64,000 nucleotides of DNA from Candidatus Bathyarchaeota archaeon (lineage in GTDB: Archaea; Thermoproteota; Bathyarchaeia; Bathyarchaeales; Bathycorpusculaceae): the NCBI GenBank assembly GCA_026014485.1, contig JAOZIE010000002.1, positions 47,081 through 111,080 on the forward strand. Direction: 5' to 3'. The position numbers and the translations under genes were made by a program. A model generated the notes under the pieces. The model saw nothing but the letters and a program-made list of their open reading frames with translations. It had not been told where the DNA came from and searched no databases. Numbering within the stretch: position 1 is the first letter of the stretch; each line of letters begins with the position of its first letter. Positions 1 to 64,000 of this stretch are shown here, one piece after another.

Positions 1-3000
1 TGACGGTGACTGCGACGTTTACTCAGGATGTCTATTCGTTGACTGTGGTTACTGTGGGTTCGGGTGTGGTGACTCCTGTTAATGGGAGTTCGTATCTTTC
101 GGGTACGGTTGTTAATTTGACTGCTGTGGCTTCTCCTGGTTGGAGTTTTGGTAGTTGGTCGGGTGCGGTTGGTTCTGGTGTTTTGGCGAGTGTGAATATG
201 ACGGGTAATTTGACGGTGACTGCGACGTTTACTCAGGATGTCTATTCGTTGACTGTGGTTACTGTTGGGACTGGTAAGGTGTTTCTGGGTAATCGGACGT
301 ATTTGTCGTGGACGAATGTTTCTTTGTCGGCTTTTGCTGGTGCTGGTTGGAGTTTTGGTGGTTGGAGTGGTGATGTTAATGGAATGACAAATCCAACGAC
401 TCTTGTTATGGATGGCAACAAGACGGTGACCGTGACTTTCACTCAGGATATCTACACGTTAACTATGGTTACGGTTGGGAAAGGAACTGTATCTCCTGGT
501 AACCAGAGTTACCTCTCAGGCACTAGCGTTGACTTGAAAGCCATGAACGATGAGGGCTGGATCTTCAGCGGTTGGCGTGGTGATGTGTTAGGGTCAATTA
601 ACTTAACCATAACAATGAACGGCAACACAACTGTAACTGCCGTATTCGTTCAGGACAGATACACGCTTACCATGATTACAGTGGGACACGGCACGGTCAG
701 TCCAGGCAACCAAACTTACCTTTCAGGAACAAACGTGAACCTCAAAGCCCTCAACGCTGCTGGATGGAGCTTTAACGGTTGGAGCGGCGACGCCGCAGGG
801 GCAGTGAACACCACAATACTCATGGACGCCAACAAGGTAGTCACAGCAACATTCACCCAAGACAGCTACACCTTAACCATGATAACAGTCGGTGACGGCT
901 CCGTGCTTCCAGGCAACCAGACATACCTTTCAGGAACAAACGTGGACCTCAAAGCCATACCTGCAAGTGACTGGTATTTCAGCGGCTGGAACGGCGCAGC
1001 CTCAGGAACAGCCAACACCACAATCACCATGACAGGTAACCTCACCGTCACCGCAACCTTCACCCAAATCCAATACGCTGTGAGCTTTTCCCAATCTGGA
1101 ATAGAAACTGACTACTCAGGAGCAATCCTCAACGTGGATGGAGCCAACTACACTGCAAGCGCATTTCCGCTAACCTTCACATGGGATTCAGGTTCTGAAC
1201 ACACGTTTGCGTACCTTTCACCCTTAAGCGTAGGCGACGGTAAACAGTACGTTTGGGCTTCAACAACGGGTCTGTCCACTCTTCAAAGCGGGACATTAAC
1301 GGTTACAGGTAACGGCACAGTATCAGGAAACTTTAGTATTCAATACTACTTGACGGTGACCTCTAGCCATGGAACAACAGGTGGAAGCGGCTGGTACCCC
1401 GCAGGAACTTACGCTCAAGCATCCGTCGACGCCGCAACAGTGTCCTTGGATGAAGGCACAAGATTCGTCTTCAACGCTTGGAGCGGTGATGCCGCAGGTT
1501 CAGAAATCACTTCAAACAACATACTTATGGATAACCCCAAAACCGCAACAGCCGAATGGACTACAGAATACTACCTAACCGTTAGTTCAGCACACGGCCA
1601 AACTGGCGGAGAAGGCTGGTACAGCGCAGGCACAACCGCATATGCTACATTAGACAGTGACAGCGTCGCTGAGACAACAGGAACAAGACACCTGTTCACT
1701 TCATGGAGCGCCGATGCGGCTGGGACAAACTATGCCCAAAGCGAGGGCATAATTATGAATTCAGCCAAAACAGCCGTAGCCGCTTGGACCACCCAGTACT
1801 ACCTCACTGTGAACTCAGTTTACGGTTCACCCACAGGCGAAGGCTGGTATGACAGCGGCTCAACCGCCAGCTTCGGCGTAACCACACCCGTCTTGGGCGA
1901 CGCAGGTACACGCTATAGCTTAACTTCGTGGGCAAGCGTAAGCAGCGGCGGCTACAGCGGAACTGCCTCTTCAAACAGCGTGGTTATGAATAATCCAGTG
2001 ACGGAAACCGCACAATGGCAGACCCAGTATCAAGTGATCTTTGACGTTAATCCGTCAGGAGCCGGAGTCGTCACTCCCTCAGGTTCCAACGAATGGGTCA
2101 ACGCTGGGACGCTGTCGATATCTGCAGTTGCTAACTCGGGCTACACTTTCACGTCGTGGACAACCACTGGAGCAATAACCGTGGCTACCGCTTCATCTGC
2201 TGCAACAACCGCAACAATCAGCGGTTCAGGAACTATAGTCGCCAACTTTAACCCCGTTACATTCACGGTGTCAGCCTCCGCAGGTGCAAACGGCTCAATA
2301 TCTCCAGCTGGCGATACAACCGTCAACTACGGCGACAGCCAAAGCTTCACTATAACTCCAAACGCAGGATACCACATCGTTGACGTGCAAGTCGACGGCG
2401 TCTCCGTCGGAGCAGTTGCCTCCTACAGTTTCAATTCCGTAAACGCATCCCACACCATTTCAGCATCTTTTACAATTAACACCTACACAGTAACTGTTAC
2501 AAGCGAACACGGCTCACCTACCCCTTCAGGACAAGTCACCTACGGAAGCAACTTCACCGCCCAAGTTACAAGTCCTGAGGCGATTGATGAGACTCACCAG
2601 TGGGTATGCACAGGCTACAGCGTCGACGGCGGCACCTTGGTAGAAGGCACCAGCTACACATTCACCAATATCCACGCTGACCACACAATAGTTTTCAGTT
2701 GGGAATCAGGAATTGTGATAACGCCCACCATCGTGACTGAATCAACTAACGGCACAGAAATCGTCGAGGGCACACCCTTCACGTTTACCCTCCAAGGAAA
2801 CATAAGTATTACCCAAATTTCCAATCCAACCTTGGTCATAAACGAAACCGCAAACACCGTAACTTTGTCCTTAAACTTGACTGGTACAACAGGCACAACA
2901 GGGTTCAGCAACATGACCATCCCGAAAAGCACAATGCCCACCGGCGTAGTTCCAATCCCAACTGTCTACATTGACGGGCAGATAGCCGAAAACCAAGGAT

Positions 3001-3302
3001 ACACCGAAGACGCAGAAAACTTCTACATCTGGTACACTACCCACTTCAGCAACCACCAAGTAGCCGTCGTATTCCCCGCTTCAGCGTCTCCCACGCCAAC
3101 ACCTCCGTCTTCTCCAATAACGTCACCCTCAACTACCTCCCCATCACCCCAACAAACGTCATCAACTGAACCTTCGCCGACAACAGCACCCCCACAAAAT
3201 GACTCAGGTTTGCTAATACTCGTCTTGGGCATAACTGTCGCTGCTATCTTCGTAATCGCAATCTTCATAGCGGTAAAAAAGCGAGGACAAAACAAAGAAT
3301 AA
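1..3302 (+). CDS. Repeat-built surface protein, C-terminally membrane anchored (5' end outside window)
   Basis: The reading frame is open at the left edge, so the start lies upstream. A GTG at 6 is in frame but falls inside a repeat and is not a likely start. The visible 1098 residues begin with five tandem units of about 70 residues of the divergent InlB B-repeat type (each with YxLTxxTVG, YLSGT, GWxFxGWSG and VTATFTQD motifs). A spacer with a different fold follows, then three YYLTV units and further beta-rich repeats. Next comes a Pro/Thr/Ser-rich stalk (about 1028-1066), one hydrophobic helix (about 1068-1090) and a KKR tail facing the cytoplasm. This is a cell-surface architecture, perhaps for adhesion or S-layer association; no catalytic motif is seen. 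Bases 1-55 repeat exactly at 211-265. Codon use changes abruptly near base 450 (see findings). Confidence 0.85.
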   Translation, partial: TVTATFTQDVYSLTVVTVGSGVVTPVNGSSYLSGTVVNLTAVASPGWSFGSWSGAVGSGVLASVNMTGNLTVTATFTQDVYSLTVVTVGTGKVFLGNRTYLSWTNVSLSAFAGAGWSFGGWSGDVNGMTNPTTLVMDGNKTVTVTFTQDIYTLTMVTVGKGTVSPGNQSYLSGTSVDLKAMNDEGWIFSGWRGDVLGSINLTITMNGNTTVTAVFVQDRYTLTMITVGHGTVSPGNQTYLSGTNVNLKALNAAGWSFNGWSGDAAGAVNTTILMDANKVVTATFTQDSYTLTMITVGDGSVLPGNQTYLSGTNVDLKAIPASDWYFSGWNGAASGTANTTITMTGNLTVTATFTQIQYAVSFSQSGIETDYSGAILNVDGANYTASAFPLTFTWDSGSEHTFAYLSPLSVGDGKQYVWASTTGLSTLQSGTLTVTGNGTVSGNFSIQYYLTVTSSHGTTGGSGWYPAGTYAQASVDAATVSLDEGTRFVFNAWSGDAAGSEITSNNILMDNPKTATAEWTTEYYLTVSSAHGQTGGEGWYSAGTTAYATLDSDSVAETTGTRHLFTSWSADAAGTNYAQSEGIIMNSAKTAVAAWTTQYYLTVNSVYGSPTGEGWYDSGSTASFGVTTPVLGDAGTRYSLTSWASVSSGGYSGTASSNSVVMNNPVTETAQWQTQYQVIFDVNPSGAGVVTPSGSNEWVNAGTLSISAVANSGYTFTSWTTTGAITVATASSAATTATISGSGTIVANFNPVTFTVSASAGANGSISPAGDTTVNYGDSQSFTITPNAGYHIVDVQVDGVSVGAVASYSFNSVNASHTISASFTINTYTVTVTSEHGSPTPSGQVTYGSNFTAQVTSPEAIDETHQWVCTGYSVDGGTLVEGTSYTFTNIHADHTIVFSWESGIVITPTIVTESTNGTEIVEGTPFTFTLQGNISITQISNPTLVINETANTVTLSLNLTGTTGTTGFSNMTIPKSTMPTGVVPIPTVYIDGQIAENQGYTEDAENFYIWYTTHFSNHQVAVVFPASASPTPTPPSSPITSPSTTSPSPQQTSSTEPSPTTAPPQNDSGLLILVLGITVAAIFVIAIFIAVKKRGQNKE

Positions 3303-3319
3303 CCCCGTGAATTACAGCA

Positions 3320-3360
3320 CTCCGCAGCAAAGCCTCGGAGTAACCCTCTTTTTCTTTTTG
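3320..3360 (+). terminator. Stem-loop plus T-run after the surface protein gene
   Basis: ACTCCG (3320-3325) pairs with CGGAGT (3337-3342) across an 11-base loop, and a T-rich stretch follows at 3349-3360. It lies 18 bases after the stop codon. This is a plausible intrinsic-type terminator. Confidence 0.55.
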
Positions 3361-3478
3361 TAAAAGTCCCTTGCTTTGGGTGCCCTTTTTTGCTGATGTA
3401 CGCTTTGATGTGCGTCGGCAGTTACGGCAAAACTGGCCTCTTTTCGCTATTTGTCCCTGCTGAAAACAATCAACAACT

Positions 3479-3492
3479 ATTTATTAAGACAG
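3479..3492 (+). promoter_or_regulatory. Probable TATA box for nop5-fibrillarin
   Basis: An A/T-rich TATTTATTAAG-like box sits about 50 bases before the nop5 ATG. A start site about 25 bases downstream would leave a short leader containing an AGGTTGA-type ribosome binding site. Confidence 0.45.
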
Positions 3493-3536
3493 TGCGTGGA
3501 ATACTACGTTTGTGACGTTAACAGGTTGACTTAACA

Positions 3537-4853
3537 ATGAAAGCAATTATCCTCCAATTTCCCTTCGGCGTGGTGGCTTTCGACGAAGCAGGTAAAATCG
3601 AAGCAAGCAGAGTTTACCCTAAAAAGCCTCAGACAGCAGCCAAACAGCTAGTGAAAATTGACCCTGACAAGATTTCAGAGGAGGCTGCAGCCTTAATCAC
3701 TCATCTGCAGGCCAACGGCTACGATACTTTCCTTTTTGAAAGCCAAATTGTTGCAGCCCAAGCTCAAGCAAAGTTTGGCGTAACAACAGAAACAGCTTCG
3801 TCCGAGCAGACCCAAGCTTTACATGGACGCATGCAGCAAGTTGCTGTTGAAACAGGCTTTGCAAAAAACGAGAAAGAACTGGGTCTGTGGACACGCAACG
3901 TTAGCGTGGAAGTTGCTAAACTCCACGTTAAAGGTGCCGCTGAAAAACGTGACCTCATTGTGGCGCAAGCCATCCAAACGCTTGACGATTTGGACCGAAC
4001 TTTGAACCTTTTTATGGGCAGACTCCGCGAATGGTACGGAGTGCACTTTCCCGAGCTTGACCGTTTAGTGGAGAAACACGAAACCTACGCCCGTTTGGTC
4101 TTGGATCTTGGTGTCCGAGATAACTTTTCGGTGGAAGCCTTGGAGAAAGAGGATTTGCCTAAAAACAAAACTGAGCAGATAAGCCGCATAGCTGAATCCT
4201 CGATGGGTGCAGACCTGGTGGAAACCGATTTGGCGCAAATTCAAGCGCTCAGCAAAGATGTGCTGGGTTTGTATAAGCTTCGTGAAGGTATGGAAGGTTA
4301 TCTGGATAAAACGATGGATGAAGTTGCTCCTAACACCAAAGCCATCGTCGGTGCACTTCTGGGCGCAAGGATAATCGCCATCGCAGGCGGACTCCAAAAC
4401 TTGGCGCGAAGACCCGCAAGCACCATGCAAGTTCTGGGCGCAGAGAAAGCCCTCTTCCGCAGTATAAAAACGGGGGCTAGACCGCCAAAACACGGCTTGA
4501 TTTTCCAGCATACCCTGGTCCACGACGCGAAGCGGTGGCAACGGGGAAAGATTGCCCGTGCCCTAGCAGGCAAACTCGCTATCGCTGTACGCATAGACGC
4601 TTTCGGCGGCGAATTCGTCGGCAACAAACTCAAGAAAGACGTGGACAGAAGAATCGAGGAAATCCGCCAGAAGTACCCTGAACCGCCCCCAGTCAAAGAA
4701 CAGGCTCCCAGAGAGCAAAGACCCCGAGAATTCCGTGAACGCAGAGACTTCAAGCGGGGAAGAAGCGGCGAAGGAAGGCGCGATTTCGGTCGTGACCGCA
4801 ACAAAGGCAGAGACCGCAAGTGGAGAAAGAATAAGCGTGCAGGTAAGAGTTAA
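3537..4853 (+). CDS. nop5: Nop5/Nop56-like box C/D sRNP core protein
   Basis: This is the scaffold of the archaeal box C/D ribonucleoprotein, which bridges L7Ae-bound guide RNA to fibrillarin for 2'-O-methylation of rRNA. The 438 residues show the family layout. The N-terminal domain binds fibrillarin, and a long helical coiled coil spans about residues 130-260. The Nop RNA-binding domain follows (about 260-385), with signatures ALLGARIIAIAGG, RRPASTMQVLGAEKALF and PKHGLIFQH. A Lys/Arg-rich tail (about 395-438) closes the protein. The gene overlaps the downstream fibrillarin start by 17 bases, so the two partners are translationally coupled. No missing region is apparent. Confidence 0.96.
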   Translation: MKAIILQFPFGVVAFDEAGKIEASRVYPKKPQTAAKQLVKIDPDKISEEAAALITHLQANGYDTFLFESQIVAAQAQAKFGVTTETASSEQTQALHGRMQQVAVETGFAKNEKELGLWTRNVSVEVAKLHVKGAAEKRDLIVAQAIQTLDDLDRTLNLFMGRLREWYGVHFPELDRLVEKHETYARLVLDLGVRDNFSVEALEKEDLPKNKTEQISRIAESSMGADLVETDLAQIQALSKDVLGLYKLREGMEGYLDKTMDEVAPNTKAIVGALLGARIIAIAGGLQNLARRPASTMQVLGAEKALFRSIKTGARPPKHGLIFQHTLVHDAKRWQRGKIARALAGKLAIAVRIDAFGGEFVGNKLKKDVDRRIEEIRQKYPEPPPVKEQAPREQRPREFRERRDFKRGRSGEGRRDFGRDRNKGRDRKWRKNKRAGKS

Positions 4854-5532
4854 ACCGCACCCGACTTTCTCAGGAATCTTTCAGGTTACGTTGGAAGATG
4901 GCGCCCGCCGTTTAGCCACCAAGAGCTATGCTTCTGGCAGAAGCGTCTACGGTGAACGGCTGATTCGGTTTGAAGGCGCAGAATTCCGCGTTTGGGATGC
5001 TTTTAGGAGCAAATTGGCAGGCGCGATTTTGAAGGGACTGCAAACGGTGCCAGTTCTGCCCGGAAGCAACGTGCTGTATTTGGGTGCTGCTTCGGGAACT
5101 ACGCCAAGCCACATAAGCGACATAGTCGGCGACGAGGGGCATGTTTACTGTGTGGAGTTTGCGCAACGCAGCTTACGCGATTTAATGACTAACGTGGTGG
5201 CTTACCGGTCAAACATGTCGCCTTTTCTGGCTGATGCCCGCCTACCCCAAAGGTTCGCCATGTTCATCCCTGAAAAAGTTGAGGTTATCTACTGCGACAT
5301 TGCGCAGCCTGAGCAGGCGAAGGTTTTGGCGGACAACGCGGATGTTTTCCTTAAGGATGGTGGCTGGGTTATGTTAGCCGTTAAGTCCCAGAGCATCGAC
5401 GTTTCAAAGCCTCCTTCGGAGATTTACCAGATGGAAGCAAAAGTGCTTAGACGCCGAGGTTTCCACGTGGAGCAGGTCGTGGATTTGGAGCCCTACGACA
5501 TCGCACACGCTATGATTGTAGCAAGCCGTTAG
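4837..5532 (+). CDS. flpA: Fibrillarin (rRNA/tRNA 2'-O-methyltransferase)
   Basis: This is the S-adenosylmethionine-dependent catalytic subunit of the box C/D complex. The GTG at 4837 gives 231 residues, the normal archaeal length, with a GGAG ribosome site about 11 bases upstream inside nop5. An ATG at 4735 is in frame but would add about 34 residues encoded by the basic nop5 tail. The methyltransferase fold is clear: VLYLGAASGTTPSHISDIVG (SAM-binding loop), VYCVEFAQRSLRDL, YCDIAQPEQA, and AVKSQSIDV with the conserved Lys of the K-D-K-H set. The order nop5-fibrillarin is common in archaea. Confidence 0.95.
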   Translation: MQVRVKPHPTFSGIFQVTLEDGARRLATKSYASGRSVYGERLIRFEGAEFRVWDAFRSKLAGAILKGLQTVPVLPGSNVLYLGAASGTTPSHISDIVGDEGHVYCVEFAQRSLRDLMTNVVAYRSNMSPFLADARLPQRFAMFIPEKVEVIYCDIAQPEQAKVLADNADVFLKDGGWVMLAVKSQSIDVSKPPSEIYQMEAKVLRRRGFHVEQVVDLEPYDIAHAMIVASR

Positions 5533-5560
5533 CTCTTTTGCTCGGCAAAACTCTTTTTTA

Positions 5561-6403
5561 TTAACTCAAGTGGTCAACGGTCAACTTCGTTGGATATGGG
5601 CATGCGAGTTGGTGAATGCGGTTTCTGTTACTTTTCGTCTTTCTTCTTTTCCAGTATACTCCGATGAACGTTATGGCAAAAGCAGATGGAAGGGCGATAA
5701 AAGCGAATAGTGCTTGCCAATTGAATGGTTCATCTTTGGGGCCCAAATCTATGTTTGTTGCCGCAAAATTCCCCGTGCCCGCCAGTAAATCTATTTTAAG
5801 CGCATCTATTGCGGGCTCTTTAACATCGGAAAAACCTGTAATACCTCTTGTTAGTGTCATCAATCCAGTATCCAAATCATGATACAATCTGCCGACTATG
5901 AAAGTTTTCTGGAACCCTTGCGGTGTGGTTGTTGTTCCGCCCACACGTGCAGGTAGCGTAACTTTGTTTGCGGGCATGTTCCATATTGTGATGTTTTCGC
6001 CGTCTGCTGGGTTGGCGGGTAGCCAAAGGTGGGTTGTTCCGATGTGTGTTCCATTTACGCAGTAAACCGCTCGGCTAGCCGGGTCTACATATACCTGTGC
6101 CGACATAAACAACGGCACAACATCATTAACAATCTTAGCTGGGAAGTCGCCGTAGAATCTTTCTGTTTGGGTTCCGCTTAGGGTGATATTCAACTTGGCT
6201 GTGGAGCCGTTGTAGTTTGTGCATTCCCATCGGAAGATGGCGTTTTGGGCTTTTATGCTTCCGTCGGACACTAGTACTTCTATGTCCTCAAATTTGTATT
6301 CTGCGTAGATGCCTTCTTTGAACCAGGTTGGCGCAAAAAGAGAGTCTGCAAGACAGCAATTGATATATGCAAAAGAACCAAACAAAGTCACCACGGCAGC
6401 CAT
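5561..6403 (-). CDS. Secreted, C-terminally anchored protein, paralog 1 of 3
   Basis: No known family is recognised. The N-terminus is a signal peptide ending near CCLADS, followed by a beta-rich extracellular domain. A transmembrane helix (about residues 232-250) and a basic KRRKTK tail end the protein. Two relatives lie at 34856-35662 and 35770-36614, sharing FAPTWFKEGIYAEY, the WECTNYN region, the TQTERFYGD region and YCVNGTHIGTTHLWLP. At DNA level parts are almost identical to paralog 2. The listed ATG lacks a basic n-region. Upstream in-frame codons encode KNTLKKAVI, so the real start may be a non-ATG codon about 36 bases upstream (ATT near 6439, behind GGGAG). Function unknown. Confidence 0.75.
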   Translation of the reverse strand: MAAVVTLFGSFAYINCCLADSLFAPTWFKEGIYAEYKFEDIEVLVSDGSIKAQNAIFRWECTNYNGSTAKLNITLSGTQTERFYGDFPAKIVNDVVPLFMSAQVYVDPASRAVYCVNGTHIGTTHLWLPANPADGENITIWNMPANKVTLPARVGGTTTTPQGFQKTFIVGRLYHDLDTGLMTLTRGITGFSDVKEPAIDALKIDLLAGTGNFAATNIDLGPKDEPFNWQALFAFIALPSAFAITFIGVYWKRRKTKSNRNRIHQLACPYPTKLTVDHLS

Positions 6404-6619
6404 TATTACTGCTTTCTTAAGAGTGTTTTTTATTTGAATTACACTCTCCCTACAGATACCGTGTCTTTCGATTCTAAAATATATGTTTTTTGTAGCCTAT
6501 ACCAAATCATTTTTTCCTGCTGAAGGTGAAATCTGGGGATTAGCAACGACACTGAGGGCATACACAGAAGAGTATTTCTCAAAAAATGGGCAGTACTGGA
6601 CATAGACGTATCTGCTCAA
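6404..6619. other. Intergenic stretch with a possible decayed reading frame
   Basis: Between paralog 1 and the fossil below, bases about 6497-6604 can be read on the plus strand as a protein-like stretch (RAYTEEYFSKNGQYW) that ends at a stop. The next protein-like stretch continues in another frame from about 6605. There is no start or ribosome site. It looks like gene debris rather than a gene; nothing else is recognisable. Confidence 0.3.
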
Positions 6620-6932
6620 ATGGTTGCATCAAGGAGTGCTATGGAGGAACTTGAGACAGGGAACCTCAACATCAAAGGAGCAATAACCCTGTTTCATCTC
6701 TCCAAAGATGCTCAATCCAGAAAACAAATTATAGCCTCTTTAGCGCTTGACCAGAAAACCTGCAACCAAATCGCCATGGATGTTTACGGGTGTCCTGTTG
6801 TTGTTTTTTTGGTTTTGTTTGTTGCGGTGTTTGTGTATTTTGTTCGTTTCATGGGGGTGGGTTGGTGGTGACTACGGTTGGGCTGTTGTTGTCTTGGAAA
6901 AACAGGAACCCCCCATCAACGCGGAGCCGTAA
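6620..6932 (+). pseudogene. Chimeric fossil: ABC permease end joined to end of its partner gene
   Basis: Bases 6793-6858 match 38587-38652 (the 3' end of an ABC permease gene) at about 90%. Bases 6859-6932 match 39149-39232 (the 3' end of the following small membrane-protein gene) at a similar level, minus one 9-base unit. The roughly 500 bases between them in the intact locus are gone. In frame, an 83-residue ORF (6620-6871) fuses 57 unknown residues to the permease's last membrane helix (FLVLFVAVFVYF). The tail of the second part (LLLSWKNRNPP) lies in another frame. It sits beside secreted paralog 1, just as the intact cassette lies beside paralogs 2 and 3. Confidence 0.75.
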
Positions 6933-7055
6933 ACGTTCATCCGCAGCCACAAAAGGGAATCATGCCGCAAAAACTACGCTGCAACTTGCCGTTTCTGGTT
7001 CGCGCTGTTTAAATATGAGTGTTTGAATTCTAACTGTGCAAGAGGATATTTAAGA

Positions 7056-7496
7056 ATGGGTTCAAAATCACCACAAGGCGAATTCGCGGCTCGAAAACTT
7101 CAGAAGAAACGCGGAAACTTCCGCTGGAGCGACCGATACTACAACCGACGCATGCTCATGCTCGACGAAAAAGTGGATCCCATGCAAGGGGCGCCTCAAT
7201 CAAGAGGCATAGTCCTAGAGAAGGTGGGCGTCGAATCGAAACAGCCTAACAGCGCTATTCGGAAATGCGTTAGGACCCAACTTATCAAGAATGGCCGTGT
7301 ACTCAGCGCTTTCCTGCCTGGAGACGGCGCATTGAACGTCGTTGACGAACACGACGAAGTTGTCGTGGAAGGTATAGGCGGAACCCGCGGAGGAGCCATG
7401 GGCGACATTCCTGGTGTACGCTGGAAAGTCGTTATGGTAAACGGTGTTTCACTTAACGAACTTGTCTACGGACGAAAACAGAAACCTGCAAGGTAA
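7056..7496 (+). CDS. rps12: Ribosomal protein uS12
   Basis: Small-subunit decoding-centre protein of the archaeal/eukaryotic type, 146 residues. The N-terminus [18 protein letters not shown] and the conserved loop [12 protein letters not shown] are intact, as is [14 protein letters not shown]. The ATG at 7056 is preferred over an in-frame ATG at 7023, because the family begins MGSKSP and an AGAGGAT ribosome site precedes 7056. A TATA-like GTTTAAATATG lies at about 7007-7016. S7 follows seven bases after the stop, as in the archaeal str operon, but the usual upstream RNA-polymerase genes are absent here. Confidence 0.97.
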
Positions 7497-7503
7497 GATA
7501 ATC

Positions 7504-8100
7504 ATGAGCACAACAACCCAAACTGCATCGCAAACTGGCGAAATCAAGCTTTTCCAGAAGTGGAGCTTTAAAGAAATCAAAGTCAACGACCTAGGTCTGC
7601 AACGTTACCTGAATCTGACGCCGATGGTTGTTCCCCACAGCATGGGGCGCCACGAGCATCAGCGTTTCCGTAAAGCCAACGTCAACATAGTTGAACGCGT
7701 CATAAACGACCTTATGCGCCCAGGCAAAAACAGCGGCAAAAAAGCCCGCGCCGTCAACATCGTCAAGCAGGCTTTAGAAATCATAAACCTACGTACAGGA
7801 CAAAACCCCGTGGAAGTTCTGGTTCACGCAGTCGAAAACAGTGCTCCATGCGAAGACACTACACGCATCAGCTACGGCGGAGTCGTCTACCATCTGTCGG
7901 TGGATGTTGCGCCGCAACGCAGAATTGACCTTGCCGTGCGCCACATAACCGCAGGCGCTAGAGCAGCTTCCGCTAACACGCCAAAATCCGTTGAAGAATG
8001 CTTAGCCGACGAGCTTGTGCTTGCAGCCAACAACGACATAAAAAGCGCTGGCGTTGCTAAAAGACACGAAATTGAACGTGTCGCGCAGTCTTCTAGATAA
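7504..8100 (+). CDS. rps7: Ribosomal protein uS7
   Basis: Small-subunit head assembly protein that binds the 3' domain of 16S rRNA. The ATG at 7504 gives 198 residues, the usual archaeal length; an earlier in-frame codon at 7444 lies within S12. Family features include VERVINDLMRPGKNSGKK, the NPVEVLVHAVENSAP hairpin region, VDVAPQRRIDLAVRHI and the C-terminal DELVLAANND. It is cotranscribed with S12. The next gene is convergent, and the 50 bases between the two are T-rich on this strand, a likely terminator for both. Confidence 0.96.
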   Translation: MSTTTQTASQTGEIKLFQKWSFKEIKVNDLGLQRYLNLTPMVVPHSMGRHEHQRFRKANVNIVERVINDLMRPGKNSGKKARAVNIVKQALEIINLRTGQNPVEVLVHAVENSAPCEDTTRISYGGVVYHLSVDVAPQRRIDLAVRHITAGARAASANTPKSVEECLADELVLAANNDIKSAGVAKRHEIERVAQSSR

Positions 8101-8150
8101 ATCCACGTTTCTTTCTTTTTTCTTTCTTCTATTCTTTTAAAACAGAAATG
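8101..8150 (+). terminator. T-rich convergent terminator after S7
   Basis: The plus strand carries runs such as TTTCTTTCTTTTTTCTTTC between the convergent S7 and GTPase genes. It is a U-rich archaeal-type terminator for the ribosomal operon; no strong stem is seen. Confidence 0.45.
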
Positions 8151-9332
8151 TTACTTTGTGTGAATTTCCACTATGTCGCCGTCTTCCAAGGCAAATGTTA
8201 AACCGACTTTCTGTGGGCTAAAAACCAGCCGTTTTGCCCATACTCGGGCGTATGCGAAGTTCTTTATGAATTCGCCGTGGATGCTCTTTGCCAAATCTTG
8301 CAGGGTAGCGCCCCGTTTTAGCGTGAAAGGTTTGTCGCTGGGGTCGCGTTTGCTGGGTTCCTTGGTGTAAATCCGTATGATATCTAGCGTGTTGAAGACG
8401 GCTTCACTCATTTTTTCTAATCCGAATTTCTTTTCGCAGGAAACCGCAATAACTGGGAGCTTACCCTGTACATGCTGCTGTAGCATCCGCAGGTTAGCTT
8501 CTGCGCCTGTGATGTCTAGTTTGTTTGCAACGATAAGAGTTGGCTTGAACATGGTGGTTTCAAAGATGGCTTCTTCTACGTCGTCAAGGGCGATTTCGCC
8601 GCTGATTTTCACGATGGCATCGTTTATTCGGTAGCTTCGCAGAAGTTCCTCAACATCCCGCATATTGCAGTCTTTGAGTTTACCCACAAGAACAATCCTC
8701 AAGGCGGTGCCTGTGTGCTTGCGGTCTATTTCCACTTTGCCTTTCGGTTTGCTGGTGGCTATACGCGCCTTATCTAACTCGCCTAAAATCACCTGTAGCT
8801 GCCTCACGGGGTCGCAGCTGAGGTCAACCATGAGGAGTAAGCCGTCTGAGTTACGCGCGGAAGCCATTGTTTGAGCGCCCCAAAGCTTTCCGTCTGCAGA
8901 GCCCTCAGTCACGGCAGGGGTCTCCACAATTTGAAGCTGTATGTCCTTGTAGTTCATAATGCTGGGCACTGGATCCCGCGACGTGAACGGCACAGGAGAA
9001 ACATCAACTTTCGCATTGGTCACCGCAGCCAAAAGACTGCTTTTACCCACGTTAGTCATGCCTATCAACGCGATTTGAGCTGAGCCTTCCTTCTCTATGA
9101 AGAATTTGGGTCCACCGCTTCTTAGCCCAACACGTTTCTGCCGTTTTTCATCCAAGTCCTTACGGATGACCGCCATCTTTTTCTTGACTTGCCCACGCAG
9201 CTTCATGGTGCCCTTATGCTGGGGAACCGCAGCTAAGAATTCCTGATACTTCTGCAGTTTCAGCTTTGGCTCATTGGTGGCTTCGACTTCAGCCCATTTA
9301 TCTTTGGCTTCAGGAGGTAAGTTCGCGGGCAT
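8151..9332 (-). CDS. DRG-like GTPase with TGS domain
   Basis: Translation-associated GTPase of the Obg/DRG superfamily, 393 residues. The order is a basic helical N-terminal region (about 1-85), a G domain with G1 GMTNVGKSSLL and G4 ANKLD, and a C-terminal TGS domain (about 318-393, ending GDIVEIHTK). The G3 position reads VETPA where DRG proteins normally have DxPG, so the catalytic/switch II region is altered; the subfamily may be distinct from eukaryotic-type DRG. It interrupts the S12-S7-EF1 alpha group on the opposite strand. A role in ribosome function is inferred from the family and context. Confidence 0.88.
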   Translation of the reverse strand: MPANLPPEAKDKWAEVEATNEPKLKLQKYQEFLAAVPQHKGTMKLRGQVKKKMAVIRKDLDEKRQKRVGLRSGGPKFFIEKEGSAQIALIGMTNVGKSSLLAAVTNAKVDVSPVPFTSRDPVPSIMNYKDIQLQIVETPAVTEGSADGKLWGAQTMASARNSDGLLLMVDLSCDPVRQLQVILGELDKARIATSKPKGKVEIDRKHTGTALRIVLVGKLKDCNMRDVEELLRSYRINDAIVKISGEIALDDVEEAIFETTMFKPTLIVANKLDITGAEANLRMLQQHVQGKLPVIAVSCEKKFGLEKMSEAVFNTLDIIRIYTKEPSKRDPSDKPFTLKRGATLQDLAKSIHGEFIKNFAYARVWAKRLVFSPQKVGLTFALEDGDIVEIHTK

Positions 9333-9523
9333 GGATACTCCAGGCTATACATCTGCAAACTCGTCTTAAATATAATTTCTAGTCAAATAGGTTTGGTTGG
9401 TTGAAGAAAACGCCGAAAAACGCTTACATACATTAATTGCTGGAGAGCCGCTTTGAGTTGCCCTGTACTTCCCTTCAAGCGAGTTGAATCTTGCGCTGAT
9501 GGCCCTTCTTTATCTTTAAGCGT

Positions 9524-9844
9524 TTATTGTTCAGCGGTTAGTTTTTCGGCTAATTCTGCGCCTTTCTGCGTAAGCTCGTAGTGCCGGTATACGTTGCGGT
9601 GGGTGAACTTGGTTTTTCCCTTGACTAAGTTGGCCCTCTCAAGGACCCTTAAGTCTTCTTCGTCTTCTTTTGAATCACTAACTTTGGTTCCCTCTATCCA
9701 AATCGTCACGTCAAGCCCCTTTAGTTGGGCAATCTTCAGAAGCAGAGTTTTGAGGCGGGGAAACTCGTCTTCAAGACGCTTCTGTTCCTGCTTGAAGTCT
9801 TCTTCAGCAACCTTCGCTAAACGGACTTTTAACTCTGCAGACAT
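9524..9844 (-). CDS. Small winged-helix protein with helical N-terminus
   Basis: 106 residues when started at the ATG at 9844, which follows an AGGTGGTG ribosome site; a longer frame from 9937 has no such signal. The first half is charged and helical (EEDFKQEQKRLEDEFPRL). The second half reads like a winged helix: a strand with WIEG, a helix EEDLRVLERANLV, then a wing ending YRHYELTQKGAELAEKL. That last motif is typical of archaeal DNA-binding winged helices. It is monocistronic. A transcriptional regulator is the likeliest role, but the target is unknown. Confidence 0.65.
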   Translation of the reverse strand: MSAELKVRLAKVAEEDFKQEQKRLEDEFPRLKTLLLKIAQLKGLDVTIWIEGTKVSDSKEDEEDLRVLERANLVKGKTKFTHRNVYRHYELTQKGAELAEKLTAEQ

Positions 9845-10123
9845 AACAACACCACCTAAAAAATTTGAGTCAGGATATTTAAGGTCAACGAAAAACGGGC
9901 AAACGGCAACGTCAACCCAAACCAAACACAAAATCAAAAAAGCAACCTAACAGATGTTCAGCAAAGTGGGGTACCCTGAAAACGAACACGCAAGTGCAAG
10001 CCAACCTATTTGGATTTTCTAATAATACTTCGATTCAGAAAAGAGGGGGGGTAGGTCGCTATTGGCTGGTTTTCAGTCCAAAAACATGAGCTTCAGAAGA
10101 ATCCCCGATTCCTGCTGATTGAG

Positions 10124-10435
10124 TTGGCGTTTCCGGTACTGGAGCGGAACTATGCTCTGGTCTATTATACTCGCGGAAGCATCCTGCTTGTGAAGCAGAA
10201 ACTGGGTTCTAAGCGTGTTGAGGATACGCTGGAGTACGTCGGCTTGATTTTTTGGAAGCGACGATTTGAGACTGCGGCTGCAACCGCCATTGAAGAGGGC
10301 AGAAAAGCTGTGCGTGCAGGGTTTACCTCTGTTGCGGAACGCAGTGGCCTCAAGCTTTGGCAGCGTCCAAAGGGTTTTGGCAGTCTTCTAAGTGTGGAGG
10401 ATAAACGCGGAAGTAACATAATAAACTTAAAATAA
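10124..10435 (+). CDS. Small conserved-looking protein of unknown function
   Basis: 103 residues from a TTG at 10124. It has no recognised domain: a beta-like N-terminus (YALVYYTRGSILLVKQKL) is followed by helices (AAATAIEEGRKAVRAGF). The frame stays open upstream back to a stop at 10052 and encodes plausible sequence (KNPRFLLIELAFPV). The real start may therefore be a non-standard codon such as the ATT at 10061, which follows a GGGGGG-rich stretch at an SD-like distance. It lies 68 bases before EF-1 alpha but seems to have its own end. Function not assigned. Confidence 0.55.
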   Translation: MAFPVLERNYALVYYTRGSILLVKQKLGSKRVEDTLEYVGLIFWKRRFETAAATAIEEGRKAVRAGFTSVAERSGLKLWQRPKGFGSLLSVEDKRGSNIINLK

Positions 10436-10462
10436 TTGGAGAACTGATGTGTTAACGAAATC

Positions 10463-10475
10463 ACTAAAATTTAAG
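10463..10475 (+). promoter_or_regulatory. Probable TATA box for EF-1 alpha
   Basis: CTAAAATTTAAGG lies about 35 bases before the ATG. That predicts a start site near 10493 and a very short leader containing GAGGAAT. Confidence 0.5.
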
Positions 10476-10503
10476 GAAGAAAATGAAAGTAGAGGAATAA
10501 AAG

Positions 10504-11808
10504 ATGAGCAAAAGCGATAAACCCCACATTAACCTCATCATCATGGGGCACGTTGACCACGGAAAATCCACAACCACAGGGCACTTGCTCTACGATGCAG
10601 GCGCCATCGACGAGAGGACAATCAGAGCTTATCAGGATGAAGCTGAACAGATGGGCAAAGGCACCTTCAAGTTCGCGTGGGTGCTTGACAACCTCAAGGA
10701 AGAACGGGAAAGAGGTGTTACTATTGACCTTCGATTCCTCCAGTTCGCAACTAAAAAGTACAACTACACTGTCATTGACGCTCCAGGACACAGAGACTTC
10801 GTGAAGAACATGATTACGGGCGCAAGCCAAGCTGACGCTTGTGTACTCTTCTGCTCAGCCAAGAAAGGCGAGTTCGAAGCAGGTATCGGTCCAGGCGGGC
10901 AGACCCGTGAGCATGCATTCTTGGCTTTCACGCTGGGTGTTCGTCAGGCAATCGTTGCCGTCAACAAGATGGACGATATCTCAGTGAACTACGACAAGGA
11001 GCGATACGAAGAAATCAAGAACGAAGTTACCCGCATGCTTAGGATGGTAGGTTTCAAGACTGACAAAGTCCACTTTGTCCCAGTTTCGGGATGGACAGGC
11101 GAGAACCTAGTCAAGCGAAGCGACAAGATGCCTTGGTACACTGGTCCAACAATGATTGAAGCTTTGGACATGCTTGAATTGCCTGCTAAACCTACTAACA
11201 AGCCACTGCGCGTTCCAATCCAGGATATCTACAGCATCACGGGCATCGGTACCGTCCCCGTGGGCCGAGTTGAAACTGGTGTTCTCAAGCCAGGCGACAG
11301 CCTAATTTTCATGCCCAGCAACAAGACCGCTGAAGTCAAATCCATAGAAATGCACCACACATCCATTCCAATTGCAGAGCCAGGCGACAACATCGGCATG
11401 AACGTTCGAGGCATCTCCAAAACAGACGTTCACCGAGGCGACGTTGCTGGCACCAAAGCTAACCCACCGACTGTAGCAAAAGAATTCATCGGACAAATCA
11501 TCGTTATCTACCACCCAACCGCCATCGCTGCCGGATACACACCTGTTCTGCACTACCACACTGGACAAATCGCCTGCAGGTTCACCGAGCTACTCAAGAA
11601 AATTGATCCACGCACGGGTCAAGTCACAGAGGAAAACCCCAGCTTCATAAAGACTGGTGATGCTGCTTGGGTCCGCATGGAACCCTTGCACCCAATCGCT
11701 ATGGAGACATACCTGGAATTCCCAGAGCTCGGGCGCTTCGCAGTCAGAGACATGGGCACCACAGTCGCCGCTGGCGTCGTGAAAGAAATAACCAAGAAAG
11801 GTCCATAG
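10504..11808 (+). CDS. tuf: Translation elongation factor 1 alpha (aEF1A)
   Basis: GTPase that delivers aminoacyl-tRNA to the ribosome; 434 residues, full length. G1 GHVDHGKST, G3 DAPGHRDF, G4 NKMD and the GHLLYDAGAIDERT region of switch I are all intact. Beta-barrel domains 2 and 3 follow (VPVGRVETGVLKPGD; VMxxHP-type CRFTELLKKIDPRTG). The tail ends GTTVAAGVVKEI. It lies downstream of S12-S7 as in many archaeal str operons, but two opposite-strand genes separate them and it has its own TATA box. A T-rich tract after the stop (11816-11838) is the likely terminator. Confidence 0.97.
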   Translation: MSKSDKPHINLIIMGHVDHGKSTTTGHLLYDAGAIDERTIRAYQDEAEQMGKGTFKFAWVLDNLKEERERGVTIDLRFLQFATKKYNYTVIDAPGHRDFVKNMITGASQADACVLFCSAKKGEFEAGIGPGGQTREHAFLAFTLGVRQAIVAVNKMDDISVNYDKERYEEIKNEVTRMLRMVGFKTDKVHFVPVSGWTGENLVKRSDKMPWYTGPTMIEALDMLELPAKPTNKPLRVPIQDIYSITGIGTVPVGRVETGVLKPGDSLIFMPSNKTAEVKSIEMHHTSIPIAEPGDNIGMNVRGISKTDVHRGDVAGTKANPPTVAKEFIGQIIVIYHPTAIAAGYTPVLHYHTGQIACRFTELLKKIDPRTGQVTEENPSFIKTGDAAWVRMEPLHPIAMETYLEFPELGRFAVRDMGTTVAAGVVKEITKKGP

Positions 11809-12002
11809 ACGACCTCTTTTCTTTTTTTATTTTTTCTATCTAGTTTTCCTGTGCTGAAGATGTGCAGTCGATTGCCATTTTTGGCTTAGGCAGGCTCGTT
11901 TCAGGGTTTTTGTTTCCAAGCTGTTGTTGTTGCACTGTGTAGCCACGCATTTTTAATAGACCTCAAGATGCCTCTTTGTTTACGGTGGCGGGAGGGTTTC
12001 CC

Positions 12003-12206
12003 ATGCGGTCTCAAGTTAGAAGAATAAGTCGACCGTTAACAAATAGAGAGTTAGAATTGGCGCTTGAATTAGAAACTGTGAAGAAACTCAGGTTTGGAGG
12101 AGAAGATTTGACTGGTGTGATACAGAGGATTTCGTTGGAGAACGTTTCTTTGGAGGAGAGACGTAAAGAAGCTAAGAAACCATTGTACTTGGTGCGGTAC
12201 GAGTAA
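12003..12206 (+). CDS. Small charged protein of unknown function
   Basis: 67 residues, helical and highly charged (RELELALELETVKKLRFGG; LEERRKEAKKPLYLVRYE), with no recognised domain. The ATG at 12003 is chosen because GGAGG (11987-11991) precedes it at a good distance and the TATA-like TTTTTAATAG near 11950 puts the transcript start near 11978. The TTG at 11976 would lie at or before that point. It is a single gene between EF-1 alpha and another small unknown. Confidence 0.55.
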   Translation: MRSQVRRISRPLTNRELELALELETVKKLRFGGEDLTGVIQRISLENVSLEERRKEAKKPLYLVRYE

Positions 12207-12524
12207 GACGTTTTCCTTTTTCTACAGAGCGTTTTGGGAGTTGGCTTCAGGAAAGAAACATGCCGCAGCTTTTCTGAATTGACGGAAAAAGCCTGAAATG
12301 CGGTTGTGTACCTTTTTCTTTTTTTGAGCCATTTTTCAGTAGTTGCGTTGGCTAATTGAAGACTTGGTTTAGCGTTGTCTGGGAATCTTTTTTGTCGGAC
12401 TTTGCCTTAATTTTATGTTTAGCTCTGCTTTTTGGCTTGGTATTGTTGTTGTCGTGTGGCAGTCACATACTGTTTTAAATTAACGCAGCATATAACGATG
12501 AATTAAGCCGAGAGAGGAAAAGGC
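12207..12524. other. Gene-free stretch, T-rich on the plus strand
   Basis: The 318 bases hold a T-tract near 12308-12323 that may end the preceding gene, and a TATA-like GTTTTAAATTAAC at about 12472-12484 serving the next gene, which begins 40 bases later. No RNA gene or reading frame is recognisable in between. Confidence 0.5.
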
Positions 12525-12851
12525 ATGAATCCAAGGTTATTTGTGGTTAAAGGCAAACACAAAAAAGATTTGCCCACAAGGAATACTGTCCGCTTCGCAA
12601 TCATAGACCAAGATAAACCCCGAAAATATCCTGAAAACTTTGTATGTATTTTGCCTCAGCATATGAACGCGGCAAATGTGGACGCCAGCATATTCGGTAA
12701 AACCTTCAAAGATAAACGGATGGACTTAGCAAAGAGGCTTCTGACTGATGCTCTCGCAACTGAAGAAGACCCCCGAATCAGAAAGGAAATCAAGGACCGC
12801 CTAAGACAGCTTTCGCCAAAGCAAACTTGGCAACCGAGACGCTTTCCGTGA
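12525..12851 (+). CDS. Hypothetical protein, 108 residues
   Basis: Starts at an ATG behind GAGAGGAAAAGGC. The product is basic with a helical C-terminus (MDLAKRLLTDALATEEDPRIRKEIKDRL) and a Trp/Arg-rich end. There is no signal peptide, membrane helix or recognised motif. The TATA box about 45 bases upstream and normal codon use support a real gene. Function unknown. Confidence 0.6.
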   Translation: MNPRLFVVKGKHKKDLPTRNTVRFAIIDQDKPRKYPENFVCILPQHMNAANVDASIFGKTFKDKRMDLAKRLLTDALATEEDPRIRKEIKDRLRQLSPKQTWQPRRFP

Positions 12852-13221
12852 GCCTCCAGCCGTCAGCTTCCATTTTCCTCCCAAAGAATTAGTGCAAAGG
12901 TCCACTTAAACGAGCATATTAATCAATTGTCAAGGAACCAGCGAGTCTACAGGTTGACGTTTAGCTTTTCCTCTTTCAGCTTCAGAATTGGGAACGTGAA
13001 AAATCGCGGGTTTACCCCACTATTTGCCTTGTTTTTCGGCATGTTCATAACGCCTTTTTGAATGGAAATCTGAAAACGGGAAAACTTGGCAGCCCGAACT
13101 GACGGCTTTTAGGTCGCTGATTTGTCTTTCCCTTTTTTGACAGCGGATTCTTTTTTGGCTAAAGTTTAAACTCTGCCGATGACAATACCTACAGAATACC
13201 TAACAGAAGAGGACGCATTCG
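12852..13221. other. Gene-free stretch before the NrdD-like gene
   Basis: 370 bases. AAAGTTTAAACTC (about 13163-13175) is the likely TATA box for the gene starting at 13222. AGCCGTCAG (12858-12866) and CTGACGGCT (13099-13107) are a widely spaced inverted repeat that may be chance. A short frame at 13179-13409 overlaps the next gene in another frame and is not credible. Confidence 0.45.
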
Positions 13222-15429
13222 ATGACGATTCTTCCCCGTGCCCGCGGCGTAAAAGTTCTCAAAGCCGTTTCGTCACCGTTGAGACTGCAAATCCTGAACT
13301 TCCTCTTCGACAAGGGCTCACTCAGCTACACGGAACTGATGAACCAGCTGAAGATGAACCCCAGCCGCGACGCAGGCAGATTCGCCTACCACCTGAAGTT
13401 TCTTCTTAAAGCCAACTTGGTGGAAGTGGATTCGGAAGCAAAAAAATACTACCTTACTGACCTTGGAAAAATGGTTCTTGACGTGGCGGACCGCGTTGAG
13501 AAGAAGGCTGTTAAACCCAAAGGTATGCTTGTGCGTACGTCGCATTTCACTTTTGAAGCTTTTGACGCTAACAAAATCGCCAACAGCCTTATCCGTGAAG
13601 GTAAAATGCCCGCTGACCAAGCGCAGAAAACCGCTAAAGAAACCGAAAAACTCTTGGTTAAATCAAAAATTAAGTATTTAACCTCCGCTTTGATACGTGA
13701 AATAGTTAATGTTCTTTTGGTAGAGAAGGGGCTTGAAGATTACCGTCATAAGCTTACTCGTCTTGGGTTGCCTGTGCATGAAGTAACCGCCTTAATCGAG
13801 GCGAAAAACCCGCTGGAAACTGGATCTGCCCTTGAAACCGCGGGAAAAAGCGTTTTCCGTGAGTACACGCTTCTGAACGTTTTACCCAGAGACATTTCAG
13901 ATGCTCACCTTTCGGGTGCGTTGCATATCGACAGTTTAAGTACTTGGATTCTTAAGCCCAGTGAGGTTATGCATGATTTAAGGTTCTTTCTGCAGAACGG
14001 TCAAAGACTTGGTTTAAATCCGTTGCAGCATGCTGAAAAGCCGCCTGAAACTTTTGAAGCTGCCTTAGCTGCGACATTTAACATGCTTTTGTTCACCCAG
14101 CGCGAGGTGAATGAAACCCAGACCGTGGAGTATTTCAACGTGTTTTTGGCGCCTTACGTGAAAGGTTTAGAGCCAGATAGGGTTAAAGAGACGCTGCGGC
14201 TTTTCATCCAGAACGTTAACCAGCATGTGGACGCTTCCTTTGGTTTGGACCTTTGCATTCCACGTTGCCTCGCCGATAAAACCGCTGTTGCCCCTCAAGG
14301 CGGAAACACAGCAAACTACGGTAGCTACGCAGAAGAAGCTAAAATTTTAACTTCGCTTTTGGTGGACATATTCATTGAGGAAAACTCGCCTAAACCCATC
14401 TTGAACCCGAAACTTATCATAAAGGCAAGTCGAGAGGTTTTCAAAGATGAAGCAGCAAACTCTGTTCTTCTCAAAGCTCATCGTTTAGCCGCTGACAAAG
14501 GCGCCGTATACTTTGCCAGCACTCCCCAGAAGGAACGCGCAACTGCGTTCTCAGCTTCAGGACTCAAACTGCAGTCTGACTTGACTGAGGATTGGGAAAC
14601 CGACACACTGCGCACAGGCTGCCTTGGCTGCGTAACCATAAATCTGCCCCGTATCCTGCATGAATGCGAAAAAGACCAAGCTAAATTCTTCAGTCTCCTA
14701 AAAGAAAGATGCGAGTTGGCGGTTCGCGCTTTAGGCATAAAAAACAGAGCCTTAAAGCAGCATGGCAAAGCCGTTTTGCCTTTCCTTATGCAGAGCAACA
14801 ACGGAGATGTATATTTTAGGCTGGAAAACTGCAGCGGCATCATAAACCTTGCGGGAATCAGCGAAACCGTGGCAGGCTTCAAAGGCAAAGTTGTCAGCCC
14901 AGAGGAAACCGCCAAATTTGCTTCAGAGTTGGCACAGAACATGCAAACCTACGTGAACAAGCTGGGCAGAAGACACAGTAAACGTCTGTTTCCCGCTGTT
15001 TTAGGCAGCGCTGAAGCTTCTGCTAGGTTGGCACAGTTAGATGTGGAAAGATATGGCGTGGCGAAAGTGAAGTTTTCTGGAACTCGAGAAAAACCCTTCT
15101 ACGTCACCACACGGAGGATGCAGCTTCAGGCAGGTAATTTCCTGTCGGTTCCCAGTGAACAATTGGAGCAGCAGCAAAAACTGAAAATCCTAACTGCGGG
15201 TGCAAACCTGACTGTTGTGGATTTGGACAGCTTGGAAGTTAAGCCTGAAGACCTCCTGAAGTTAACCCTGAGCCTGATGGAGAACCACGGAACCGAATTC
15301 CTCACCTACAACCGTGTCGTTACTTACTGTAGCAACTGCCGAAAAAGCTGGTTCGGTAACCTACACAAATGCGCTTCATGCGGCTCCATGGGCACGCTTG
15401 TGGAGTTTGACCGATTCAAAGACACCTAA
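13222..15429 (+). CDS. HTH + ATP-cone + NrdD-like protein lacking catalytic radical sites
   Basis: 735 residues. Residues about 1-75 form an ArsR-like winged helix (VSSPLRLQILNFLFDKGSLS; GRFAYHLKFLLKANLV). Residues about 100-190 are an ATP-cone-like nucleotide-sensing domain (FEAFDANKIANSLIREGK). Residues about 195-690 follow the anaerobic ribonucleotide reductase (NrdD) body: DLRFFLQNGQRLG, FNVFLAPYVKGL and VTINLPRIL. The end is a four-cysteine zinc ribbon (C703, C706, C717, C720). After it, NrdD proteins carry the glycyl-radical RVxGY loop; this protein stops at EFDRFKDT. The fingertip position that normally holds the thiyl-radical cysteine (CCRLRL-type) reads FSASGLKL (about 443-450). It is therefore probably not a reductase. 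The HTH and ATP-cone suggest a nucleotide-sensing regulator (inference). ATG 13222 follows GAAGAGGACG. Confidence 0.8.
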   Translation: MTILPRARGVKVLKAVSSPLRLQILNFLFDKGSLSYTELMNQLKMNPSRDAGRFAYHLKFLLKANLVEVDSEAKKYYLTDLGKMVLDVADRVEKKAVKPKGMLVRTSHFTFEAFDANKIANSLIREGKMPADQAQKTAKETEKLLVKSKIKYLTSALIREIVNVLLVEKGLEDYRHKLTRLGLPVHEVTALIEAKNPLETGSALETAGKSVFREYTLLNVLPRDISDAHLSGALHIDSLSTWILKPSEVMHDLRFFLQNGQRLGLNPLQHAEKPPETFEAALAATFNMLLFTQREVNETQTVEYFNVFLAPYVKGLEPDRVKETLRLFIQNVNQHVDASFGLDLCIPRCLADKTAVAPQGGNTANYGSYAEEAKILTSLLVDIFIEENSPKPILNPKLIIKASREVFKDEAANSVLLKAHRLAADKGAVYFASTPQKERATAFSASGLKLQSDLTEDWETDTLRTGCLGCVTINLPRILHECEKDQAKFFSLLKERCELAVRALGIKNRALKQHGKAVLPFLMQSNNGDVYFRLENCSGIINLAGISETVAGFKGKVVSPEETAKFASELAQNMQTYVNKLGRRHSKRLFPAVLGSAEASARLAQLDVERYGVAKVKFSGTREKPFYVTTRRMQLQAGNFLSVPSEQLEQQQKLKILTAGANLTVVDLDSLEVKPEDLLKLTLSLMENHGTEFLTYNRVVTYCSNCRKSWFGNLHKCASCGSMGTLVEFDRFKDT

Positions 15430-15433
15430 CAGT

Positions 15434-16363
<930 letters not shown>

Positions 16364-16544
16364 CTAAAAGACAAAGATGGTTTCTGCTTGTAAATAACGT
16401 TTGTTATGTTTTCACGGTTCAGCAGCCACGTTTCCCCTTTTTTAGCTTGGTTGTGGTAGTAGCGTGACTGTAACACACTTTTAATAATCTCTTTACTCAA
16501 AATTGAAACTGCAGGGCGTGAAACTGCAGGGAGAAGGCGTTTTT

Positions 16545-16742
16545 ATGGGTGCAATTTTAAACAAGATGCCAAATCGGGAAACCCCCAAATTCCGTAATTC
16601 ATCACACACATACGTTTACAAGCGGAGGGTACATGACGTCCGTTCGCCATGTCAGTGGCTGACACACTGCGACAACGGCAAGTGTCCTGCCTTCACGCGC
16701 ATAAACGGCAACTTTTACTGTGTTCGCGAAGGGATACCCTAA
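16545..16742 (+). CDS. Small cysteine-motif protein
   Basis: 65 residues. The C-terminal half holds four cysteines (CQWLTHCDNGKCPAFTR and a final YCVREG), in a C-x6-C-x4-C-x11-C spacing that could bind zinc or an iron-sulfur cluster. ATG 16545 is chosen over the TTG at 16503 because the TATA-like box at 16479-16487 predicts a transcript start near 16508, and GGAGAAGG precedes the ATG. The leader contains a 13-base direct repeat (TGAAACTGCAGGG at 16504 and 16519). Its stop codon is followed at once by the next gene's ATG. Function unknown. Confidence 0.6.
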   Translation: MGAILNKMPNRETPKFRNSSHTYVYKRRVHDVRSPCQWLTHCDNGKCPAFTRINGNFYCVREGIP

Positions 16743-16889
16743 ATGACTTCAAACTCTTCTTTTTTAGACAGTTTGCTCAGAAGCTACGGCTTCTCAGAGA
16801 TAGAAATCAGCGTGGTCAACGAGTGCTGCCGCAGTTCAGTCAAAAAAAGCAAAGCATCATCAGTGGAGGCAACTGCAGCCTATGCCTAG
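16743..16889 (+). CDS. Tiny protein, 48 residues, translationally coupled
   Basis: ATG at 16743 follows directly on the TAA of the previous gene, and the stop at 16889 overlaps the next gene's start by 8 bases. The product contains SLLRSYGFSEIEISVVNECC and a Ser/Ala-rich end. Its reality rests on the tight packing and the protein-like composition of the first 30 residues. The GGAGG inside its 3' end (16864-16868) is the ribosome site for the downstream gene. Function unknown. Confidence 0.5.
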   Translation: MTSNSSFLDSLLRSYGFSEIEISVVNECCRSSVKKSKASSVEATAAYA

Positions 16890-17124
16890 AGCACTTGTTT
16901 TCATAAACACCCTGTACAGTTCAGCTGACTTAGTTAGAGATTTGGCGAGGGTGGAGGGCGTAAGAGAAGCGCACTCGTCACGCGGACTCTACGATGCAGT
17001 GGCGATGGTGCAGGCTGAATCATTTGGCCAAGTCAAGGAGATTATATCCAAACGCATTCAAGGCTTAGAAAACGTCAAATCCACTTTAACATTGACACTT
17101 ATCGAACCAACTCCCACAACCTAA
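16882..17124 (+). CDS. Stand-alone Lrp/AsnC ligand-binding (RAM) domain protein
   Basis: 80 residues matching the C-terminal effector domain of Lrp/AsnC regulators (RALVFINTLYSSADLVRDL; VREAHSSRGLYDAVAMVQAE; STLTLTLIEP), with no DNA-binding domain. Stand-alone RAM domains are common in archaea; they form oligomers and bind small molecules such as amino acids. It is the third gene of the 16545-17124 unit. GGAGG lies 14 bases before the ATG. It may modulate a full-length Lrp protein encoded elsewhere (inference). Confidence 0.85.
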   Translation: MPRALVFINTLYSSADLVRDLARVEGVREAHSSRGLYDAVAMVQAESFGQVKEIISKRIQGLENVKSTLTLTLIEPTPTT

Positions 17125-17494
17125 CGCAAAAACGCCCCCACTTTCAGCACGTAAATGCATAAGCCTTTTTTGTTTTTGTTTTTTGTTGCTTTCTTTAGCC
17201 TACCCTCCCCCTCGTTTTCTGCAGCGCCCGTTTCGGGTTGCTTTTTTAGTTCAGGACTTAAAACGGGTCTATATTGCGTCTAGAATTGGTTTAGAATGGC
17301 TGAAACTGGCGCGATTTGGGTGAAGATAGTGAACGGTTTTTTGTGTGATGCTTATTTGGGGGTTACTTTCCGCCTTTATGTGGCTGCTTTGGAGTGGTTA
17401 ATGAACTGGAGCTGTTGGTTCTTTTTGTGTTCGATGGTTTGCGTTAATAATAAATCCTTAAGCTAACACTGTATTTCCTTGGAGATGTTTAACT
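17125..17494. other. Gene-free stretch
   Basis: 370 bases. A long T-rich run at 17164-17190 is a probable terminator for the small-gene unit. TTAATAATAAATC at about 17444-17456 is the likely TATA box for the gene starting at 17495. Nothing else is recognised. Confidence 0.5.
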
Positions 17495-18190
17495 TTGAAA
17501 TATGAAATTAAGTATAAGCCATCTTACGCCTTGCTTGTGGTGAATCTTGATCAGGGTGAGACCATCACGGCAGAATCAGGTGCCCTGACCTACATGGATC
17601 CCTCTATTGAAGCGCATACTCGGAAACGGGAAAAAAGCTTCTGGGGGACCCTTGGGTTAAGCCTCATCGGCGGGCAGAGCTTTTGGGTAAACGACTACAC
17701 CGCAAATGCCCCCAATGCTGAAGCAGGATTCGTTGCTGCGCCCGTTGGAGACATAGAGAAACTTGAGGTTCGACCTGGACAGGGCTACGTCATCCAGAAA
17801 TCCGCCTACATCGCCAGCACACAAGGCATCGATTTAGACATCAAATGGGAAGGCTTCAGCAAAGGCTTGTTCGGACAAGGCCTATTCATGATTAAAGCCA
17901 CAGGCGACGGGCAACTCTTCATCAACACGTTTGGCGCCATAGACACGCATACGCTTGCTCCTGGGCAGACCCTCATTGTGGACAACTTCCACTTGGTTGC
18001 CTTCAGCGAAACCTGCAGCTACAAAGTCACCAAATTCGGAGGACTCAAAGAAACCCTGCTGGGCGGAGAAGGCTTAGTCACCCAGATTACGGGTCCAGGC
18101 GATGTGCATGTGCAGACCAAGAACATGAAGGAATTCGTGGATTGGCTCTGGACGCTACTGGAACCCCGAGTACGAAGCAGAGCCCGCTAA
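17495..18190 (+). CDS. AIM24/DUF124 family protein (TIGR00266-like)
   Basis: 231 residues, a beta-rich trefoil-like family found across all domains. Characteristic features are the early YALLVVNLDQGETITAESGA strand pair, GLSLIGGQSFWVNDY, GFVAAPVGDI, GLFGQGLFMIKATGDG and the late GGEGLVTQITGPGDVHVQTK. Start is a TTG behind TTGGAGATG. The biochemical role of the family is not established; eukaryotic relatives affect mitochondrial membrane organisation. It is a single gene, with a T-rich convergent terminator (18202-18232) shared with AMP phosphorylase. Confidence 0.88.
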   Translation: MKYEIKYKPSYALLVVNLDQGETITAESGALTYMDPSIEAHTRKREKSFWGTLGLSLIGGQSFWVNDYTANAPNAEAGFVAAPVGDIEKLEVRPGQGYVIQKSAYIASTQGIDLDIKWEGFSKGLFGQGLFMIKATGDGQLFINTFGAIDTHTLAPGQTLIVDNFHLVAFSETCSYKVTKFGGLKETLLGGEGLVTQITGPGDVHVQTKNMKEFVDWLWTLLEPRVRSRAR

Positions 18191-18230
18191 GTCCAGGCAT
18201 CTTTTTTTCTTCGTCTTTTCTTTTTCTTTT

Positions 18231-19778
18231 TTATCTGTCTAGCATAACTGGTTTTTCATTTTTCCCCATCTTGGCGGGGTACTGGTCCAGCAGCATGCGC
18301 TCTTCAGGTTTCTTGCTTAGCACAACAGGCTCCAGTTTCTGTGCCAAAGCCAAAGCGGACTCCAACTTGCTAGCACGCTCTGCATAAACCTCAAAAAGCA
18401 CATCCCCTTTTGCAACCGAGTCACCCAATTTTGCATGTAGTAAAATCCCTGAACCTGGTTCTTTGGGTGTGCCTGCGGCTCGTGCTACCTGCACAAATCC
18501 CTCCGTTTTCATCCACAGCACTCTGCCTCGCTTTTCAGCGCGGACCTCTGCATGTTCTGGTCCGATAGGTATGTCTTCGGGTTTAACGTTTGGGTTGCCG
18601 CCCTGAGCCTCGATGATTTGTCGCAGTTTACACTCTGCCTTACCCGAACGTATCATCTCTTGGGCTTTTTGCCGCCCGTTTTTCTCGCCGACTAACTCGA
18701 AAAGTACGCCTGCGATGCTAACTGCTTTATCATGAACATCAGCGGGGCCGTTCCCCATCAAAGTGTTGAGGGCTTCGCGGGCTTCCAAAGCAGGTCCAAT
18801 GCCGCATCCCAAAGGCTGGTCCCCAAACGTCAAGGCACAATGCACTTCGATGCCTAAGTGGTTGCCCAGATGCACAAAATCCGCTGCTAAGCTGTACGCT
18901 TCTGTGGGCGTTTTGATTTTTGCCCCCGAACCCGTCGGGATATCCACCACCAAATGGGTAGCGCCCATGGCTTTCTTTTTGCTCATAATCGACGGCAGAA
19001 GCATAGGGTCAATCCCCAGCGGATACTCTACCCGAATAAACAGGTCATCGGCTGGAGCCAACTCCAAAGCGCCGCCCCAGACAAGGCAGCCGCCAGTTTT
19101 CTTTACCACCGACTGGATTTCTTCAATTTTCAAGTTGACGGGGCAGAGGGTTTCCACGCGGTCAGCGGTTCCAGCGGGCGACGTGATGGCTCGCGAGGAG
19201 GTTTTGGGAATCGTGAAGCCCGCAGCCGCCACGATGGGCACCAAAATCATGGAGGTTTTGTCGCCTGGGATGCCGCCGATGCTGTGCTTGTCCAAAATGG
19301 GCGGTTTGCCAAAGCTTAGGGTCTTGCCGGTTTCTACCATGGCGCGGCTCATGGCTTCCGTTTCGCTCATGCTTAACCCGTAAATTTTCAGCGCGGTCAG
19401 GAATGCGGAGACTTCTATGTCACTGAGGTGCTGCTCTACCACGTCTTTGACGATGGTGAAGACCTGGGCGTTTCGGAGCCGCTCCCCCCGCAGCTTTGCC
19501 CGCACGTTACCCAAAGACTCAGGCATAGGCGCCAACTCAACATCAACAACTTCGCCTCCAGAAGCACCAAGAACCTGAGCGATTTCTGCGTAGAACCAGA
19601 TGCGGTCAGATGGGAAATCCGCCGCTAAATTAGCCATGGCAATTACTTCTTTGCCGCCATACGCGATTTTTACGCGGTCAGAGGAATGCACACCCAACAA
19701 CGCGGCGGTTTCGTCGTTGAGGATGACGATGCGTTTGCCGCCTGCGGTTATGTTTAGAACTCCAGCGGTAAGCTCCAT
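18231..19778 (-). CDS. deoA: AMP phosphorylase
   Basis: Phosphorolyses AMP (and other NMPs) to ribose 1,5-bisphosphate and base, the first step of the archaeal AMP pathway. The archaeal-specific N-terminal domain (about 1-80) precedes the thymidine-phosphorylase fold with GKPPILDKHSIGGIPGDK (phosphate site), SSRAITSPAGTADR, KKAMGATHLVVDIPTGSG and a C-terminal biotinyl-like domain. Length is 515 residues. ATG 19778 (behind GGGAGTGA) is preferred, because a longer frame from 19841 would begin upstream of the TATA box at about 19818-19833. It is encoded near RuBisCO and ribose-1,5-bisphosphate isomerase, which use its product. Confidence 0.94.
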   Translation of the reverse strand: MELTAGVLNITAGGKRIVILNDETAALLGVHSSDRVKIAYGGKEVIAMANLAADFPSDRIWFYAEIAQVLGASGGEVVDVELAPMPESLGNVRAKLRGERLRNAQVFTIVKDVVEQHLSDIEVSAFLTALKIYGLSMSETEAMSRAMVETGKTLSFGKPPILDKHSIGGIPGDKTSMILVPIVAAAGFTIPKTSSRAITSPAGTADRVETLCPVNLKIEEIQSVVKKTGGCLVWGGALELAPADDLFIRVEYPLGIDPMLLPSIMSKKKAMGATHLVVDIPTGSGAKIKTPTEAYSLAADFVHLGNHLGIEVHCALTFGDQPLGCGIGPALEAREALNTLMGNGPADVHDKAVSIAGVLFELVGEKNGRQKAQEMIRSGKAECKLRQIIEAQGGNPNVKPEDIPIGPEHAEVRAEKRGRVLWMKTEGFVQVARAAGTPKEPGSGILLHAKLGDSVAKGDVLFEVYAERASKLESALALAQKLEPVVLSKKPEERMLLDQYPAKMGKNEKPVMLDR

Positions 19779-19817
19779 GCAACTCACTCCCACGCTTTCT
19801 ACATGGATAAGGGGATA

Positions 19818-19833
19818 GTTAAAGATTTTAAAT
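19818..19833 (-). promoter_or_regulatory. Probable promoter of AMP phosphorylase
   Basis: On the minus strand TTTAAAATCTTTAAC forms a TATA region about 45 bases before the chosen start. The same stretch with its surroundings (19793-19833) recurs upstream of RuBisCO at 20742-20783. Confidence 0.55.
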
Positions 19834-19965
19834 TCGTCCAAGCGGCGATGTCACCCGTGCCCATCTACCCTTTCTTTTTTCAACTGAATATGGTCATTTA
19901 ACACTGAAGGGGCGCAACCGCGTTTTGGGGACCCTCTTCTCAAATTTCTTGAGCAACTTAGTGCC

Positions 19966-20631
19966 TTAATGAATTAGTCTCTTCCAACGGTTCTTCTCAA
20001 TCTTTTCCTTCTTCAAGTAGAATAGTGAACCCATAACGATTAACAATGGCAGAATAATCCAACCTGAAAACTCGGGTATTGTAGGAGAAGGCGAAGGCGG
20101 ATATGATAATGAAGGTGTAGGGCGAGGAAAGTTTATTGTTTGGGTTGGGCTCCACTCGCTTGTTTCGTCAGGAAAAATGAAGGTGCCTATTTCTGTTTGG
20201 TGGTAGTGCCCTGCAATTGCTTGCACTTGAAAGTCAATTTGGACATCACCTGGCGGTTGTGGAAGGCTAATTTCTGGAATAGTTAGGATGGTGGTGTTTG
20301 AATTTGACTGTGGCGGATAACTGTTGTTCTGTGCGTAAGGGGATTCTTCCCAGTTCTGTGCAGAATGGGCTTTGTAGCGGTAATCATAGCACAAGACGTA
20401 GGTGGTGTCATTAAAGGAGTAAGCGTAAGGTTGATTCGTGATGTTGATTTGGATTCCATTGACAAAAACCTCTGGTGAAGTATATCCTGAAACTGAGGTG
20501 CCTCCTTTAGGATAAAAAGTGAATTCTGGCACGGATGGCTTAGGAATATTCTCAGCATGAATTACATTAGCCATTGACAGAGCTAAGAGCATTAGGATTA
20601 AAAGCATGTATGCTTTCTTACCCATTGCCAT
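19966..20631 (-). CDS. Secreted protein with IPEFS-type C-terminal anchor
   Basis: 221 residues. An N-terminal signal peptide (KKAYMLLILMLLALSMANVIHA) is followed by an extracellular beta-rich domain with several N-glycosylation sequons. A Pro/Ser-rich stalk, SPTIPEFSGW, one membrane helix (about 192-209) and a Lys-rich tail close it. The IPEFSxW-plus-helix ending resembles the archaeal PEF-type surface anchors. No enzyme motif is seen. It stands between AMP phosphorylase and RuBisCO but does not look functionally linked. Confidence 0.65.
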   Translation of the reverse strand: MAMGKKAYMLLILMLLALSMANVIHAENIPKPSVPEFTFYPKGGTSVSGYTSPEVFVNGIQINITNQPYAYSFNDTTYVLCYDYRYKAHSAQNWEESPYAQNNSYPPQSNSNTTILTIPEISLPQPPGDVQIDFQVQAIAGHYHQTEIGTFIFPDETSEWSPTQTINFPRPTPSLSYPPSPSPTIPEFSGWIILPLLIVMGSLFYLKKEKIEKNRWKRLIH

Positions 20632-20717
20632 CAGGTAACCATTGGTTTAACTTGATTAAAAACGTTATTAACGAGACCATCTGGTACGCGACGACCTGAT
20701 TTTCCATCCTGGGCTAT

Positions 20718-20784
20718 CATGCTTAACCCGTAAATCTTTAGCAGGCTTTCTACCTAGTTAAGGGTATAGTTAAAGATTTTAAGG
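20718..20784. repeat. Composite copy of two pieces of the AMP phosphorylase 5' region
   Basis: CATGCTTAACCCGTAAAT (20719-20736) is identical to 19368-19385 inside the AMP phosphorylase gene. The following 20742-20783 matches 19793-19833 (its upstream/promoter region) at about 90%, with 17 identical bases around the TATA. In the source they are about 400 bases apart; here they are adjacent. Order and orientation are kept, as expected for a duplication followed by an internal deletion. Confidence 0.8.
20768..20783 (+). promoter_or_regulatory. Probable TATA region of RuBisCO gene
   Basis: GTTAAAGATTTTAAGG lies about 25 bases before a predicted start site near 20803. The ATG at 20800 would then be outside the message, which favours the TTG at 20821. 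Confidence 0.5.
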
Positions 20785-20820
20785 GAACGTCGTTCATCTA
20801 TGTGCAGGAGACTGACCGTT

Positions 20821-22044
20821 TTGAAGTATCTGGACTTTGTGGATTTAGCTTACAAGCCTAAAGACTCCGACTTACTCTGCACTTTTACTCTAGAACCCGA
20901 AGGCATGGACCTGAGGGAGGCGACAGGCGCCATAGCCGCGGAAAGCAGCGTAGGCACATGGACCCAACTCACCACGGAAAAGCCCTATGTGCAGAAGCTC
21001 GCCGCGCGTGTCTACTCTTTGGAGGGCAATACAGCAAAAATCGCCTACCCCATTGAGCTCTTCGAAGACGGCAACATGCCCAACATCCTGAGCAGTGTAG
21101 CGGGGAACGTGTTTGGGCTCAAGGCACTGCTGAACCTGAAACTCACCGACCTCCAGCTGCCAGCCGACCTTGTAGCGAGCTTTAGGGGTCCACGGTACGG
21201 CATCGAAGGCATCCGCAAGCTGCTCAAAGTCACGGACCGCCCGCTGGTGGGCACCATAATTAAGCCGAAGCTGGGGCTCAAATCTGAAGACCACGCCGAA
21301 GTCGCCTACGAGGCTTGGGCGGGCGGCTGCGACATAGTCAAGGACGACGAAAACCTGAGCAGCCAAAAATTCAACCCGTTTGAGGAGCGGCTTCACGAAA
21401 CCCTGGACGCCCGAGACCGCGCCCAAGACGAAACAGGCGAGAAAAAAGTGTACATGATAAACATAACCGCCGAAACCGAAACCATGCTAGAACGCGCCGA
21501 CATGGTGGTGGACCACGGAGGCGAATACATCATGGTGGACATCCTCACCTGCGGCTGGGCAGCACTACAAACGTTACGAAATCAGGATTACAAGTTGGTG
21601 ATTCACGCTCACAGGGCAGGACACGCCGCCTTCACCAAGAACCCCAAACACGGCATCTCCATGCGCCCCATCGCCACAATAGCCCGAGCAATAGGCGTAG
21701 ACCAACTACACGTCGGAACCGTAGTCGGCAAAATGAGCGAAACCAAATCTGAGGTGCTGGAAAACATCGGCGCCTGCAAAAAGGAGATGCATGGACTCGA
21801 ACCAGTCATGCCCGTAGCTTCAGGGGGCATTCATCCGCGGCTGGTTCCCGCGTTGCTGGAGGTCTTCGGCAAAGACGTAGTTATCCAAGCAGGCGGAGGC
21901 ATCCACGGACACCCCGACGGCACCAAACCAGGCGCGCTGGCGATGCGACAAGCCGTAGACGCAGCACTACAGGACATACCCCTCGAAGAATACGCCAAAG
22001 AACACGTGGAGTTGTGTGACGCCCTAGAAACGTGGAAAGCATAA
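20821..22044 (+). CDS. rbcL: Ribulose-1,5-bisphosphate carboxylase, form III
   Basis: Carboxylates ribulose 1,5-bisphosphate to two 3-phosphoglycerates; form III enzymes work in AMP salvage rather than a Calvin cycle. With TTG 20821 the protein has 407 residues beginning KYLDFVDLAYKP like archaeal homologs, behind AGGAG at a 10-base spacing. An ATG at 20800 would add seven residues but has no ribosome site. Active-site elements are present: AAESSVGTW, GTIIKPKLGL (catalytic Lys), GGCDIVKDDENL (carbamylated Lys, Asp, Glu), HAHRAGHAAF, loop 6 GTVVGKM, ASGGIHP and AGGGIHGHP. No small-subunit or phosphoribulokinase gene is nearby, as expected for form III. Confidence 0.96.
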   Translation: MKYLDFVDLAYKPKDSDLLCTFTLEPEGMDLREATGAIAAESSVGTWTQLTTEKPYVQKLAARVYSLEGNTAKIAYPIELFEDGNMPNILSSVAGNVFGLKALLNLKLTDLQLPADLVASFRGPRYGIEGIRKLLKVTDRPLVGTIIKPKLGLKSEDHAEVAYEAWAGGCDIVKDDENLSSQKFNPFEERLHETLDARDRAQDETGEKKVYMINITAETETMLERADMVVDHGGEYIMVDILTCGWAALQTLRNQDYKLVIHAHRAGHAAFTKNPKHGISMRPIATIARAIGVDQLHVGTVVGKMSETKSEVLENIGACKKEMHGLEPVMPVASGGIHPRLVPALLEVFGKDVVIQAGGGIHGHPDGTKPGALAMRQAVDAALQDIPLEEYAKEHVELCDALETWKA

Positions 22045-22074
22045 CCAATCCGAGGCGGCTGCAGCCTCTTCTTT

Positions 22075-22515
22075 TTAGTTTGTTTTGTTTTTGCGGGGCA
22101 GTTTTCGCACAGCCTCAATCAGTTTTGCGCCGTTTGGCATTTGGGGGTCGTCTCCTATTTGTTCCAGAATTAACGTTACAAACGGGTTTTGTTTGGTTCT
22201 TGACGGCGTCTGGTACATGCCGCCCAAGCCTGTGCGGGTAACATACAGAAAGTCCTCGATGGGCAAGCCGAAATGCGCCCTTTTATCCTGCAAGGTCTGA
22301 ATGTAGCATAGACATGGGCTACGCCGCGGCGGCTCCAGACGGTACCTGTGACCAAACGCGCGCCCACTCTTGTTGTTGACGAGAACAAAATTCCGTGAGG
22401 CAAGCGCTTGAACTGCTCTCCAAAGCTCAAAACACGGCGAGTCCTCAACAGCACAGATGCGGCAGTACTTGGCTTTTCGGTCACCCTGCCAATGCACGCA
22501 GAAGTTAGTGTCCAT
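22075..22515 (-). CDS. Cysteine-rich hypothetical protein
   Basis: About 146 residues from the ATG at 22515 (a TTG at 22527 is also possible). The N-terminal part carries CVHWQGDRKAKYCRICAVE and a further Cys (SPCFELW), a possible metal site. The rest has no recognised fold but contains RAFGHRYRLEPP and GLPIEDFLYVTRTG. It lies just downstream of ribose-1,5-bisphosphate isomerase on the same strand (about 58 bases) and converges on RuBisCO, so cotranscription with the isomerase is likely. Function unknown. Confidence 0.6.
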   Translation of the reverse strand: MDTNFCVHWQGDRKAKYCRICAVEDSPCFELWRAVQALASRNFVLVNNKSGRAFGHRYRLEPPRRSPCLCYIQTLQDKRAHFGLPIEDFLYVTRTGLGGMYQTPSRTKQNPFVTLILEQIGDDPQMPNGAKLIEAVRKLPRKNKTN

Positions 22516-22572
22516 TTCAGGTTTCAAAGCGGTTTTGTCTCGGAAGACTCTTGCACCTTTCTGGTTATGTGT

Positions 22573-23493
22573 TTATTCGAATACCCACGGGTAGACTCGG
22601 TGCATGACTTCTGCTACTGACTGGGGTGACACGATGCCTTCTTCGCAGATTAACCCGTGAATCAGGTCTCGTGGGGTCACGTCGAACGCGGGGTTGCGTA
22701 CGGTCAGTTCGGCGGGGGCTTCTTTCCAGACTTCGTCGCGGCTACGCTCCTCGATTTTTTCGTATTCTCCGTAGAGGGTGGCGGGGTCAAACTTGAGCAG
22801 CTCCGTTACAGCGTAGAAGGGCTTGCGGGCTTCTCTGGCGAGCAATGCGATGGCGGCGGTTCCAATTTTGTTAACGATGTTGCCCTCCGACGTGATGGCG
22901 TCGGCGCCTACAAACACCAAATCCACATCATGCATAAACGACCGCGTCGCAGACTCCACAATAAACGTAGTTTTCACGCCCAACCCCAGCATTTCTTTAG
23001 CGGTTATCCTGCCCTGAAACGCGGGGCGGGTCTCAGTGCAGACAACTTCAAAGGTTTTGCCTTCCTCTTTGGCTTTGGCGAACATGTGGGTGACGGTGCT
23101 GCTGTGGCAGTGCGTGAATATTGTGGAGCCGTCGCGGATGCGTTTAGCACCGATTTCTGCAATTCTCTCTTTCGACGCGGCAAGGCTCCGCTGGAAGTTC
23201 TGTGAGCACTTCGTCACCAGATGGATTAGTTCGATGGGGTTTCTTTCGTCGCTGTCCTCGACCTGCGTGATTATCCAGCGGACCGCGTTGCGCATGAGCG
23301 GCTCTGTTTCTCTTGCAGCAAAGAGCAGAGTTCGGGCTTCACAGAGCTCCGCGATGAAGGCTCTGCGGGTTTTGGCTTGGCTGCTCTCCGCTAGGGTTTG
23401 GTAGGCGTTTATGGCGGCTATGGCGACGTTTCGGGCGCCCTGCACCTGTAGCCTTCGGATTTTTTCTGCTGTTTCGCGAACTGTTTCGTTCAT
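22573..23493 (-). CDS. Ribose-1,5-bisphosphate isomerase (eIF2B-like)
   Basis: Converts ribose 1,5-bisphosphate to ribulose 1,5-bisphosphate, linking AMP phosphorylase to RuBisCO. The 306 residues belong to the IF-2B/MTNA superfamily: a helical N-terminal domain, then RIRDGSTIFTHCHSSTV (with the candidate catalytic Cys), VVCTETRPAFQGRITAKEM and DLVFVGADAITSEGNIVNK (candidate catalytic Asp). The last two motifs separate it from initiation-factor subunits and agree with the archaeal isomerase. The neighbouring RuBisCO and AMP phosphorylase support the assignment. It is divergently transcribed from the GH3-like gene. Confidence 0.92.
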   Translation of the reverse strand: MNETVRETAEKIRRLQVQGARNVAIAAINAYQTLAESSQAKTRRAFIAELCEARTLLFAARETEPLMRNAVRWIITQVEDSDERNPIELIHLVTKCSQNFQRSLAASKERIAEIGAKRIRDGSTIFTHCHSSTVTHMFAKAKEEGKTFEVVCTETRPAFQGRITAKEMLGLGVKTTFIVESATRSFMHDVDLVFVGADAITSEGNIVNKIGTAAIALLAREARKPFYAVTELLKFDPATLYGEYEKIEERSRDEVWKEAPAELTVRNPAFDVTPRDLIHGLICEEGIVSPQSVAEVMHRVYPWVFE

Positions 23494-23539
23494 GGCAAGT
23501 CAACTTTACACGCTGGTTTGGGGGATTATTTGTATGGAG

Positions 23540-23551
23540 AAACATATAAGG
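23540..23551 (+). promoter_or_regulatory. Probable TATA box of GH3-like gene
   Basis: AACATATAAGG lies about 32 bases before the ATG at 23582. The message would have a leader of only about ten bases, which also supports that start. Confidence 0.5.
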
Positions 23552-23581
23552 CGATTGAAACAACCTGCTTACTGAAGCCGC

Positions 23582-24730
23582 ATGTTGCCCGAAAACGAAT
23601 ACATCGACGCAGGCACCATCCTGAATTCGTTTGTTGGTCCATGGTACAAGTCGCTGGAGAACCCCGCCAAAGCCCAAGAACAGGTACTCTGGGACCTGCT
23701 CAAAAAATACGGCTCAACCGACTACGGCAACAGCCACAACGCACAAAACATCAACAGCATCCGCGAGTACCAAGCTAACTTTCCCATAGTCAACTACGCT
23801 GCTCTGCTGCCGTACCTAAAGCAGGTGCAGGATGGAAACTACAAGGCGTTCCTGCCTGAAGCCCCCGAATGCTGGGTTATGACCCGCGGCTCAACAGGCA
23901 AGCAATCTAAAGTTCTACCCGCCACGCCCACGCATCTGAAGCAGATTTTCTTCTGCGGCGCCCGCGCCATAGTCCATTTCGCTATGAGCAGAGAGAACTT
24001 TGAGGTTTTAACGGGGAACATTTTGAATTTGAATTTTCCCAGCAGCGTCCACACCATGACGCAGGACGGCAAAGACCTGAAGTACGGCTACAGTTCAGGC
24101 ACCTACGCGCGGCTTAACCCTATGCTTAGCCAAGTCAGCCTGCTACCGCGCCAAGAAGACATCGACGCGTTAGGCTCAGGCATCGGCAGAGCAGACTGGG
24201 AAAAACGGTTTGAACTGGCGTATCAGCAGGCACTGGACAAAAACGTAACCGCCACCATGGGCGTGACCCCCGTGGTTTTAGCCTTCGCCAAATACGTGCA
24301 ACGCAGGCACGGCAAAAAACCCGCGGACCTATGGCGGTTCCAAGCGTTATTCTGCACAAGCGTACGCAAAATCCACTTCAAGTATGGACCTGTACTGCAA
24401 AAGTACTTTGGGAAGGCGCCGATTGTAGAGATGTACACGGCAACCGAGGGCGTTTTCGGGCAGCAATACGACGATTTGCCCTATGTAGTGCCGAATTATG
24501 ACGGGTACCTCTTCGAGGTGGACATGGGCAAAAAAGTGAAACTGCTACATGAACTAAAACGGGGCGAATGGGGACGGCTCATCATATCCTCCTGTATGCT
24601 TCCCCGCTACGACATCGGCGACATGGTGGAAGCCGCAGGAAAAAACCATTACCGCATCTTCGGCAGACGAAACACCCTGACGCTGCTAGAGCACAGATTG
24701 TATCGACTGTTTTTAGGGTGGCTTCTCTAA
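23582..24730 (+). CDS. GH3-family acyl-adenylating enzyme, short form
   Basis: 382 residues of the GH3 auxin-responsive family fold (ANL-like acyl-acid amido synthetases). Visible motifs are TRGSTGKQSK (ATP/phosphate motif, SSGTSxGxxK in the family), YTATEGVFGQQYDD (motif II, YxSSEG-like) and LPRYDIGDMVEAAG (motif III). Family members have about 500-600 residues; this one ends soon after motif III and lacks the C-terminal lid domain. The end reads naturally (LYRLFLGWLL), and the convergent neighbour overlaps it by four bases, so it may be a short form or a truncation. Substrate unknown; plant-type hormone conjugation should not be assumed. Confidence 0.78.
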   Translation: MLPENEYIDAGTILNSFVGPWYKSLENPAKAQEQVLWDLLKKYGSTDYGNSHNAQNINSIREYQANFPIVNYAALLPYLKQVQDGNYKAFLPEAPECWVMTRGSTGKQSKVLPATPTHLKQIFFCGARAIVHFAMSRENFEVLTGNILNLNFPSSVHTMTQDGKDLKYGYSSGTYARLNPMLSQVSLLPRQEDIDALGSGIGRADWEKRFELAYQQALDKNVTATMGVTPVVLAFAKYVQRRHGKKPADLWRFQALFCTSVRKIHFKYGPVLQKYFGKAPIVEMYTATEGVFGQQYDDLPYVVPNYDGYLFEVDMGKKVKLLHELKRGEWGRLIISSCMLPRYDIGDMVEAAGKNHYRIFGRRNTLTLLEHRLYRLFLGWLL

Positions 24731-25128
24731 GCGGGACGTGGCTGACGTCTTCGAGCCATGGTTGACAGCCAGACAGCGACAATTATGATGACTACCCCGA
24801 TTATCAGAAGCATTACGGGTCCCTCAAATTCCGAGCGGATGAAGTTGACGGCTCGGGCGTACGCCAAAAGACCAATCACTATAACGACTATGCCGCCGAT
24901 TAACCAGCTGATGTAGCCGAACTCGCCTTTCTCATGTTTCTCTCCTTTCTCAGGCTCGTTCTTCTCGTTTTTCTCGCCTTTTTCAGCTTTCTCTGCTTTT
25001 TCGTTTTTGCGGTAAGTTGGGGGAGGTGCAGGTGTAGCTGCTGCTTCCATTTTGAGAGCTGCGCCGCATCGAGGGCAGAATGTCATTTTTTCGTCTACTT
25101 TGTTTCCACATTTTGGACAGTATGACAT
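24727..25128 (-). CDS. Zinc-ribbon membrane protein with Lys/Glu-rich linker
   Basis: 133 residues from the ATG at 25128 (behind TAGGTGAG). The N-terminal zinc ribbon has two CxxC knuckles (YCPKCGNK; FCPRCGAA). An extremely Lys/Glu-rich linker of EKGEK-like units follows, then two membrane helices (about 75-95 and 104-124) and a basic tail. It is a common archaeal design of unknown role. Its stop codon overlaps the end of the convergent GH3-like gene. Confidence 0.75.
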   Translation of the reverse strand: MSYCPKCGNKVDEKMTFCPRCGAALKMEAAATPAPPPTYRKNEKAEKAEKGEKNEKNEPEKGEKHEKGEFGYISWLIGGIVVIVIGLLAYARAVNFIRSEFEGPVMLLIIGVVIIIVAVWLSTMARRRQPRPA

Positions 25129-25243
25129 AACTCTCACCTAAACCTATGTTTCATTAAGGAAGGTATGACTATTTAAAATGTACACTGAGGCTGCACAGAA
25201 AAACATTATATGCTTACGCTGTAGAATAAACATAGGTAATAGG

Positions 25244-25756
25244 ATGACCCAAAACCCGAATGCGCCCCCTTACCCTTACAAGAAAAGACGCGACAGCGGC
25301 TTAATCACAGCACTCGGCTTCGGGGGCTTCCTCATAATCATAGGCGCAATTTTTGCTTCAAACCCTAGCCTATGGCAAAACGTAACGTATTTTCTTGGGC
25401 ACATAACAACCTCCGCGGTTCCCTTCGGCGACTCCACCTCCCAGCTAGTCCTGCCTGCGCCATCCAACCCTGCAGCCCACACCACCCTCTACAATGCACT
25501 TTTCCAGTTTGACATAGCCTTCGGCATCCTGCAGCTTTTCATCTTAGCCCTAAGGCTTCTAACCCGCTCCACAATCCGCAGAATAGCCGAAACCTTGGGA
25601 AACGCCGTTTTCTGGCTGGGCGCTGCAGTTTTAGTGAACACTTTTCTGCTTACGGGAACCCTAAGCGGATGGTTCCAGTACTGGACCGCCCTAATCATAG
25701 TTGTAGGCGTCTCGTTAGTTGCCCGAGCCTTCGTCTACTTCGCCAAAAAACCCTAA
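25244..25756 (+). CDS. Four-helix membrane protein, unknown
   Basis: 170 residues with a short Pro/Lys-rich cytoplasmic N-terminus and about four hydrophobic helices (ITALGFGGFLIIIGAIFA; FDIAFGILQLFILALRLL; VFWLGAAVLVNTFLLTG; ALIIVVGVSLVARAFVYFA). ATG 25244 is preferred to an in-frame upstream start at 25178, because the TATA-like ATTATATGC at about 25205-25213 would put the transcript start near 25235. Family not recognised. It converges on the glycosyltransferase gene with seven bases between stops. Confidence 0.68.
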   Translation: MTQNPNAPPYPYKKRRDSGLITALGFGGFLIIIGAIFASNPSLWQNVTYFLGHITTSAVPFGDSTSQLVLPAPSNPAAHTTLYNALFQFDIAFGILQLFILALRLLTRSTIRRIAETLGNAVFWLGAAVLVNTFLLTGTLSGWFQYWTALIIVVGVSLVARAFVYFAKKP

Positions 25757-25763
25757 CTCTTCT

Positions 25764-26501
25764 CTATTCTTTCTTGAATTGCCACCATAACTGAAGAACT
25801 TGCTTGCCCATGTTATAGCTGTCTTTAAACAAGTTTACCTTGGTTTTGCCGCCGCTTTTCCACTCTACAGGAATCTCCTTTACCCTGTAGCCTCTTCGTT
25901 GAGCGCGAACAAGAATTTCAGTGTCCCAGAACCAGTGGTTCGCGGCGACTTCATCCAGCAACTGTAAGGTAGGTTCCCGCTTGAACGCTTTAAAACCGCA
26001 CTGGTGGTCCCTGAGCTTTGAGCCCAATATGTGGCGGACACAGAAATTGTAGGTTTTGCTGGTTAAGCTTCTGCGCAGGGTACGCTCCACCTTGCTCTCT
26101 GGGAGCATACGGGAGCCCGTGGCAAAGTCGTAGCCTTCAACGGTTATGGCTTCCACAAGCGGCTTCAGGTGCTTGAGGCTCGTCGCCAAATCTAAGTCCA
26201 TGTACACCATGACTTCGCCGCGGCTCTGCTTGAAGGAATAGTTGAGGGCTTTCCCCCTGCCCTGACGTTCCTCACGGTGAATGTGCTTCACGTGCGGATT
26301 TTCTTGGGAAAGTTCCTCTGAACGTTCAGCGGTTCCGTCAGTGCTTCCATCCTCCGCAATTATAATTTCATAACTTTGGGTGAACTCGTTGAGGGTCTGA
26401 GCCGTCTTCGCCACCGCCTCCTGCAGGAAGTCTACTTCATTGTAGGCTGGGAAAACGACCGAAACCATCACTGAATCATTGGATACATTTAGGTTTGTCA
26501 T
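25764..26501 (-). CDS. Dolichol-phosphate sugar synthase-like glycosyltransferase (GT2)
   Basis: 245 residues, cytoplasmic GT-A fold that transfers a nucleotide sugar to a polyprenyl phosphate. Key motifs are VVFPAYNE, EIIIAEDGSTDGT, HREERQGRGKALNYSF and YMDLDLATS (DxD-type), then CGFKAFKR. ATG 26501 overlaps the stop of the upstream gene as ATGA; a longer frame from 26528 is less likely. No C-terminal membrane domain is present, so it resembles DPM1-type enzymes. It is the last gene of a three-gene unit with two multi-membrane glycosyltransferases, which could use the lipid-linked sugar it makes. Confidence 0.9.
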   Translation of the reverse strand: MTNLNVSNDSVMVSVVFPAYNEVDFLQEAVAKTAQTLNEFTQSYEIIIAEDGSTDGTAERSEELSQENPHVKHIHREERQGRGKALNYSFKQSRGEVMVYMDLDLATSLKHLKPLVEAITVEGYDFATGSRMLPESKVERTLRRSLTSKTYNFCVRHILGSKLRDHQCGFKAFKREPTLQLLDEVAANHWFWDTEILVRAQRRGYRVKEIPVEWKSGGKTKVNLFKDSYNMGKQVLQLWWQFKKE

Positions 26502-28450
26502 GGTGCAAAGAACCAGCTTGGGAACCACTTTAGTTTATGAATATACTCCGCTGAAACAGGCATGCCTGATATAACAGGATAGAAAGCCACAAACAAAACC
26601 ACCACCGCAGCAAAAAAAACTACAGCGGCGATTTTTCCTTTCCGCGTGTTCCAGTACTTGTTGATGAAATACGCGGCGGCTAAGCACAGCAGGGGGACGC
26701 TTTCGTAGAAGTGGTAGATGAACGTGGCTCGGGTTATGAACACGTAGGGAATCCACGAGAAGAAAAACACAGCGACGATGTAGATGGCTGCTAAATTCCA
26801 CTTTCGCTTTGAACTCGCCGGAGATGCCTCTTCAGGCTCCACAAGTGTAGGCGTTGGCTCTGGTTCAGGAGGCACAGGCGATGGCTCAACAGCCAAAGCT
26901 GGCTCAACTGGGGCTTCTTGCGGCTCGGCAACTTGCGTCTCTTTAGCCCGTCGACGTTTCGAGATTTTTTCTTTCAAGCCTGACAAGATTTCTTTTCCGC
27001 GGATTGCCCGTTCAGTAAGCACAATCATGCATGCGAAGCCTACCCACCAAACCGCGGGGTTACCCATGGCGGAAATTGTGGAGTCCACGCTGTTGGGTAA
27101 GTATGTGATGTCTAGCCATAGGGGAACGTACCCTTGGTAGCTCACTAGGAGGGGCCAACTCCACCACGCTGAAGAGTAAGTGTGAGAAGCCGTGAGAGTC
27201 GAGTGGAAACCATACATTTCAAACTGCAGGTTGAAGATTTGTGGAAAAGAGTTCCCCAGCAGCATATCAGGAATATAGGTCAAAAAGTAAATGCCCACAA
27301 CCACGCCTACAAAGCCCAAAATTACGGCGAAGGGGTGGTTAAAGAAAGCCACGTACTTTGCGCTCAACGACGCCTTAAGCTTTGATAAGCCGCGTATTCG
27401 GAGGGCAGCCAACAGCGCAATTAACCCCAATGCGTACCACATTGAAAGCCATTTGGTGGAGAAGCCCAACGCGAAGAAGACAAATGCGCCAAACAAGGGC
27501 AGAACTGAGGTTTTCCAGCCGTGTTTAATCACGTTCATGAAGTAGACTAAAAAGAACAGTTGAGCCATCAGCGAGAAGAACACGACGTAGGTGTCTGCGG
27601 TGCCCATCCGCGCCATGCTGAAGTGCATGAAATCGAAGGTTAACAGGAAAGCTGCGGAGAAACCTCCAATCCATGTGCCAAAAAGCTTCTTGCCCAGGAG
27701 GTACATTAGGGGTATCATGAGGGTTCCAAAGATTACGCCCATTATGCGCCAGCCGAAGGGGTTATCGCCGAAAACCGCCATACCCGACGCCTGAATCAGC
27801 TTTCCCATAGGCGGATGGGTTCTCTCAAACGAGGTTACGTGATTGAGGTAGTCTCGAGAGGCGCGGGCAAAGTAAACCTCGTCAAAATACATCTTAGATA
27901 TGTACGTCGGCGGGCACTCAGCAATAGCCTGTTCATCCACCAGCCTTGTTAAGTCTGCGTCCGCTGCCCCTTCGTTGGTGAGGCTTACAATTTGGGCTTT
28001 CTGGTTGCTCTGGTTAAGAACAGTAATTTCAGAAATAGCAACAAACGGGTGCGGCTCAACGTCAGTGGGGTTAGGCACCGACCAGTAAAAGTTGGGTCGC
28101 GAATCCCACCTTCCCGGCTGCACCTCAAACCGCAGGTACCGCGAGTCCGAGCCTACACTGATGCTGCTCCAGCTAGAGTACCCTGTGATTGTAGATGTTT
28201 GTGCTGTGCTCCAGTTTCCAGGCGTGCCGGTGTAAACGTTCACGGAGGCGTTTCCGCTTTTAACTAGAAAGTAGACGGTGGAGACATGCTGGGAGCTTCC
28301 GAGGTCAACGTAGAAGGTGCGGTTTTCGGTTCCCTCCCACGTGCTAACAGGATAATCAGCGGCTCCCGCTCCAACGTTCCATGTGGCGATGGCAAGGAAG
28401 ATGACTGAAAGCGCCACGATGGTGAGTACGTCCCGCTTATTGAGATGCAT
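26498..28450 (-). CDS. Protein O-mannosyltransferase-like GT-C membrane enzyme
   Basis: 650 residues. One N-terminal helix is followed by an extracytoplasmic insertion (about 35-150) that looks like a discoidin/carbohydrate-binding beta sandwich. Then comes the PMT signature FDEVYFARASRDYLN with FERTHPPMGKLI and GWRIMGVIFG, the catalytic first loop of GT39 enzymes. About ten further membrane helices and a cytoplasmic Pro/Glu-rich loop (about 510-545) complete it. It probably transfers a lipid-linked hexose to surface proteins or glycans. It ends in an ATGA overlap with the GT2 gene and follows another GT-C gene after two bases. Confidence 0.87.
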   Translation of the reverse strand: MHLNKRDVLTIVALSVIFLAIATWNVGAGAADYPVSTWEGTENRTFYVDLGSSQHVSTVYFLVKSGNASVNVYTGTPGNWSTAQTSTITGYSSWSSISVGSDSRYLRFEVQPGRWDSRPNFYWSVPNPTDVEPHPFVAISEITVLNQSNQKAQIVSLTNEGAADADLTRLVDEQAIAECPPTYISKMYFDEVYFARASRDYLNHVTSFERTHPPMGKLIQASGMAVFGDNPFGWRIMGVIFGTLMIPLMYLLGKKLFGTWIGGFSAAFLLTFDFMHFSMARMGTADTYVVFFSLMAQLFFLVYFMNVIKHGWKTSVLPLFGAFVFFALGFSTKWLSMWYALGLIALLAALRIRGLSKLKASLSAKYVAFFNHPFAVILGFVGVVVGIYFLTYIPDMLLGNSFPQIFNLQFEMYGFHSTLTASHTYSSAWWSWPLLVSYQGYVPLWLDITYLPNSVDSTISAMGNPAVWWVGFACMIVLTERAIRGKEILSGLKEKISKRRRAKETQVAEPQEAPVEPALAVEPSPVPPEPEPTPTLVEPEEASPASSKRKWNLAAIYIVAVFFFSWIPYVFITRATFIYHFYESVPLLCLAAAYFINKYWNTRKGKIAAVVFFAAVVVLFVAFYPVISGMPVSAEYIHKLKWFPSWFFAP

Positions 28451-28452
28451 AT

Positions 28453-29727
28453 TCAGGTCTCCTTGTCCTTGGTTTCGGCAACTGGCGGCGTATCTTTCCC
28501 CAATTTTGCCGTTAACCAGTTTTTGCCCTTTAGCTTGCCAATCATCAGCATTATGACGTATACGAGGGCTACTGAATTAATCAAGCTTACTATGAGCAAT
28601 ACGGGGTCGCCTGTGAGGTTTGGTCCAGATGGGTACGCCGCTACTAGCGCGTCAAGAACGAATGCTTGGTTAACAAAGCAGGTTGCAGTTAACACCACGT
28701 ACAGCGGACGCGTTTTCTTCAGAAGCGGAAACAGCAAAGCCAACATAGCCATGGCAGGGAACAGGTAGCGTTCATGCATCCGCGTGGGCAACATAAAGAA
28801 CCCAAAGAACAGCACAAACGCAGCAAACAAAGCCGCGGCTTCCATGTTGCCTTTGCCTTTGGCGCTTTTGCTGACAAAATACAGGGCGAATGCTGCTAGG
28901 GCAGCGAACATTGTCCAGCCGAGCAGGAACGTGAGTTGGGTGTCTTCAACCCATATGCCGCCGAAAGCCCATATGTTAAACGCATTAAGCGACGTGTATT
29001 GGTAGCCGTTGTAGGCGCCAAAGTACTTGCTGCTTAAGAAAGTCACTGGGTTGCTCCAATCGAAGGGAAGAATCACCGCGAAAACCGTGGCTACCGCAAC
29101 ACACACGGAAACAACTGTGCCCTTCCAATTCCAGTTCAACTTCTTTAGAACCAAGTAGCCAATTAGAGGCGCCAACGCTATGCCCTGCGGCTTAGTTAAG
29201 ACGCCCAGCATGAAGGCCACGACCGCCCACTTTGGTTTAGACTCAAAAACCAAGAACAGCGAAAGCACCAAGAAGAACGTGTAGATAGCGTCGAATTGCC
29301 CCCATACGGCGGTGTTAAAGACAACGGCGGGGTTAAAGGCATAAAGTGCAGTGCCAAGCAACGCCAGCTTGAAAGTGAAACGTTTTCGGATGAAGGCAAA
29401 TATGAGGAAGGCGGTTGCCAAGTCAAAAAGGTTAGCTGGCAACTTCATGACGTACGTGAATACGGTTGAGCCGAAAACTCCAAGGTTCTCAGCCAGCAAT
29501 CCGAATATCCAGAAGAAGTAGATGTTAAAAGGCGGATAATCACACCAGTAATTATTGTTGTAGAAGGTTCGGGGACCCACTTCGGCGGCGTGCTGGAACC
29601 ACAACATAAAGTCGTTGGTATCTATCTGGTAACCTTGGTTTGAGAAGAAGGCAAACCTGACAAGGAACGCCAACAGAAGCAACGCTGTAACAACCAAAAA
29701 TTCCCTTTTTCCGAAAGGAATCTTCAC
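28453..29727 (-). CDS. GT-C-type membrane glycosyltransferase
   Basis: 424 residues with about 10-12 hydrophobic helices. The first outer loop carries IDTNDFMLWFQ with YPPFNIYFF, the Asp/Tyr-Pro-Pro pattern of polyprenyl-phosphate-dependent mannosyltransferases; later come FNPAVVFNTAVWGQFDA, LTKPQG and LPTRMHERYLFP. GTG start at 29727 behind ACAGGAGA. It heads the operon with the PMT-like and GT2 genes. A perfect 8-bp hairpin at 29760-29778 lies just upstream. The acceptor is unknown. Confidence 0.83.
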   Translation of the reverse strand: MKIPFGKREFLVVTALLLLAFLVRFAFFSNQGYQIDTNDFMLWFQHAAEVGPRTFYNNNYWCDYPPFNIYFFWIFGLLAENLGVFGSTVFTYVMKLPANLFDLATAFLIFAFIRKRFTFKLALLGTALYAFNPAVVFNTAVWGQFDAIYTFFLVLSLFLVFESKPKWAVVAFMLGVLTKPQGIALAPLIGYLVLKKLNWNWKGTVVSVCVAVATVFAVILPFDWSNPVTFLSSKYFGAYNGYQYTSLNAFNIWAFGGIWVEDTQLTFLLGWTMFAALAAFALYFVSKSAKGKGNMEAAALFAAFVLFFGFFMLPTRMHERYLFPAMAMLALLFPLLKKTRPLYVVLTATCFVNQAFVLDALVAAYPSGPNLTGDPVLLIVSLINSVALVYVIMLMIGKLKGKNWLTAKLGKDTPPVAETKDKET

Positions 29728-29759
29728 TGCAACGTTCTCCTGTTTCTTTTTAATGCATC

Positions 29760-29778
29760 CTCTTTGTAATACAAAGAG
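29760..29778. promoter_or_regulatory. Perfect inverted repeat upstream of the glycosyltransferase operon
   Basis: CTCTTTGT-aat-ACAAAGAG, 8 bp with a 3-base spacer. It sits between two minus-strand genes, immediately upstream of a TATA-like TGCATTAAAAAG (minus strand). It may be an operator, or a terminator stem for the gene at 29863-31017. Confidence 0.4.
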
Positions 29779-29862
29779 TTTTTGGAAGTTTCCCCGTTCT
29801 TTTGTTTTAGCGCCTTAATTTCTGACTGCTCCTTCCTTTCTTTTCTTTTATGTTAGGCGGGG

Positions 29863-31017
29863 CTAGAATACAAAGTAGCCCAACGCAAACAAATACGTGA
29901 AGTAACTCAGCACCCCCACGAAAACAGCCACAATCGCCCCGTTCACCGTTTTTCTTTGAGTAAGGGTGCCCAAGAGGATGAACATTGGAAACATAGCCAT
30001 GATGTATCGGGGGACACTAATCCACATGGAGGTTGCCAACGCAAGCATCCACGACAGCAGCATGTACACCAAATATGATGGGCGGAACCTGCGTAAGCAG
30101 CCGAAAGCCAACATTGCCGCCCCGAAAACGGCGAAAGCTAAAGGTGCAACGCCCAGAATCAGGTTTTCTGGGAAAACGCCGTTGTTTGCCCAGCCCCACG
30201 TCCGCGTTAACCCTGTCAACGGGTCCATAGTGTTATACCAATGCTCTCGCTGGATTTCCATAAACTTGAAGGGTGTTCCCCAAATCTGATTGTTTATGTT
30301 AAGGTACACAAGGAAACCTGCCGCCGTCAGAGATGTCCAGAGCACGTTTAACCCGATTTTTCGGGGCTTCCAACCCTTCTGATGCAGGTACTCCACAAGC
30401 AAGACTGGCAGCATCAAAAGACCGCTAATCCTAGTCAAAGCAGCAAGAAAACCCAAAACCCCCGCTAAAGGCCACTTGGACAGCCTTGCAAAGTAAAGGC
30501 TGGATATGGCAAGCACAAAGAAGAGTCCCTCCGTGTAGGGTGCCGAAAGGAAATACGCCGTTGGAAAAATGCTTAGGAACAGCACGGCTTTTACGGCTAC
30601 GTTGTCGTCAAAGTCAAGTTTCGTTAGTTTATAGAGGAAGATTAACGCGATTACGGAGCAGACGTTTGAAACAATCAACGCGGAAGCCGACAGACCCATG
30701 TAGCTGAGGTCAACCGTGATTAGACGGATAAGCACAGGGTACAACGGGAAAAACACGATGAAGTTGCTGGCGTCTAAGCTGGGGTCACCGATATACCAGT
30801 TCTTTGCGATGTCAAGGTAGTGCGGTCCATCCTGAGGCGCAAGAGGACGCGCAAACTGGTGCGTCAAAACCGTAAGCGGCGATGGCTGAGGCTGCTCTGG
30901 GCTGCTTAGGTAGGCAGCGTAGCCTAAGCCGAAAACCAGCAGTTTAGCCAGCACAACGATTAGTATTGCTACTTTAACTGACTGGGGGATTCCCTGAATT
31001 ATCGCTGGAGCTTTCAT
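29863..31017 (-). CDS. PIG-V-like mannosyltransferase (GT-C)
   Basis: 384 residues with about nine to ten membrane helices. The PIG-V family pattern is seen in order: DGPHYLDIAKNWY in the first outer loop, FFPLYPVLIR, SIFPTAYFLSAPYTEGLFF, LTRISGLLMLP and SVPRYIMAMFPMF near the end. In eukaryotes the family adds mannose to GPI precursors; archaeal members probably use lipid-linked mannose for surface glycans. It is a single gene on the same strand as the operon at 25764-29727, separated from it by 135 bases. Confidence 0.85.
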   Translation of the reverse strand: MKAPAIIQGIPQSVKVAILIVVLAKLLVFGLGYAAYLSSPEQPQPSPLTVLTHQFARPLAPQDGPHYLDIAKNWYIGDPSLDASNFIVFFPLYPVLIRLITVDLSYMGLSASALIVSNVCSVIALIFLYKLTKLDFDDNVAVKAVLFLSIFPTAYFLSAPYTEGLFFVLAISSLYFARLSKWPLAGVLGFLAALTRISGLLMLPVLLVEYLHQKGWKPRKIGLNVLWTSLTAAGFLVYLNINNQIWGTPFKFMEIQREHWYNTMDPLTGLTRTWGWANNGVFPENLILGVAPLAFAVFGAAMLAFGCLRRFRPSYLVYMLLSWMLALATSMWISVPRYIMAMFPMFILLGTLTQRKTVNGAIVAVFVGVLSYFTYLFALGYFVF

Positions 31018-31119
31018 TTGGTTTCCCCGTTACGTTAACCTAACCTACTGTGCTCTTGTTCTTAATTCCATTGTTTAGTACAGGGGGTAAATCTCCGAAT
31101 TTTTAGCACAGAAACAGAG

Positions 31120-32382
31120 TTAAGAGAAGTAAGCTTCTTGCGTGGCGTCCGAAACGTTTGAAACCGCAATTAAGGTAGAGTTTGTAGCCTGTTCCCACTC
31201 GATCATCGCATACCGCTCTCCACTTGCAGACCAGTGGCAACTACCCTCCCCTTGGGCTCCAGCGGCGTCTGCCATGTTGTGAAATGCAACGTAGAATTCG
31301 CTGGCGTCGCAGTTGCTGTTCCACTGGATATTCCAAGTGAAAAGGTACTCGGATTCACCTCTCTCATAGTAGGTGAAGGTGTCTCCCGCCCACCCCGCAG
31401 CGGCGTTTTCCGCGACTTCATCATCCAGCCAAGTTGTCAGCATAGCTCGGATGAAGTATTCGCCGTAGGTATTGTGGTCTTGCCCTCGGTCAGTTTTTGC
31501 CAGTATCCAGTTATCCTCAGATAGAGTCGGCGCTTGAACCTGCTTAGCAGTTGTGTTTGCAAAGTACTCCTCTGGATGCAGTATCTGACTTGTTGAGCTA
31601 GGCGTGTACCCTGCCTGATAAGCTTGGGTTATCGTTGTGAACCCTCCTTGCTGGTAGAGCGCGTCAACAAAGATTTCTCCTTGGTCGTATGGGAAAAAGT
31701 TCAGCGACCAGAGGGCGTTAGCCATCGGATGAACCGAATCAAAAAGCGGGTTGTCTATCAGATAGAAGGGCACGGTAACACTGAAATGGCTGGTGCCTGT
31801 CTGGGTTTCTGTCATGTTCAGGTAATATTCCTGCATGAAGGATGCGTCCCCTTCGATTAAGGCAGCATGTGCTTTGTCCTCATTATAAGTTGTCGGAGTC
31901 GTAAGCTCTGGCTGCCAGATGTGCAAGAGTTCATGAATGAAGGTGCCCTCCGCGGTTTTGTCGAACGGGTTAAAGTTCTCCCTGATAACGTATATGTCAT
32001 GTTTACCCACTGTTGCCGCTGCCCAGTTCGCGGTCCACTCCGTGGTCGCTTGGTAGAGACTGTCCTTTTCAGGCATCATGAACAAGCCCTTGTAGATTTT
32101 CTCCTGCCTATAGAGGTTCGTGAGGTCTTGGGTTCCTGAAGGCTTACCCCACATATCCTGTGCCTTCTGCTTGGTGATAACATGCAACGTGATTTCGTGA
32201 CTGGGCAAGGTTACGTTCCTTACCTGCTCAATTTTGATGCGTGCATCATCAAAGATTTTTTGGGCTTGAACAACATATTCGTCGCCCTGCAAATCAGTGA
32301 TTTCAAATGCGCTGAAGAGAAGAACCGCAATTAAGACGGCACAGACAACCACAATCACATTTTTTTGGTTCAATATGTGCAC
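31120..32382 (-). CDS. Membrane-anchored extracellular protein with gluzincin-like HExxH motif
   Basis: 420 residues. One N-terminal membrane helix (about 8-26) anchors an extracellular domain. Residues 146-156 read EGTFIHELLHI, with the metalloprotease motif H150-E-x-x-H154. E177 (in ALIEGDA) is suitably placed as a third zinc ligand, 23 residues later, as in gluzincins. The C-terminal part (about 330-420) is beta-rich with YFIRAMLTTWLDDEVAENAA. No specific peptidase family is recognised. It may process surface proteins; activity is inferred from the motif alone. Confidence 0.7.
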   Translation of the reverse strand: MHILNQKNVIVVVCAVLIAVLLFSAFEITDLQGDEYVVQAQKIFDDARIKIEQVRNVTLPSHEITLHVITKQKAQDMWGKPSGTQDLTNLYRQEKIYKGLFMMPEKDSLYQATTEWTANWAAATVGKHDIYVIRENFNPFDKTAEGTFIHELLHIWQPELTTPTTYNEDKAHAALIEGDASFMQEYYLNMTETQTGTSHFSVTVPFYLIDNPLFDSVHPMANALWSLNFFPYDQGEIFVDALYQQGGFTTITQAYQAGYTPSSTSQILHPEEYFANTTAKQVQAPTLSEDNWILAKTDRGQDHNTYGEYFIRAMLTTWLDDEVAENAAAGWAGDTFTYYERGESEYLFTWNIQWNSNCDASEFYVAFHNMADAAGAQGEGSCHWSASGERYAMIEWEQATNSTLIAVSNVSDATQEAYFS

Positions 32383-32503
32383 CTACGCCCAGTTAAATCG
32401 TGAATCCAAACGAAAATAAAGGTTGCCGTTTACAACCCCAAAAACGCAGCCTGACAGAACAAAGCAAAAACCTTCACCCGCGCGATGAGGGCTAAGGTCG
32501 TTT

Positions 32504-33391
32504 TCAAAGTTTTTTGTTTTCCAGTTCAGTGCGCTTGGCTGCTTTCACTGGTTCAATATGGATGGTCAAATTTGCGTTGGGCAACTCTTCTTTTAACTCG
32601 TTTTCCAGATGGTCAGTTAAATCATGTGCGTCGTTCACGCTCAGGGAACCATCCACGGAGAGGTGTAGTTCGCAGAAAACCAAGTTGCCGTTTCTGCGGG
32701 TTTTCATGTCGTGGAAGTCTATGAAGCGGAATTTATGTCGGAGCAGAACCTCGCGGATTTTAGCTTCCTCTTCTTTGCATGAGTTATCCATTAGGCGTCC
32801 ACATGACTTGCGAACCAAGCCCAGTCCCATTCGTGCGATAAGCGCGGCGACAATGAATGCTAAAACGGGGTCTATTATTCCCCAACCTGTAAACCCTACG
32901 ATAATCAAGCCCACCCAGATGCCTGCCGAAGAAATGACATCTGACAGCAGATGCTTGGAGTCGCCTTCCAGAGCTGCTGAGCCGCTTTCCCGAGCTGACC
33001 TAGCTAGAATCCACGATAAGCCGCCGTTCATTGCTGTAGCCGCCATGGATATGCCGATTGCCAAGTTAAGCTCAATGGGCAAAACCTCAGTGAACAGCCG
33101 TCCTGCTGCAGCGTTTACGATGAGCAATGCGGCGACGATTATGAAAATTCCCTCCAGCAGGCAGGAGATATCCTCGATTTTCTGGTGCCCGTAGTTGTGG
33201 CTGTCGTCTGCAGGTTTGTCTGAAAGCCACACCGAAAACAGCATAAGCCCTGAAGCTGCGATATTCACGATGGATTCAAGGGCGTCGGAAAGCAAAGCAA
33301 CCGAGTTAGAAACAACGTAAGCCAGCAGCTTCACAGCTAGAATAATTACTCCTCCGATTATGGCTATGAGTGCGGCTTGCTTCTTCTGCAT
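32504..33391 (-). CDS. Cation diffusion facilitator (CDF) metal transporter
   Basis: 295 residues: six membrane helices, then a cytoplasmic domain (about 205-285) of CDF type. Metal-site segments are LLSDALESIVNIAA in helix 2, NYGHQKIEDI after it and DSKHLLSDVISSAG in helix 5 (HxxxD). The second acidic residue of helix 2 is replaced in this copy (ESIVN), which may alter metal preference. CDF proteins export Zn, Fe or Mn by proton exchange. No metalloregulator gene is adjacent. Confidence 0.92.
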   Translation of the reverse strand: MQKKQAALIAIIGGVIILAVKLLAYVVSNSVALLSDALESIVNIAASGLMLFSVWLSDKPADDSHNYGHQKIEDISCLLEGIFIIVAALLIVNAAAGRLFTEVLPIELNLAIGISMAATAMNGGLSWILARSARESGSAALEGDSKHLLSDVISSAGIWVGLIIVGFTGWGIIDPVLAFIVAALIARMGLGLVRKSCGRLMDNSCKEEEAKIREVLLRHKFRFIDFHDMKTRRNGNLVFCELHLSVDGSLSVNDAHDLTDHLENELKEELPNANLTIHIEPVKAAKRTELENKKL

Positions 33392-33701
33392 GTGTATAGC
33401 TCTATTTCTTCTCGCTTTTAGGATTTGTCATAAATCCGCCGTTTAACGACTTCATGCGCGGCTAAATTTGCTGAATTTGACTTCTGGCGAGCCTTTTTGG
33501 GCTAAGGCGATATTATCAACCCCCACGATAGTCTCATAAAGCAAGGTCTCACCCACAGTAATTTCGTATCTATGGGGGTTCGCGCTCTCTTTTTGGTTCG
33601 TTGTGTTTCTGAGTGAAAACGGCTTTTTCCCAAAATAGATTTAACTATCATCCGCGAATTAAGTCAGTCACATAACTTCCAACCTGTCGAGCAGAACCAA
33701 C
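33392..33701. other. Gene-free stretch between divergent genes
   Basis: 310 bases. AACCCCC...ATAG (from about 33517) can pair with CTAT-GGGGGTT (about 33571-33582) around a long loop. On the minus strand a start-less frame of about 50 codons runs through it (YEITVGETLLYETIVGVDN), which could be gene debris. AATAGATTTAAC (about 33637-33648) is a possible promoter element for the plus-strand gene. Confidence 0.35.
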
Positions 33702-34796
33702 TTGAATTCCCGTAAAATCATCCGCATACTGTTGCAAGTTGTCTTCATGATTGCGATATTTGCAGCTTTGCTCTTGTACGTGGGAATTGGCTCTCTCTAC
33801 GAGGCCCTATTAAATGTCAAAGTTGAGTACCTGATTTTGGCGTTTGCCTCCTACTTCGGCATAAACTTGCTCTTCACCCTGCGGCTACAACGGGTTCTGG
33901 GAAAAGAAGGCGTTAAAACCTCCTTCGGAAAAACCCTGATGGCGCAGTACGCGGGCATGCTTACCAGCGATGTCACGCCGGGCAGGTCAGGATACATCTT
34001 GACGCCTCTTTATCTCCGAGACCAAAACGTGCCTTCCTCAAAAAGCCTGTCAGGAATCCTAAGCATACAAACTATCGAGTTCCTCGTCAAAGTGGTCGGC
34101 GGCGTCGGCGCAGTTATCTTTCTTCTTCAAGTTGTCCCCTTCAGCAGATGGCAACAAGAGTTCCCAACTTTCCTTGGCGTTAACTCAGGGCTCTTCGTCG
34201 CGGGACTTGGTATTACCTTAATGCTGATAGGCGCGATTATACTTGCGGCTTTCACATGGTCTAAGCGAGCAATATCCCTCTTTAACCGCATTGCGAATTG
34301 GCGATTTCTGAAAAGGTTCACAGGCGGCTTGATTGGGAAACTTGAAGAATTCAAAGAAAGCTCACAGAAAAACCGCAAAGCAATCCCCGAAATCCTCGGT
34401 TTAACAATGGCTTGCTGGATTCTGAAAGGCTTCGAATGGTACTTCTTGTCTTTAGCGCTGGGCATAGTCTTTCCCGGTTTAAGCCCTGTGCTCACGTGGC
34501 TTGCGTTTTTCCTAATTCACCCGCTTGCGACCGCTTTAGGCTTTGTTCCCATCACCCCCGCAGGTATGGGCGTTCAAGAGTTCGGCATATTGGGCATTTT
34601 TGCCCTGCTGTTTGCCTGGCCCGTTTCCGAACCAATAACCGCTAGTCTAGCCGCTTTTGCCCTTCTCGCTAGGGGCTTGCTGGTGATTGAAGACCTCATA
34701 GGTATCCCACAAATCGTCAAATCGACATCAAGCCTGTCATTCTCAAGGAAAAAACCCCAAGAGGACAGCACACCTGACACGGCTACTGCCATTTAA
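33702..34796 (+). CDS. Flippase-like membrane protein (UPF0104/AglD family)
   Basis: 364 residues with about eight membrane helices, matching the lysylphosphatidylglycerol synthase transmembrane-region family (TIGR00374-like) without the synthase domain. Typical segments are YAGMLTSDVTPGRSGYILTPLYL, IQTIEFLVK and FVPITPAGMGVQEFG (TPxGxGxxE motif). Archaeal members take part in moving or using lipid-linked sugars in S-layer glycosylation. TTG start at 33702. It lies in a region rich in glycosyltransferases, which fits a role in envelope glycosylation (inference). Confidence 0.85.
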   Translation: MNSRKIIRILLQVVFMIAIFAALLLYVGIGSLYEALLNVKVEYLILAFASYFGINLLFTLRLQRVLGKEGVKTSFGKTLMAQYAGMLTSDVTPGRSGYILTPLYLRDQNVPSSKSLSGILSIQTIEFLVKVVGGVGAVIFLLQVVPFSRWQQEFPTFLGVNSGLFVAGLGITLMLIGAIILAAFTWSKRAISLFNRIANWRFLKRFTGGLIGKLEEFKESSQKNRKAIPEILGLTMACWILKGFEWYFLSLALGIVFPGLSPVLTWLAFFLIHPLATALGFVPITPAGMGVQEFGILGIFALLFAWPVSEPITASLAAFALLARGLLVIEDLIGIPQIVKSTSSLSFSRKKPQEDSTPDTATAI

Positions 34797-34855
34797 TTCC
34801 GTGGCGCTTTGAATTTTTGTGGATTATTGTGCGTTGTTGTTTTCCCTTTTTTCTT

Positions 34856-35662
34856 CTATTGCCTTTTGTATCTTTTCCGTCTCCAATAAACCCCGATTAA
34901 AATCAAAACAGCGGCAACTGGAAGCGCAATTAACTGCAAAACCCCTTGCCAATTGAAGGGTTCATCGCTTGGGCCCAAATCTATGTTTGTTGCCGCAAAC
35001 TTCCCGTTACCCGTAATAGTGTATACTTCTAATGCGTCTACCGTAGGTTCCTTTCTGTCTGTAATTCCTGTGATGCCGCTTGTTAGTGTCATCAATCCTG
35101 TGTCAAGGTCATGGTATAATAGGCCTACGCGGAATGATTTTTGTGGTCCTTGTGGTGTAGCGGTGTGTCCGATGATTGTCGCTGGCTGTGTTATTTTGTC
35201 TTGGGGCATGTTCCATATTGTGATGTTTTCGCCGTCTGTGGGGTTGGCGGGTAGCCAGAGGTGGGTTGTTCCGATGTGTGTTCCGTTTACGCAGTAAACC
35301 GCTCGGCTAGCCGGGTCTACATACAGCTGTGCCGACAAAAGCAGTGGGGTAATCTTTGTAACAGTTGCTGAACTGTCGCCGTAGAATCTTTCTGTTTGGG
35401 TTCCGTTTAGGGTGATGTTCAATTTGGCTGTGGTGTTGTTGTAGTTTGTGCATTCCCATCGGAAGATGGCGTTTTGGGCTTTTATGCTTCCGTCAACCAC
35501 GAATATGTTAAGGTTTTCAAATGTGTATTCTGCGTAGATGCCTTCTTTGAACCAGGTTGGAGCAAAGGTTGAGTCTGCGTGGCAGGTGACGTAGGTTGAG
35601 GTTAAGAAGATAGCTAAAAGCATTCCAGCCGCTAATATGTGTGGGTGGTTATGTTTCATCAT
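34856..35662 (-). CDS. Secreted, C-terminally anchored protein, paralog 2 of 3
   Basis: 268 residues: signal peptide ending near TCHADS, a beta-rich outer domain, a membrane helix (about 243-260) and a KRYKRQ tail. It shares FAPTWFKEGIYAEYTFE, RWECTNYN, TQTERFYGD and the YCVNGTHIGTTHLWLP segment with paralog 1 at 5561-6403. About 120 bases at 35204-35323 are roughly 97% identical to paralog 1 while the flanks are far more diverged. SD AAGGTGATG precedes the start. Paralog 3 lies immediately upstream. Function unknown; the neighbouring ABC cassette suggests an envelope-transport role. Confidence 0.75.
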   Translation of the reverse strand: MMKHNHPHILAAGMLLAIFLTSTYVTCHADSTFAPTWFKEGIYAEYTFENLNIFVVDGSIKAQNAIFRWECTNYNNTTAKLNITLNGTQTERFYGDSSATVTKITPLLLSAQLYVDPASRAVYCVNGTHIGTTHLWLPANPTDGENITIWNMPQDKITQPATIIGHTATPQGPQKSFRVGLLYHDLDTGLMTLTSGITGITDRKEPTVDALEVYTITGNGKFAATNIDLGPSDEPFNWQGVLQLIALPVAAVLILIGVYWRRKRYKRQ

Positions 35663-35769
35663 GCATCACCTTAACCAAAAATTGTTTTTAGCTAACCGTG
35701 TTGTGTACTTGTTTTTTGATGGGGCAACCTCCCGTTGTATAAGCGTTGATTTTAGCGTGCATCGTCTAC

Positions 35770-36614
35770 TCATCTGTCTTTTCTTGGGTTTTTTCGTTTC
35801 CGAATCACTCCAACGAAAACAATAACCAACGCCAACGGAATTGCTGCAATTGTGATCCATGTTTGCCATTCTGAGGGATTATGGGCGGGACCTAAGTCGA
35901 TGTTGGTTTCTGAAAAAACCATGTTAGGCTCATATATTATTCCTTGAGTGATTCCTAGTGCTTGTATTGTGGGTTCATGGATGGTGTCGATACCTATTAC
36001 GCCTATGATTAGTACTCCTGTGTCGAGATCATAGAATCCGCTGAATTTTGCTGCTTGTCCATTAATCGTTCCGGATCCTCCGACTCCAAAGTTTTTCTGG
36101 CTTCCTTGTGGCGTTTCTCTAGTGAATTGGCTTTCTTCCACAGTTCCAGTTATTTTGTCTGGTGGCAAATCCCAAACGGTTATTTTCGCGTCTGGTGCAA
36201 GGTTTGGGGGCATCCAGAGCATTGTTGTTCCTATGGCTGTCCCGTTTTTACAGGTGACTGCGCGCGTGAGTGTGTTGACATTTACTTCTGCTGAGAGAAA
36301 CAGTGGCTTATTTTCGTTGTTTACTTTTACGGGGTCAGTATAGTCGATTCTTTGAATTTGTGTACCTGATAAGGTGATTTTTAGTTGCGCTATATCCCCG
36401 TTGAGTTCTATGCATTCCCACTTGAAAACGTTATCTCTGGCTTCTATTTGGTATTGGCTGTTCATTATATGCGCTTCTCTGAATGTGTATTGGGCGTAGG
36501 CTCCCTCTTTTTGCCATGATGGGCGAAAGAATCTGCGTTACACATGAGGGGTGATGTGAAGATTGCTGCTGTAAGTATTGCAATTGTTACTGTTATGAGG
36601 AGGCTTTGTTTCAA
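35770..36614 (-). pseudogene. Secreted protein paralog 3 of 3, frameshifted near its N-terminus
   Basis: Reading from a TTG at 36614 (AGGAGG at 36623-36628) gives a signal peptide (KQSLLITVTIAILTAAIFTS, then CNADSFA). At 36521-36523 the frame breaks: three G on the plus strand where four would restore PSWQKEGAYAQYTF, matching the paralogs' PTWFKEGIYAEYTF. After the break the mature domain stays open to 35770 (WECIELN, TQIQRIDY, CKNGTAIGTTMLW, membrane helix, RKRKNPRKDR tail). A 231-residue frame from an ATG at 36465 would lack a signal peptide. Either a recent pseudogene, a phase-variable G-run, or a sequencing error. Confidence 0.8.
36521..36523. other. Frameshift site in paralog 3
   Basis: A GGG run where one more G restores the family reading frame between the signal peptide and the mature domain. 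Homopolymer length makes a sequencing or assembly error possible. Confidence 0.75.
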
Positions 36615-36990
36615 TAATGTGTCCTCCTGAAGTGATTGTTATTTCGTGGGGTGGCTTATAAAACTAGTGATTTAACTTTTAAAATGTTTTTTGGTTATCT
36701 GCTGGGGGTATTTTTCCAGAATCTGTATTTCTATTCAGTTTGTTTGCTACACACTTTGGTTACTTTCTATTAGCTTAACCTCCCTCTTTGCCGCTTCGGT
36801 GCTATATGCTTAAAAATTTGAAGAAAGATTGCTGTTTAAATAGTTTGGAGCTTATAGCTTGAATTCAAAAATCGAAAATGTTATATTTGTTTTCAATACA
36901 AACTATATTGTGGCTTCGAGGGACTGGGATATGACTACCTGTTCAAAGACGAGGCATTTTTCGTGCCACATCTGGAGGCATGTTTAACTC
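36615..36990. other. Divergent promoter region between paralog 3 and the ABC cassette
   Basis: On the minus strand TTTTATAAGCC (36654-36664) is a good TATA box placing a start near 36634, which supports the TTG start of paralog 3. On the plus strand A/T-rich boxes at 36889-36897 and 36902-36910 could serve the ABC ATPase gene. No other gene is seen. Confidence 0.5.
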
Positions 36991-37911
36991 TTGGATGCTT
37001 TTGTGGTTGAAACATCGGGGCTCGTGAAGTCGTTTGGACGCGCCACAGTTTTAAATCATCTGGACTTGCAGGTGCCTAAGGGCATATCTGGTTTCATAGG
37101 TAAGAACGGTGCAGGAAAAACCACAACCATCGGCGTTCTGCTGGGGCTGCTAAAGCCAAACGGCGGTAAAGCCACAATTTTTGGTCTTGATTGCTGGCGT
37201 GAATCCTTCCAAATTAGACGTAGAATAGGCATAATGCACGAAGTCAACGCCTACCCCGGTGGCTTCACCGCACAGCGTTTTCTTGAGCATGTTGCCCGCA
37301 TCTATGGCGTCACTCAAGCAAACCAACGTGTACGTCAAGTGCTAAAAGATGTGGGTTTATCAGACGCCCAAGATAAGCCGATTAAGGCGTTTTCGGCGGG
37401 TATGACTCGGCGGTTGGGGCTTGCGCAGGCGTTGATTAGTGACCCTGAATTCGTTATTTTAGATGAGCCCACCGCAAACATTGACCCGCTGGGACGTGTT
37501 GCTCTGCTAGACCGCATTAAAGAGATGCACAAACAACACGGAACAGGTTTCCTCATCTCCACTCATATTTTGAGTGATTTGGAGAAGGTTTGCAGTTGGC
37601 TTAGCATAATTGACGCGGGCAAAATAGTGGACCAGGGCAACATCGAGGCGTTGGCAGAAAAGTACTCAGCCAATATCTATAAAATCGAGGTTTCTGATCC
37701 GCAGGTTTTTGTGGAAAGGGTGCAGATGCTGTCTGCGGTTGAGCGGGTATGGATAGAAGATGGTAAGGTATACTGCAAAGTCCAAGACCCCGCTGTTTTT
37801 TATTCAGAAATTCCTCGGATTGCTTCGGAACTTAAGTTACAATTGAAGGGTTTTCAGCATATGCTTGGAACGTTGGAGGAGATTTATACGAAGACATCTG
37901 GAGGCAGCTAG
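36991..37911 (+). CDS. ABC transporter ATP-binding protein
   Basis: 306 residues with Walker A GKNGAGKTTTIG, signature SAGMTRRLGLAQAL (variant of LSGGQ), Walker B FVILDEPTANID and an H-loop STHILSD. The CcmA/ABC-2 type with a C-terminal extension (about 220-306) suits export or membrane reorganisation. Start is TTG 36991 with GGAGG at 36974-36978; an ATG at 36980 is in another frame. It is followed after four bases by the permease and then a partner membrane protein, forming a three-gene cassette. Confidence 0.92.
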   Translation: MDAFVVETSGLVKSFGRATVLNHLDLQVPKGISGFIGKNGAGKTTTIGVLLGLLKPNGGKATIFGLDCWRESFQIRRRIGIMHEVNAYPGGFTAQRFLEHVARIYGVTQANQRVRQVLKDVGLSDAQDKPIKAFSAGMTRRLGLAQALISDPEFVILDEPTANIDPLGRVALLDRIKEMHKQHGTGFLISTHILSDLEKVCSWLSIIDAGKIVDQGNIEALAEKYSANIYKIEVSDPQVFVERVQMLSAVERVWIEDGKVYCKVQDPAVFYSEIPRIASELKLQLKGFQHMLGTLEEIYTKTSGGS

Positions 37912-37915
37912 ATAG

Positions 37916-38659
37916 ATGGCAAGTTTTTTTAGTTTGTTGCGTTGGGAACTTGAAGAATACCTTAGTTTTCCCGTGCTAGCTTTTCTTATAGTCTCCGCCA
38001 TTGCTGCTGTACTATTTCAAACTAACAGTGGCGGTCATATCACTTCTGAACGCAGCTACATAAGCCTTTTTCACACTTCAGGGACGGTTTTTCTGTTTTT
38101 GACTTTTTGTGCAGGTGTATTCTTCTCCCGTAGCTTTGCTGGTGCAGTTGGAAAAGGCGAAACCAAGCTAATGCTCTCCTACCCCGTCAAACGATGGCAA
38201 CTATTTCTCTCCAAATTCACCGCCCTTTTCCCCATCATATTTGTCATCTACGGGGCGGCTTATGCTTTGCTTTTGTATTTTAACTCTATTAGTGTGTTTG
38301 AACCTATGTTTTTTGTGACGCTTTTAGCGTTTCTTTTACAGTTGATGTTGACATGCGGCGTATCAGTGGCGGTTGCCATGGTCACAAAAAGCGAAATTAT
38401 CTCGATTTTGGCGTCGCTGCTTTTTCTGTTGGGTATAGACAGCGTCGGGGGCGCAGGGACCTACTTGTCTGCTCAGGGGCGGCTTAAATTTCTGTTTTCA
38501 TATTTTGGGGATTTGATTCATCCTGATGTGCCGCCTTTCACGGAGTTTTCGGCTACGGCAGGGGACGCAGCCACGGCGGTTGTTGTTCCTGTTGTAATTT
38601 TTTTGGTTTTGTTTGTTGCGGCGTTTGTGTATTTTACTCGCTTCATGGAGGTTGACTGA
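37916..38659 (+). CDS. ABC-2-type permease
   Basis: 247 residues with about six membrane helices and the ABC-2 layout: N-terminal RWELEEYL elbow helix, a loop with KGETKLMLSYPVKRWQLFLSK typical of this permease class, and a last helix FLVLFVAAFVYF. CTGGAGG precedes the ATG. It partners the ATPase upstream. Its 3' end has a decayed copy at 6793-6858. Substrate unknown. Confidence 0.88.
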   Translation: MASFFSLLRWELEEYLSFPVLAFLIVSAIAAVLFQTNSGGHITSERSYISLFHTSGTVFLFLTFCAGVFFSRSFAGAVGKGETKLMLSYPVKRWQLFLSKFTALFPIIFVIYGAAYALLLYFNSISVFEPMFFVTLLAFLLQLMLTCGVSVAVAMVTKSEIISILASLLFLLGIDSVGGAGTYLSAQGRLKFLFSYFGDLIHPDVPPFTEFSATAGDAATAVVVPVVIFLVLFVAAFVYFTRFMEVD

Positions 38660-38661
38660 CC

Positions 38662-39231
38662 ATGGCTCGGTATTCAGCAAAAAACCTAACTAAGGTTGGC
38701 GTACTGGTTTTGGCGGTTGGGCTCGTGTTTTTAGCAGGTACCTTTTATAGAACTAGCACCACGTGGGGAAGCGGATCCGTAAGTAATCTTTTTGGTTTAG
38801 CCCCGCAAACAACTCACCTCGTGAAAGCTAGTCCTTTTGGTGAATCAGATGCTTATATTTGGCCACCCAGCAACCTTCGATTGGATGTTCAAGCCAACGG
38901 AACCCTTGATGTGCACATTGTTGACCAAAACGGCATAACCCAATGGAACAAAAACCACGTGGTTGACTCTGTTTGGGCAGCATATGGTATTCAACAAGAA
39001 ATCTTTAATCTACACCTCAACGGCAGAGGACCCCACACATTTCTTGTTTATAACCCCTCGGAAGACATTGTGCACTACGAAATAAGCTACACAGCTTATG
39101 GTTTGGAGAGTGATTTGTTGTATGTGTCGGTTGTTTTAACCTTGTCTGGGTTGGTGGTGACTGTGGCTGGGCTGCTGCTGTCTTGGAAAAACAGGAAAAA
39201 CAGGAACCCACCAATCAACAAGCAACCGTAA
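38662..39231 (+). CDS. ABC cassette partner: two-helix protein with extracellular domain
   Basis: 189 residues: an N-terminal membrane helix (about 11-28), an outer beta-rich domain (NLRLDVQANGTLDVHIVDQ; LNGRGPHTFLVYNPSED), and a second helix (about 152-175) before a Lys/Asn-rich tail. It begins two bases after the permease stop, so it belongs to the cassette. The topology would suit a periplasm-like adaptor or substrate-contacting subunit (inference). Its 3' end is also present as a fossil at 6859-6932. Confidence 0.7.
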   Translation: MARYSAKNLTKVGVLVLAVGLVFLAGTFYRTSTTWGSGSVSNLFGLAPQTTHLVKASPFGESDAYIWPPSNLRLDVQANGTLDVHIVDQNGITQWNKNHVVDSVWAAYGIQQEIFNLHLNGRGPHTFLVYNPSEDIVHYEISYTAYGLESDLLYVSVVLTLSGLVVTVAGLLLSWKNRKNRNPPINKQP

Positions 39232-39304
39232 CCGTTTACCCACCACCCTTGTCCCTCGTGAGCTATGCTAAGCGGTGGTTTGAGGTTTTCGACTGTACTG
39301 TCTG

Positions 39305-40555
39305 CTATTCTCTTATGTGTCCCCTGCCCAGTATGAAGTACTTTGTTGTTGTCAGGTGCTGTATACTCATGGGACCACGCGCGTGCAGTTTCTGCGTTGA
39401 GATGCCGATTTCCGCGCCCAGCCCAAACTGGTTGCCATCTGTGAACCGTGTGCTAGCGTTCCAATAAACCGCTGCGGAATCTACTTGTTTTATGAATTTG
39501 AGCGCTTTGTCAAAGTTGGCGGTGAGAATGGCTTCGCTGTGTTTGCTGCTGTACTTGTTTATGTGAGCTATGGCTTCATCTAAGCCGCTGACGACTTTGA
39601 CGCCGATGATGAAGTCAAGAAACTCGGTGTACCAATCCTGCTCGGTTGCAGGTTTAACATCGGACACAATCCGCTTGGTTTCTTGGTCGCCCCGAATCTC
39701 TACGCCTTTTTCCCGTAGCGCCGCGATGGCTTTAGGCAGAAACGTCTCGGCTATGCTTGCGTCGACAAGAAGTTTCTCGGCGGCGTTGCATACTCCGGGG
39801 CGCTGGCACTTGGCATTTATGATTATGGGTATCGCTTGGTCTAAGTCTGCGTCTTCGGAAACGTAAATGTGGCAGTTGCCCGTTCCTGTTTCAATAACTG
39901 GAATTCGCGACTTCTCAACAACTGTCTTAATCAGGTTAGCACCGCCTCTGGGAACAAGCACATCGATGTATTCGCGCATACCCATGAGTTCCTCGGCGAC
40001 GGCTCGGTCCGGCGAAGGAACCACCTGAACCGCGTCTACAGGTACTGTTGTACCCGTTAATGCGTCACGTAGTACTTCCCCTATGGCTACGTTGCTGTTC
40101 AATGCGTCGGAGCCGCCTCTGAGAATAACGGCGTTTCCCGATTTGATGCAGATTCCCGCAGAATCGGAGGTTACGTTAGGTCTAGACTCGTAAATCACGC
40201 CGATTACCCCCATTGGAACCCTAAGCAGCCCCATTATCAAGCCGTTAGGTCTGGTCCATGTGCTTTCAATTTTGCCTACCGGGTCAGCAAGGGCAGAGAC
40301 TTCCCGAAGCTCTTTAGCCATATTGCCGATTTTCTTGTTATCCAATGCCAAACGGTCCAGCAGCGAAGCTTTTAATCCTCGGGCTTTGGCAGCTTGAACG
40401 TCTTTTTGGTTTGCCTCCAAAATCCTATCGGCATTCGCCTCCAGAGCGTTTGCCATTTGGCATAGGGCGGCGTTTTTGTTTTCTTCGGAAAGTTTAGCTA
40501 ATTCATACGAGGCAGCACGTGCCCGCTTACAAATTTCCAGTATATTTACGCTCAT
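39305..40555 (-). CDS. proA: Gamma-glutamyl phosphate reductase
   Basis: NADPH-dependent reduction of glutamyl 5-phosphate to the semialdehyde, the second step of proline synthesis. The 416 residues are full length, with VIYESRPNVTSDSAG, KSGNAVILRGGSDALNSN, VPRGGANLI, ETGTGNCHIYV and the active-site Cys in KCQRPGVCNAAEKLLV. The start overlaps the end of proB by four bases (ATGA). proC is not in this window. Confidence 0.97.
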   Translation of the reverse strand: MSVNILEICKRARAASYELAKLSEENKNAALCQMANALEANADRILEANQKDVQAAKARGLKASLLDRLALDNKKIGNMAKELREVSALADPVGKIESTWTRPNGLIMGLLRVPMGVIGVIYESRPNVTSDSAGICIKSGNAVILRGGSDALNSNVAIGEVLRDALTGTTVPVDAVQVVPSPDRAVAEELMGMREYIDVLVPRGGANLIKTVVEKSRIPVIETGTGNCHIYVSEDADLDQAIPIIINAKCQRPGVCNAAEKLLVDASIAETFLPKAIAALREKGVEIRGDQETKRIVSDVKPATEQDWYTEFLDFIIGVKVVSGLDEAIAHINKYSSKHSEAILTANFDKALKFIKQVDSAAVYWNASTRFTDGNQFGLGAEIGISTQKLHARGPMSIQHLTTTKYFILGRGHIRE

Positions 40556-41682
40556 TTCTCTCCCTCAATAAGGTGAATACTGCGGTGTTCAACGACTTCT
40601 TTGGGGCAATCTGACCCCAGCTTTCTTCGTACATCAGTAACCTTTAACCCTCTAATTAGGTTTAACTCTCCACTCGTGTAGTTTGGGTTGCCCTTGGCAA
40701 ACTCTAAGCCGTCCTCGTCGATGAGGCTGACTACATCGCAGGCTTTAAAGTGCCCAACCACCCTCGTCACGCCCACAGGCAACAGGCTGGAGCCCTCCAG
40801 TATGGCTCGTTTGGCGCCCTCGTTCACGTGTATTTCTCCTTTGACGGCTGCGCCGTAAGCAATCCACCGCTTTATTGCGGGTAATCGATTTTGCGGCTTA
40901 AAGTAGGTGCCTACCTTTTTGCCCGCGAGCACTTCGACGATGACGTTTTCTCTTCGGCTGTTGGCTATGACTACGGGGATGCCGCAGGTGGTTGCGATTT
41001 CTGCCGCGCGAACTTTGCTTTGTATGCCGCCTCTGCCCGCCTTGCTTTTACCCGCCAGCGAATTCTTTAGCTCTGCGGTTATGTTTTCCACGGCGCGTAT
41101 GATTTGGGCGTCAGGGTTTGCGGGGTCAGTTGTGTAGAGTCCATCTACGTCGGAGAGGATGATTAAGAGGTCGGCGCCTATTGCGTTCGCCACCAGAGCT
41201 GACAGGATGTCGTTATCGCTGAAGTTCCGCTGGTAACCTTCATCCAGAGGCATAAGCTCGTCTACGCTGGTTACGTCGTTTTCGTTGATTACAGGAACTA
41301 CGCCCAGCTTTAGCAGCATGCCTAAAACGTCGCATGTGTGCACGTACGACGCTCGATTCGACAAGTCTTCCGCGGTTAGCAGCATCTGCGCCACCTTCAA
41401 GCCTTCTTTGCCAAACAGCTTGCGGTACTTCTCCATCAAAACGGCTTGACCCGAAGCAGCAGCTGCCTGTTGAAACACGATGTCTTTTGGTTTTCCAGTT
41501 GTACCTAACTCCGCTTTTCCCGCCGCCACCGCGCCAGATGTTACAAAAACGATTTTGTCTCCGCCTTCAAGGGCTACAGCTACTTGTTTAGCAAGCCGCG
41601 CCATCTCTTCCTCGTCTAACTCACCGTCGGATGTGCTGAGGCTGCTGGTTCCAACTTTGACCACGACCAATCTTGAAGGCAT
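40552..41682 (-). CDS. proB: Glutamate 5-kinase with PUA domain
   Basis: Phosphorylates glutamate to glutamyl 5-phosphate, the first and normally proline-inhibited step. The amino-acid-kinase domain (about 1-260) has VVKVGTSSLS, FVTSGAVAAGKAELG, INENDVTSVDEL, LIILSDVDGLYT and GKSKAGRGGIQSKVRAA. A PUA domain (about 278-360) follows, as in the bacterial long form. It is the first gene of the proBA unit. The 376-residue length is normal. Confidence 0.97.
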   Translation of the reverse strand: MPSRLVVVKVGTSSLSTSDGELDEEEMARLAKQVAVALEGGDKIVFVTSGAVAAGKAELGTTGKPKDIVFQQAAAASGQAVLMEKYRKLFGKEGLKVAQMLLTAEDLSNRASYVHTCDVLGMLLKLGVVPVINENDVTSVDELMPLDEGYQRNFSDNDILSALVANAIGADLLIILSDVDGLYTTDPANPDAQIIRAVENITAELKNSLAGKSKAGRGGIQSKVRAAEIATTCGIPVVIANSRRENVIVEVLAGKKVGTYFKPQNRLPAIKRWIAYGAAVKGEIHVNEGAKRAILEGSSLLPVGVTRVVGHFKACDVVSLIDEDGLEFAKGNPNYTSGELNLIRGLKVTDVRRKLGSDCPKEVVEHRSIHLIEGEK

Positions 41683-41824
41683 AAGCGTATCCCATTTGTT
41701 GCAAATTACACGTTACTCTTGGTGATATGTCCATCTGCCCTTAAAAAAGCAACTCTCTCCGCTGCTGTTTCCAAGCAAAACATTCATTGTTCATTGGACA
41801 TTCAAGCTTTAACCGATAGAAAAG

Positions 41825-41834
41825 CTATATAAAT
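41825..41834 (+). promoter_or_regulatory. Strong TATA box of pyrophosphatase gene
   Basis: CTATATAAAT, a near-consensus archaeal TATA box. A start about 25 bases downstream (near 41857) precedes the ATG at 41871 and would leave TTG 41862 only a few bases inside the message. Confidence 0.65.
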
Positions 41835-41870
41835 CCATTAACGTTCCGTATCCGAAATAGGTTGTTAAGA

Positions 41871-44024
41871 ATGCTGTTACCCCTTCAATCTGTCTTTGGA
41901 ATTACAGTTTTCGATTCACCATCTGTCTTCTGGATTGCGCCCATCGCAGGCGTACTCGCTGTGCTGGTCTCGCTGTTTCTGATGGTACGCATCGGCAAAA
42001 TGAGTCCAGGCGGACCAAAAGCTGTTGAAGTCGGCGAAGCCATCCGCGTTGGGGCATACGCCTTCCTCAAAAGACAATACAAAACCATAGCCATCATAAC
42101 GGTTGTTCTTTTTGTCTTGCTTACAATAGGGCTGGGCATCGGGACAGCAGTGGCGTTTTTAGTTGGTGCTGTGGCATCGCTTGCCGCAGGCTACATAGCT
42201 ATGGATAACGCCACTAAAGCCAACGTCCGCACCGTGGCTGCAGCTAAAAACGGAGCTGAAGCCGCCCTCAAAACCGCCTTCTACGGCGGAGCAACCATGG
42301 GCATGGCCGTCGTCGGCTTGTCCCTGTTAGGCGTCAGCTTTTTGTTTCTGATTTACGGCGGATACGAGGCCCTGTTCGGAACTATTTCAGTTTCTGAAGC
42401 CGCGGAACTGGGCAGAAACGCCGCAAGCGGCATAGTAGGCATGGGCTTTGGCGCTTCTCTGATTGCGTTGTTTGCGCAGCTCGGAGGCGGAATCTACACT
42501 AAAGCCGCAGACATCGGCGCCGACTTGGTGGGCAAAGTTGAAGCTGGCATACCTGAAGATGACCCCCGTAACCCCGCCTGTATCGCCGACAACGTCGGAG
42601 ACAACGTAGGAGACTCCGCGGGTAGAGGTGCTGACCTCTTTGAATCAGCCACTGGAGAGAACATCGGTGGCATGGTCATCGGCGGATTAATCAGCATGCT
42701 TACTGGAAACTTGATTTTCCTGATTTTCCCGCTCATAGCGCGTGCGCTGGGCATCTTTGCTACCTTGGTTGGTATGCCTTTTGTAAAGCTGACTGAAGCT
42801 GAAGCTAAACACCCCATGAAAGCGCTTCGCAAGGGACTCATGGTAACCACTATTGTTTCCGCTGTGCTCTTTGGTATTGTCTCAATATTTCTGCTGGGCA
42901 GCCTCTACCTCTACTACTGCTTACTTGCAGGTTTAGCCGCCAGCGTAGCTATAGATTACATCACTGACTACTATACAGGACGAGACCGCTCTCCAGTTAA
43001 GAAAATCGCCAAGGCAAGCGAAACTGGAAGCGCCACCAACATCATCACAGGCTTAGCCGTTGGACTAGAAACCACCGCTCTACCCATAGTCTCACTAGTC
43101 ATCGCTCTCATTACCTCGTACTTCTTCGGAACACAGTTCGCCGCCGAAATCGGCATTGACCCCTTCATAGGCGGCATCTACGGAACCACCCTTGCCACAA
43201 TGGGTATGCTCGCAGTCATGGGCATGGTTCTTGCTCTCGACGGGTTTGGACCCATAGCTGACAACGCGGCAGGCATAGCTGAGATGTCAGGCGAAAAAGG
43301 CGCTGAAGAAACCATGGATGCTCTCGACGCTGTAGGTAACACAACAAAGGCGCTAACCAAAGGCTTCGCATTGGGTTCCGCATTGCTCGCGGCGCAGTTG
43401 CTGTTCCAAACATACTCGCAGGAAGTCACCGCGCAACTCCACTTCACCTTAGCCATCGACATATCCCGACCAGTCGTGCTTATCGCTGCATTCATAGGTG
43501 CCATGTTACCCTTCCTGTTCAGCGCACAAGCCATCAGCGCTGTAGGGAAAGCAGCCGCAGAAATGGTTGCCGAAGTACGACGCCAATTCAAAGAACACCC
43601 CGGTATCCTGAAAGGAACCGAAAAACCAGACTACGGCAGCGCAGTGGACATCAGCACAAAATCAGCGCTTAAAGGAATGGTGCTTCCTGGACTTGTCGTC
43701 GTGGTGGTGCCCATCATAGTCGGCGTCCTCATGGGACCCGAAGCCGTCGGCGCACTCGTAATAGGTGCCACTTTAACCGCGGTGCCTTTAGCGCTACTCA
43801 TGAACACAGGCGGCGGCGCATGGGACAACGCCAAGAAACACATCGAAGCAGGCAACTTCGGCGGCAAAAACTCCGCTGCTCACAGAGCTTCAGTTGTAGG
43901 CGACACCGTCGGCGACCCATTGAAGGACACCGCTGGACCCAGCTTACACGTGCTGATTAAGCTGTTGAGCACGTTGTCAATTGTGTTCATACCGCTGTTC
44001 TTCAACCTGCTACATCTGGTTTAG
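41871..44024 (+). CDS. hppA: Membrane proton-pumping pyrophosphatase, K+-independent type
   Basis: Couples PPi hydrolysis to ion export across the membrane. About 717 residues and 15-16 helices. Substrate motifs are GGGIYTKAADIGADLVGKVE, DDPRNPACIADNVGDNVGD and the late DTVGDPLKDTAGPS. The segment GNTTKALTKGFALGSA carries Lys where K+-dependent enzymes have Ala (GNTTAA), so this copy should not need potassium (established family rule). ATG 41871 is preferred to TTG 41862. A stem-loop terminator follows directly. Confidence 0.96.
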   Translation: MLLPLQSVFGITVFDSPSVFWIAPIAGVLAVLVSLFLMVRIGKMSPGGPKAVEVGEAIRVGAYAFLKRQYKTIAIITVVLFVLLTIGLGIGTAVAFLVGAVASLAAGYIAMDNATKANVRTVAAAKNGAEAALKTAFYGGATMGMAVVGLSLLGVSFLFLIYGGYEALFGTISVSEAAELGRNAASGIVGMGFGASLIALFAQLGGGIYTKAADIGADLVGKVEAGIPEDDPRNPACIADNVGDNVGDSAGRGADLFESATGENIGGMVIGGLISMLTGNLIFLIFPLIARALGIFATLVGMPFVKLTEAEAKHPMKALRKGLMVTTIVSAVLFGIVSIFLLGSLYLYYCLLAGLAASVAIDYITDYYTGRDRSPVKKIAKASETGSATNIITGLAVGLETTALPIVSLVIALITSYFFGTQFAAEIGIDPFIGGIYGTTLATMGMLAVMGMVLALDGFGPIADNAAGIAEMSGEKGAEETMDALDAVGNTTKALTKGFALGSALLAAQLLFQTYSQEVTAQLHFTLAIDISRPVVLIAAFIGAMLPFLFSAQAISAVGKAAAEMVAEVRRQFKEHPGILKGTEKPDYGSAVDISTKSALKGMVLPGLVVVVVPIIVGVLMGPEAVGALVIGATLTAVPLALLMNTGGGAWDNAKKHIEAGNFGGKNSAAHRASVVGDTVGDPLKDTAGPSLHVLIKLLSTLSIVFIPLFFNLLHLV

Positions 44025-44032
44025 CAGCACCC

Positions 44033-44063
44033 GGGAAGTTTTTTCTCTTCCCCACATTTTTTT
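44033..44063 (+). terminator. Intrinsic-type terminator after hppA
   Basis: GGGAAG (44033-44038) pairs with CTTCCC (44047-44052) around a T-rich loop, followed by a T-run at 44056-44063. Confidence 0.65.
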
Positions 44064-44174
44064 AACTTAGGCGGCAGTCTAGGTTCCGCATAAAATATAA
44101 CAAACCCCCAAGCTATACTATACTGGGCAAGCCTAACATGGTTAGCCGATATTTTGAGTTGAAGGAGGAGCTGA

Positions 44175-44837
44175 ATGAAGGTTTTTGCAGACCGCACTGA
44201 AGCTGGAAAACAACTTGCCTGCGCGTTGAAACCCGTAGACAAAGATGCCCTTGTGCTGGCGGTTCCCCGAGGGGGAGTGGTTGTTGGCTACGAAATTTCT
44301 TATGCTCTCAAAATCCAGTTGGATGTTCTAATAACCAAGAAGATTGGGGCTCCTGGAAACCCCGAGTTGGCAATAGGCGCTGTAGCTGAGGACGGCACTT
44401 ACCTTCTCGACGATAGCGTAGTTCATATGTTCAGTGCTCCCCAAAGCTACATCAGGGCAGAGGCTGAACGGCAGAAAAACGAGATAGAACGCCGACTCAG
44501 AACCTACCGTCAAGGCGCATCCAGCCCAGAGATTGCGGGGCGCGACGTCATACTTGTTGATGATGGCGTCGCCACAGGCGCCACGCTTAGGGCTGCATTG
44601 CGGTCTTTGCAGAACAGGGGCACCAAAACCGTGACTATTGCGGTTCCTGTTGGCCCATCAGACACCATACGCATGTTCCGTCGAGAAGCCGACCGTGTCG
44701 TTTGCCTCTCCACGCCTGAACCGTTCTACGCAATTGGCCAGTTCTACGAGGACTTTGACCAGACAACCGACGAAGAAGTCATCGAACTGCTCAAGCGGAA
44801 CAAACAGGAACTGCAGGACAACGAGGGAAAACCGTGA
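44175..44837 (+). CDS. Phosphoribosyltransferase-family protein
   Basis: 220 residues with the PRPP-binding loop ILVDDGVATGATLRAALR and an N-terminal hood region, VFADRTEAGKQLACAL and AVPRGGVVVGYEIS. This subgroup (ComF/Rv0571c-like) is often fused or next to a dienelactone-hydrolase-like domain; here a decayed hydrolase follows directly (see 44862-45107). Substrate base unknown. GAAGGAGGAGCTGA precedes the ATG, a strong ribosome site. Confidence 0.9.
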   Translation: MKVFADRTEAGKQLACALKPVDKDALVLAVPRGGVVVGYEISYALKIQLDVLITKKIGAPGNPELAIGAVAEDGTYLLDDSVVHMFSAPQSYIRAEAERQKNEIERRLRTYRQGASSPEIAGRDVILVDDGVATGATLRAALRSLQNRGTKTVTIAVPVGPSDTIRMFRREADRVVCLSTPEPFYAIGQFYEDFDQTTDEEVIELLKRNKQELQDNEGKP

Positions 44838-44861
44838 AAACGGTGCCAAAGAAAAAACGCT

Positions 44862-45107
44862 GTGAGGCTTTCCTTGGGAAAAGTAGTTGTGAACGGTACT
44901 TTGGAACTCAAGCGGCGCCAAAAGCATTGTGGTGTTTGCTCACGGCAGCGGCAGCAGATTCAGCCCAAGAAACAATTTTGTCGCGGGACTCATGAACAAA
45001 AAGGGCATTGCCCCTGCTGATTGACCTTTGGCAGCTAAAGGCCGCAGTAGACCAATGCGCAAGGCAATTCCTGGAAGTAGCCGAACTATCCATAGGCTGG
45101 TTCTAAA
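44862..45107 (+). pseudogene. Decayed alpha/beta-hydrolase (dienelactone hydrolase-like) remnant
   Basis: Three frames must be joined to read the gene. LGKVVVNGTLEL comes first. Then, shifted, GAKSIVVFAHGSGS and FSPRNNFVAGLMNKKGIA give the oxyanion-side HGSGSSRxSPRN motif of this hydrolase subgroup. Then, shifted again, LLIDLWQLKAAVDQCAR and FLEVAELSIGWF end at a stop. The order fits the family but about 100 central residues, including the nucleophile region, are missing. Its place just after the phosphoribosyltransferase matches the known pairing. No intact frame above 60 codons remains. Confidence 0.8.
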
Positions 45108-45155
45108 AACACCTGTAGAAAAGAAAACGGAAAAGAAAGGGAAATAGCGTTTAGG

Positions 45156-45503
45156 CTATTGGGAAAGGTACGTTGCGGGGCAGAGGAGTTTTTCTTGGTC
45201 TTCACTGAGTAAGCTCTCTGCTTTGAGTTCCTCAGCAACTTGTTTGCCAAGGTCCGTTAGATAGTAAATTTTGTATGTGTTCCGCCCGTTCCTTGACACT
45301 TTCATGTCTTCTTTGAAAAGCTGTGCATCCCTTAGGAGCTCGCAGTTTTTCAGGTCAGCCGACGGAATTATCATTCCCGCGCTTGCTTCCAGGTACCATA
45401 TGCCTTGTTCTTTGTTGTCTAACGCTGCAAGAAGGTACTTTTTGAATACCCCTGTTCGCCCTCTAATGTATTCGGAAAGGAACTCTCCAAGTTTCTGTGA
45501 CAT
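45156..45503 (-). CDS. Winged-helix DNA-binding protein
   Basis: 115 residues from the ATG at 45503. A helical N-terminus is followed by a winged-helix-like core: LLRDAQLFKEDMKVSRNGRNTYKIYYLTDLGKQVAEEL, where the last part is the typical wing and C-terminal helix. A TATA-like CCTTAAATCC (minus strand, about 45534-45543) lies about 35 bases upstream, and an inverted repeat (45546-45579) lies right behind it. It is divergent from the RecA-like gene at 45708. Autoregulation is plausible. Confidence 0.7.
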   Translation of the reverse strand: MSQKLGEFLSEYIRGRTGVFKKYLLAALDNKEQGIWYLEASAGMIIPSADLKNCELLRDAQLFKEDMKVSRNGRNTYKIYYLTDLGKQVAEELKAESLLSEDQEKLLCPATYLSQ

Positions 45504-45545
45504 GGTAATCAAAAAATAATTGAGTTCGAAAACGGATTTAAGGGT

Positions 45546-45579
45546 TGTCTATGTTTTGTCCTGAAAAGCCGCATAGACA
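45546..45579. promoter_or_regulatory. Inverted repeat in divergent promoter region
   Basis: TGTCTATG (45546-45553) and CATAGACA (45572-45579) are exact inverted copies 18 bases apart; the arms extend as GGTT/AACC with a small bulge. Placed directly upstream of the TATA of the winged-helix gene, it is a candidate operator. Confidence 0.45.
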
Positions 45580-45707
45580 AGCAACCTGCAGTCATTTTCT
45601 GTTCACTTTAACTTACCCCTCTCCCCAGCGCGGTGTAGTCGTTTCAACGGCAGCTTAAAAGCACTAAAACAACAATTGAGGCTTCACAGACAAGTGGAGC
45701 ACCTGAA

Positions 45708-46430
45708 ATGTCCCAAAGCCTCTTAGTTAAACCAGAAACACGCTCAACAACAACGAACCTTCTATCGCTGAACATGCGAAACGTAGACGACCTATTCCCA
45801 GGATTCACCCCAGGTGACTTCGCAGTCATCTACAGTTCCTCCTCACTGGCTTCTTTTGCTTCTTTGCTTTGCGTCCGAGCCCAGCTTCCCGCACAGTTAG
45901 GCGGCTTAAGCAGCAACGTAGTCTTCATCGACGGCGGAAACACATTTAAACTCCACCAAGTCGCCCGCCTCGCCAAACTACACCACATGGACCCCAAACA
46001 GGTACTGGACCGCATTTACCTTTCCCGCGCCTTCACAGCCTACCAAATGACCGCGCTGATTATGGAGCACCTGCAAAGCGCCGTAGAAAAATACCACGCT
46101 AAACTCGTGGTAATATCTGACCTTGCTGGGCTCTTCTCAGACAAAGACATACCCGACGAGGAAGCAAGACGCGTGTTCAGTCAAGTCGTCGCGTACCTTC
46201 AGAGCTTTACACGCCAAAACAAGATAATACTAATCGCCACATGCACTAGGCTACACAGCAACAGCCGAAGCATTCACCTCCAGAAGGCAACCAGCACGAA
46301 AGCAAACGTGGTTCTTGCCCTCAACCAAACAATGTACGACCGCGAATTCGCTCTAGAGAAGCACCCGCGTTTCATGCTGGGAACCGCCGAGTACCCCTCA
46401 GAGAACCTCCCGTTAACTGCTTTCATGTAA
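45708..46430 (+). CDS. RecA/RadA-superfamily protein lacking a P-loop
   Basis: 240 residues with the fold order of RadB/KaiC-like ATPases: NMRNVDDLFPGFTPGDFAVIY, a helix, VVFIDGGNTFKLHQVARLAK, LDRIYLSRAFTAYQM, the Walker B-like KLVVISDLAGLF, and a late FTRQNKIILIATC. The Walker A position reads YSSSSLASFAS with no GKT/S, so ATP binding is doubtful. It may be a regulatory or structural paralog of RadA/RadB. ATG follows CACCTGAA; the gene is divergent from a winged-helix regulator. Function unknown. Confidence 0.65.
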   Translation: MSQSLLVKPETRSTTTNLLSLNMRNVDDLFPGFTPGDFAVIYSSSSLASFASLLCVRAQLPAQLGGLSSNVVFIDGGNTFKLHQVARLAKLHHMDPKQVLDRIYLSRAFTAYQMTALIMEHLQSAVEKYHAKLVVISDLAGLFSDKDIPDEEARRVFSQVVAYLQSFTRQNKIILIATCTRLHSNSRSIHLQKATSTKANVVLALNQTMYDREFALEKHPRFMLGTAEYPSENLPLTAFM

Positions 46431-46492
46431 GAAAACCGTTGAATCCTGCTGCGCCAAGGGGTCTAGGTGAAACGGGACAAAACAAAAAGCAA

Positions 46493-46501
46493 ACTATTAA
46501 A
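46493..46501 (+). promoter_or_regulatory. Probable TATA box of SRP RNA gene
   Basis: ACTATTAAA lies about 28 bases before the predicted 5' end of the SRP RNA. Confidence 0.5.
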
Positions 46502-46525
46502 GACCAAACTTTTGTTTCTTATTTT

Positions 46526-46846
46526 GGCGGTAGGCCTTAGGCGGGGGGGTAGGGGTCCCTTGTACCGTAAACCCTCTACACGACGGGCTGACAGCAGATG
46601 CTGAGGCGTAAAAGGCCGTTTGGACCCTCATTCCCGAAACATTGACTATCCGTCCCTTGAGGCTGGCGGTTTCCGAGCGGTTTCCGTAGGGAAATCGTCT
46701 TCGGGATTCATCAGGCGAATCTGGCTAGGCTCGGGAGAGAGCAACCTAAGTTTGGGCGTTCAGTGCACAAGGGGTCGCGGGTAAGAGCGTAGGGCTTGAG
46801 GTGCCAGGCGGAGTCTAGACGTCAAACCTCTGTGACCTACCGCTAC
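46526..46846 (+). ncRNA. Archaeal signal recognition particle (7S) RNA
   Basis: About 320 bases with no reading frame. The ends pair: GCGGTAGG (46527-46534) with CCTACCGC (46836-46843), forming archaeal helix 1. The 5' domain resembles other archaeal 7S RNAs: GGGGGGTAGGGGTCCC, then TGTACCGTAAACCC. Helix 8, the SRP54 site, is recognisable at about 46722-46750: GGCTAGGCTC, a GGGA loop, then GAGAGCAACCTAAG, matching the conserved asymmetric-loop and tetraloop layout. It scaffolds SRP54 and SRP19 for cotranslational membrane targeting. A pyrimidine-rich tract (46843-46860) follows the 3' end. Confidence 0.88.
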
Positions 46847-46957
46847 TTCTTCTTTACCTCTCATTTCAATTGATGCCGCCAAAGCTTACCGTAACCCTTT
46901 TTGTTATGTAGCTCTGTTGAGCGCCAGAATTTAGCCAGAGCATCCAGCAGGCAGCGG

Positions 46958-47896
46958 CTATTTTTTGAGGCGCTTTTCGAAAATCACGTTTGGGTTCAAA
47001 TCTGCGTTTGCCTCTATCAGTTCTTTGAGTTCCCGAATAGACATGTTTAGGGCTATTATGGGCGTTCTGTCGCCGCCTTTCTTCATGAGGTTTTTCAGCA
47101 CTGTGTTCTCTGTGCCTTTGCCTTCAAAAACTACAAACCGTACCCAAAAATCGTTTTCATCTAAGATTTGAAGGAGGTCGCCGAGTTTTTGTCCGAGAAT
47201 TTGCGGATGTAGCTCCACCAGAATCGCGATGTTTTTCTTGAGTGTGTTGGGCATTCCTTTGAAAATTTCGTATTCGTAGCCTTCGACATCCATGCGGAGA
47301 AGCCGCGGCGGTTTTTTATCTTTGACGAAGTTGTCTACAGTCTGCATGGGTACGTCTTCTTCGCCTACGATTTCTCCGCCCACATACTCTTTGTTTACAG
47401 CACACAAGTTGACGGAAGTGGACACGTAAATCTTGGATTGCTTCACATTTTCGCCGAATGCAAACCTGTAGCTGCACACGTTATCTAACTGGTTTAGTTT
47501 GATGTTTGTCTTTAGCAGATTGAAGTTCTCGTGGACTGGTTCAACAGCGTACACTTTGCCTTGTTTTCCAACGAGTTGCGATTCAACTAAAACGTAGTAG
47601 CCGATGTTGGCTCCGATGTCCAAGGCGACATCGCCTTTTTTTAGTATGCCTGAGCGCAGCAGGTAATCTGTGCAGATGGGTTCTCTTTTTCTGTAGATGT
47701 ATAAGTCAGAGTGGATTGCTCCTTTTCTGGGGTACACCAGCATCTTGGATTTGTTTACTTCGACAATTGCGGTTTTGGGAAAATATCTGAGTCTTCCAAT
47801 GAAGCCGTTTAGCAGTACCGCTATTAGAACCGAAACGGTTTTCACAAAACCGAGTTTACTAGCCTGACTGAGAGTTCTGTGAAATGGCGTCGGCAT
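46958..47896 (-). CDS. FkbM-family methyltransferase
   Basis: 312 residues. The SAM-dependent fold begins at about residue 90 with GDVALDIGANIGYYVLVES, then VYAVEPVHENFNLLKTN, RLLRMDVEGYEYEIFKGM and IAILVELHP, the FkbM signature order. An N-terminal hydrophobic helix (about 15-35) may attach it to the membrane. Such enzymes often O-methylate sugars of glycans or glycolipids. It is divergent from the TrmB-like regulator, with an inverted repeat in between. Confidence 0.88.
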   Translation of the reverse strand: MPTPFHRTLSQASKLGFVKTVSVLIAVLLNGFIGRLRYFPKTAIVEVNKSKMLVYPRKGAIHSDLYIYRKREPICTDYLLRSGILKKGDVALDIGANIGYYVLVESQLVGKQGKVYAVEPVHENFNLLKTNIKLNQLDNVCSYRFAFGENVKQSKIYVSTSVNLCAVNKEYVGGEIVGEEDVPMQTVDNFVKDKKPPRLLRMDVEGYEYEIFKGMPNTLKKNIAILVELHPQILGQKLGDLLQILDENDFWVRFVVFEGKGTENTVLKNLMKKGGDRTPIIALNMSIRELKELIEANADLNPNVIFEKRLKK

Positions 47897-47945
47897 TGAC
47901 TAACTCACTGTGCCTTTTGTCGGAGGAGCGCAACAATATGAATTG

Positions 47946-47971
47946 GTGTAACGTACATATTGTACTTACAC
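47946..47971. promoter_or_regulatory. Interrupted palindrome between FkbM methyltransferase and TrmB-like regulator
   Basis: GTGTAA-c-GTAC-atatt-GTAC-TTACAC: 6 + 4 bp arms with one bulged base, about 50 bases before one gene and about 130 before the other. The symmetry and position suit an operator for the adjacent regulator. Confidence 0.5.
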
Positions 47972-48099
47972 TAAAACGGGCGATGTGTAGCCGTTCAATT
48001 TTTTATGTCTCTGCATAAAAATTTATTGTTTCTTTTGAAATTAGGAAGAATTTGGAAAAAAACCTAAATGTGAGTAAAAGTCTCCCATAAAAGAGAAAC

Positions 48100-48960
48100 A
48101 TGTTACTCTCCAATAAAGAAGAAGAGGTGCTGAGCAACTTGGGACTCACGTTATCCCAAGCTAAGGTTTACCTCACGCTCATCAGAAAGGGATCCTCCAA
48201 AGTAGCTGACATTTCTCAAGAGTCCAAAATTTGCCGGGAGCACCTGTATCCGTTGTTGAACGCCCTGGAGAAAATGGGTCTTGTTGAAAAACAGTTGGGG
48301 ACTACAACAATTTATGTCGCGGCGCCTCCAGAGAGCGCACTGCCGGTGCTTGTCCAGAACAAACAGCAAGAGGTTTCCGAGCTCAAAACTAAAGTAAAAG
48401 AAATCATGGAAGCCTACACGACTAAAAAGTGGTCGGCATCCAATACCCGAAAAATAAAACGGGAAATCACCGTTACTTCAAATCGCGAACGCAGCCTAAA
48501 CAAGGTGCGCAATTGCTTTGAAAACGCCAAATCCAAAATTGAACTCGTACACACATGGAAGAGGTTCGTTCAGTTCTGGGATTACTATGAAGAAACCCTC
48601 ATCGACGCCATGTCCAGAGGTGTAAAAATAAGGCAAATCGCCGAGTATCCAGCTAATTTGAAGCAGATGAAACTCATGACTCGACAAGCATTCCTCAACA
48701 AAAACTTCGAATTACGCTTCATCAACCAAGTCGGCGGCAACATCGCCCTGTTAGACAACGAAAGAATATACCTGAGCACCACGCACCGCAAGGAGAATCT
48801 GGGGCAGACTCCTCTGGTTTCCTCAAACTACGAGGGCTTCGTGGGGGTCATGCAGCACTACTTTAAATTGACTTGGAAAACCGCTCGTCACTGGACACCC
48901 ACAATGGACATATCTGAAACAAGCAACCCCCCGCACGCGCAATTAGCCGACTCCATTTAG
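48100..48960 (+). CDS. TrmB-family transcriptional regulator
   Basis: 286 residues. The N-terminal winged helix (about 5-75: SNLGLTLSQAKVYLTLIRKGSSKVADIS; REHLYPLLNALEKMGLVEK) matches the TrmB DNA-binding domain. A short coiled segment (about 85-110) leads into a C-terminal phospholipase-D-like effector domain (RSLNKVRNCFENAKSKIEL; ALLDNERIYLST). TrmB proteins usually sense sugars. The divergent glycan-type methyltransferase and the palindrome between them suggest local control. Confidence 0.85.
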   Translation: MLLSNKEEEVLSNLGLTLSQAKVYLTLIRKGSSKVADISQESKICREHLYPLLNALEKMGLVEKQLGTTTIYVAAPPESALPVLVQNKQQEVSELKTKVKEIMEAYTTKKWSASNTRKIKREITVTSNRERSLNKVRNCFENAKSKIELVHTWKRFVQFWDYYEETLIDAMSRGVKIRQIAEYPANLKQMKLMTRQAFLNKNFELRFINQVGGNIALLDNERIYLSTTHRKENLGQTPLVSSNYEGFVGVMQHYFKLTWKTARHWTPTMDISETSNPPHAQLADSI

Positions 48961-49024
48961 GGCATTCTCCCCTTCTCCATTTTGGGTACCCATTTTTATA
49001 ACTGATCACGTAGGCAATCAGCGG

Positions 49025-49405
49025 CTATTTCAGGGATTCTTTGAGTTTGACCAAATACGCCATGACTTCATCCGCGTTAGGTTGGCTCATGTTAAACGCA
49101 AGTTCTATTGCTGGGCGCGGGTTTAACCGGGCAGACCCCCGAAGTGTGGTTACGGCGTTTTCCAAGTTCTCCAGAAGCGAAAGCCAAGTTATCTTGGTTT
49201 TCTGTCCCTGCAACATGTAGAGCGTGAGGATGTGGGAGCTTATCCTGTTTAGGCTATCCTTGAAAACCTCAAGGGTAGCGAAGACTTCTACTGTATCGTA
49301 TTCTTTACCGCTGAGATAGTCCCTTATGATAGAATAGTGCTTTTGGAGTGCTTCAATTTCTGCGGTGAGGGCGGTTTTTACTTGAGTTCCCTTTTCGTTC
49401 TGCAT
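49025..49405 (-). CDS. Helical hypothetical protein
   Basis: 126 residues, almost entirely helical (TAEIEALQKHYSIIRDYLSG; FKDSLNRISSHILTLYMLQG), without cysteines, signal peptide or membrane helix. TTAAGGAG-like bases precede the ATG. It lies 81 bases downstream of nothing related and ends before a plus-strand regulator. No family recognised. Confidence 0.6.
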   Translation of the reverse strand: MQNEKGTQVKTALTAEIEALQKHYSIIRDYLSGKEYDTVEVFATLEVFKDSLNRISSHILTLYMLQGQKTKITWLSLLENLENAVTTLRGSARLNPRPAIELAFNMSQPNADEVMAYLVKLKESLK

Positions 49406-49486
49406 CCGTTTAGTCTCCCTTCTTTAAGGAGAACTAGAAGTACATAAAATTTCTCAAAAAGAATAAACTTGGAAAAAACCAAGGGG

Positions 49487-50296
49487 TTATTTTAGGGTAG
49501 CTTGTTTGAGTTTTTTGGTTGTCGCCTCAAGTTTTGCAAGCATTTCTTTAGGGTTGCCTTGGTCTGCGGCGATTATGTTGACGAATGCACTGCCCACGAT
49601 GACGCCGTCTGCGCCCGCAGCTAAAATGCGTTTAACATGCTCGGGCTTGGAGACGCCAAACCCAACCGCCAGCGGAATCCGCCCAGCAGTGAAGGGCAGA
49701 ACCCTTTTGACTAGGCTTAGGGTTGAGTCTGCGACTGCGGTTTTTGCGCCTGTGACCCCGAAATGCGAAACCAGATACAGAAACCCTGAGGTGCCCGCGA
49801 CGATTTTGGTGAGCCGCTCGTTTGTTGTGGAGGGTGCGGCGAGGAAAATCGTGTCGGTTCCTGAGGCGACCGCGGCTTTCTTGAGGTCGGCGGCTTCTTC
49901 CATGGGGAGGTCAGGAATTATGACGCCGTCAACTTTGCTGCGTTTAGACAGGGTAAAGAATTTCTCTAAGCCCATTTTGAAAACTGGATTATAGTAGGTC
50001 ATAGCCGCTATGGGTATGTTATGTTGCTTCTTTATCGCTTTGGCGGTTTCAAGCACCATTTTCGGGGTGGTTTTCGCCTTCAGAGCACGTACACTTGCCG
50101 CTTGAATGGTTGGTCCATCCGCGATGGGGTCTGAGAACGGGATGCCTAACTCCAAGATGTCAATGCCTCCTCTAACGAGCGCGCCAGCAATCAGCGGCGT
50201 AAGTTCGGGTGTGGGGTCGCCTGCCATCACGTAGCCGACTAAAGCGCCGTTGCCCTGTGCCTTCAGCTTCCCGAAAACTTCGCTTATGGCGCTCAT
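49487..50296 (-). CDS. trpA: Tryptophan synthase alpha subunit
   Basis: Splits indole-3-glycerol phosphate and passes indole to TrpB. 269 residues, TIM barrel with [20 protein letters not shown] (catalytic Glu region), [23 protein letters not shown] (catalytic Asp), [13 protein letters not shown] and [11 protein letters not shown]. Its start overlaps trpB's end as ATGA. Last gene of the trp operon. Confidence 0.97.
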
Positions 50297-51468
50297 ATTT
50301 TTGCCCCCATGAACTTTGCTACTGACTCCACGTCTTTATCTCCCCGACCTGAAAGTGTCACCACGACAGTTTGTTTCTTCTTCATTTTCTTGGCAAGCTT
50401 CATACCAAACGCCAAAGCATGTGACGACTCCAACGCGGGGATGATGCCCTCGGTTTGTGAAAGCGCCAGAAAAGCATCGACTGCTTCTTTGTCGGTGGCG
50501 CAAGCATACTCTGCCCTGCCAAGGGCGTTGAGGAAAGAGTGCTCGGGACCCACGCCGGGGTAGTCTAAGCCTGCGGAGACGCTGTGGGTGTTTTGGATTT
50601 GCCCCTCTGCATCCTGCAGAACATAAGTTAGCATGCCGTGGAAAACCCCTTCTGCTCCTGCGCCCAGTGAGGCAGCGTGTTTACCTGTTTCTAAGCCTTC
50701 ACCTGCAGCTTCCACACCATACAGCTTCACTGAAGCTTCATCCTCGAATGGGAAGAATGTGCCTGCAGCGTTGCTGCCTCCACCTACGCACGCGACCACG
50801 GCATCAGGTAGGCGGGCTTCTTTTTGGAGACACTCTGCTCTGAGTTCGTTGCCTATGACGCATTGGAAGTCACGCACCATCATGGGGTACGGGTGGGGAC
50901 CCACAACTGATCCGATGAGGTAATGTGTGTTCTGCAGGTTAGTTACCCAGTCGCGGAAGGCGTCGTTGATGGCGTCCTTCATGGTTTTGCTACCTGCCTC
51001 AACAGGATGCACTTTTGCGCCCAGCAGGTTCATGCGAAAAACATTAAGCCGCTGCCGTGCCATGTCGTCGGTTCCCATGTAAATTTCCGCTTTCAAACCC
51101 AATACTGCAGCTGCCATAGCCGTTGCCACTCCATGCTGCCCTGCGCCTGTTTCCGCGATAACCCGCGTTTTGCCCATCCGCTTAGCCAGCAGCGCCTGTC
51201 CCAGCGTGTTGTTGATTTTGTGTGCTCCCCCATGCGCGAGGTCTTCACGTTTCAGGTAGATTTTTGCGCCGTCTACTTTTCGCGTTAGGTTCTCAGCGTA
51301 GTAAAGGGGTGTAGGTCTGCCTGCGTACTCGCTTAAGTAGTAGTTTAGTTCCTGCTGGAATTTGGCGTCTTGTTGGGCTTCTGTGTAGGCTTCTTCCAGC
51401 TCCGTTACGGCTTGCATGAGCACTTCGGGCACGAAGCGTCCGCCGTACTTGCCGTACTTGCCGTCCAC
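50293..51468 (-). CDS. trpB: Tryptophan synthase beta subunit
   Basis: PLP enzyme joining indole and serine. 391 residues with the PLP-lysine motif [43 protein letters not shown] and SGRGDKD; it is the TrpB1 type. The listed start is a GTG at 51468. A strong AGGAGG lies at 51517-51522, about 49 bases upstream, and the frame between them is open (KKLSNYP leading into [10 protein letters not shown]). The true start may therefore be a non-standard codon upstream. trpF would normally precede this gene; see the relic at 51510-51539. Confidence 0.95.
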
Positions 51469-51509
51469 TGGGTAGTTGCTTAGTTTCTTGCTGAGTCTGG
51501 TTTCCGTTT

Positions 51510-51539
51510 CTACTTTCCTCCTTTAATGTTTACTTTCAT
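51510..51539 (-). pseudogene. Ten-codon mini-ORF, possible trpF relic
   Basis: Between trpC and trpB, an ATG starts a frame encoding MKVNIKGGK and then stops. TrpF proteins begin MKVKICGIT, so this could be the surviving start of a deleted trpF. Its GGAGG now sits where a trpB ribosome site would be. The evidence is short and could be coincidence. Confidence 0.3.
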
Positions 51540-51549
51540 GATGAATTGT

Positions 51550-52341
51550 TTAGGCATATGCATTCACTAACTCCCTAACTTTTGCTTCCACGTTGTCAGC
51601 CAACATAACCGCTGAACCGACCAGAAAAGCCTGTGCGCCGCACTTCCGCAGAAAACGCACATCCGCAGCCGCCAAGACGCCGCTTTCACTCACCACTGGC
51701 TTGACGTTAGCGTCGACGGGCTGGTTTCTCTTTAGGATGCTTTGGGTCACTTTTAAGTCTACTTTTAGGGTTCCGAGGTCGCGGTTGTTTATTCCCACTA
51801 AGTCGGCGTTGCTGGTTACTGCGCGGCTGAATTCATCAGCGTTGTGGGTTTCCAAGAGAACCTCCAGTTTTCTGGCGTGCGCATCAGCAATCATGCTGCT
51901 TAAGGTTTCCTGACAGTATCCTCGGTCAAAGAGCGCCTGAATCAGTAGTACCACGTTAGCGCCCATTCTTGACGCCGCCGACAACTGGAGTGGACTCACA
52001 ATTATGTCTTTCATGAGAATCGGCAACTCCACCGCCTCTCTGACCCTGCAAAGGTTACTCAAGGACCCCTGAAAGTGCTTTGGCTCCGTCAAAACCGAGA
52101 TGCCAACTGCCCCCGCCCTCGCCATGGCTTGCGCGAGGCGTTCTGGCTCTAAACTCTTTCTTATGGTGCCCGCGGAGGGCGAAGCGGCTTTTACCTCAGC
52201 GATTATGGGCGCTTTGCTGCATTCGGAGATTGCGGCGCTCAAGCTTGCGGGGCAGACAACTGCTTTTTTGGGGGCGGTGTAGTAGCCGCTGGCAACCGTT
52301 GCTTTCGCGTCCGCCGCAAGAGTATCCAGAAAGTCAGGCAT
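51550..52341 (-). CDS. trpC: Indole-3-glycerol phosphate synthase
   Basis: Ring closure of CdRP to indole-3-glycerol phosphate. 263 residues, TIM barrel with IIAEVKAASPSAGTI (catalytic Lys), ILMKDIIVSPLQLS (Lys), LEVLLETHNADEF (Glu), VGINNRDLGTLKVDL and VSESGVLAAADV. Overlaps the end of trpD by eight bases. Confidence 0.97.
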   Translation of the reverse strand: MPDFLDTLAADAKATVASGYYTAPKKAVVCPASLSAAISECSKAPIIAEVKAASPSAGTIRKSLEPERLAQAMARAGAVGISVLTEPKHFQGSLSNLCRVREAVELPILMKDIIVSPLQLSAASRMGANVVLLIQALFDRGYCQETLSSMIADAHARKLEVLLETHNADEFSRAVTSNADLVGINNRDLGTLKVDLKVTQSILKRNQPVDANVKPVVSESGVLAAADVRFLRKCGAQAFLVGSAVMLADNVEAKVRELVNAYA

Positions 52342-53395
52342 ACTTCTGCTCCAACTCCTCCAGTTTTGAGAAATCTCCGCCCGACGCCTTAATCAGCGCT
52401 GAGAGTTTTTTGTATGCGGCTCCGCTTTGTATGGATTCGCGGGCGCTTTCCATGCCGCCTATGAAGTCATTTGCCTTTCCGCCAACAACTATCGCTGCGG
52501 CGCTGTTAACAAGCACTATGTCCATTTTGGGATTTTCCTTTTGTGTTTTTCCGCTCAAGATTCTGAAGAGGACTTCCACGTTCTCTTCGGGCGTTGCAGT
52601 CAGCAGGTCTCGGATTTTTGCCTGTTCAACCCCGAAATTCCTCGGGGAAACTTCAAGGGTTCTGACTTCGCCTGATTTCAAATGTGAAACGGCTGTTTTG
52701 CCAACTGTGGAGACCTCGTCCAAACCGTCTAAACCGTGGACAACCATGGCTTCCTCACAGCCTAACCTTTTGAGCGCCAACGCTAATGGCTCTGTCAACG
52801 CTGCGTCGTAGACGCCCAGCACTTGAGCGTTAGCGCACGCTGGATTAGTGAGAGGACCCAGCACGTTAAACACTGTTCTCATGCCTAATTCTCTGCGTGG
52901 CTCCACGGCGTATTTCATGGCGGGATGAAATGCAGGTGCAAACATGAAGCCAATGCCTACCTGCTCGATGTTTTCCTTGACGGTTTCTGGTGTAAGGTTA
53001 AAGTTTACTCCGAGCCGTTCCAGAACGTCGGCGCTTCCGCTTTTGCTGGTTACCGAGCGGTTTCCATGTTTGGCGACGGGTACGCCTGCCCCCGCTGCTA
53101 CAAACGCCGTTGCGGTGCTGACGTTGAAGGTTTTTAGTTTGTCTCCGCCTGTTCCGCATGTGTCTACTAGGTGTCCCTGAACTTTTGGGTGAATTCGGTG
53201 GCAGTGTTCCCGCATGACCTCGGCTAAGGCGACAAGTTCTTCTACGGTTTCGCCTTTCATCCTAAGCGCCGTCAGGAACGCAGCTATTTGCGCGTTTGTT
53301 GCTTGCCCAGACATGATTTCCCGCATGGCGTCCCGCGACTCTTGGCAGGTTAGGTTGACGCCTTCAACTAAGCTCTGGATGTTTTCTCTTATCAT
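52334..53395 (-). CDS. trpD: Anthranilate phosphoribosyltransferase
   Basis: Transfers phosphoribose from PRPP to anthranilate. 353 residues from the ATG at 53395, which overlaps the trpG stop as ATGA. Motifs are VDTCGTGGDKLKTFNVST, KHGNRSVTSKSGSADVLE, FNVLGPLTNPA and VVHGLDGLDEVS. A longer frame to 53446 would overlap trpG and is not needed. Confidence 0.97.
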   Translation of the reverse strand: MIRENIQSLVEGVNLTCQESRDAMREIMSGQATNAQIAAFLTALRMKGETVEELVALAEVMREHCHRIHPKVQGHLVDTCGTGGDKLKTFNVSTATAFVAAGAGVPVAKHGNRSVTSKSGSADVLERLGVNFNLTPETVKENIEQVGIGFMFAPAFHPAMKYAVEPRRELGMRTVFNVLGPLTNPACANAQVLGVYDAALTEPLALALKRLGCEEAMVVHGLDGLDEVSTVGKTAVSHLKSGEVRTLEVSPRNFGVEQAKIRDLLTATPEENVEVLFRILSGKTQKENPKMDIVLVNSAAAIVVGGKANDFIGGMESARESIQSGAAYKKLSALIKASGGDFSKLEELEQKYA

Positions 53396-53979
53396 GTCTG
53401 TGTTCCTTCCAAGAAGTTTCTGATTATGAGTTTGCCGTCTTCGCACAGGATGGATTCAGGGTGGAACTGTACGCCCTCAATGGGGTATTCCCTGTGGCGA
53501 ACGCCCATGATTTCGCCGTCGTCCACCGAAACCGCCGTTACCTCCAAGCATGCTGGGATGCTGCTTTGTTCTCCTGCAAGAGAGTGGTAGCGTGTGGCAG
53601 TGAAGGGGTTCTCTACGCCCTTGAAGATGCCTTTGCCGTCGTGTTTTATGCTGCTGGTTTTCCCGTGCATGAGCCGCTTGGCTGAGACAACTTTGCCGCC
53701 GAAAGTGGCTATGATGCCCTGATGCCCAAGGCACACGCCCAAAGTGGGGATCTTGGGGCTGACCTGCTGTAGTATGGCTTTGCAGACGCCAAAGTACCGT
53801 TCGTCTTCAGGGTTGCCTGGACCCGGCGAGATAACTACTCTGTCAGGTAACAGCGCCTTAACCTGCTCTAACGTGATTTGATCATTGCGGTAAACGACAA
53901 CTTCTGTTCCCATCTCGCCGATGTACTGGACAAGGTTGTAGACGAAGGAATCATAGTTGTCAATGACTAAGACCTTCAT
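53392..53979 (-). CDS. trpG: Anthranilate synthase glutaminase subunit
   Basis: Supplies ammonia to TrpE. Starting at the ATG at 53979 (ATGA overlap with trpE) it has 195 residues: VLVIDNYDSFVYNLVQY, VVISPGPGNPED, the nucleophile GVCLGHQ and the His-Glu pair in VQFHPES. The longer frame to 54099 lies inside trpE. Confidence 0.97.
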   Translation of the reverse strand: MKVLVIDNYDSFVYNLVQYIGEMGTEVVVYRNDQITLEQVKALLPDRVVISPGPGNPEDERYFGVCKAILQQVSPKIPTLGVCLGHQGIIATFGGKVVSAKRLMHGKTSSIKHDGKGIFKGVENPFTATRYHSLAGEQSSIPACLEVTAVSVDDGEIMGVRHREYPIEGVQFHPESILCEDGKLIIRNFLEGTQT

Positions 53980-55385
53980 AGCGATGCGTCTCCGCAAGCC
54001 TGAAGCGCCTTCATCAAGGCACCCGCTTTCTGCTCGGTTTCGAACCACTCCCGTTCGGGAACGGAATCCGCCACGATACCCGCGCCCGCTTGGATGCATG
54101 CTTTGTCTCCGTCGGCGAACAGGGTGCGGATGGTTATGGCGAAATCCATGTTGCCGTTATAGCTGAAGTAACCCACAGCACCCGCATATGGTCCCCTACG
54201 TGTAGGTTCAAGTTCCTCGATGATTTCCATGGCTCGAACCTTCGGCGCGCCAGAAACTGTGCCTGCAGGAAAAACTGACCGCAACGCATCAAAGCAATCA
54301 CAGTTCTCTTTGAGGTCACCGACCACACGTGAAACGATGTGCTGTACGTGGCTGTAGCGGTGAACCTGCATGAACTCAGGCACGCGGACGCTGCCGAACT
54401 TGGAGATTTTGCCTACGTCGTTGCGGGCTAAATCCACCAACATGACATGCTCAGCGCGTTCCTTAGGGTCCGCGAGTAACTCCCGCGCCAGCCGCCTGTT
54501 CTCCGCTGCGTTTGCAGCAACTGGTCTGGTGCCTGCTATCGGGAAGGTTTCGATGGTGCGGTTTTCGAGGCGGGCAAGCATCTCGGGGCTTGATCCAACG
54601 ATTTGTCTGTTGCCTGATTTGTAGAAATACATGTACGGCGAGGGATTAATCGCTCGAAGTGCGCTGTAGAATTGGGTGAGGTCTCCTTTGAAGCGGAAGT
54701 CGAATCGTTTGCTCAGAACCACTTGGAATATGTCACCTTGCGTTATGTACTCTTTTGCTTTTTCAACTGCCTTCTCGTACTGCGTCTTGGTGACGTTTAC
54801 TTTCGGCTGGCTGTAAACTAATTCTTCCTTTTCCAAGGGCTGTTTGATTATCTGCTCGATTTCTGGCAGCCTATTTTTGCTGTAGTAATAGTAGTAGACA
54901 CGTTTTTGTTTGTGGTCAAATACGATGCCGTCATCGAAGACGCCCATCTCCACGTCGGGAAAACCTAAGTCATCGACATTTGTGGAGGGGATTTTTTCCC
55001 AGTTGCGGACTGCGTCGTAGCTGATGTAGCCGACGGCGCCGCTGGCGAAGCGGTAGTCCTTGTTTGAGGATGCTCTGGTTCCAAGTGCGCGTTTGATGGC
55101 TTGCAGGGGGTCAGTTATGGTTTCTTTGGTTTCTTCGCTTGTGTGCGGGTTTCTTGTGATGGCGACTCCGTTTTTTATTTGGATGGTTAATTGGGGGTCA
55201 AAGCCCAAGAACGAGAACTGCGCCAGCTTTTTTGGCCCCTCAATGGATTCCAGCAAGAAGGCTGATTGGTAATGCTTGTTGAGTTTGGAGAAAACTTCAA
55301 GGGGTGAGTTTTGGAGGGGGATTTTTTTGAAGCTTAGCGGGCTGGATAGCTTATTTGTTGTTTGTGTGATGGTTGGCTTTTGCAT
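53976..55385 (-). CDS. trpE: Anthranilate synthase component I
   Basis: Converts chorismate to anthranilate with TrpG. 469 residues. An N-terminal LLESIEGP element binds tryptophan for feedback inhibition. The catalytic domain has VVLSKRFDF, PSPYMYFYK, GSSPEMLARLENRTIETFPIAGTRP, AEHVMLVDLARNDVGK, HIVSRVVGDL and FPAGTVSGAPKVRAMEII. First gene of trpEGDCBA. Confidence 0.97.
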   Translation of the reverse strand: MQKPTITQTTNKLSSPLSFKKIPLQNSPLEVFSKLNKHYQSAFLLESIEGPKKLAQFSFLGFDPQLTIQIKNGVAITRNPHTSEETKETITDPLQAIKRALGTRASSNKDYRFASGAVGYISYDAVRNWEKIPSTNVDDLGFPDVEMGVFDDGIVFDHKQKRVYYYYYSKNRLPEIEQIIKQPLEKEELVYSQPKVNVTKTQYEKAVEKAKEYITQGDIFQVVLSKRFDFRFKGDLTQFYSALRAINPSPYMYFYKSGNRQIVGSSPEMLARLENRTIETFPIAGTRPVAANAAENRRLARELLADPKERAEHVMLVDLARNDVGKISKFGSVRVPEFMQVHRYSHVQHIVSRVVGDLKENCDCFDALRSVFPAGTVSGAPKVRAMEIIEELEPTRRGPYAGAVGYFSYNGNMDFAITIRTLFADGDKACIQAGAGIVADSVPEREWFETEQKAGALMKALQACGDASL

Positions 55386-55445
55386 GCCAAATACGATACC
55401 CCATTTTTATGCTGCTCCTATGGTTCACAACAATACGGCAGTGTA

Positions 55446-55458
55446 TTATTTAAGGCTT
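55446..55458 (-). promoter_or_regulatory. Probable TATA region of trp operon
   Basis: On the minus strand CCTTAAATAATAC lies about 65 bases before the trpE ATG, leaving a leader of roughly 40 bases. No attenuator-like structure is evident. Confidence 0.5.
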
Positions 55459-55801
55459 ATTTGTACATAAACGTACATTGTTGCTTGAGGGAACCCCCAA
55501 GCCAATCAAGATAACCCTTCGAACCCGCAACAATCGGCAACGCAACCACCTCAGGCACCTCATAACTATGCAGCGCCTTCACAGCCTCCGAAAGCTCCCC
55601 AAACAAATCCAGCCTCGACTTCATAAGCAGCAGAAACTCCTCTTCATGCTCCACTTTACCCTCCCAATGGAAATGCGACGAAACAGGACCCAAAACGTTG
55701 GCACAAGCAATCAGTTTGGCTTCAAGAAGCTTCTGAGCTATGTTTTCTGCCTCCCACTTGCTTCCCGCAGTAACCAAAACCACAACATACGAGTTATCCA
55801 A
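55457..55801 (-). CDS. cutA: CutA1-family divalent-cation tolerance protein
   Basis: 114 residues, full length, trimeric ferredoxin-like fold. Signature segments: VVLVTAGSKWEAENIAQKLLEAKLIACANV, SHFHWEGKVEHEEEFLLLMKS, YEVPEVVALPI and the final GYLDWLGGSL. The role of CutA is still debated (metal tolerance, signalling). Its stop overlaps the region of the trp promoter, so it ends immediately before trpE transcription begins. Confidence 0.95.
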   Translation of the reverse strand: MDNSYVVVLVTAGSKWEAENIAQKLLEAKLIACANVLGPVSSHFHWEGKVEHEEEFLLLMKSRLDLFGELSEAVKALHSYEVPEVVALPIVAGSKGYLDWLGGSLKQQCTFMYK

Positions 55802-56029
55802 CTAAACTCCACCTGCTATCTAACCACTATCTTTGCTGTTTGCTAAACTAAAAACTGTTACGCCCCAACAAGCCCTGAATCGCAGAACCCACACCGAAAA
55901 GCCCTCTCAACTCTTTTTTCGTCCTTTCTGTACTCACCTTGTTTTTGGGGCTTTACTCTTGAAGCTGTGGTGTATCGCCAACTTTATTTTGCTATACGGA
56001 TTATTTCATCTCTGAGGAGCGTTACATAT

Positions 56030-57001
56030 TTGGTACAGATGAAAACCATCGGCATAGTAACTACGGGCGGAGACGCACCGGGCATGAACGCAGCCATACG
56101 CGCCGCCACCCGAGTTGCCCACTCAAAAGGGCTGCAGGTCATAGGTTTCGAGCGGGGCTGGGAAGGACTAATCACCGACTCATGCAAGACTTTGACTCCC
56201 CGCAGCGTCGGCGGCATAATCCAGCTTGGCGGAACAATGCTGCGTACGGCGCGATGCCCCGAATTCAAAACAGCAGAAGGCATGCAGAAAGCCGTCAAAA
56301 CGCTCAACGCCCACAACATAGGTGGATTAGTCGTCATCGGAGGCGACGGCTCCTTCAAAGGCGCATTAGAACTCAGCAAATACTGCGATACCAAGATGGC
56401 TGGCGTTCCCGCGACAATCGACAACGACGTCTACGGAACAGACGAAACCATAGGCTTTGACACTGCTGTGAACACCGCCGTCGCGGAAATCGACAAAATC
56501 CGAGACACCGCCATCAGCCACGAACGTATATTCATTGTTGAAGTCATGGGCAGAGAACGCGGTTTCCTCGCGTTGACCGTAGGTCTCACGGTGGGTGCAG
56601 AGATAATTCTTGTTCCCGAAGCGCAGTGTGACCTCTCAGAGGTCGTAGAAACCCTAAAGGAGAACTCCCGCAAAGGCAAAAAAGCAGGTATCGTGGTAGC
56701 CGCGGAGGGCTGTGGAAAAGTCAGCGAACTCGCCACAGACATCGAGGCAAAAACAGGCTCCGAAGTCAGGCTCACCATATTGGGTTATGTGCAGAGAGGC
56801 GGTAGCCCAACCGCCCGAAGCAGGCTTCTAGCCAACCTTTTTGCTGAAAAAGCCGTTGAATCGCTCTACCAAGGACAAGGCAACCACGCGGTAGGTCTTC
56901 AGAACGGCAAAATAACCAGCATAAGCTTGGAAGACTCCTGTAAAGGCACCAAAAAACTGGATACCCACATGCTTGCCCTCGCAAACATGCTAGCAACTTA
57001 A
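56030..57001 (+). CDS. pfkA: 6-phosphofructokinase, bacterial PfkA type
   Basis: Phosphorylates fructose 6-phosphate to the 1,6-bisphosphate. Motifs: GIVTTGGDAPGMNAAIRA, VVIGGDGSFKGALEL, GVPATIDNDVYGTDETIGFDTA, EVMGRERGFLA and LGYVQRGGSPTARSR. GGDGS (Gly, not Asp) in the phosphate loop indicates an ATP- rather than PPi-dependent enzyme. TTG 56030 is chosen because GAGGAG (56014-56019) lies ten bases upstream; ATG 56039 is the alternative. Many archaea use ADP-dependent kinases instead, so this gene is likely of bacterial origin. Confidence 0.93.
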   Translation: MVQMKTIGIVTTGGDAPGMNAAIRAATRVAHSKGLQVIGFERGWEGLITDSCKTLTPRSVGGIIQLGGTMLRTARCPEFKTAEGMQKAVKTLNAHNIGGLVVIGGDGSFKGALELSKYCDTKMAGVPATIDNDVYGTDETIGFDTAVNTAVAEIDKIRDTAISHERIFIVEVMGRERGFLALTVGLTVGAEIILVPEAQCDLSEVVETLKENSRKGKKAGIVVAAEGCGKVSELATDIEAKTGSEVRLTILGYVQRGGSPTARSRLLANLFAEKAVESLYQGQGNHAVGLQNGKITSISLEDSCKGTKKLDTHMLALANMLAT

Positions 57002-57044
57002 ATCAACTTCTTTTTTGCAGAAATAGTTCCCTTTGAAAGAGATG

Positions 57045-58292
57045 TTATGGGATAAGGGACTCGTAAATCTTTAGGGTTTCGTCTGCTACTTTGCGCCATG
57101 TGAAGAATTCCAAGACCCGTTTGCGTCCGTTTTCACCCCAGTTTCGGGCTTTTTCTGGGTTCCTCAGGGTCTCTTTGATGCCCCAGGCGATGTCTGCGGG
57201 GTCTTCGCCGTTTACATGTATCCCACATTGGTCTGTTCCTGTGCTTATCACTTGCTCGCGGAAACCGACCACTCCGCGGGCGCCGACGACGAGGGGTTTC
57301 TCCATGGACATGGCTTCAAGGCTGACTATGCCAAAAGGCTCATACGTTGATGGGAACACGCACATGTCTGCTGCGGCGTAGTGGAGGATGCGTTCGCTTT
57401 CGGGAACAAAGTCAAAGCGGTAAACCACGTTGTCCTTGATGTTTAGCCTCTCAGCCGTCTCCACGATGTCTCTTTGTTCTTCGCCTTTGCCTAAAATCAC
57501 CAGCTTCGTTTTGGGGAACTCTTTGAGAACCATAGGCAAAGCCTGCAGGGCGTTGCGTACGCCTTTGACCCATGTGAGTCTGCCCACGTACAGAATCATG
57601 TTCCACCCGTCAGGTATGTTGTATTTTTGCCGTATGTTTTGGATGTCTTCTTGGCTGACTCTGCGGGGGTCGTATCGGTCGGCGTCTACGCCGTTCCAAA
57701 CCATGCTGAGTTTGGATTGTGGCCAGCCATGCTGAATCAGGTCTCTTTGCATGGCGTAGCTGACTGTTATTATGCGGTCAGAGTTCTGAGCCATGGCACT
57801 TTCAAAGTGACTCACCACCTCGGAGCCTTGCCCGCTGCTTCTGCCCCATTCTGTGCTGTGCGTGTGGAAAACCACTGGAATTTTTGACTCGTTTTTGATG
57901 ACGAGCCCTGCGATGCTGCTTAGCCAATCATGCACACAGACAACATCGAAATTGTATTTTTCCTTCTTGATTAAACCGTTGATGAATTTGGTTGCGCTCA
58001 GGATGTTGTAGATAAATATGTCGTTAAAGAGCCTGATGTTGGTTCCCCACTTTTTGAGGTCATCCACCACGAAAAAGGGAAAAATGTTGCTGGCATCCGC
58101 GATGAGGGGACGGTGAACCTCCACGCCGCGCAGAATCTCCCGTGTTTTCAAGTTGCCCGGGTTAAGCGTAAAAACTGAGACGTCGTGCCCTATGTCCACG
58201 TACTCCTGCGTTACGTACTCTGCGTAGGTTCCTAAACCACCTACGAGCGCTGGCGGATACTCCCAAACAAAGAATCCAATCCTCAAAATCAT
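57045..58292 (-). CDS. Glycosyltransferase family 4 (GT-B)
   Basis: 415 residues. The N-terminal acceptor domain starts IGFFVWEYPPALVGGLGTYAEYV as in starch/glycogen-synthase-like GT4 enzymes. The C-terminal donor domain has YVGRLTWVKGVRNAL, LVILGKGEE, VPESERILHYAAADMCVFPS and the E-x7-E motif EPFGIVSLEAMSMEKP. No signal peptide or membrane helix. It could make glycogen-like polymers, trehalose or a glycolipid; context does not decide. Convergent with pfkA. Confidence 0.9.
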   Translation of the reverse strand: MILRIGFFVWEYPPALVGGLGTYAEYVTQEYVDIGHDVSVFTLNPGNLKTREILRGVEVHRPLIADASNIFPFFVVDDLKKWGTNIRLFNDIFIYNILSATKFINGLIKKEKYNFDVVCVHDWLSSIAGLVIKNESKIPVVFHTHSTEWGRSSGQGSEVVSHFESAMAQNSDRIITVSYAMQRDLIQHGWPQSKLSMVWNGVDADRYDPRRVSQEDIQNIRQKYNIPDGWNMILYVGRLTWVKGVRNALQALPMVLKEFPKTKLVILGKGEEQRDIVETAERLNIKDNVVYRFDFVPESERILHYAAADMCVFPSTYEPFGIVSLEAMSMEKPLVVGARGVVGFREQVISTGTDQCGIHVNGEDPADIAWGIKETLRNPEKARNWGENGRKRVLEFFTWRKVADETLKIYESLIP

Positions 58293-58471
58293 TCACCCGA
58301 CTTTCTCTCTCAAAGTATCCGTGGAAGATTATTTATAGCTTACCAACATCCTCTTTTATCTTCAAAAGTTTTGTTAAGTTGTATTTTGTTCATCTAAACT
58401 GTTACTAACCCATACAGTTATAACCGAGAAAAACAGAATTTTAACTAGAACTTTTTCGGGTTTGAAGCCGT

Positions 58472-59935
58472 ATGGCGTCTGCAATAGTTAACTACCAAGT
58501 GGACACTGAAGTGCCCCCAAGCTACTTTCCGAAACTGTTCGATTTTGTTTATGCACATTATTTGGCGCCTCAAAGACAGCGTTTCTCTGAGATTTCCAAA
58601 GAAACTTCCGAGAGCAGCATCCGACTTTCATACAAAGTTCTTGACTCGCAGGGAAAAGAAACCCTTCATGTGGAAATTGTATCCAGCGACGGCGGTATCC
58701 ACGCTACGCTGTCGCCTTTGGGTATAGACGTTTCCAGCATGGCCGTTGAGGAAGCAAGACAAGACATAATCATCGCAACCAAAATGTTTGAAGAAAAGGC
58801 CCGCAAGGCCACTTGGTACTTCGCGTGGCGGGAAGGCGAAGAAATCGTTCCTGAAAAAGTCCGAGAGAAAGAGAAAAGCTTCAGACGCCTCTTTCTGGAA
58901 ACTCAGATTCTCTTCTTTGTGGTTTTCATCGTTTTGGGCATGGGGCTTTTTGTAGTGGTCTACACGTTTTATCCTGAGTGGTTCTGGATTGCACCGTTGG
59001 CTCTGATTCTGGTGCAGTTTGTCTTTGTTTTCTACAGCAACCGCATAATCGCACGCACAGGCGACTGGACAATCACCGAGAAAAATCCCATCATACACTT
59101 TCTGGAATACCATCTGCCTGTTGCCGCATTGAAGACGCTTGATGACCTCAAGCAGGTATCGCCTGGGCAGCTTGCAGCTATAAAAAAAGAGGTTTACGAA
59201 GAAATCCTGACTAAACGGGGCGAAATTGACTGTAACGAAGCCGACAAAGTCTTTACCAAATACAATGTGTCTTGCAGAGAGGGTGTGCTTTCAGCAAAAA
59301 AAGTCAACGTTTATGCCCTAGTCAAAAAGGTTGCTGACCGATTCGGCTACAAAGTTCCTAAAATTGTTGTTTCCAATACTATGGTGCCTAATGCGGCGGC
59401 TTCTGGTCCTAGCCCAAGCCGCGGAATTGTTCTCATAACTACGGGTGCGTTGGTGCAGTTGGATGAGGCTGAAATGATAAGTGTTCTCGGACACGAGTTT
59501 GGGCACCTCAAAGGCAGAGACCCCCTCATCCTTTACGGGCTTACAAGCGCAGAATTCCTCTTCAGGTTCTACGTGCTTTTCGTGTTCTTTCCGTTCATAT
59601 TCGTGTCTTTCTTGTTCTTTGTTTACTTCTGGGCAGTCATGACTGTGATTTTCTTCATAGCCAAATTCTTTGAAGCCCGAGCCGACTTGACCTCCGCCAT
59701 AATGATGGGGCAACCTAAAGTCATGGCGAGGGCACTTGAAAAAATCGGGTTTCAGCGTCTTCTTTTCGAGCGGACTCCGAGTTTTCGACTGCAAGAGTGG
59801 CTGGGTTTAGACTCGCATCCGCCGATATATTGGAGAGTTGCCCGCTTGGAGAAACTTGAAGACCCCGTTAAAGTTAAGCATCCGCTGATTCAAAGCATTC
59901 GGGAAGTTTTCAGGGGCTTTGCAGATTCCCTGTAG
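58472..59935 (+). CDS. M48-family membrane metalloprotease (HtpX-like)
   Basis: 487 residues. A soluble N-terminal region of about 140 residues precedes two membrane helices (about 150-195). The protease domain has VVSNTMVPNAAASGPSPSRG, the zinc motif H341-E-F-G-H345 (VLGHEFGHLKG), and E401 in FFEARADLTSA as third ligand, with hydrophobic helices in between. Ends with DSHPPIYWRVARLE. HtpX-type enzymes degrade damaged membrane proteins. A TATA-like GTTATAAC lies near 58410. Confidence 0.9.
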   Translation: MASAIVNYQVDTEVPPSYFPKLFDFVYAHYLAPQRQRFSEISKETSESSIRLSYKVLDSQGKETLHVEIVSSDGGIHATLSPLGIDVSSMAVEEARQDIIIATKMFEEKARKATWYFAWREGEEIVPEKVREKEKSFRRLFLETQILFFVVFIVLGMGLFVVVYTFYPEWFWIAPLALILVQFVFVFYSNRIIARTGDWTITEKNPIIHFLEYHLPVAALKTLDDLKQVSPGQLAAIKKEVYEEILTKRGEIDCNEADKVFTKYNVSCREGVLSAKKVNVYALVKKVADRFGYKVPKIVVSNTMVPNAAASGPSPSRGIVLITTGALVQLDEAEMISVLGHEFGHLKGRDPLILYGLTSAEFLFRFYVLFVFFPFIFVSFLFFVYFWAVMTVIFFIAKFFEARADLTSAIMMGQPKVMARALEKIGFQRLLFERTPSFRLQEWLGLDSHPPIYWRVARLEKLEDPVKVKHPLIQSIREVFRGFADSL

Positions 59936-59952
59936 CGAAAAACAGGGGCTGA

Positions 59953-59978
59953 CATGCACAAACATGCATAACCATGCA
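59953..59978 (+). promoter_or_regulatory. Three CATGCA elements phased at 10 bp upstream of apgM
   Basis: CATGCA occurs at 59953, 59963 and 59973, exactly one helical turn apart, directly before the TATA-like AAATAAACC at about 59984-59992. A candidate operator or activator site. Confidence 0.5.
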
Positions 59979-60042
59979 AAAAGGAAATAAACCTTAACCG
60001 CGATTAAGGGATGCTCAGGACACACGGAGGAAAACTCCAGCC

Positions 60043-61323
60043 TTGAAACTACTCTACATAGTTATAGATGGCATGGGCGACTTGCCCCACAAAGACATCA
60101 ATAACCAAACCCCCCTTGAAGCAGCAAAAACCCCCAATCTTGACGAGTTGGCAAGAAACGGCAAAACCGGACTTATGTACAGCGTCCGAAAAGGGGTAGC
60201 CCCCGAAAGTGATGTAGCGGTTATTTCGCTGTTAGGTTATGACCCCTTCAAGTACAGCACTGGACGCGGAATAATCGAAGCTGTCGGCGCCGGAGTCAAC
60301 CTTAAAAACGGTGATTTAGCGTTAAGATGCAACTTTGCCACGTTAGGCGAAGGTACAGAGCTTTTAGACAGACGCGTGGCGCGTACTCTTAGCACCGAAG
60401 AAGCCATAGAACTCCGAAAGGCAGCTAACAAGGAAATCAAGCTGACTTCTCATCCAGCAGAATTTGAGTTCGAGAACACGCTGGGACACAGGGCAATTTT
60501 AGTCATCAAAAACAAAAACAAACCCTTATCCAGCAAAATCACCAACACCGACCCCGCCTACTCCATCGTGAACGGGCTGGGCGTTGCCGAAACCACCGTG
60601 GATATGCATCTAAAAACCTGTTTGCCTCTTGATGACTCCGAGGAAGCGCAGATTTCCGCTGACTTGGTGAACGAGTTCACGGAGAAAACTCATGAACTCT
60701 GGGAAAACCACCCAATCAACAAGACCCGCGCCGCTGAAGGAAAACTGAAGGCAAACGTGGTTCTTGCACGCGATGCAGGAAGCCAACTGCCGAATTTCTT
60801 TAGCATAAACGAGCGATACGGCGTGGATTTTGCGGCTTTAGCAGATATGCACGCAGAAAGCGGCATCGCTAAACTTGCTGGGATGCAGTCTTCTTTGCTT
60901 CCTCCGCCGACGGGGGACTTGCAGAAGGACTGCGAACTCCGCGTGAACCGCCTGCTGGAAATTATGCCGAAACACGACTGCTTCTACATTCACCTTAAAG
61001 GTCCTGATGAGCCTGGGCATGACGGGAATTGCCGCAAAAAAACTGACGTAATCAGCGCTATAGACAAATACTTCTTTGGGGAGTTGCTTCCGAAACTTGA
61101 CCTCAAAGATGTACTGTTCTGTGTAACTGCAGATCATGCAACCCCGTGTATTTTGAAGGTGCACAGCGACACGCCTGTTCCAGTGCTGCTTTCAGGAGGG
61201 CCCATCACGGATGAGCCGACTTCGAAGTTCTCAGAGAAGAGCTGCGCGAAAGGCAGCTTGGGCACACTGGATTACGGCTACCAGCTAATGCCAAAGCTGA
61301 TGGATTTACTAAATAAAAAATAA
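60043..61323 (+). CDS. apgM: Cofactor-independent phosphoglycerate mutase, archaeal type
   Basis: Interconverts 3- and 2-phosphoglycerate in glycolysis/gluconeogenesis. 426 residues of the alkaline-phosphatase superfamily: metal ligands in VIDGMGDLP, Ser nucleophile in GVAPESDVAVISLLGYDP, later HLKGPDEPGHDG and VTADHATPC with metal-binding Asp/His. TTG start behind GGAGGAAAACTCC. It also handles the 3-phosphoglycerate that the RuBisCO pathway makes. Confidence 0.96.
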   Translation: MKLLYIVIDGMGDLPHKDINNQTPLEAAKTPNLDELARNGKTGLMYSVRKGVAPESDVAVISLLGYDPFKYSTGRGIIEAVGAGVNLKNGDLALRCNFATLGEGTELLDRRVARTLSTEEAIELRKAANKEIKLTSHPAEFEFENTLGHRAILVIKNKNKPLSSKITNTDPAYSIVNGLGVAETTVDMHLKTCLPLDDSEEAQISADLVNEFTEKTHELWENHPINKTRAAEGKLKANVVLARDAGSQLPNFFSINERYGVDFAALADMHAESGIAKLAGMQSSLLPPPTGDLQKDCELRVNRLLEIMPKHDCFYIHLKGPDEPGHDGNCRKKTDVISAIDKYFFGELLPKLDLKDVLFCVTADHATPCILKVHSDTPVPVLLSGGPITDEPTSKFSEKSCAKGSLGTLDYGYQLMPKLMDLLNKK

Positions 61324-61361
61324 ACAAGGGCTTTGCGCCCTTTCCTTTTCCTTTTATTTTG

Positions 61362-62315
61362 TTAGGCTTTGCCTGCGCTGCCGAACTGCTGCATTTTGGT
61401 TTTGGCAACTTCTTTAATGGCTGCCTTGGCGGGACCCAGAATCTTTCGGGGGTCAAACTCTTTTGGCGAGTTCGCAAGTACTTCTCGCACTGCACCCAGA
61501 AACGCCAAGCGTAGGTCGGTGTCTACGTTGACTTTGGCGATGCCTAAGGGTATGGCTTTTTGGATTTCCTCTATAGCATTGCCTTTTGCGTTGCCGAGTT
61601 GCGCGCCGTATTTGTTGGCTTTTTCTATAAGTTGCTGTGGGACACTGGATGCGCCGTGCAGTACCAGGGGGATGGCGACTTTCTGGCTGATGATTCTTAG
61701 GCGTTCAATGTCCAGTTTGGCTTCGCTTTTGAATTTGTATGCTCCATGTGAGGTGCCTATGGCAACCGCTAAGGTGTCTACGCCTGTTTGCTCAACGAAT
61801 TCTTTGGCTGTTTCGGGGTCAGTTAAGATGGCGTCTTTCTCTTCCACGGTGCGTTCTTCAACGCCTGCTAATCTGCCCAGTTCCGCTTCAACGCTGACGC
61901 CTTTAGGATGTGCCATGTTGACTACTTGTTTTGTGAGGGCGATGTTTTCTTCGAGTTTTAGGAAGGACCCGTCAATCATAACGGAAGTGAATCCCGCTTC
62001 AACACATTTGGCTGCGATTTCAAAGTTTTCTCCGTGGTCAAGGTGTACACTCATGGGGACAGGGGCATTCTGCGCGGCGGTTTTTGCCATGCCCGAAATG
62101 TAGGGGAGTCCAGCATATTTTACGACGCTGGGGCTGATGGCGAGAATAACGGGGGATTTTTCTTCAACTGCGGCTTCCGCGACTGCAGTTAAGCTTTCCA
62201 AGTTTTGTACATTGAGGGCTGGGATTGCGTAGCCGTTTTTTCTGGCGGGAACCATTAAATCCTTATTTGTAACAAGCAAACGTGTCTCTTCTCCAAGTTT
62301 TGGGTTCTGAGGCAT
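61362..62315 (-). CDS. fba: Class II fructose-bisphosphate aldolase
   Basis: Zn-dependent cleavage/condensation of fructose 1,6-bisphosphate. 317 residues, TIM barrel: YAIPALNVQNLES, SVHLDHGENFEIAAKCVEAG (catalytic Asp and Zn-His), SVEAELGRLAGVEE, AVAIGTSHGAYKF (Zn-His), VLHGASSVPQQLI (Zn-His) and KVNVDTDLRLAF. Archaea more often use class I or FBPA enzymes, so this gene, like pfkA, may be bacterial in origin; tagatose-bisphosphate specificity cannot be excluded. Divergent from hsp20. Confidence 0.93.
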   Translation of the reverse strand: MPQNPKLGEETRLLVTNKDLMVPARKNGYAIPALNVQNLESLTAVAEAAVEEKSPVILAISPSVVKYAGLPYISGMAKTAAQNAPVPMSVHLDHGENFEIAAKCVEAGFTSVMIDGSFLKLEENIALTKQVVNMAHPKGVSVEAELGRLAGVEERTVEEKDAILTDPETAKEFVEQTGVDTLAVAIGTSHGAYKFKSEAKLDIERLRIISQKVAIPLVLHGASSVPQQLIEKANKYGAQLGNAKGNAIEEIQKAIPLGIAKVNVDTDLRLAFLGAVREVLANSPKEFDPRKILGPAKAAIKEVAKTKMQQFGSAGKA

Positions 62316-62350
62316 TAATCAAGTCTTCAGTCTAATTAGTTTTTCTAAAG

Positions 62351-62372
62351 CACACCGCCGCCTTCGGGTGTG
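62351..62372. promoter_or_regulatory. Inverted repeat in the aldolase/Hsp20 divergent region
   Basis: CACACC (62351-62356) and GGTGTG (62367-62372), 6 bp with a 10-base spacer, lie between the two divergent start regions. Possible regulator site; a TATA-like TATCTTAATAC for hsp20 follows at about 62402. Confidence 0.35.
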
Positions 62373-62452
62373 TGTAGTGTTGCTAGCTTGATGCAGTCAC
62401 ATATCTTAATACAATAATTGTAGAAAATCCTCTTCTAGGAGGATATACGATT

Positions 62453-63013
62453 TTGTCTGAAAACCAAAAGAAAAAGGCACAATATTATAGCGGCAAAGAG
62501 AAGAAAGCAAGCGAAATAACGAAAACCGACGAAGGCATAGCTCCCTACGCGTTTTTTGATGTCCAACTGGATTTTGACCGAATGATGGAGCGGTTCCAGC
62601 GCGAATTTGAAGACTTCTGGGAGTTACCCCCATGGAGGCATGGAAGACGTTGGCGGCACCGCTTTCCTTTGATGCCCCAAGAAGTCATGGCGCCATCCCT
62701 GGATTTGGAGGACTGCGGCAGCACCTTCCATTTAACCTTGGATTTGCCTGGATTCAAGAAGGAGAACGTAGACATAGAAGTAGACGAAGACGCAGTGATT
62801 GTTCATGCAGAAACAGCCCGCTCTGAGGAAGAAACGAAAAAGAATTACGTCCGAAGGGAAAGAACCTCACAGACCTTCTACAGACGGATACCGTTGCCTG
62901 AAAAGGTACGGTCAGAAGAAGCGAAGGCATGCTTAAACAATGGTGTACTGGAAATAACTTTACCCAAAAAGCAACCTAAAGAAGCTAAAGCTAAGAAACT
63001 TAAAATCGACTAA
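62453..63013 (+). CDS. hsp20: Small heat-shock protein (Hsp20/alpha-crystallin)
   Basis: 186 residues. A charged N-terminal arm with RMMERFQREFEDFWELPPW precedes the alpha-crystallin domain (about 80-170: APSLDLEDCGSTFHLTLDLPG; FYRRIPLPEKV; ACLNNGVLEITLPK). ATP-independent holdase that keeps unfolded proteins soluble. TTG start directly after AGGAGG, a strong ribosome site. Confidence 0.95.
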   Translation: MSENQKKKAQYYSGKEKKASEITKTDEGIAPYAFFDVQLDFDRMMERFQREFEDFWELPPWRHGRRWRHRFPLMPQEVMAPSLDLEDCGSTFHLTLDLPGFKKENVDIEVDEDAVIVHAETARSEEETKKNYVRRERTSQTFYRRIPLPEKVRSEEAKACLNNGVLEITLPKKQPKEAKAKKLKID

Positions 63014-63073
63014 CACACCTCTTTTTCTTTTCTCTATTTGCAGCATCTTGCAAAGCCACACAAAAGCGGATGT

Positions 63074-64000
63074 TTAGTAGACCGTTTGGTTCCAGTAGTA
63101 GACTGTTTGGTACTTGTCGGTAACTGGAAGCGCGGGGTCATCGTAGACTATGTCCAGCCGTGCACCGTACATCCAGATGAGTGTACGCGTTATGTTCAAG
63201 ATTTGAGCGGAATACTCGTCTGCACCCCAAAAACCCCAAATCCTATCGTTTGCGTTTCTCAGACCAAACCCATAATTTTTTGGCAGAACTAAGGCAGCCT
63301 GAGCTTGGCTGAAGTTCAGGTTGGTCGTGTCGGTTGCCGCTGGGGAATCGTTCATGACAGTGTTCCAAAGCTTCTCCAGGGCGACGAAGTGCTGGTCTGT
63401 CAATAAACCGTATTTGTTGTCGTCTGGGTAGGTTGGGTAATTGAAAATTGTCAGGTACTTGGCGCCTGACTGGTAGGCAAGCAGCAGTTGGTTGTAGATT
63501 TCTTCTGCCGTATCCAAGTACGGCGGGTTCTCATATCTCCAGGTTACTATTGCACCCCAGCTTTTGTTAGTCATCTGCGCCGCGCCCCTTGTTAAGGCAA
63601 TGTTTTGGGCGGTGCTCATGTTCCACCCGAATTGGGTGAGCACAACGTCAAACCCTGCTTTATAGTCGAACCAGTAGAGGGCGTAGTCAGAAGTGTAGAC
63701 GGTAACTGGGCATTGCTTTAACGCTTTGAAGTTAGGGTAGTTTTGGAAGCTGTGGATGAAGCCTGCTGCGGCTTTGTCGTAGTCTCGGGTGGTGTTTGCG
63801 TAGTTGGGAACTGAACTTGTGGTGCTGTTTGCCCAGTTGTAATCTAGTTGAATCCCGCCTGGTTCGTCGTAGTAGTAGATTCCTAAGAATTGGTCGCCTA
63901 ACTCCTGTTTGGTTGCGTTTACCCAGCCCAGCTGCCACGGGAGGTTGAAGTCGCCGAAATAAACCATCAGATACAAGCCTTGGGAGACGACGTAGTTGCA
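63074..64000 (-). CDS. Large secreted/surface protein fragment (5' end outside window)
   Basis: The frame is open past the right edge (CNYVVSQGLYLMVYFGDF), so the internal ATG at 63976 is not the start. The roughly 308 visible residues look like the C-terminal part of a TIM-barrel-like domain: QFLGIYYYDEPGG, GFDVVLTQFGWN, WGAIVTWRYENPPYL, YQSGAKYLTIFNYPT, with many Asn-x-Ser/Thr sequons. It resembles proteins annotated as glycoside-hydrolase-like, but no catalytic pair can be assigned with confidence. No C-terminal anchor is present. Confidence 0.6.
   Translation of the reverse strand, partial: CNYVVSQGLYLMVYFGDFNLPWQLGWVNATKQELGDQFLGIYYYDEPGGIQLDYNWANSTTSSVPNYANTTRDYDKAAAGFIHSFQNYPNFKALKQCPVTVYTSDYALYWFDYKAGFDVVLTQFGWNMSTAQNIALTRGAAQMTNKSWGAIVTWRYENPPYLDTAEEIYNQLLLAYQSGAKYLTIFNYPTYPDDNKYGLLTDQHFVALEKLWNTVMNDSPAATDTTNLNFSQAQAALVLPKNYGFGLRNANDRIWGFWGADEYSAQILNITRTLIWMYGARLDIVYDDPALPVTDKYQTVYYWNQTVY

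Follow-up and report, generated by a model that had tools for sequence, protein, structure and literature searches.

The window, the whole stretch of 64,000 nucleotides that was analysed, carries at 13222-15429 a coding sequence of 735 amino acids with an ATG start, called as an ORF and matched by 13 close orthologs. Features are on the forward strand unless stated otherwise. The N-terminal part (residues 10-95, 13249-13506) resembles an ArsR-like helix-turn-helix (HTH), with Pfam matches to DUF7347 at residues 12-87 (32.8 bits, above the curated cut-off) and to HTH_5/ArsR at residues 18-68 (30.9 bits against a cut-off of 22). It is followed by an ATP-cone of the archaeal 'VRTS' subtype (residues 102-190, 13525-13791; Pfam match at 104-174, 28.7 bits against a cut-off of 25.8), by a barrel body of the anaerobic reductase NrdD that appears catalytically inactive (residues 205-700, 13834-15321), and by a zinc ribbon with the pattern CxxC...CxxC (residues 701-727, 15322-15402), recognised from the sequence and the alignment. 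The NRDD profile (PF13597) covered residues 208-724 with 192.6 bits, above its curated cut-off. The NrdD equivalog TIGR02487 reached 212.8 bits, under its cut-off of 326.35, and the NrdR profile TIGR00244 did not match the protein. The closest PDB relatives by sequence were NrdDs, and 32 class III NrdD chains took the top ranks in a Foldseek search with the AlphaFold model, which was of low confidence (mean pLDDT 56).

The NrdD fold, ATP-cone and zinc ribbon claimed in the initial annotation were therefore confirmed. Its claim of an ArsR-like winged helix at the N-terminus stood as far as the profiles go, both of them scoring over cut-off, and less so for the fold, as the whole-chain and N-terminal models made from 14 close sequences were of low confidence; the putative winged helix is thus supported by the sequence profiles. 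The putative recognition-helix region reads RDAGRFAYHLK, and 80% or more of the 71 relatives described below retain the pattern G.F.YHL. Matches to PADLOC Csa3/CARF models lay chiefly within the HTH. The 13 orthologs (56-65% identity), which span Bathyarchaeota, Bathycorpusculum, Nitrososphaerota and Crenarchaeota, are of equal length and share the C-terminal end FDRFxST.

Several other genes of the window may be mentioned here. An ORF of 108 amino acids without a Pfam match precedes the HTH gene at a short distance (12525-12851), and another of 137 amino acids, also without a Pfam match, is found at 9524-9937 on the reverse strand. A stand-alone Lrp/AsnC ligand-binding domain of 80 amino acids lacking an HTH is encoded at 16882-17124. 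AMP phosphorylase (18231-19841, reverse strand) and type III RuBisCO (20800-22044), which both belong to the archaeal pathway of AMP salvage, are encoded near the HTH gene and its neighbour pyrB.

Loss of reductase residues and origin of the family

An alignment was made of the protein with intact NrdDs, namely that of the window genome and those of its relatives. In the finger loop, the S(M/Q)CCRL of intact NrdDs is replaced by FSASGLKL in the window protein (residues 443-450, 14548-14571), so that CC is changed to AS and the thiyl-radical Cys is missing. This finger Cys is required in all characterised ribonucleotide reductases (RNRs; PMC9669993). The motif RPFC, containing the equivalent of Cys79, reads KPSE, with Glu248 (13963-13965) in place of the Cys; this second active-site loss had not been mentioned in the initial annotation. 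The glycyl-radical loop R(V/I)xGY is missing as well, and the chain ends with FDRFKDT and a stop codon (15403-15429) at the position expected for the loop. The absence of both radical positions, as originally claimed, was thus upheld by alignment to intact enzymes. A separate glycyl-radical ORF was sought downstream of the gene and not found; convergent pyrB lies 5 bp past the stop. Cys467, in the sequence TGCLG, might have taken over as the radical Cys but was rejected, as it is not conserved in the wider family.

Homologs with the same losses, for which the initial annotation had proposed a search, were found throughout the phylum: they comprised 71 relatives, spread over 35 groups of Thermoproteota at family level. 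The finger-loop Cys and the Cys79-equivalent were both gone in all 71 of these HTH-bearing proteins, with the finger Cys being present in the aligned intact NrdDs. The C-terminal tail showed a graded decay across the family. A scar of the glycyl loop remains in several groups, with the Gly itself still there in f19 and f32; the tail is truncated in the window's family (f1) and in ammonia oxidisers, and in f24, f28 and f39 the zinc ribbon has been lost besides the glycyl loop. Compared with class III NrdD (PF13597/TIGR02487), these proteins have a homologous barrel, ATP-cone and zinc ribbon but lack the finger Cys, the Cys79-equivalent and the glycyl loop, carry the additional HTH, and, as seen for the window protein, stay under the TIGR02487 cut-off. 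Judged by these residues, the HTH-NrdD family is catalytically dead, though homologous to NrdD.

In a tree built on the ATP-cone and body by a quick method, with SH-aLRT as the sole support measure, the 58 HTH representatives formed a single clade (SH-aLRT 100), sister to active archaeal-type NrdD that bears the same VRTS ATP-cone. On this phylogeny the family is shown to have arisen once, from an archaeal NrdD. Mean pairwise identity within the family was 56% in the ATP-cone and 44% in the HTH, as against 31% and 26% in the N-terminal and C-terminal halves of the barrel and 23% in the finger-loop region. Such a pattern would be expected were sensing and DNA binding the functions under selection. 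In the lid of the ATP-cone, the sequence KRDG, with its basic nucleotide-contacting pair, is replaced by VRTS, as in active archaeal NrdDs; nucleotide binding by the family's ATP-cone is therefore putative, even though active enzymes share the change.

The survey comprised 398 genomes, all of Thermoproteota. The family profile matched in 258 of them, with about 220 strong family hits (E below about 1e-40, counted from the match table), the remainder being mostly NrdD. Intact NrdD usually coexists with the HTH protein in anaerobic lineages. The families f18, f50 and f47 are ammonia oxidisers, with amoA present in 8/8 of their genomes tested. Their single NRDD-profile match was weak (about 1e-7 to 1e-24), and so they carry the dead copy and no working NrdD. 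In one f1 member (G348:C39:15862-18033) the HTH gene is interrupted by an in-frame TAA, which could be explained either by a sequencing error or by decay.

Neighbouring genes and NrdR

The neighbour survey, likewise proposed in the initial annotation, placed RNR genes of two classes behind the HTH gene. A working RNR was found directly downstream on the same strand at 25 of 60 mapped loci, in 10 of the 35 families, a count that admits a small redoxin gene in between. The downstream enzyme is an archaeal-type NrdD in f5, f6, f8 and f36, and the B12-dependent class II NrdJ, assigned by TIGR02504 above its cut-off, in the ammonia oxidisers f18, f50 and f47 and in f60 and f9. The ATP-cone motif of nrdJ was next downstream of the HTH gene in all 28 f18 loci. 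In f4 the NrdD behind the HTH gene is of archaeal type in most genomes and of classical type in G154. The linked RNRs belong to at least four distinct reductase types, though the families are not independent. In f4 and f8 the HTH gene and NrdD are separated by a small gene for a CPRC redoxin (L069, L139, L206-L209). At the G154 locus (L069) this redoxin is cut short and followed by the classical NrdD, as if the enzyme had been exchanged while the regulator stayed.

The other frequent neighbour, in many families, is pyrB or pyrI, usually convergent. It adjoins the HTH gene in all 13 close orthologs and in the window, where pyrB, encoding aspartate carbamoyltransferase by Pfam match, is the convergent syntenic neighbour at 15434-16363 on the reverse strand. 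The HTH gene is not beside an RNR in the window or in several other families.

The window genome has true reductase genes, which had been overlooked initially: an nrdR-nrdD-nrdG operon on contig 11, with the radical motifs intact, and a class II nrdJ on contig 9. The only TIGR00244 match in the genome was on contig 11. NrdR has been called rare in archaea (PMC9110341), and TIGR00244 matched in 36 of the 398 genomes, 35 of them in f1, and was absent from 362. The nrdR promoters of the window's family (L014; L173-L192) contain, when read by eye, paired NrdR-box-like repeats TAGTGT...ACACTA, which suggests that a bacterial-type NrdR circuit was acquired by these archaea. In the window genome, where NrdR is present and the HTH gene lies away from RNR, the HTH protein is not a substitute for NrdR. 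Of the f1 genomes, six (92-97% complete) have no PF02867 reductase and retain the HTH gene, and so its target in f1 cannot be nrdJ alone.

Promoter elements and candidate operators

A conserved promoter element, TAAAGTTTAAACTCTG, was found at 13160-13175 in comparisons of upstream regions of the window's family. It contains AGTTTAAACT (13163-13172), which may be a TATA box or an operator. The core GTTTAAAC occurred in 16 of 22 upstream regions of this family, as against a maximum of 6 for an 8-mer in shuffled sequences. The 16-mer TAAAGTTTAAACTCTG has a single exact copy in the window genome. Given the lack of a second perfect copy, and since AGTTTAAACT could not be separated from a TATA box, it was not adopted as an operator of this family.

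A candidate was found in the ammonia-oxidising family f18, whose genomes are Nitrosopumilaceae-like. In the 290-bp regions upstream of the HTH gene at 28 loci, TGATC in either orientation occurred 107 times, as against a shuffled mean of 35 and maximum of 53, and 80 copies (shuffled, 27) were counted between the HTH gene and nrdJ. At eight f18 loci of 10 kb the density was 10.8 per kb upstream of the HTH gene and 7.4 per kb upstream of nrdJ, compared with 2.2 per kb in other intergenic DNA and 2.6 per kb in coding DNA. Pairs on the same strand were mostly spaced 10-11, 20-22, 31 or 40-42 bp apart and inverted pairs mostly 22 bp apart, some of the counts being inflated by related promoters. Such spacing is as expected for cooperative binding on one face of the helix, and the repeats can be regarded as a candidate operator. 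Across ten whole genomes, AAAAMTGATCHAAA was present in 2-7 copies per genome, yet in 8 of the ten at least one copy lay in the roughly 300 bp preceding the HTH gene; the other copies inspected were mostly inside coding regions.

The TGATC repeats were seen in f18 only, and a search for a common operator in the other families did not find one. As a class III-linked operator, TTATACAA/TGTATAAA was present in 7 of 8 intergenic regions but in only 1 of 8 held-out nrdD promoters of f2, and was rejected. Scans of the upstream regions for inverted repeats remained at or near shuffled levels. In f24, two nrdD promoters (L210, L211) carry two TTGGAYACSGYGTCCAA-type palindromes 49 bp apart and three others (L212-L214) carry one TTGGATGGATWATCCATCCAA palindrome each; in genome G199 the perfect matches of the f24-type palindrome were found solely at nrdD. 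These palindromes are strong, yet they are missing from the HTH-gene promoters of f24 and were set aside as evidence for the regulator.

Proposed role in the control of reductase genes

Taken together, the data make it probable that the HTH-NrdD family is a transcription factor of enzymatic origin that senses nucleotides and controls the reductase genes of archaea lacking NrdR. The alignment and the tree show that one ancestral duplicate of an archaeal NrdD acquired the putative winged helix at its N-terminus and gave up radical chemistry. The ATP-cone, perhaps together with the old specificity site of the barrel, could then read the levels of ATP and dATP or of dNTPs, and nucleotide binding could shift the state of the dimer or oligomer. 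The HTHs would bind repeated half-sites in the promoter of the HTH gene itself and at the reductase gene that follows it, and repression or activation would tune reductase expression to the dNTP supply. NrdR is absent from most of the Thermoproteota that bear the HTH gene, and there the HTH protein would be the RNR regulator. In the window's family, with NrdR acquired alongside nrdDG, it probably keeps an autoregulatory or a secondary nucleotide-linked role.

The suggestion of the initial annotation that the protein is an independent route to the job of NrdR is thus supported in part: for the family, which is dead, linked to RNR, widespread where NrdR is absent and furnished with repeats in f18, but not for the window genome, with its NrdR and no adjacent RNR. 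At the level of the family, an NrdR-like role is well supported by the dead catalysis, the conservation of the HTH and ATP-cone, the linkage to two classes of RNR, the scarcity of NrdR and the candidate operator in f18. A wider proposal is evenly balanced: that this is a hitherto undescribed, phylum-wide class of archaeal transcription factor, evolved once from an inactivated RNR, which would be the chief regulator of class II and III RNR genes in response to dNTPs where NrdR is missing and which, in marine-type ammonia oxidisers, would bind cooperatively to TGATC half-sites in helical phase.

The operon position with RNR and a body derived from NrdD, which is dimeric in published structures (PMC11226230), would also suit a partner of reductases at the protein level, an inactive subunit associated with active NrdD or NrdJ and controlling their allosteric state, the HTH being mainly autoregulatory. 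We consider this unlikely, since the ammonia oxidisers lack an NrdD with which it could associate and class II NrdJ is distantly related, and since the HTH is retained where the barrel is poorly conserved and even where, in f24, f28 and f39, the zinc ribbon is gone. It is similarly improbable that the target, at least in Bathyarchaeia, is pyrimidine synthesis (pyrBI) or a broader set of nucleotide genes and not the reductases. The synteny with pyrB or pyrI would agree with this, but the adjacent pyrB is mostly convergent and so shares no promoter with the HTH gene, the class II-linked ammonia oxidisers keep the HTH gene mostly without an adjoining pyrB, and the TGATC repeats sit at the HTH gene and nrdJ. 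A decaying gene, or one with an unrelated DNA-binding role, might account for the variable barrel and the stop codon in G348, but is very doubtful for a frame that is open and conserved phylum-wide with strong constraint on the HTH and ATP-cone. That the protein is still a reductase, working by an unconventional radical mechanism or with a glycyl-radical part supplied separately, is scarcely credible despite the NRDD profile covering the whole body and the Gly left in the decayed loop of a few relatives, as both Cys residues are missing from every member and an intact NrdD usually accompanies it in anaerobic lineages.

The proposed regulator would resemble NrdR, the zinc ribbon and ATP-cone repressor of RNR genes in bacteria, in joining an ATP-cone to a putative DNA-binding module, in standing next to RNR operons of several classes (in the family, though not for the window copy) and perhaps in repeated operator sites, for which the f18 repeats are candidates. 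The two are nevertheless unrelated, and TIGR00244 does not match: DNA is bound by the zinc ribbon in NrdR and would be bound here by a predicted winged helix, a whole dead NrdD barrel is added, and the phyletic range is different. With ArsR/HTH_5 one-component regulators the family has in common the N-terminal HTH profile match, but their effector part is a metal or small-molecule site within the HTH, whereas here it would be the ATP-cone and reductase body. BirA, NadR and PutA are enzyme-derived transcription factors that sense their own pathway. The HTH-NrdD protein would likewise be a regulator derived from a metabolic enzyme, but one in which the enzymatic site has been lost wholly. To our knowledge, no RNR-derived transcription factor has been known, and no published description of the combination of HTH, ATP-cone and dead NrdD was found in the open-access literature. 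NrdR is missing from 362 of the 398 Thermoproteota genomes, and the family is a concrete candidate for the control of DNA-precursor synthesis in such archaea, with known genes and operons and, in one lineage, a motif in the DNA. If the proposal is true, the family would offer a clean example of how an allosteric enzyme can be reused to control the genes of its pathway, and this across two reductase classes.

The ATP-cone was reportedly described as a mobile regulatory domain by Aravind, Wolf and Koonin in 2000. Another combination was met in passing on contig 5 of genome G000 (L020:826-1680), where a protein of 284 amino acids joins an ATP-cone to an Mrr-like restriction endonuclease domain and an AF1548-like C-terminus.
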